A DNA stretch of 22,664 bases from Gracilariopsis chorda (lineage: Eukaryota; Rhodophyta; Florideophyceae; Gracilariales; Gracilariaceae), in NCBI GenBank assembly GCA_003194525.1, contig NBIV01000931.1, positions 1 through 22,664 on the forward strand. Reading direction: 5' to 3'. Made by a program: the position numbers and the translations under genes. The notes beneath the pieces are model-generated. The model did no database searches. It was not told the DNA's origin and was given only the letters and a program-made list of their open reading frames with translations. Shown here piece by piece: positions 1-22,664 of the stretch; the stretch's first letter is position 1, and the number at the start of each line of letters is the position of its first letter.

Positions 1-1753
1 CATTCTGATGTGGATTGTAAGGCACCGTTCGCTGATGTTCAATACCGTGACGTTCAAGCTCTTGTGAAAACTTCTTTGACACATATTCACCAGCATTGTC
101 TGTGCGTAACGCATGTAGCACAGACTCACGTGCGGTGATGGTTTTCACATGTCGGTCACTCTGATTTTGAACCATCTTGAGCCACTTCACGAACACGTGG
201 AACACCTCATCCTTGGTCTTGAGCATGTACAAGAAGCAAAAACGGGAGTGATCATCGATGAATGTGACGAAGTAGCGTGAACCTCCCAAGGAACCTACTT
301 GGATTGGACCACAAATGTCCGAATGCACTAGGTCCAATGGGTGCAAAGCCCGTTCCCCCCCTTGCTTGGGAGTTGGAGCACGTGTAGATTTTCCCACTAC
401 ACAAGAGTCACACACATCCATCGATTGATTCAAGTCCACATTCAGCCCTGACACAACACCGTTACGAGCCATATGTTTGATACCATCCACATTCACATGA
501 GCCATTCGAGCATGCCATAGTGACAGGTCAGTCACAAGTGCGTTGTCCATGTCTTCTGGTACTTCAATCGCGGTACATAGGTAGTACAGTCCTTTGATGC
601 GACGGCCCTGGGCGATCATGGTGTTGCCTTTGTATACACATACTTTGGTTTTGTCAAACACCACTCGCGCACCCAGGTCACACATCGCAGATACTGACAG
701 CAGATGATACCTTAAATTCGGTACGTGCACTACTTCACCCAACCGGCACTTGCTCTTACGCCCTTCAACAGCGAGATCGAGGTGGACACTGCCATGACCA
801 AGAGACTCCAGCTTCGAGTCATTGCCGATACTCACACCGGCAGACTCTCTTTTGCTATAACTGTCAAACATGGACTCGTCATACGTCATATGGGCGGTGG
901 CACCAGAGTCAATGATCCAGTCACTGATACTTTCTTCCACAGAACCTGTCGCAATGAGACAAACAAAGTCAGAGTCACTGTCACATCCTCGTTTCTCGTT
1001 GCCGAGATTGGTCTGCACAGCTGGGTTTGCGGCAGCACTCTGCTCTTTGCTAGCTTCGTCACGTTGTCTCTTGAAACAGTTTCTCTGGATATGCCCCTTC
1101 TTACCACAGTAGTAGCACACCATGGACTTCTTTCGTGACTGCGCACCGACCAAAGCCGTGTCACTTCCGGACTCCTCCTTGGCACGATCGTTCATTCGCT
1201 GTTCCTCTTGCAGCAAACGACTCTTCACAAACTCTAAATCGAGTTTACGATCACTAATCGTGGTGTCAATAGCGACAATGAGGTGTTCGAAGCGGTCTGG
1301 TAGCCCACATAGGATTGCCATAGCGATGTCTTCCTCCTCAACCACTACGTCCATGCTCTTCAGATCCGATGCAAGATGACGAACACGATTGATGAAGTGT
1401 AACATTTTCTCATCATCTCGCATCTTGGCTGTGTAGAAGGCACGTCTTGCATTGATTCGGTTGAGCAGCGTTTTACGCTGGAAAACATCGCAAATGGCTT
1501 TCCACATTTCCGCAGCATTCTCGGTATCCCTCACATGGTCCAAATGCTCATCACTGATGCTGAGACCAATAACAGCCCTGGCCTTGGCGTCTTTCTTCTT
1601 CCATGCTGACAACTCGTCATCGTCCGTAGGCCTGGTTGATTCAAGATGGTCATCGAGGTCCTTGAGTGCAAGCAGCAACTCAACCTTTTGCTTCCATACA
1701 TGGAAGTTATCCTCGCCCAACTTTTCAATCTTGATGCCACCGAATGAATCCAT
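1..1753 (-). CDS. Copia Gag-Pol polyprotein, copy A (partial, runs off left edge)
   Basis: This frame is open from the ATG at 1753 to the window edge, 584 codons with no stop. Residues 1 to about 200 are a UBN2-type Gag that begins MDSFGGIKIEKLGEDNFHVW. A CCHC zinc knuckle (C-x2-C-x4-H-x4-C, residues about 213-226, bases 1076-1117) follows, which would bind the genomic RNA. The aspartic protease motif DSGATAH has its catalytic Asp near residue 282 (about 908-910). Next comes the HHCC zinc-binding region of integrase, with WHARMAH and then CDSC. The integrase core shows catalytic Asp residues in VHSDICGP (317-319) and RTDNAGEY (98-100). The third catalytic residue, a Glu, and the RT and RNase H would lie left of the window. 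Seen: motif order and open frame. Known: this is Ty1/copia order (PR-IN-RT-RH). Inferred: it is the youngest, possibly still coding, element here. Copy B is its damaged near-twin. Confidence 0.95.
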   Translation of the reverse strand, partial: MDSFGGIKIEKLGEDNFHVWKQKVELLLALKDLDDHLESTRPTDDDELSAWKKKDAKARAVIGLSISDEHLDHVRDTENAAEMWKAICDVFQRKTLLNRINARRAFYTAKMRDDEKMLHFINRVRHLASDLKSMDVVVEEEDIAMAILCGLPDRFEHLIVAIDTTISDRKLDLEFVKSRLLQEEQRMNDRAKEESGSDTALVGAQSRKKSMVCYYCGKKGHIQRNCFKRQRDEASKEQSAAANPAVQTNLGNEKRGCDSDSDFVCLIATGSVEESISDWIIDSGATAHMTYDESMFDSYSKRESAGVSIGNDSKLESLGHGSVHLDLAVEGRKSKCRLGEVVHVPNLRYHLLSVSAMCDLGARVVFDKTKVCVYKGNTMIAQGRRIKGLYYLCTAIEVPEDMDNALVTDLSLWHARMAHVNVDGIKHMARNGVVSGLNVDLNQSMDVCDSCVVGKSTRAPTPKQGGERALHPLDLVHSDICGPIQVGSLGGSRYFVTFIDDHSRFCFLYMLKTKDEVFHVFVKWLKMVQNQSDRHVKTITARESVLHALRTDNAGEYVSKKFSQELERHGIEHQRTVPYNPHQN

Positions 1754-1823
1754 GCTTGGTAGATGTCAACAAACAGCACAGGTGCGATGAAAGACCTACG
1801 GCACTTAAGAAGTACAAAAATGG

Positions 1824-1874
1824 CAACAACGACAACAATAACAACAAAAACAACGACAACAACAACAACAAAAC
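1824..1874. repeat. Imperfect (AAC)n simple repeat in copy A leader
   Basis: This is an AAC-rich microsatellite with occasional G or T interruptions. On the transcribed (minus) strand it reads as GTT repeats, about 70 nt upstream of the gag ATG. It is present with nearly the same interruptions in copy B, so it is an inherited part of the element and not a local slippage product. Confidence 0.9.
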
Positions 1875-1885
1875 TTCAAATTCGG

Positions 1886-1956
1886 GCGCACTGACGGGAG
1901 AAACTACCTCCGCTACCCTAGGGTGTCGGAACCCTGGCCCCCGGAGATGCTCCGGG
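1886..1956 (-). promoter_or_regulatory. Conserved leader element with hairpin (copy A)
   Basis: A block of about 38 nt (1886-1923) is almost identical to 13785-13823 in the unrelated-family copy C, although the surrounding leaders are largely diverged. It is followed by a 7-bp perfect stem with a 3-nt loop, CCCGGAG-ATG-CTCCGGG (1940-1956). In copy C the equivalent hairpin position carries a different sequence that still pairs. The location between PBS and gag suits an RNA packaging, dimerisation or translation element. This role is inferred; only the conservation and pairing are seen. Confidence 0.6.
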
Positions 1957-2957
1957 TACAAGACGTCTTCTTCTGTCTTCCCTCTCCTACGTCTAAGGAG
2001 AAGATGCGTCGCTCTCTACGAGGCTTCCAGAGGATGGTTAATGACCCAAGATATGCCTTCACCAAGTCTAACCCTCTCTGGCCTCTTGCAAGAACTTGCG
2101 CGACCTCGCAACTGAAGCTACTATGGCAACCAAAGTACGCTGCTAACGCGCAACCACTTAAGGTCACACGCGGCCTGATCCTAAGAAGGAGGTCAGCCTA
2201 CGCCACGTCGCCTCCCCGCACAAACGCCCAAGGGTCAGATGCACGGATCAAAAGCTCGTTATGGAATACCTTCGCCACAGCCCAAGAATCCCGACACGCA
2301 GTCAGGATCAAAACAAATAATTCAATCACCCGCACCAGCGCAGTACGCCACGGCACCCCGTCCACAGATGCACCCGCTGAACTTACCAGGTCTTAACGAC
2401 CGTCACCGTTATCTGTCCAAATGGACCGGTGGGAAGCCGCTCGACAGTACACCCGCTTTGGTTCAAGCCGCCAGGCTCACGTCCCCGGATACCTGGAATC
2501 ACCCAAAGTAACCCGGATCAACCGCTCGTCGCACTGGACACCAGATGATGATTAAGAAACACGAAAAACAAACAACTGCTGAGCACACGATCACGGAGCC
2601 CAGACTTCGAAACTAGACCGACTCGACCTCACGGATACGACCCGACAAACGACTCGGGGATCCTAAAACACAAGATAGAGGGAGTGTCACACACAAAGTA
2701 GATAGCGATCGACAACACGGGCAACAACGGAGGCCCAACTCAACAACGATAGGAAGTAAACGTCGAACCACTACCACCACAACGCCCTCAGGGAGGAACG
2801 CAAACCCAAGGAGAATGACCAACACCGACCAACAATGGGATCAAGACACCCGACGCAACGACGAAAGAGGCAACAACAGCGAAACGGATGAACGGCGGTG
2901 AGGGAGAGCGGCGACAGACGAACGATGCGGAAAGGGATAGCGGCAGCGGTCAGCGGG

Positions 2958-2972
2958 GCTGGGCCCATAACC
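2958..2972 (-). other. Primer-binding site, initiator tRNA-Met half-molecule type (copy A)
   Basis: The plus strand reads GCTGGGCCCATAACC, which is the anticodon arm of eukaryotic initiator tRNA-Met (anticodon CAT). It directly abuts the LTR end. On the element's RNA this is the complement, so the primer would be a tRNA cut in the anticodon loop and not the usual tRNA 3' end. Drosophila copia is the classic case of this priming. Confidence 0.85.
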
Positions 2973-3059
2973 TGTTGAAAGTTGAAAGAAAGTTGAGGGG
3001 ATGGAAGGGAAGTTCGCCAGCTCTAGCTTGGATTTACTTGGAGGTCCTTCAGGCACATC

Positions 3060-3066
3060 TTATATA
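3060..3066 (-). promoter_or_regulatory. TATA box of LTR2
   Basis: TATATAA reads on the minus strand within GGTATATAAGATG. The same sequence sits at 11480-11486 in LTR3, and a weaker CTATATGAG is at the equivalent place in the C-family LTR (14231-14236). The position fits a transcription start some 30 bp downstream, still inside the LTR. Confidence 0.6.
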
Positions 3067-3281
3067 CCACTCTAAACTCGAATTGCGCGGGAACACCAAC
3101 TACAAGTAAAACCTAAACCACTAAGCAGGGACACTCAATACTACCAATCATCATCTAACATGACATAGCCAGCTCAGCACAACCTCATTACACCAACGCA
3201 CACCAACGCACCAATGTTCTGTAATAGTTACGTGCATACACATGACCATGACAAGGCACAAATTCACGACTCCAACACACG

Positions 3282-3328
3282 CCAGCACATGCCAACACAT
3301 CACGGTAAGGCAACACGTCACGGTAAGT
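3282..3328. repeat. Repeated U3 motif around CACGGTAAG (LTR2)
   Basis: Two units lie head to tail here, each containing ACA(C/T)(A/G)TCACGGTAAG. A related unit beginning CCAGCACATGCCAAC and containing CACGGTAAGTG occurs twice in the C-family LTR (14379-14408 and 14451-14480). The motif is therefore repeated within U3 in two families, as expected of a transcription-factor or enhancer site. The factor is unknown. Confidence 0.5.
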
Positions 3329-3462
3329 CGGCACGTAACCTGTGGCGTTAGTGCCATGTCATCATGTGGCAATGCACACAACACCCACGTCATCAATATA
3401 CCCGTGCATGTGTAAACCTGTTGACAGTGCATGCGCACCTTACCATTGTACCAACCACTGCT

Positions 3463-3516
3463 GTACCACTTGTACCAGGTGTCAACCACGTACCACTTGT
3501 ACCAGGGGTCAACCAC
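3463..3516. repeat. 27-bp tandem duplication in U3 of LTR2
   Basis: Two copies of a 27-bp unit (3463-3489 and 3490-3516) differ at one base. Each unit is loosely built of 9-bp steps starting GTACCA, GTACCA and GTCAACC. LTR3 has a single degenerate version of the unit near 11899-11925. Since U3 copy number varies between two LTRs of the same family, it is a marker for their relationship. Confidence 0.85.
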
Positions 3517-3778
3517 TTCATCAGTATCCCCTGCACACAACGTACACTGTGACCACTGTAGTAGCTGGACACGTGGGTGTGTCCAACCGATCCAGTTATG
3601 CCATACCACTTGTACGCACCACGTTGCATATGTACATTTGCAGTAGCCAATCAGAAGCCAGTTTCACGTTGGGTTCGCGCACACGCGCATATGCGCTTTT
3701 GCAGAGGTACCCTCTAAAACAGCCCATGCTCCCCGGAACATTTGGTTTTCAGTGACAGCACAGGTACTACTGCCAACA

Positions 3779-4853
3779 CACACATCGTAGATACTGACAG
3801 CAGATGATACCTTAGATTCGGTACGTGCACTACTTCACCCAACCGGCACTTGCTCTTACGCCTCTCAACAGCGAGATCGAGATGGACACTGCCATGACCA
3901 AGAGACTCCAGCTTCGAGTCATTGCCGATACTCACACCGGCAGACTCTCTTTTGCTATAACTGTCAAACATGGACTCGTCATACGTCATATGGGCGGTGG
4001 CACCAGAGTCAATAATCCAGTCACTGATACTTTCTTCCACAGAACCTGTGGCAATGAGACAAACAAAGTCAGAGTCACTGTCACATCCTCGTTTCTCGTT
4101 GCCGAGATCGGTCTGCACAGCTGGGTTTGCGGCAGCACTCTGCTCTTTGCTAGCTTCGTCACGTTGTCTCTTGAAACAGTTTCTCTGGATATGCCCCTTC
4201 TTACCACAGTAGTAGCACACCATGGACTTCTTTCGTGACTGCGCACCGACCAAAGCCGTGTCACTTCCGGACTCCTCCTTGGCACGATCGTTCATTCGCT
4301 GTTCCTCTTGCAGCAAATGACTCTTCACAAGCTCTAAATCGAGTTTACGATCACCAATGGTGGTGTCAATAGCGACAATGAGGTGTTCGGAACGGTCTGG
4401 TAGCCCACATAGGATTGCCCTAGCGATGTCTTCTTCCTCAACCTCTACGTCCATGCTCTTCAGATCCGATGCAAGATGACGAACAAGATTGATGAAGTGC
4501 AACATATTCTAATCATCTCGCATCTTGGCTGTGTAGAAGGCACGTCTTGCATTGATTCGGTTGAGCAGCGTTTTACGCTGGACCACATCGCAAATGGCTT
4601 TCCCCATTTCCGCAGCATTCTCGGTATCCCTCACATGGTCCAAATGCTCATCACTGATGCTGAGACCAATAACAGCCCTGGCCTTGGCGTCTTTCTTCTT
4701 CCATGCTGACAACTCGTCATCTTCCGTAGGCCTGGTTGATTCAAGATGGTCATCGAGGTCCTTGAGTGCAAGCAGCAACTCAACCTTTTGCTTCCATACA
4801 TGGAAGTTATCCTCGCCCAACTTTTCAATCTTGATGCCACCGAATGAATCCAT
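3779..4853 (-). pseudogene. Copia gag-protease, copy B (pol deleted, nonsense mutation)
   Basis: The body is nearly identical to copy A but offset by 3100 bases. Gag starts at the ATG at 4853. An in-frame TAG at 4509-4511 stands where copy A has GAG, so Gag is cut after 114 codons. Past it the same frame continues through the zinc knuckle (4176-4217), the protease motif DSGATAH (Asp near 4008-4010) and the start of the pre-integrase segment (LRYHLLSVS). Similarity to copy A then stops exactly at the LTR2 end (3778/3779), and the frame runs on as noise into the LTR. Integrase, RT, RNase H and the polypurine tract are gone. Seen: the stop and the junction. Inferred: a non-autonomous derivative, superficially like TR-GAG elements, that could not have made plus-strand DNA in its present form. 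Confidence 0.93.
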
Positions 4854-5379
4854 GCTTGGTAGATGTCAACAAACAGCACAGGTGCGATGAAAGACCTACG
4901 GCACTTAAGTAGTACAAAAATGGCAACAACGACAACAATAACAACAAAAACAACGACGACAACAACAACAAAACTTCAAATTCGGGCGCACTGACGGGAG
5001 GAACTACCTCCGCTACCCTAGGGTGTCGGACCCCTGGCCCCCGGAGATGCTCCGGGTACAAGACGTCTTCTTCTGTCTTCCCTCTCCTACGTCTAAGGAG
5101 AAGATGCGTCACTCTCTACGAGGCTTCCAGAGGATGGTTAATGACCCAAGATATGCCTTCACCAAGTATAACCCTCTCTGGCCTCTTGCAAGAACTTGCG
5201 CGACCTTGCAACTGAAGCTACTATTGCAACTAAAGTACGCTGCTAACGCGCAACTACTTAAGGTCACACGCGGCCTGATCCTAAGAAGGAGGTGAGCCTA
5301 CGCCACGTTGCCTCCCCGCACAAACGCCCAAGGGTCAGATGCACGGATCAAAAGCTCGTTATGGAATACCTTCGCATCA
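4854..5379 (-). other. Copy B leader, part adjacent to gag
   Basis: This matches copy A 1754-2279 closely, including the AAC repeat (4924-4974) and the conserved block with hairpin (4986-5056). It is cut by the Harbinger and resumes at 10698. No gene is present. Confidence 0.88.
4986..5056 (-). promoter_or_regulatory. Conserved leader element with hairpin (copy B)
   Basis: Same block as 1886-1956 in copy A. The 7-bp stem CCCGGAG/CTCCGGG at 5040-5056 is unchanged. It differs from copy A by an A-to-G change just inside the 38-nt block. Confidence 0.55.
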
Positions 5380-5404
5380 GGGCCTGTCTTAACAGCGTTG
5401 ACGA
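5380..5404 (+). repeat. Left terminal inverted repeat of Harbinger
   Basis: It begins GGGCCTGTCTTAACAGCG and pairs with 10673-10697 in inverted orientation, with one substitution and a one-base length difference. The leading GGGCCTGT is typical of Harbinger ends. Confidence 0.93.
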
Positions 5405-5786
5405 TCGTGAATGCAAAAACTTGAACGCCCCCATACATTGAGTTTTTCAAAATTTGAATGGCTGTAAGTTAATGTCTTGTCTTCTCTAGTGCCCCGAACC
5501 GGGGCGCTAGCCCCTATGTCTATCACGCATCACCGATCTGCCCGACAAAATGCTTTGACGCAGTGTTATTCCGCACCACTATGTCGAACCTCCTCTGCTA
5601 CAAGAGGTAATGATCTCCTCCGAAACTCGTTTGTCAATCGCATTCCATCTCATTATACTCTCCGTCTTGTATACCGATTGTGGGTAAGTCTTGCGGTTAA
5701 AGAAAGTTTTCAATGAAGCAGACATAACAATACTTCTTATAACTACACTGCAATCACTATCGAAAATACACTGGCACACAACAAAC
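5405..5786. other. Subterminal, non-coding left end of Harbinger
   Basis: This is the stretch between the inverted repeat and the transposase start. It presumably carries the transposase promoter, but I recognise no clear motif or gene in it. Confidence 0.5.
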
Positions 5787-7058
5787 ATGATGGCCATCAT
5801 TTCTAGCTCTTCAACTAACAGACTTCTAAGGCAGACTGCAGTTGTTGTAGATCTTTACGCGCATTATTTGGACGTCACGAGAACAGTTTTGAATGCTACA
5901 AAACCTGTCCGTCGCCGCACCCCGACAGTTGTCAAGCGCCATCTAACGTTTGAAACTTTGTCATCCAATCTGAATTCTCGTGCCTTTAGGCAGGTGTTTC
6001 GCATCTCGAACGACGATTTTGAACTTCTATATGGAAAAGTCTCATAATTGCTAATGAAGAATACGGAAATGGGAGAACGATCTGGTAGATTAACAATAAC
6101 GCCGAGAACGCGATTAGCGATTACATTACGGATGTTGGCTGGAGCGAGCTATGGTGATATTATGCTCTCTTTTCATATTGGGCGGTCATCTACATATTAA
6201 ATGTTTCACGAGACGCGAAAGGCTTTAATGAAGGTTCTCGTTCTTCCAGGTCTACCGCGCTCAGAAGAGGAACTTCATGAACTGTGTATGGGGTTCAAGC
6301 ATTCTCGACGTAAGCTTAGTCCTCTCACCGGCTGTGTAGATGCACTCGATGGCATTGCGATAAAAATTAAGAAACCTTCTTGTCCTCATGCAGCTGCGTT
6401 CTATTGTCGGAAAAGATTCTACTCGCTACCAGTTCAGGCTCTTGTTGATTCTCGTTATCGGTTTTTGGACGTTTCTATTCGATGCGTCGGCTCAACGCAT
6501 GACCAATTGGCACATGCTGTGTCTAAGCTTGGGCAGTATCTTGCAAATAATAAGCTTCAGATCGAGTATTGGATCGCGGGGGATGAGGCTTATCTTTGTA
6601 CCAACAGTCTTATTTGTCCAATACCCATATCACAAGTGAGTAGTTGTTCGGAAGATGCCTTTAATTTTTTTCTTTCTTTTCTTCGTATTCACGTGGAGCA
6701 AGCTTTTGGGATGCTCGTGGCAAGATGGCGTGTGCTACGAGATTTGGAGTTCTCCCCTGAGATATGTTCAGAGATTGTGGCGTTATGCATGAAGCTTCAC
6801 AACTTTTGTATCGATAATAAACCCGGTAGCTGGAAGGAAGTCACCCCGGACGATGTTTGCGAACGTAACAAAGACGTACTCGAGTGGTATGAATGCTGTA
6901 AAGATCGCCACTCAACTTGGGTAACAGGGGAAGCAATGAGTGCAAAGAGTGGTAGGGGCATGTTTTCGAAGAGGGAGGAGTTAGTTGAGGTGATACGAAG
7001 GAAAGGTCTCAGCCGCCCGGCTGTTGCAGGTGCGCCATGTCGAATTTCTGAGTTATAG
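5787..7058 (+). pseudogene. Harbinger DDE transposase, two in-frame stops
   Basis: One frame runs from ATG 5787 to the TAG at 7056-7058 but contains TAA at 6045-6047 and 6198-6200. Similarity to Harbinger transposases continues across both, so they are nonsense mutations and not gene borders. The N-terminal part has the helical FRQVFRISNDDFELLYGK segment. The segment between the stops has TPRTRLAITLRMLAGASYGDI, a helix-turn-helix-like region followed by FHIGRSSTY. The DDE nuclease (DDE_Tnp_4 type) shows ALDGIAI (Asp at 6348-6350), WIAGDEAY (Asp at 6582-6584) and HVEQAFG (Glu at 6696-6698). These residues would coordinate metal for cutting and joining the transposon ends. The full frame is about 423 codons, close to the usual family length. 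Both stops stand where CAA-to-TAA changes would fit. Confidence 0.93.
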
Positions 7059-7293
7059 ATTTAGAACGTCAAGGCGTTGCCGAGCCCTCTTCTGGATCGA
7101 GTTCTGAAGTCGAAGGAAAGTGTAACTGCTTGGATTCTTGAATTCCTCCAGTCTGCTCCAGGTAGGTGGCTGCCAGTGAGGCGATATTTAGTCGTCTATC
7201 GCTCTTCCAGCATTCCTCCGCTCAGTGCTACAAGACCTTTGTTGTGCTTCTGGTGCTCACATAAACGCCAATGCTTCTGCCGAAAGCGCACAG
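7059..7293. other. Spacer between transposase and captured gene
   Basis: I recognise no gene here. Short open frames exist on the plus strand. A possible splice donor (CCAG/GTAGGT, near 7158-7167) and acceptor (CTTCCAG, near 7209) could mark a residual intron of the captured gene, but this is only suggestive. Confidence 0.4.
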
Positions 7294-8250
7294 CATGATG
7301 ACATTTTCAAGGCGGCCACAAAGCTGCCTTACTCCGAGCGAATCGTGCACAAATCGTGGCGCGTCGAGGAACTTGTGTGCAGGGAGGGGCCGACAAGTTT
7401 GCCGTCACTCCAGAAGATGACAAGATTTACTCTGACTTCTTTCCTTACCTCGCTAAGATGGCTCGCGATGCAAGCGCTGCTGCACCGCTTGCCGCCTTTG
7501 AGTCCATTACCAAATATGCGGACACGGTGCCGCCACGAATGGTGCGAAGGTCCGCCGCCGAAGTCGCTAAGGCTGTCGCTGAAAAGAGGCTTGCCGGAAG
7601 ACCGCTCAACAAGACAAAAGCAAGACACATTTGCCATGTATGTGGGCGCTGATGCGGGCGATGTCGCTGTCGATGTCGTCGCAACAGTCGGCTTTAACCA
7701 TCGCACCACGAAGGTTGTAGTCGCCGTTGTGGAGGCTATCACCGTTGCTCTAGAAACGTATGGAAGTCGAGTAATCCCGAGTAGGACCGTTGCCGTGAAG
7801 ATTCCGCCGCGGCTTAATCATTCGCAGAAGGCGGTTCGAAACGCGGCGAAGAACCTTGTTATTAAGGTGCTGGAGTCGTGTGATCAAAACCTTCTTCTAA
7901 CTGCGCTTATTAACCTTTTGTTGACTAACATCAGAGCTATTCAACGCTCTGAGTCGGAGAAATCTTCTGCATTGGCCAAATCTTCTATATGTATCAAATC
8001 TGTCGCAAAGGTCTCGAAACGAGGGTTTTCTAACTGTCGAGTCAGTGAGCTTCTTCGTGATATTCATTTGTTCCTCATGGCTAATCCAGCTCCGCGGGAC
8101 AGGGACACCTCAGCAGAAGATCAGACGTTTGCCATGCGGCTCTTGAAGACTGTTGTAAATGCGATCATAGATGAGATTGGTTCCGGAAATCGAAGGAACT
8201 TGGAGCTTATTCCGCAACCGGAGAAGTCTCAGTTCGTACACTACATTGAT
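7294..8250 (+). pseudogene. Captured host gene: XMAP215/CKAP5/MOR1-type TOG1 domain fused to C-terminal domain
   Basis: The translated product resembles two separate parts of the XMAP215/CKAP5/MOR1 microtubule polymerase. Bases 7294 to about 7855 match the first TOG domain: IFKAATKLPYSERIVHKSW, the helix around FFPYLAKMARDASAAAP, and VALETYGSRVIPSRTV followed by AVRNAAKNLV. From about 7850 the match jumps to the C-terminal region: VIKVLESCDQNLLLTALINL, LLRDIHLFLM, MRLLKTVVNAI and LELIPQPEKSQFVHYID. TOG domains 2-5 are absent. The best reading shifts frame near 7390 and back near 7638, and again after about 8250, so it is decayed. In the cell the parent protein binds tubulin and drives microtubule growth. 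Seen: both homologous blocks in the right order and strand. Inferred: capture by the transposon followed by internal collapse. The subfamily name is less sure than the family. Confidence 0.82.
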
Positions 8251-8830
8251 AAGAAGAAGAAGACGAAGAGAGTTCAAGCCCGCCGCAAATTCAAAGATCG
8301 TCTGCAGCTACTACTCAGCCTGTTCATCTAAACAAAGAGTACGAAGAGAATGCCTTGGTTGAAGAGCCACTTTCCAGGATTGTGCTCTGTAAAGAGAGGG
8401 AGAGAGAAGATGGATGTTATTGGGCTCGGCTTCAACGCCAATGCGGGCACTGGGCCAATGTCGTGGTGGTGTTCCCGTGTCTGCTCGCGAGTATGATTCG
8501 CACATTGCTACGAAGGGGAAGAGAGAACGAATTCTGTAAAACAAACTCCTTTATAACATAGAACTCATCAACAATGATCGCCTCCCGCCACCACCCGATG
8601 AAAAGTCTCCAGCAGACATTGCCACCACGATCAAATCACTAGAAACGTTACGATATGAACAGATTATGAACAGTGCCTAGAAGCAAACAACAATTGCAGA
8701 AGCACGGAGAAAGTCAGTTATCTTCATTGTCCGAGTCATTTCCACTTGTTTCCTTGCAGAACTTTCTGTATCGTTTCTTGCTTCGCATAAGACTTGTTCG
8801 CAAAATGTCCTGGACTTCTTCATCAATATA
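8251..8830. other. Harbinger interior with no confident gene; possible tail of captured gene
   Basis: Right after 8250 a one-base shift gives an acidic, low-complexity linker (DEEEDEESSSPPQIQ and onward). Patches such as VSAREYDSHIATKGK and DEKSPADIATTIKSLETL appear in various plus-strand frames down to about 8680. This could be the eroded C-terminal tail of the captured gene, but I cannot align it. No other gene is evident. Confidence 0.35.
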
Positions 8831-10337
8831 CTAAGAAGCACGCTGGTATCGTTCCGCACTCTCCAACAGCTTACCGACTAAAACTCCTTCCTCTTCAGCT
8901 TCATTGGCGTAAATCAAACCCCTTCCATGCGCAGTCTCGCTTTGTGCTTTCCGGATCTCAAATTGTTGCTTCACATAGCCAGTAAAACTACTTATAGACT
9001 TAGACACGTCCTCCAAACCATTCTGAAGTTCTGTACTCTTCCTTTTTTTCTGTTTTGTTTCACATGTTCTATCCGTTAGTGTTTCCTTTACGCCTTCATC
9101 TAGCCCTCCTCTTTCATTACTAATAAGTTTGGAAGCCATCTGAAGAAGCTCTGTGTCCTCTTGGGGAGTTCCCACCCTGCACACCAAGAACATTATCAAA
9201 GTCCTTTTCGAATCCGATGAATAGTCTCCGCTGGTACTGCACAGCGACAAAAAAGCTGTAATCCGAGTAGGATCGTTCTGCCCTGACGCCGACCATATGT
9301 CGTACACTATAGTAAAAGATCTCTTTGCCGTGAAAAAATGATCTTTGAGAGATGAGGCCGTTCTGATAGCAAGAGGGCGACTGTTTGAATCAACTTCTTC
9401 CAAATTGCCAGTTAAATCTTCCCTTGAATCTACACGAACATCGTTAAATCTCTGAGCAATCGCTCCCCAAAAGGACTCACGCGTGACACGAGCATCGCTC
9501 TCTTCCCGGGTAAGCTGCCCACCAAAAAGCTTTAAATAACGCATGTCTACAGAGTAAATCGTCCCGCAGAAGCACAAGCAAGCGAGCAAACTCGTTGAGA
9601 GAGAAGTTCGCTGTCCCAGAATTTGATGGACCATTGTCAGCATCGCTTCTACTCCCCCCTCCAAGCCGTGACCTCAGTATTCCCGATTTCTCTCCAGGAT
9701 ACACCATGTGCAAAAGAGATTGAATTTCTGGAAGCAATTCCCACGTTCGTAAACTCTTAAACGCATTTTGAACCCACACATCATAGTCATTACAAGCTCT
9801 GTTCTGTTTCGCAATATTATCAAAAGAAATGTTTTTCCTGGTTGTCATATACAAGTGTAGCATGAATCTAGATATCAGTTCGCTTTTCGATCTGTTACTT
9901 ATCTTCAGCTTCCATTGTCTTGCGATCAGCTGAATTTTCTTCACGGTTTTCTCTTTCAAGTAGGAGTAAAACCGTACCGCATTGTCCTTTTCAGTAAATG
10001 AAAGAACTTCAAGCTCCGAAGTACCAGCCAAACTCCCTACGTTGCTGTTTTTGCTTCTTTGCTGATTTACGGAAGGATGCTTGCGAGGGCTACGTCGGAT
10101 AACGCGAGCTTGCGTAACAGCCGAAACATGAGCCGAGTGCAATTCAGAAGTAGAAAGAAAGAGTGGTTGAGGTGCAGTGGAAACGTATGCAATCTGAGGC
10201 TGACTTGTTTGACCTGTAGAGTTGCTGGGAGTAGTAACCGACGTGATTCGCGGCGTAGGATCGTCTAACAGACGTTGTACATGATGTGCACCATTTCCTG
10301 CGTCTGGTTGTTCGAGAGGCAGGAAATGTGCTGACAC
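8831..10337 (-). pseudogene. Harbinger Myb/SANT-like partner protein, one frameshift
   Basis: The gene starts at the ATG at 10337 and ends at 8831. Residues 1-85 are rich in Ser, Thr, Pro and Gln, followed by a basic patch (RVIRRSPRKH). A region near residues 115-165 contains WKLKISNRSKSELISRF, reminiscent of a SAP helix pair. The second half begins FSLNEFARLLVLLRDD. Then the frame changes at a run of five A (9524-9528) and continues as GGQLTREESDARVTRESFWG, a second helix LKDHFFTAKRSFTIVYDIW and a conserved WSASGQND. The spacing of aromatic residues resembles Myb/SANT (trihelix) DNA-binding domains. The C-terminus has a basic, NLS-like KQKKRK and a charged helix. In Harbinger elements this partner helps the transposase enter the nucleus and bind the ends. 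It is convergent with the transposase. The frameshift is a decay mark unless it is a sequencing error. Confidence 0.75.
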
Positions 10338-10672
10338 GCGTTGAAAATGATCGGTGGGAACGCTGTTGACAATCTTAATACGAGGAAGAATTAGAACAGG
10401 AAGATTGGGTAGGGAGCGGGTAAGTTTGTGGGGGAGATTAAAGAAGCATGCCAGAAGTACATGGACGCGCCAAAGCGACTATGCTTTAATTTGCGCGGCT
10501 CCAAGAGGCGGATGTGGAGGTCAGACTGCTAGCAAGAGGTCCTTTGAATTCAAAAATTGCAAGCTTTGCTTACAGACCGAGAGGTTTAAGAAATGTTAAG
10601 GGGCGCAAGGTAGGGGCTTCCAAACTGCCAATCATTTAAAGACACGTTCCGTTCACGCCTGAACGCTGGCTT
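10338..10672. other. Subterminal right end of Harbinger
   Basis: This non-coding stretch lies upstream of the partner gene and so should carry its promoter. I see no clear motif or gene. The last part next to the inverted repeat has GAACG and CGTTC runs on both strands. Confidence 0.45.
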
Positions 10673-10697
10673 CGTCAACGCTTGTTAGGACAGGCCC
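10673..10697 (-). repeat. Right terminal inverted repeat of Harbinger
   Basis: The reverse complement begins GGGCCTGTCCTAACAAGCG and matches the left end at 5380-5404 with one substitution and one extra A. It is followed by the TCA duplication. Confidence 0.93.
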
Positions 10698-11377
10698 TCA
10701 GCCCAAGAATCCCGACACGCAGTCAGGATCAAAAAAAGTAATTCAATCACCCGCACCAGCGCAGTACGCCACGGCACCCCGTCCACAGATGCACCCGCTG
10801 AACTTAACACGTCTTAACGACCGTCACCGTTATCTGTCCAAATGGACGGGTGGGAAGCCGCTCCAGAGTACACCCGCTTTGGTTCAAGCCGCCAGGCTCA
10901 CGTCCCCAGATACCTGGAATCACCCAAAGTAACCCGAATCAACCGCTCGTCGCACTGGAAACCAGATGATGACCAAGAAACACGAAGTACAAACAACTGC
11001 TGAGCACACGATCACGGAGCTCAGACTTCGAAACTAGACCGACTCAACCTCACGGATACGACCCGACAAACGACTCGGGGATCCCAAAACACAAGATAGA
11101 GTGAGTGTCACACACAAAGTAGATAGCGATCGACAACACGGGCAACAACGGAGGCCCAACTCAACAACAATAGGAAGTAAACGTCGAACCACTACCACCA
11201 AACCGCCTCAGGGAGTAACGCAAACCAAAAGAGAATGACCAACACCGACCAACAATGGGATCAAGACACCCGACCCAACGACGAAAGAGGCAACAACGGC
11301 GAAACGGATGAACGGCGGTGAGGGAGAGCGGTGACAGACGAGCGATACGGAAAGAGATAGCGGCAGCGGTCAGCGGG
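10698..11377 (-). other. Copy B leader, remainder next to the LTR
   Basis: This resumes the leader cut at 5379 and matches copy A from about 2280 to 2957 with scattered point differences. No gene is present. Confidence 0.88.
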
Positions 11378-11392
11378 GCTGGGCCCATAACC
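11378..11392 (-). other. Primer-binding site, initiator tRNA-Met half-molecule type (copy B)
   Basis: GCTGGGCCCATAACC on the plus strand, identical to the site at 2958-2972 and likewise abutting an LTR that starts TGTTG. Confidence 0.85.
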
Positions 11393-12185
11393 TGTTGAAA
11401 GTTGTAAGGAAGTTGAGGGGATGGAAGGAAAGATCGCCCGCTCTGGCTTGGATTTACTTGGAGGTCCTTCAGGCACATCTTATATACCACTCTAAACTCG
11501 AATTGCGCGGGAACACCAATTACAAGTAAAACCTAAACCACTAAGCAGGGACACTGAATACTACCAATCATCATCTAACATGACATAGCCAGCTCAGCAC
11601 AACCTCATTACATCAACGCATACCAACGCACCAACCTTCAGTAATAGTTACGTGCATACACATAGACCATGACAAGGCACAAATTCAGGACTCCAACACA
11701 CGCCAGCACATGCCAACACATCACGGTAAGTCAACACGTCACGGTAAGTCGGCACGTAACCTGTAGTGTTAGTGATATGTAATCAAGTGGCAATGCATCA
11801 AGTGGCAATGCACACAACACCCACGTCACCAATATACCCGTGCATGTGTAAACCTGTTGACAGTGCATGCGCACCTTACCATTGTACCAACCACTACTGT
11901 ATCACTTGTACCAGCTTTTAACCACTTCACCAGTATCCCCTGCACACAACGTACACTGTGACCACTGTAGTAGCTGGACACGTGGGTGTGTCCAACCGAT
12001 CCAGTTATGCCATACCACTTGTAGGCACCACGTTGCATATGTACATTTGCAGTAGCCAATCAGAAGCCAGTTTCACGTTGGGTTCGCGCACACGCGCATA
12101 TGCGCTTTTGCAGAGGTACCCTCCAAAACAGCCCATGCTCCCGGAACATTTGGTTTTCAGTGACAGCACAGGTACTACTGCAACA
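11393..12185 (-). repeat. 5' LTR of copia copy B (LTR3)
   Basis: This 793-bp LTR is bounded by TGTTG and CAACA and is homologous to LTR2 along its length. It has one copy of the 27-bp unit that LTR2 has twice, and small insertions of its own, such as a repeated CAAGTGGCAATGCA near 11784-11810. The TATA box is at 11480-11486. Its right edge at 12185 is an insertion point into the protease-integrase junction of copy C. The adjacent five bases TACAA are the expected target duplication, and their partner should lie beyond the left window edge. Confidence 0.9.
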
Positions 12186-13440
12186 TACAATATCTGGGAC
12201 ATGTATTACATCCGTCAAACGGAGGTTAGGCTCGACGAAGGCAGTAAAACATCCCCTTGTTGTGTGGCCGTGACCGTGGTATTGTCAGCAAGTTCAATAC
12301 GCCTTGGAATATGTCAACCAATGCGTTGGTCACAAACGTAGAAGCAGAACAAAAGAAATGGGACGTGGCACCACTGTCCGCATACTTATCCATGCTCTTA
12401 TACACGGATGGGAGCACTGTAGACTTCTCGACACCCATTCCGGCGATCTCAATCTTGGATCCCCTTCGTGATGACTTGCCAGAGTGTTTAGACTTGTCAC
12501 CTGAACCACCTTTGAGTTGGTCCAAGATGACTTTGGGTAAACGGTTGTCCGGATTGTCAGGATTCATGTGGCATCGGTCTTGCGTGTGCCATCGTGTTCG
12601 CCGAAAGTGCAACGGTAACCGTTTTTGGTGGCAACAGCATAAGCACGCCCATTGGACTAAATGTTTGAGTTGGAATCCGATATATTACCATCATTTTCGC
12701 CCCCATTTGGCAATTTGTTTCGTCCACTAGAACGGCCGTTCCCTTTACCTCGGTTCTTTTTACGGTTACGACACGAGTGGCACTGACAGAACCAGGTTGA
12801 CGAGCATTGTACTTATCAATCAGGGTAGTTCCCACATAGTCCCACGTCAATTCCGAGATCTCCTTAGTCCTAAATGCCGCAGCAGTTGACTCTAATGAGC
12901 AGTTGGGATCGATAGAGGGTAGTAGCATTGGAGCCTTATGTGACTTTGGAATGGCCGCATCCTTCCCCACTCGTTCTAATTTTGAGAATAAAGAGGCAAA
13001 CTGGTCCACAAATTCTGACATATTTTGCCCATTATACGACATTCGGAACAGTTGGGTCTGTACTGCGATACGAGAAACTGTTCTGTTGTAGGCATAACTT
13101 GCATCTAGCATTCTGAACATACGCCCAGGATCATCATCCACATCCATCACAACGCGTAGTGGGGCATCTCCCAGTGCACAGATGATGATTGCACATGCCT
13201 TTTCGCGTTTCGCCATGAGTCGGGAACTGCCTTGAGCAGCACTAGAGTTGAATCGTGAGTCATTGTGGCACTAGATGCCTCATGCAGGGTAGATGCCACT
13301 ACATTCCACACACCTTTAATGCGACATGCGGGACGAAGTCGATGTCGCCATAGCGTATAATCCTCACCACGCTTACCAAGAAAGCGTGGGATTTTCACAA
13401 CAGAGTTGGTTTCAGACTCAACTTCAGGTCAGACAAACAT
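12186..13440 (-). pseudogene. Copia gag-protease, copy C (second family, interrupted by LTR3)
   Basis: This copia family differs from A/B. Gag begins near the ATG at 13440, but a TGA follows at 13429-13431. Clear Gag sequence is KIPRFLGKRGEDYTLWRHRL and CRIKGVWNVV, then after a frameshift near 13215 KACAIIICALGDAPLRVV and the following UBN2 helices to about 12790. A second shift near 12755 leads to a basic, Gly/Asn-rich C-terminus. The CCHC knuckle near 12600 has lost a Cys codon and its frame. The protease motif YADSGATSHFF is intact (Asp at 12376-12378). The sequence continues as LADNTTVTATQQGD and ends at HVPDIV where the A/B composite is inserted. The remaining pol should be found to the left of the A/B composite. 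Confidence 0.88.
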
Positions 13441-14075
13441 CCAGAAGGAGCTGAGACACCAATGAATATATACTTCTAACCAGAGTGAGGGACTCAATGC
13501 TTTTCAAAATCCGAATACCAAGAGAGGGAAAGTGTTGAATCGGAGGTTAGCCAAGAACGTGCAGCTGAGATCACACTAAGCCATGAATACTGGAGTGGAG
13601 TAATGCCAACACTCGACAGCGAGGCGCCAGTGGAGACCGTGTAACCAAGTCTCAACGCTCGTCCAGACGCGTCTGGTACGCGAATCACAGGCGGAGTTCG
13701 GGTCCTCGACGCCCAGAGTATACTCACAAGTGGCCCTGAAGCGCACTCGGAAAAGAAAAGAAAAGATGAAACTTCGTAAAAGCGGCGCACTGACAGAAGA
13801 AACTACCTCCGCTACCCTAAGGGTTGAACCCCTGGACCCTGGTGGCTCTCTCCAGGTGCAAGATGCGATTTTCTTCGACCTGCCCTACTCTGCACACTTC
13901 AAGAGCAGGGTGCTCAATCCGTACGAGAACGTCCTAGGGAGGCTACTAACAAGCGTGATATGCTTTCACCAGTTGACCCCTGCTGGTCACTTGCGGGATA
14001 TCAGCTCGATCTTACGCGCGCTCGCAAAAATAAATGAAAGTTAGATAAGAGCGACGTCTGCAATAGGTCGACGCT
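13441..14075 (-). other. 5' leader of copia copy C
   Basis: The leader is about 0.64 kb, shorter than in A/B. It holds the conserved block at 13785-13823 and a hairpin at 13838-13856. A 98-codon minus-strand frame at 13494-13790 has no recognisable features and I do not call it a gene. Confidence 0.75.
13785..13856 (-). promoter_or_regulatory. Conserved leader element with hairpin (copy C)
   Basis: The block at 13785-13823 matches copy A 1886-1923 except for two substitutions and one extra A. Downstream, CCTGG (13838-13842) can pair with CCAGG (13852-13856) across a 9-nt loop. That is where copy A has its GC-rich 7-bp stem. The stem sequences differ, but pairing is kept. Confidence 0.55.
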
Positions 14076-14089
14076 CTGGGCCCATAACC
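14076..14089 (-). other. Primer-binding site, initiator tRNA-Met half-molecule type (copy C)
   Basis: CTGGGCCCATAACC on the plus strand matches the initiator tRNA-Met anticodon arm and ends directly at the LTR. It is the same site as in A/B, so both families use the same primer. Confidence 0.85.
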
Positions 14090-14958
14090 TGAGATGTGAT
14101 AACTGATGTTGATGATGATGATAACTGAAGTTGGGCTTCGACAGAAGTCAAAGAAGAGGAATGAAACAATAACAAGAGTGAAGGTTGTCAGCCTTGGGTG
14201 GTTTACTTGGAGGTGCAACATCTGCAACTCATATAGCACCACTAGAGTGCACTACAACTACAAGAAAAACCCTAACCACTAAGTGCAGACAGCCAGTACT
14301 ACCAATCATATTCAAACATAACACAATAAGGGTTGCACAAACTGGTGACAGTTCACTACAACCATGCATAACATTATTCCAGCACATGCCAACGAAGCAC
14401 GGTAAGTGAAACGACCATGACAAATCATTACAACCCTGTATACCAGTATGCCAGCACATGGCAACGAAGCACGGTAAGTGAAAGAACCATTACAACAATG
14501 TGCCAGCATGTCACAGCACTGTGTAATCCCTTAGTGCATCAGTATTACCACAACAAAGCACAAATTCACATGCCACTGCATCCAAATCGATACCCTAAGT
14601 TCATTACCTACCTTGCACGTGCTTGCACACACAATCACACGTCTGCAAGAACTTCTTGTTCCTGTAAACCACATGTAGCGTCATAAGATCGCACGTAGTG
14701 GTCCACTCACATTATGCCAAGTGGCCCATGCTGTGCCTGTGACTCATACATGCATACCACTTGTAAACCATGTAATGCATAAGGGCAAATGCGGTAGCCA
14801 GTCGTATGCCCGTTTCAGGTTGGGTTTGAGCACATGCGCCCATGCGCTTTGCAAAGGAGGTGCTCAAAAGTGGCCATCGTTATGTGCAACTTGGTTTCCA
14901 AGTAGCCTACCATGATGTCCTAGGCTACCAGGGACTAGACCATGTGCCAAAATCAACA
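14090..14958 (-). repeat. LTR of copia copies C and D
   Basis: This LTR of about 869 bp starts TGAGATG next to the PBS of C and ends AAAATCAACA next to a purine-rich tract (minus strand) of D. It is distantly similar to LTR2, for example around TTTACTTGGAGG, ACCACTAAG and TACTACCAATCAT near the left end and GGTTGGGTT near the right. U3 has two copies of the CACGGTAAGTG unit (14379-14408 and 14451-14480). The weak TATA is at 14231-14236. The left edge is firm from the PBS; the right edge is inferred from the CA end and the purine tract. Confidence 0.78.
14379..14480. repeat. Duplicated U3 unit in the C/D LTR
   Basis: CCAGCACATGCCAACGAAGC followed by ACGGTAAGTG occurs at 14379-14408 and, with one change, at 14451-14480. 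The unit spacing is 72 bases. It resembles the 3282-3310 unit in LTR2. Confidence 0.8.
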
Positions 14959-15013
14959 CTACTTCTTGTCTTCCTGGTGAAATGGACTTCACCAGGAACA
15001 CAAGAAGTAGTGT
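14956..15013. repeat. 26-bp inverted repeat over the polypurine tract of copy D
   Basis: ACACTACTTCTTGTCTTCCT and the following GGTGAA (14956-14981) pair with 14988-15013, with one mismatch and a 6-nt loop (ATGGAC). The left arm covers the purine tract (minus strand GGAAGACAAGAAGTAG, 14959-14974) and the last three bases of the LTR. Confidence 0.9.
14959..14974 (-). other. Polypurine tract of copy D
   Basis: On the minus strand GGAAGACAAGAAGTAG immediately precedes TGTTGATTTTGG, the LTR start. This is the expected position of the plus-strand primer. It is the left arm of the hairpin at 14956-15013. Confidence 0.65.
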
Positions 15014-15059
15014 CCAATTCGTTCCAATATCAATCCTGCAGGCACAGGGGTAAATGGCT

Positions 15060-15500
15060 ATGTGGAGTATTTCTGCGTCAATGTCTTCACTGGCAACATA
15101 CTTCACTGATTTGACTGTGTCCTTGACCAGTTGCTTAATGAATTACAACTAGACATCGATATGCTTCGCACCACCAGAAAGGCAACGTTCACCAACAGCC
15201 CACTCAATAGCACATTGGTTATCTGAAAGGATTGAAACACTGTTTTGAACTGCTATTCCACACTCTCTCAGCACACGTGATATCTAAAGAATTTTTTGAC
15301 CCCCCATTACCAATGCATAGTATTCGGCCTCACCAGTAGACAGTGCAACTGAGCATTGCTTAGGAGCACCAAAGAAACATGAGCTGGAGCCAAGTTTAAT
15401 CAATTACCTAGACAAAGACTTGCGATCTTGGTATCACCCGCGAAATCAAAGTCTACAGTAGCATTTAAATGTAGACCTCCATGCCGGTACACTAAACAAT
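15060..15500 (-). pseudogene. Copy D RNase H domain (decayed)
   Basis: In the minus-strand reading, motifs appear in copia RNase H order: VDFDFAGDTK, VALSTGEAEYYALV, ILSDNQCAIEWA and GGAKHIDV, then VKYVASEDIDAEILHIA. These are the metal-binding Asp, Glu and Asp neighbourhoods of RNase H. Stop codons fall after QKIL, directly after KHIDV and elsewhere, and there are frameshifts near 15400. It is the C-terminal end of the copy D pol frame, next to the polypurine tract. It cannot make an active enzyme. Confidence 0.85.
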
Positions 15501-15502
15501 GA

Positions 15503-16700
15503 TCACCAGTACCACGTAGGTATCGTAAAACACGTTTGGCTGCTCGATTGCAGTATGCAGTTGGGGATTCTGGAAGCACGCCGGTATAAGAAAGGAGCCG
15601 AAATGTCCAAACGCGTACGTAATGCCGAGTACAGCAGAAACCCGATCATCTGCTGATACAATTGAACATCACGAGGTGATTTGTCCTCCTCCACACCAAT
15701 TGAAGTAAAGAACGATTTCACCATTGGGCGTGGTTCTGGTTTCGATTTCTGCAGTCCAGACCTGCGCAGTATCCCTTCGATATATATGGGTGGTCCGAAT
15801 TTTACACCCAGCAGCTCCCTATTGGAGTCCATCTTTCAGATGGAATGACCACCGAGGTAGAGTCTGACACAATCCTCAACCCTCAGGTCATACAACGCCT
15901 TCAGCCCCTCCAAGATTCGGGAGCGTTCTTCAGCACTTGACGTAAAGGTGAGCAGGTCGTCCACGTATATCAGGATGTACGCATAGATGTTACTGGTCAA
16001 CTTCGTCGAAACTGACATGGCAAATCCTAAGCCTTTAATGTCCGTACTGAACTTTGTGTGCCACACAAAGTGAGCCTGATTGAGTCCATATATGGCCTTT
16101 AACAGTTTATAGCATCGTCACTTCGGCCCAGGTATACCAAATGGAGACATTAACCAGACGTCCTCCGTCAGGTCACCATTCAGAAACGCAGTATTAATGT
16201 CAATTTGTGCGATATACATTTACATGCATAGCATCGTTTACAGAAACATGCGAACCAAGTTGAAAGAAAAACTGGTGTATAGGTCTCCATGTAATCCTGA
16301 CCATATGTCTGGTGGTTTCTTCCTGCTACGATAAGAGCTCGGAATCGATCAACTGCAGCATTTACATGACGTTTCACCTTAAGAATGACATGCATAGGTA
16401 GTGGCTGTGACTTTGGTGAGTCATCTGTAATCCAAAAACCTTTGTCATTTAGTGATGGCGAGCTCTTCATCAATAGCGCTCTCCCATTGCGCTGTTTTGG
16501 ATGGAGATCAGGACAATGCCTCCTGAAGTGTGGGTCGTCAGTGGTGGTCACCTCGACTGAAGAAGTAGCAGCACGAGCAATATGCGACCTACTTTGGGGT
16601 GCACGCCCGATTGCGACGAGAATAGCTGAGCCTAGTTCAGGCTGAACATTCAACTTACCATGATCACTAGAATCATTCTCGCTTTCCCCGCATACCATTG
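15503..16700 (-). pseudogene. Copy D reverse transcriptase (decayed)
   Basis: The N-terminal RT signature VILKVKRHVNAAVDRFRALI with YGQDYMETYTPVF is near 16270-16395. The catalytic box reads YILIYVDDLLTF, with YVDD at 15956-15967. A thumb/connection part follows with LYQQMIGFLLYSALRTRLDI and, in another frame, AAKRVLRYLRGTGDHCL. A TGA at 15837-15839 interrupts the frame just after LYLGGHS, and a frameshift lies between about 16070 and 16200, where the finger and palm segments are poorly preserved. The domain order RT then RNase H after integrase is copia. The active-site residues survive but the gene does not. Confidence 0.9.
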
Positions 16701-17979
16701 TCACTAGCATCAGGGTCTAGAACTCGAATTTCAACATCATTTACAGTTTCTGCGGGATGCTCCGGTGCATCTGTTGTACCAATGTCTGGGAAAGACCTAA
16801 GTTTTTCGACACCATCATGTGAGAACTCATCTAAGCTTTCACTACAGCTGTCATACCCAGCGCTACTATAGTCAATGTCGTATGCACTATCCATGTAATT
16901 TGTGAGATATGATGCCCTAGGGAATGTGGATTCATCAAAAGTGACATGCGGGGACCTCACAATTCGAGGAATCTCACAGTCATTAGTGATCAGAACCTCT
17001 TAAAAACCATGCTCTAGAGTCTGCAAGTACACTCCTTCAATTGCACGGGACTAGAAAGTAGTGTCCAGGTTCATTCTCAAGACATATGATGCGCATCCAT
17101 ACACTCTAACGTACTTCAACGACGGCTTATTAACAGTAACTAATAGTTATGGAGTCAAGCCGGTGATAGAGTGAAGACCTCTATTGCGAACATATATAAC
17201 ATACTTTAATGCATACGGCCATACGCATTTTGGTACCTTGGCTTGAATCAGCAAACCTTGAGCCGCTTCTTCCATATTGCGATTGATGCGCTCGGCAATG
17301 GCGTTAAGTTCCGGGGTATAAGGAGGTGAGAACGACGTTCCCTGCAGATGATTGGCAGGGTTTTCTTGCAATGCAATGTACTCTCCTGCATTGTCCGAGT
17401 GCAAATTCTGAACAAGCACATGTGCTGCTCCAAGCTGCTGGAGCTTCTGCCTTATCCCCACGAATACATCACCGATTTCAGATCTATGCCACATGAAGCC
17501 GAGGAGAGCATACCAAGACCGGTCACCGATGAACGCAGACGCATATTAAGAACGGTCAGGAAACGATGGGAGTAAAGGACCAAGAATATCCGAGTGCACA
17601 ATGTGTCCAACCTCTTTTGCTTGGCAAAATTTTCCCAAAAACGGAAGTTTATGCGCCTTGCCCAGTCGACATGGCCAGCATACCTCCTCCATGTTCTTTA
17701 GCTTTAGGACCCCATCAACTTGCTCTTGTACCTTTTGAAGCTCTCGTGGGTCATATGTACAACTCGGCGGTGCCACAGATTTGTGAGATCTAACTCTTTG
17801 GCAGATAAGAGCATTCTGTGATGGGTATGCTCCGTTGAAAGTGGCAGCGTGTACAACCTGGAGGTAATGTATCGTTGACCACATCCAATTTCAAACCCTT
17901 CTTCATGTATAAGGCGAACCTCACTTGCACAGAACATCGATTGAATGCCCTTATCGGCCATAAAACCGACAGACACCAA
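16701..17979 (-). pseudogene. Copy D integrase (decayed)
   Basis: The N-terminal zinc-binding part has NLWHRRVVHM and, after a frameshift near 17730, CWPCRLGKAHKLPF. The catalytic core shows VHSDILGPL (Asp at 17588-17590), LHSDNAGEY (Asp at 17393-17395) and SPPYTPELNAIAERINR (Glu at 17291-17293), so the D-D-E triad is readable. Further on come YGCASYVLRMN (about 17080) and HVTFDESTFP (about 16930), typical of the copia integrase C-terminal region. Stops at several points and at least three frame changes make it inactive. A long acidic linker (16673-16900) leads to RT. Confidence 0.9.
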
Positions 17980-18440
17980 GTTTTATCCAAGTTTTGGTAG
18001 GAGCAGAACATCTGTCCATCGCAGGTTAGCCTCAGCGAAGGGCAGGAAAGGATCTCCTTGTTGAGTGGCGGTGATCGTGGTGTTGTCATCAACCTCCATA
18101 GACCTCTGAAATACATCGACCAATGTCTTGGGTACAAACGCAGATGCATATCAAAAGATATTGGAGGTGGCTCCGCTGTCCGCTTAGGTTTCCAATCCAT
18201 TGCACTCAGATGCGATCATCGTCGACTTCTCGACACCCGTTCCAGCGATGTCAATCTTGTATCCTCCTCTTGCGGCTTTCTCAGAGGGTTTAGACTTGTC
18301 CGCAGAACTAACTTTGAGTTGGTGCAACATAAATTTAAGTAGATGGTTTTCTGGATTGTGAGGTTTCATGCAGCATAGGTCCTGCGTATGACCGTCGTGG
18401 CCGCAGAAGGTGCAGCATTTATACTTATTAAAGTTCTACA
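17980..18440 (-). pseudogene. Copy D zinc knuckle and protease (5'-truncated)
   Basis: It starts at a CCHC knuckle, CTFCGHDGHTQDLC (about 18375-18416), continues with KPHNPENHLLKFMLHQLK, and reaches the protease motif ADSGATSNIF (Asp at 18178-18180). A TAA precedes this motif and a TGA follows it. After that VDDNTTITATQQGD, RWTDVLLLPKLG and NLVSVGFMADKG lead into integrase. The corresponding copy C segment is clearly related but substantially different in sequence. Gag upstream of the knuckle, the leader and a 5' LTR are missing: similarity ends near 18440. Confidence 0.85.
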
Positions 18441-19590
18441 TATGTAAGCTATCAATGTACTGCTGTTGTGAAGAACATCTTGAGAAAATGAGAAAATTAT
18501 GTTTACGTATATAGCAGGCAGGAAAACATTGTGCAACACCATTTCTCTATTTAAGTGGCAGGGATGGTACATGTTTCATCGAAAGATAATCACCAAATCT
18601 CTCAATCTCTCTTCGGTTCCTGCAATCCGACATGCGTTCTTCATCGCATCCATCGCCATCACGATGTGGTGGACGCCAATTGGCAGCAGGCCGTACTCCA
18701 AGAAGGAATATACAGTCTGAGATTCATCTATACATAACCAATGAGCCTGCACAGGTAGAATTAGGAACTAGAACCAAGCTTCCTCAAAATATTATGGAAC
18801 CCCATAACCCTGAGCAGATCTACTTCAACTTCTCTCATTCTTCCGGCGTCGAACAGGAACGTGATAGGACGGATTTGCGGTTCGCTGGGAGAACTCATCA
18901 AGGCATTCATTATGGAGCAAAATATGTCTGGGGTGCAAGGGAAAGTAGGATTTGTCAGGGTCTTTTACGTCCAATTTCTTCACATCCGGAGTGCAAATCA
19001 ATCATTGGCACACTTTCAGCGTGTGTAGGAAGTGCGGTGCAAATTTTTATCGGCAACTCGGTGTCGTCTCAAAAGCTCGAGTTGGGTGCTTCGTATTTAT
19101 ATTTACAAGTATTGTAGTGCAGTTGGAATTGGTGTGGAGACAGTGAAACCATGCTGTGAATATTAAAGTTCCATATTGCCTACAATTTCTTTCAGATCTG
19201 TGCATATCAATTCGAAACGTGAAGAAATATATCGCTTACGTTCTTTTCAAACGCTTCAAGCTACTTGAATGTGTTATTTGCAAACATTTTTACAGTCATG
19301 GATGCGAAATAAGTTCGGGGTGGAGTTCTGTCATTTCTTTGACTTAAGGGAATGTGTCTCTTTTAGTTCAAGGCCAGGACGTGCGTTACCCATATTTGTG
19401 ATCAAACCGTCCTACCTGTCTTAATTCACGCGATTAATCTTCTTCTTTCACGATAAAAATGGTATCTAACCGGAATTTTCGATACTTGGCTTCGACATTT
19501 TATGGTACCTTTCAATTAAGGCCACACATTGTCCGATAGAGAAATCAAGAGTTCTGGAACTATCAAGGATCCCATGAAGCCCGAATCGAG
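18441..19590. other. Unassigned region between copy D and the Helitron
   Basis: About 1.15 kb with no gene I can support. A plus-strand frame near 18632-19117 and a Cys pair (CRKCGANFY, about 19021-19050) in another frame could be an eroded Helitron N-terminus. I see no Helitron 5' terminus that I can defend. Confidence 0.4.
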
Positions 19591-22263
19591 GTGAACGCCA
19601 GTGTTGGACCCCTACCAGAGGACAGCCGAGGCAGACCTCTTGCAATGAAAGCTTTCGTCGTAGAGCCAAGTGGCCTGTTCAGGTCGAATGCCCCAGTTGC
19701 CTACCTAGTAGCAGTAAGAGAATCGCATCACATGTCCACCGGAAATTTTGGACGTCGAGTTGTCAAGTACAAGCATTTCAAGCATGATTCAATGAAAGCT
19801 GAGAAAGAGGCTTTTACACTGCTCTACTCTTAAGGTGAGATTCATGCCCCGTATGACACAGCAACTTATATATCATCCATGGATACTAACAAATGATACG
19901 AAAGGAGTCTAAAATGGGCAGAACACTCTAGACAAATTCTGTATATGGATCATATGCTGCTGAACTCTGGCACTCTTCTTCAGCAATAGTTGCTTCGTAC
20001 CAGCACAAATGTTGATAAATAGAGACTTGCTTACTTGGAAACATATCAAATGAGGATGGTGGAAAACCGTGAGCTGCACGCTGGAACCCATACCGGAACA
20101 GATGAACTCGGGCCTCCGGGTACACTCTTCCTTCCAGGTAAACATAAAAATTCTCCGCGTACTGGAGACAAAAACATAGATTTGCAAGCAATGGTCACTC
20201 GGCTGAGCTCCCCGACGCTTTTCGTCGTAGTCATAATGAACTTATGGCGGAAAGAGATGAAGAGGATTAGTATGGAAAAGGAAAACAAGGGAGTATCTTC
20301 TCTACTGGGAGACAGAAGCCGTCCTTTTGATAGACCAGATCTTATTGCAAGAATGTACCACCAGTATGCTAATTTAATCATGAAGGTTCTACAGAATACT
20401 TCAGAAGAGCTCTTTGGCTTTAAATGCATTTGTATTGCCGCCAAAATTGAGTTCCAGGAGAGACACACTCCACATCATCATATTCTTCTTTGGTTGGAGG
20501 GGAGCGGAATTGAAAATTCTGAGATCATTGACACTTTGATCAAAGCCGAACTGCGGCCGAGTGACTCGCCTGGAGACCAAGTACTCCGAGAATTGGTGAA
20601 GAAATTCAATATGCACAGACACCCTCCATAATTACATGGTCATCCATCTGACAAGAGATGCCGATTTGAGTATGATCGACAAAGAATGGTTTCCGAGACA
20701 ACGATAACTGAGTACGTAAACTTAGTGACCTACAAAAGAAGAAGGACAAAAGATTTGAAAGTAGTTCCCTACCATCCAGATCTCACAATAAAGTACAAGG
20801 CTAACATCAATGTGGAAAGAACCCAATGTGGCAGCCCTATATCATACCTGACGAAGTATGCTTCAAGAGTGCCAAAGAACAGTAATTTATTTTATCAAGT
20901 CGAACGGAAAGCCAATCAGGTGCACAGAGCGACATGCTTCAAAATGAGATCAGAGCGTACATGAGAGCAAGAGGTGTGGGCGCGGTTGAAGCTGCATGGA
21001 ACCCCTTTGAGTTCAAATATGTTCGCATCTATCCAAATGTATAAGCACTTGACATACATCTCCGTGGAGAGCGACTGGTTTTGACTCGAAACGTAAGACT
21101 GCCTAGACGTCTGAAGTCCTCCTACTGGAATGATATTTCAAATGGCTCTACCTGTAAAGAGATTTGGGCAACCTGGCATACTACGACACTATATGTGTAT
21201 GTATACGATAAGCTACCCCGCTCTGTACCAGAGTCGGAATGTACTCGGTATGGAGGAAGTCTACGGATGTATGTCGTGCAATGATCCGAAAACGATTGAA
21301 CTGTGACTTGAATTAGATTTGCTTCTCCTGCATATCCTGAACGGTTCGCTCTTCAGAAATTGCTTCTGAATTCTGCATCCAGCTCCTTTGATGATCTTAA
21401 ACGTGTTCGGAGCGAGTCTTATTCAACCTATAAAGAAGCGGCAGTAGCCCGTGGACTATGTATCCATGGTGACGGGTTTTTGATGAGGACGTGGGTTTCT
21501 ATTCTACTGATGCTGAGCTGCGTTACTTTTTCTTCGATTCCTCTCAACAAGGGGTGAATCCTAAAACTGTGATTGAAAAGCACGAAGGAGCTCTATCTGC
21601 GGACATTGCCGAGGGAAACAGAGCACAAACAAGAGAAGAATTAACTCGAAGAAACATTGATATTTTGGACAGACAATAGTGGTCAGCTTATCAGAAATGG
21701 TCCCTCCTTTCATCATACTGTATCAAAACTTCATCCTGGAGAGCGGGGTCTGCAATTAGCCGAGAATCTAGATGAAATACGTCGCAGCTCTTCTTGCAGG
21801 TCCAGGAGAAGGTTTCAAGAGTGTTATGATGATCTGAAAGAAGGCCAGAAGCTCGTTTTTGACAAAATTAAAGACCAAAATACAATAATCAGAGAGAATG
21901 AGAGATTCTGTAAGACTCAACACACACGGAAGCATTTTCTCCTGACAAGGACGTTCGGGAACAGGTATGTCCCATCTTCTATCTTTGCTGAGAGATACTG
22001 TTGAGCATAAAGGCCTATTAGTGCAGATGACAGCCAGGACAGGTATTGCTGCTGCACTAAATGAAGGCGGAAGAACTTTGCATAGTTTGCTTGGATTGGT
22101 GTTAGAACTAGTTATTATTTACCTTTCTTTGAATATAGTTGGCTCTAGCATCAGTTCTAACGTGTACAAACCAGATAGTGTTATTCTACTCGATCTCCTG
22201 AGGAGATCTGTTACCCATTCGCCATGCCAAACTGGCCCCAAAGTCCAGTTGACATCTTCGTGA
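19591..22263 (+). pseudogene. Helitron Rep/helicase pseudogene
   Basis: The N-terminal frame continues from 19591 to 20943 with in-frame stops at 19831, 19894, 19987, 20020 and 20629. It contains LLNSGTLLQQ (canonical RLFQQ block) and GTLFLPGKHKNSPR. The HUH motif is EFQERHTPHHHILLWL (about 20449-20496). VVPYHPDLTIKYKANINVE leads to the tyrosine pair in YLTKYASR (about 20842-20870). A one-base loss in an A run near 20941-20944 shifts the frame to EIRAYMRARGVGAVEAAW, and a TAA follows at 21042. ERFALQKLLLNSASSSFDDL (about 21339-21400) and FFFDSSQQ lead to a Pif1-like helicase with GTGMSHLL at the Walker A site, then TARTGIAAALNEGGRTLHSL. Intact, it would nick, replicate and unwind Helitron DNA in rolling-circle transposition. 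It is clearly dead. Confidence 0.9.
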
Positions 22264-22664
22264 CACCCTTTCAATATAGCATGACAACATGTTCATGTCA
22301 GAGAAGTCTTGGTTGACCACGTGAACATATTGGCTCTAAAGTACACGTTGCCTACGACTCATCACGTTGACAGACACTTCACACGGTACAGCAGGGATCG
22401 AACGGTCATGGAAGATTCTTGAGGGATTCGTGCCAAGTCATCACTGGCACTCTGGGTCCATGCCAGATCATCAAAGACCTTTCCTGATGACAATTCATCA
22501 CCATTGGTAGAATTTGCCAAGTCATCAAACTACTACATCTGGCACTGAACCTGGTAAACCAGTCGCGTACGGAAACCAGCACGAACACCAAGCATCATAC
22601 TTTTTAGCTCGGACGAATTCTTATCGACTAGTGGCACTGATAGAACTAGACTAGAAACTCTATA
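22264..22664. other. Right end: short dispersed repeats, no gene
   Basis: No coding sequence is supported. The motif TGCCAAGTCATCA recurs (22431-22443, a variant at 22461-22475, and 22514-22526), with TGGCAC and GATGACAATTCATCA nearby. I cannot place a Helitron 3' end (hairpin followed by CTRR) with confidence. Confidence 0.5.

Follow-up and report, generated by a model that had tools for sequence, protein, structure and literature searches.

The stretch of DNA analysed here, referred to as the window, comprises 22,664 nucleotides of the red alga Gracilariopsis chorda (contig NBIV01000931.1, numbered C881 among the 1081 contigs of the 91.3 Mb genome that was searched) and contains a PIF/Harbinger-like DNA transposon of 5,318 bp (positions 5380 to 10697), nested in a retrotransposon. 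The transposon is flanked by the 3-bp target site duplication TCA, at 5377 to 5379 on the left and 10698 to 10700 on the right, and is bounded by terminal inverted repeats of 25-26 bp beginning GGGCCTGTC. The left repeat (5380 to 5404, plus strand, 25 bases) differs from the right one (10672 to 10697, minus strand) by one mismatch and one gap. A transposase gene lies on the plus strand (5688 to 7058), split in this contig into frames at 5688 to 6047 and 6201 to 7058, and a second transposon gene lies on the minus strand (8831 to 10478). Between the two genes, on the plus strand, is a captured remnant of about 1.24 kb from a gene of the XMAP215 family (7145 to 8384, both ends being approximate).

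The transposase matches the Pfam family DDE_Tnp_4 at an E-value of 3.2e-26 on 6201 to 7055, with the entire 158-position profile covered, and by this match, the inverted repeats and the 3-bp duplication the element is classed as PIF/Harbinger-like (PHIS group). Five full-length copies were found in the genome (C881, C226, C176, C202 and C116). C881 and C226 are one locus assembled twice, 99.7% identical over 16 kb and differing inside the element by single-base gaps only, with no substitutions. The four independent copies diverge from each other by 2.0-2.6%, and all four have inverted repeats and a 3-bp target duplication. This duplication is TCA at the window locus and TGA on both sides in C176, C202 and C116; TCA and TGA are one sequence in two orientations, the usual duplication of PIF/Harbinger elements being TAA or TTA. 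The available part of the report on grapevine PIF elements gives TAA/TTA as common there (PMC2528002), and according to the accessible text of another study, duplications of 0, 2 and 3 bp are known within the PHIS group (PMC12730594). Besides the window's contig, the element is present on four long contigs (122-244 kb), the duplicate of the window locus being among them, and a transposase from another assembly (P0079) is 98% identical.

The transposase forms a single long frame in two of the five copies (C202 and C116), with 499 aa in C202, and 41 nonsynonymous and 21 synonymous changes separate its four independent copies (dN/dS 0.59, p=0.051). The second gene is represented by two frames in the window and, in C226, the duplicate contig, by a frame of 565 aa; 56 nonsynonymous and 19 synonymous changes were counted among its four independent copies. 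The gene is conserved and runs antisense to the transposase, and relatives of it occur near many transposase matches. No Pfam match was obtained for the second gene, a Myb/SANT domain having been sought, and two relatives showed only sub-cut-off matches to unrelated families; the predicted fold model of its product is too poor for a judgement (pLDDT 44).

The XMAP215 remnant lies within the inverted repeats in all five full-length copies, at four target sites, and the element is therefore a gene-capturing (transduplicating) transposon. An earlier note on this DNA, made from the sequence alone, had advised looking for other Harbinger copies with the same insert, which are thus present; the assembly error that it had allowed for, with a host locus placed inside the element, is excluded by the independent copies with target duplications of their own. 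In C116 the insert itself contains a unique insertion of 919 bp at the equivalent of position 7186, which is bounded by short inverted termini (GTGGTGCAAT...ATTGCACTAC, with a single mismatch) and is perhaps another DNA transposon.

Around the transposon, the host retrotransposon is of Copia type, with Pfam matches to gag and Pol_BBD. Two Copia-type segments that are 93-98% alike were observed in the window, one at 679 to 3782 and the other at 3774 to 5376 together with 10701 to 12190; the transposon breaks the second segment, of which the first is the unbroken counterpart. A Helitron_like_N domain was also observed at 20023 to 20631 (E-value 2.4e-13, in a 202-aa frame). Unmerged duplicate contigs with single-base gaps occur in this assembly (C881/C226 and C448/C504), and single frames therefore need to be checked against the duplicate.

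Structure of the XMAP215 fragment

The fragment begins with a leader of about 116 bp upstream of the captured gene (7145 to 7260), followed by the first TOG domain, TOG1 (7261 to 7860, in two frames), the conserved C-terminal domain of the family (7861 to 8250), of which the frame is open in all five copies, and a degraded remnant of the region past this domain (8251 to 8384); in C116 a stop codon at 8251 immediately follows the C-terminal domain. Its origin from an XMAP215 gene, with the two domains in family order, is established by several matches. A 379-aa frame matches the Pfam family XMAP215_CLASP_TOG at 8.3e-17, and the insert matches the XMAP215 protein of Gracilaria domingensis (P0004, 2115 aa) at residues 11-204 (3.5e-47, partly via the wrong frame), 36-121 (2.3e-24) and 1763-1901 with 1906-1946 (1.1e-67), while tblastn found no match at 1e-3 for any of 100 codon-shuffled inserts. 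When the 379-aa frame was searched against proteins, a 242-aa TOG protein was the one match, and a PDB search with the insert gave weak matches only, to CLASP (E-value 0.77) and a mini spindles chain (E-value 0.92). The earlier note had recognised a Harbinger-type element with TOG1 and the C-terminal domain of one XMAP215 gene, which agrees with these matches; the limits that it gave, 7294 to 8250, do enclose XMAP215 sequence, and the true stretch is longer, from 7145 to about 8384.

The direct join between the two halves, expected at about 7846-7864, was located at 7858 to 7861: the relic C152, a second XMAP215-like copy in this genome described below, matches the insert through 7860, and the C-terminal part of the resident gene matches it from 7859. 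According to the alignments, about 1,570 residues are missing here relative to a family protein. The missing stretch had been thought to hold four TOG domains, a number that stays unconfirmed, Pfam recognising two TOG-like regions in the corresponding part of P0004 (~313-486 and 957-1129). The proposed microhomology deletion is not supported at the join, where the halves share 2-3 bases (TT or GTT), a number indistinguishable from chance.

On examination of the reading frame, it was found that the fragment does not have the make-up of a gene for a working protein. The start codon at 7261 to 7263 is ATA in all five copies and ATG in both C152 and the resident gene, and all five also have a frameshift at 7623 to 7624, where 2 bases that C152 and the resident gene possess are lost. 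The 379-aa fusion frame was rejected as a real product, as it needs a 1-bp gap near 7385 that is found in the C881 contig alone, the base being present in C226 and the other three copies. In the four copies other than C881, a 153-aa frame covers the first half of TOG1, and a separate frame of 355 aa (329 in C116) covers its second half together with the C-terminal domain. Among the four independent copies, 27 nonsynonymous and 11 synonymous changes were counted over the three parts of the insert (7:6 for TOG1a, 14:2 for TOG1b and 6:3 for the C-terminal domain), and TOG1a alone leans to constraint (p=0.09). When the insert is compared with C152, the ratio of change at codon positions 1 and 2 to that at four-fold sites is 0.87-0.91; positions 1 and 2 change at nearly the four-fold rate, and the two together have thus evolved nearly without constraint since their split. 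The suggestion that the hybrid keeps a tubulin-binding module does not survive the lost start codon, the broken TOG1 frame and the 27:11 changes, and the XMAP215 cargo is predicted to be a passenger that yields no working protein.

Cargo of the same slot in sister subfamilies

The region between the two transposon genes was also read in sister subfamilies, five being covered with that of the window, as grouped by transposase identity and spacing. The slots of the other four contain a piece of a 3-ketoacyl-CoA synthase (KCS) gene, a piece of NOT1, a retrotransposon and, in C101, nothing that was recognised on reading. The KCS piece occurs in C138 (200765-201073; L059:1266-1574) and C32 (L060), of which the transposase is about 65% identical, and is antisense to the transposase. 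In C138 it matches a PDB entry at 5.9e-26 and Pfam FAE1 at 2.6e-8, and across the piece the DNA of C32 is 85-88% identical to that of C138. The resident KCS gene on C135 is 71% identical, and C41 also has matches, with a KCS fragment at 318721-318998.

The NOT1 piece is found in the same sense as the transposase in C156 (50201-51601; L063:2002-3402) and C127 (L064:4917-6344), and that of C156 matches Pfam at 9.6e-90 and CNOT1 in the PDB at 4.2e-78. In C127, frames over 5.7 kb are presumably NOT1 by their resemblance, the C156-like part alone having been matched. NOT1 matches occur on 13 element-bearing contigs, namely C156, C127 and 11 others with transposase or second-gene matches. The resident NOT1 gene is present on C40 as a 2394-aa frame, and the cargo stems from this gene. 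The possibility of NOT1 as a retained gene was considered and is not supported, the comparison of C156 with C127 giving a neutral-looking dN/dS of 1.46. In C74 the slot holds frames of a non-LTR retrotransposon (L062:1033-5175), with an endonuclease and reverse transcriptase frame (reverse transcriptase match at 5.5e-31) and a sub-cut-off RNase H match. A spacing of 5.7 kb between the two genes, as in C74, was also observed in C24, C82, C236 and C10. As sister subfamilies hold other gene pieces at this place, the slot seems to be permissive for added DNA.

Origin of the XMAP215 fragment

There is one intact resident XMAP215 gene in the genome, a 1653-aa frame on C448 that continues on C504; the two contigs overlap by 1,790 bp at 99.8%, and each has single-base frame breaks that are absent from the other. 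The resident protein is 91% identical to P0003, a protein of a relative, 75% to that of G. domingensis and 74% to that of Agarophyton chilense. Alignment of the insert to this full-length gene, as the earlier note had proposed, gave a DNA identity of 74-76%. The relic C152 is a decayed, truncated copy, of which the similarity to the family ends at about residue 612 and which is 84% identical to the insert from 7145 exactly to the join. It also has the leader in common with the insert (33 of 116 bases differ in a global alignment), for which the resident gene is hardly alignable. No transposon traces were recognised in the 10 kb read around C152. Beside the relic, a frame with an NB-ARC domain and an N-terminal piece of an alcohol dehydrogenase were observed (L023:4004-5086 and 2385-2807); this part of the contig is perhaps a patchwork of gene fragments.

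Both halves of the insert are closer to the G. domingensis gene than to the resident one (79.8% vs 70.5% for TOG1 and 90.6% vs 84.4% for the C-terminal domain), as is C152 (74.4% vs 64.4%). Residues shared with one side only number 22:0 for TOG1, 12:0 for the C-terminal domain and 80:6 for C152, Gracilaria side to resident side, so that the insert as a whole has 34 residues in common with the Gracilaria type only and none with the resident protein and P0003 only. The counts argue against recent descent from the resident gene, and the earlier view of a host gene as the parent is disfavoured on the same grounds. Many of the one-sided residues may nevertheless be ancestral states that disappeared along the long branch of the resident line. 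In simulations under a single simple model (LG+G4), carried out for C152 only, its excess of 80 minus 6 was reached in 11 of 300 replicates with C152 outside Gracilaria and in 3 of 300 when C152 branched early from the resident line; given this and the long resident branch, the counts are weaker than they look. The residues that C152 has in common with a single one of the two species also differ in number, 15 for G. domingensis against 2 for A. chilense, a difference that was reached in none of 300 simulations under each alternative tree (outside Gracilaria or with the resident gene).

In a tree of 27 rows, from which P0013 was left out (extended N-terminus), the insert and C152 were placed inside the clade formed by G. 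domingensis, A. chilense and P0006 with support of 99/97, and a 15-row tree with 12 of the 25 red-algal proteins P0003-P0027 gave the same clade placement (97/98). As judged from these sequences, the gene tree conflicts with the species tree, as would be expected of horizontal transfer. The forks that place C152 and the insert beside G. domingensis itself have moderate support (84/72 and 88/86 with 27 rows, 83/82 and 79/75 with 15). P0006, P0007 and P0019, which are without the C-terminal motif searched for, are absent from the C-terminal and joined trees. For the N-terminal part, a clade of the insert, C152, the resident gene and P0003 is rejected at p=0.002. Placement with the resident gene gives p=0.047 for a six-row composite of C152 and the C-terminal domain of the insert, and is not rejected when the whole insert is taken by itself (p=0.060) or when its C-terminal domain is (p=0.38). 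Separate donors for the two halves are not needed, both having the same affinity, with the C-terminal domain alone undecisive.

At four-fold sites the insert diverges by 52-63% from the resident gene and by 14-16% from C152, and at codon positions 1 and 2 by 10-16% and 13-14%, respectively. As a control, the NOT1 cargo and its resident gene differ by 7% at four-fold sites, a value that illustrates how a captured resident gene appears in this genome and that stands in contrast to the 52-63% for XMAP215. On the evidence of trees and divergence taken together, a foreign, Gracilaria-type origin of the insert is favoured over the resident gene, with a confidence somewhat better than even.

An old duplication of XMAP215, before the split of Gracilaria and Gracilariopsis or early in the resident line, would account for the same data if one copy was kept as the resident gene and the other, present until recently, left C152 and the transposon insert. 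We regard this as the main rival, of lower probability but deserving consideration: the AU test does not reject a position of the insert and C152 just outside the clade of all Gracilaria-type genes, as its sister (p=0.109, 0.099 and 0.080), nor the insert alone with the resident gene, and the donor line was constrained until late, the 52-63% at four-fold sites being accompanied by only 10-16% at positions 1 and 2. However, with C152 included the resident clade is rejected for the N-terminal part, a second copy outside Gracilaria leaves the 15-versus-2 sharing unexplained, and loss of one copy in each line is required; an intact protein of the second type beside P0003 is absent among the 76 matches listed, which is a weak point. 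It is far less probable that the resident gene was simply captured, with internal deletion and fast decay thereafter. Membership of the same gene family, the derivation of both ends from one gene and the DNA identity of 74-76% agree with such a course, but the 34-to-0 residues do not, nor does the p-value of 0.002 for the N-terminal part with C152, nor the contrast of 52-63% from the resident gene at four-fold sites with 14-16% from C152, in copies that differ by 2.0-2.6% overall.

The frame of 355 aa, half of TOG1 with the C-terminal domain, is open in three of the four independent copies (329 aa in the fourth), and the insert is kept in all five full-length ones, as might be expected if the remnant were a working third gene of the transposon, acting as a microtubule-interfering decoy or as an RNA silencer of the parent. 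Such a role is very improbable given the lost start codon, the TOG1 frame broken in all copies and a near-neutral pattern among them in which clear purifying selection is absent; the 74-76% identity to the resident gene would also be low for silencing by pairing. The affinity to Gracilaria could be due to Gracilaria DNA in the sample, in the element contigs or in C152. This is the least credible of the explanations, since an intact gene would be expected to come along with contaminating DNA, and among 14 matches the one XMAP215-type gene that is intact is not of the Gracilaria kind; in addition C152 is decayed, and the element is on four long contigs besides the window's, one being the duplicate locus.

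The explanation that we prefer, and hold to be probable, is that of a Harbinger element with a frame-broken XMAP215 piece borne in its slot, captured from a Gracilaria-type gene and carried as a passenger. A Gracilaria-type XMAP215 gene would have entered the lineage, of which C152 would be the remnant, and an ancestor of the element would have taken up its two ends. The middle may have been lost during or after the capture, through end joining or template switching at the 2-3 shared bases, and the element with its insert would then have spread to at least four sites. That a Harbinger lineage with a reusable slot itself carried the piece from a Gracilaria-like alga across the genus boundary, inside the transposon, can be put forward only tentatively, and we think it rather unlikely.

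Relation to known systems

It is suspected that genes are exchanged between eukaryotes with DNA transposons as vectors, and to our knowledge cut-and-paste elements with a piece of a foreign host gene have seldom been documented. Here an apparently foreign housekeeping-gene fragment is found in several copies of an element, beside an intact resident gene and a relic outside the element, and it is this combination that allows donor, capture and spread to be distinguished. With the cargo of the sister subfamilies (KCS, NOT1 and a retrotransposon), the acquisition of DNA by Harbingers and the neutrality of cargo become approachable in one genome. Fungal Starship and ToxhAT transposons reportedly carry genes between species, and are alike in that the history of the transposon cargo differs from that of the host. 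They are other types of elements with host-relevant genes, whereas the red-algal cargo is a dead fragment in a 5.3-kb element, of which the transfer by the element itself is putative.

The literature covered, to which subscription journals mostly do not belong, contained no report matching gene capture by a red-algal Harbinger or transposon-borne transfer of this kind. As for other mobile DNA in these algae, the available part of PMC4814812 describes plasmids as a mobile pool that Gracilaria and Gracilariopsis have in their organelles. Capture by PIF/Harbinger elements, which the earlier note took to be uncommon, is already known: KCS and NOT1 pieces fill the slot of sister subfamilies, and captured gene fragments were reported in grapevine PIF elements in 2008 (PMC2528002). 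What is new is that the donor is probably foreign and that the slot is used repeatedly. As far as the accessible text describes it, Pifvine-3 of grapevine is similar in having kept its transposase and in carrying host gene fragments, some of which are common to several copies; its cargo is situated in the 5' region and has its match within the same genome, whereas the red-algal cargo lies between two genes, joins two distant parts of one gene and is matched better by another genus (PMC2528002). Pack-TYPE elements, which include Harbinger-PIF ones, likewise hold host coding DNA between their repeats and multiply it by transposition, but by the definition in the available part of PMC8903248 they are non-autonomous, and the red-algal element has a transposase, in a single long frame in C202 and C116. 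The TET/JBP Harbinger of rust fungi (PHISTA) and the SET HarbingerS of Phytophthora also contain an additional host-derived gene; in the portion of PMC12730594 available they are described as encoding an enzyme, whereas the cargo of the red-algal element is broken.
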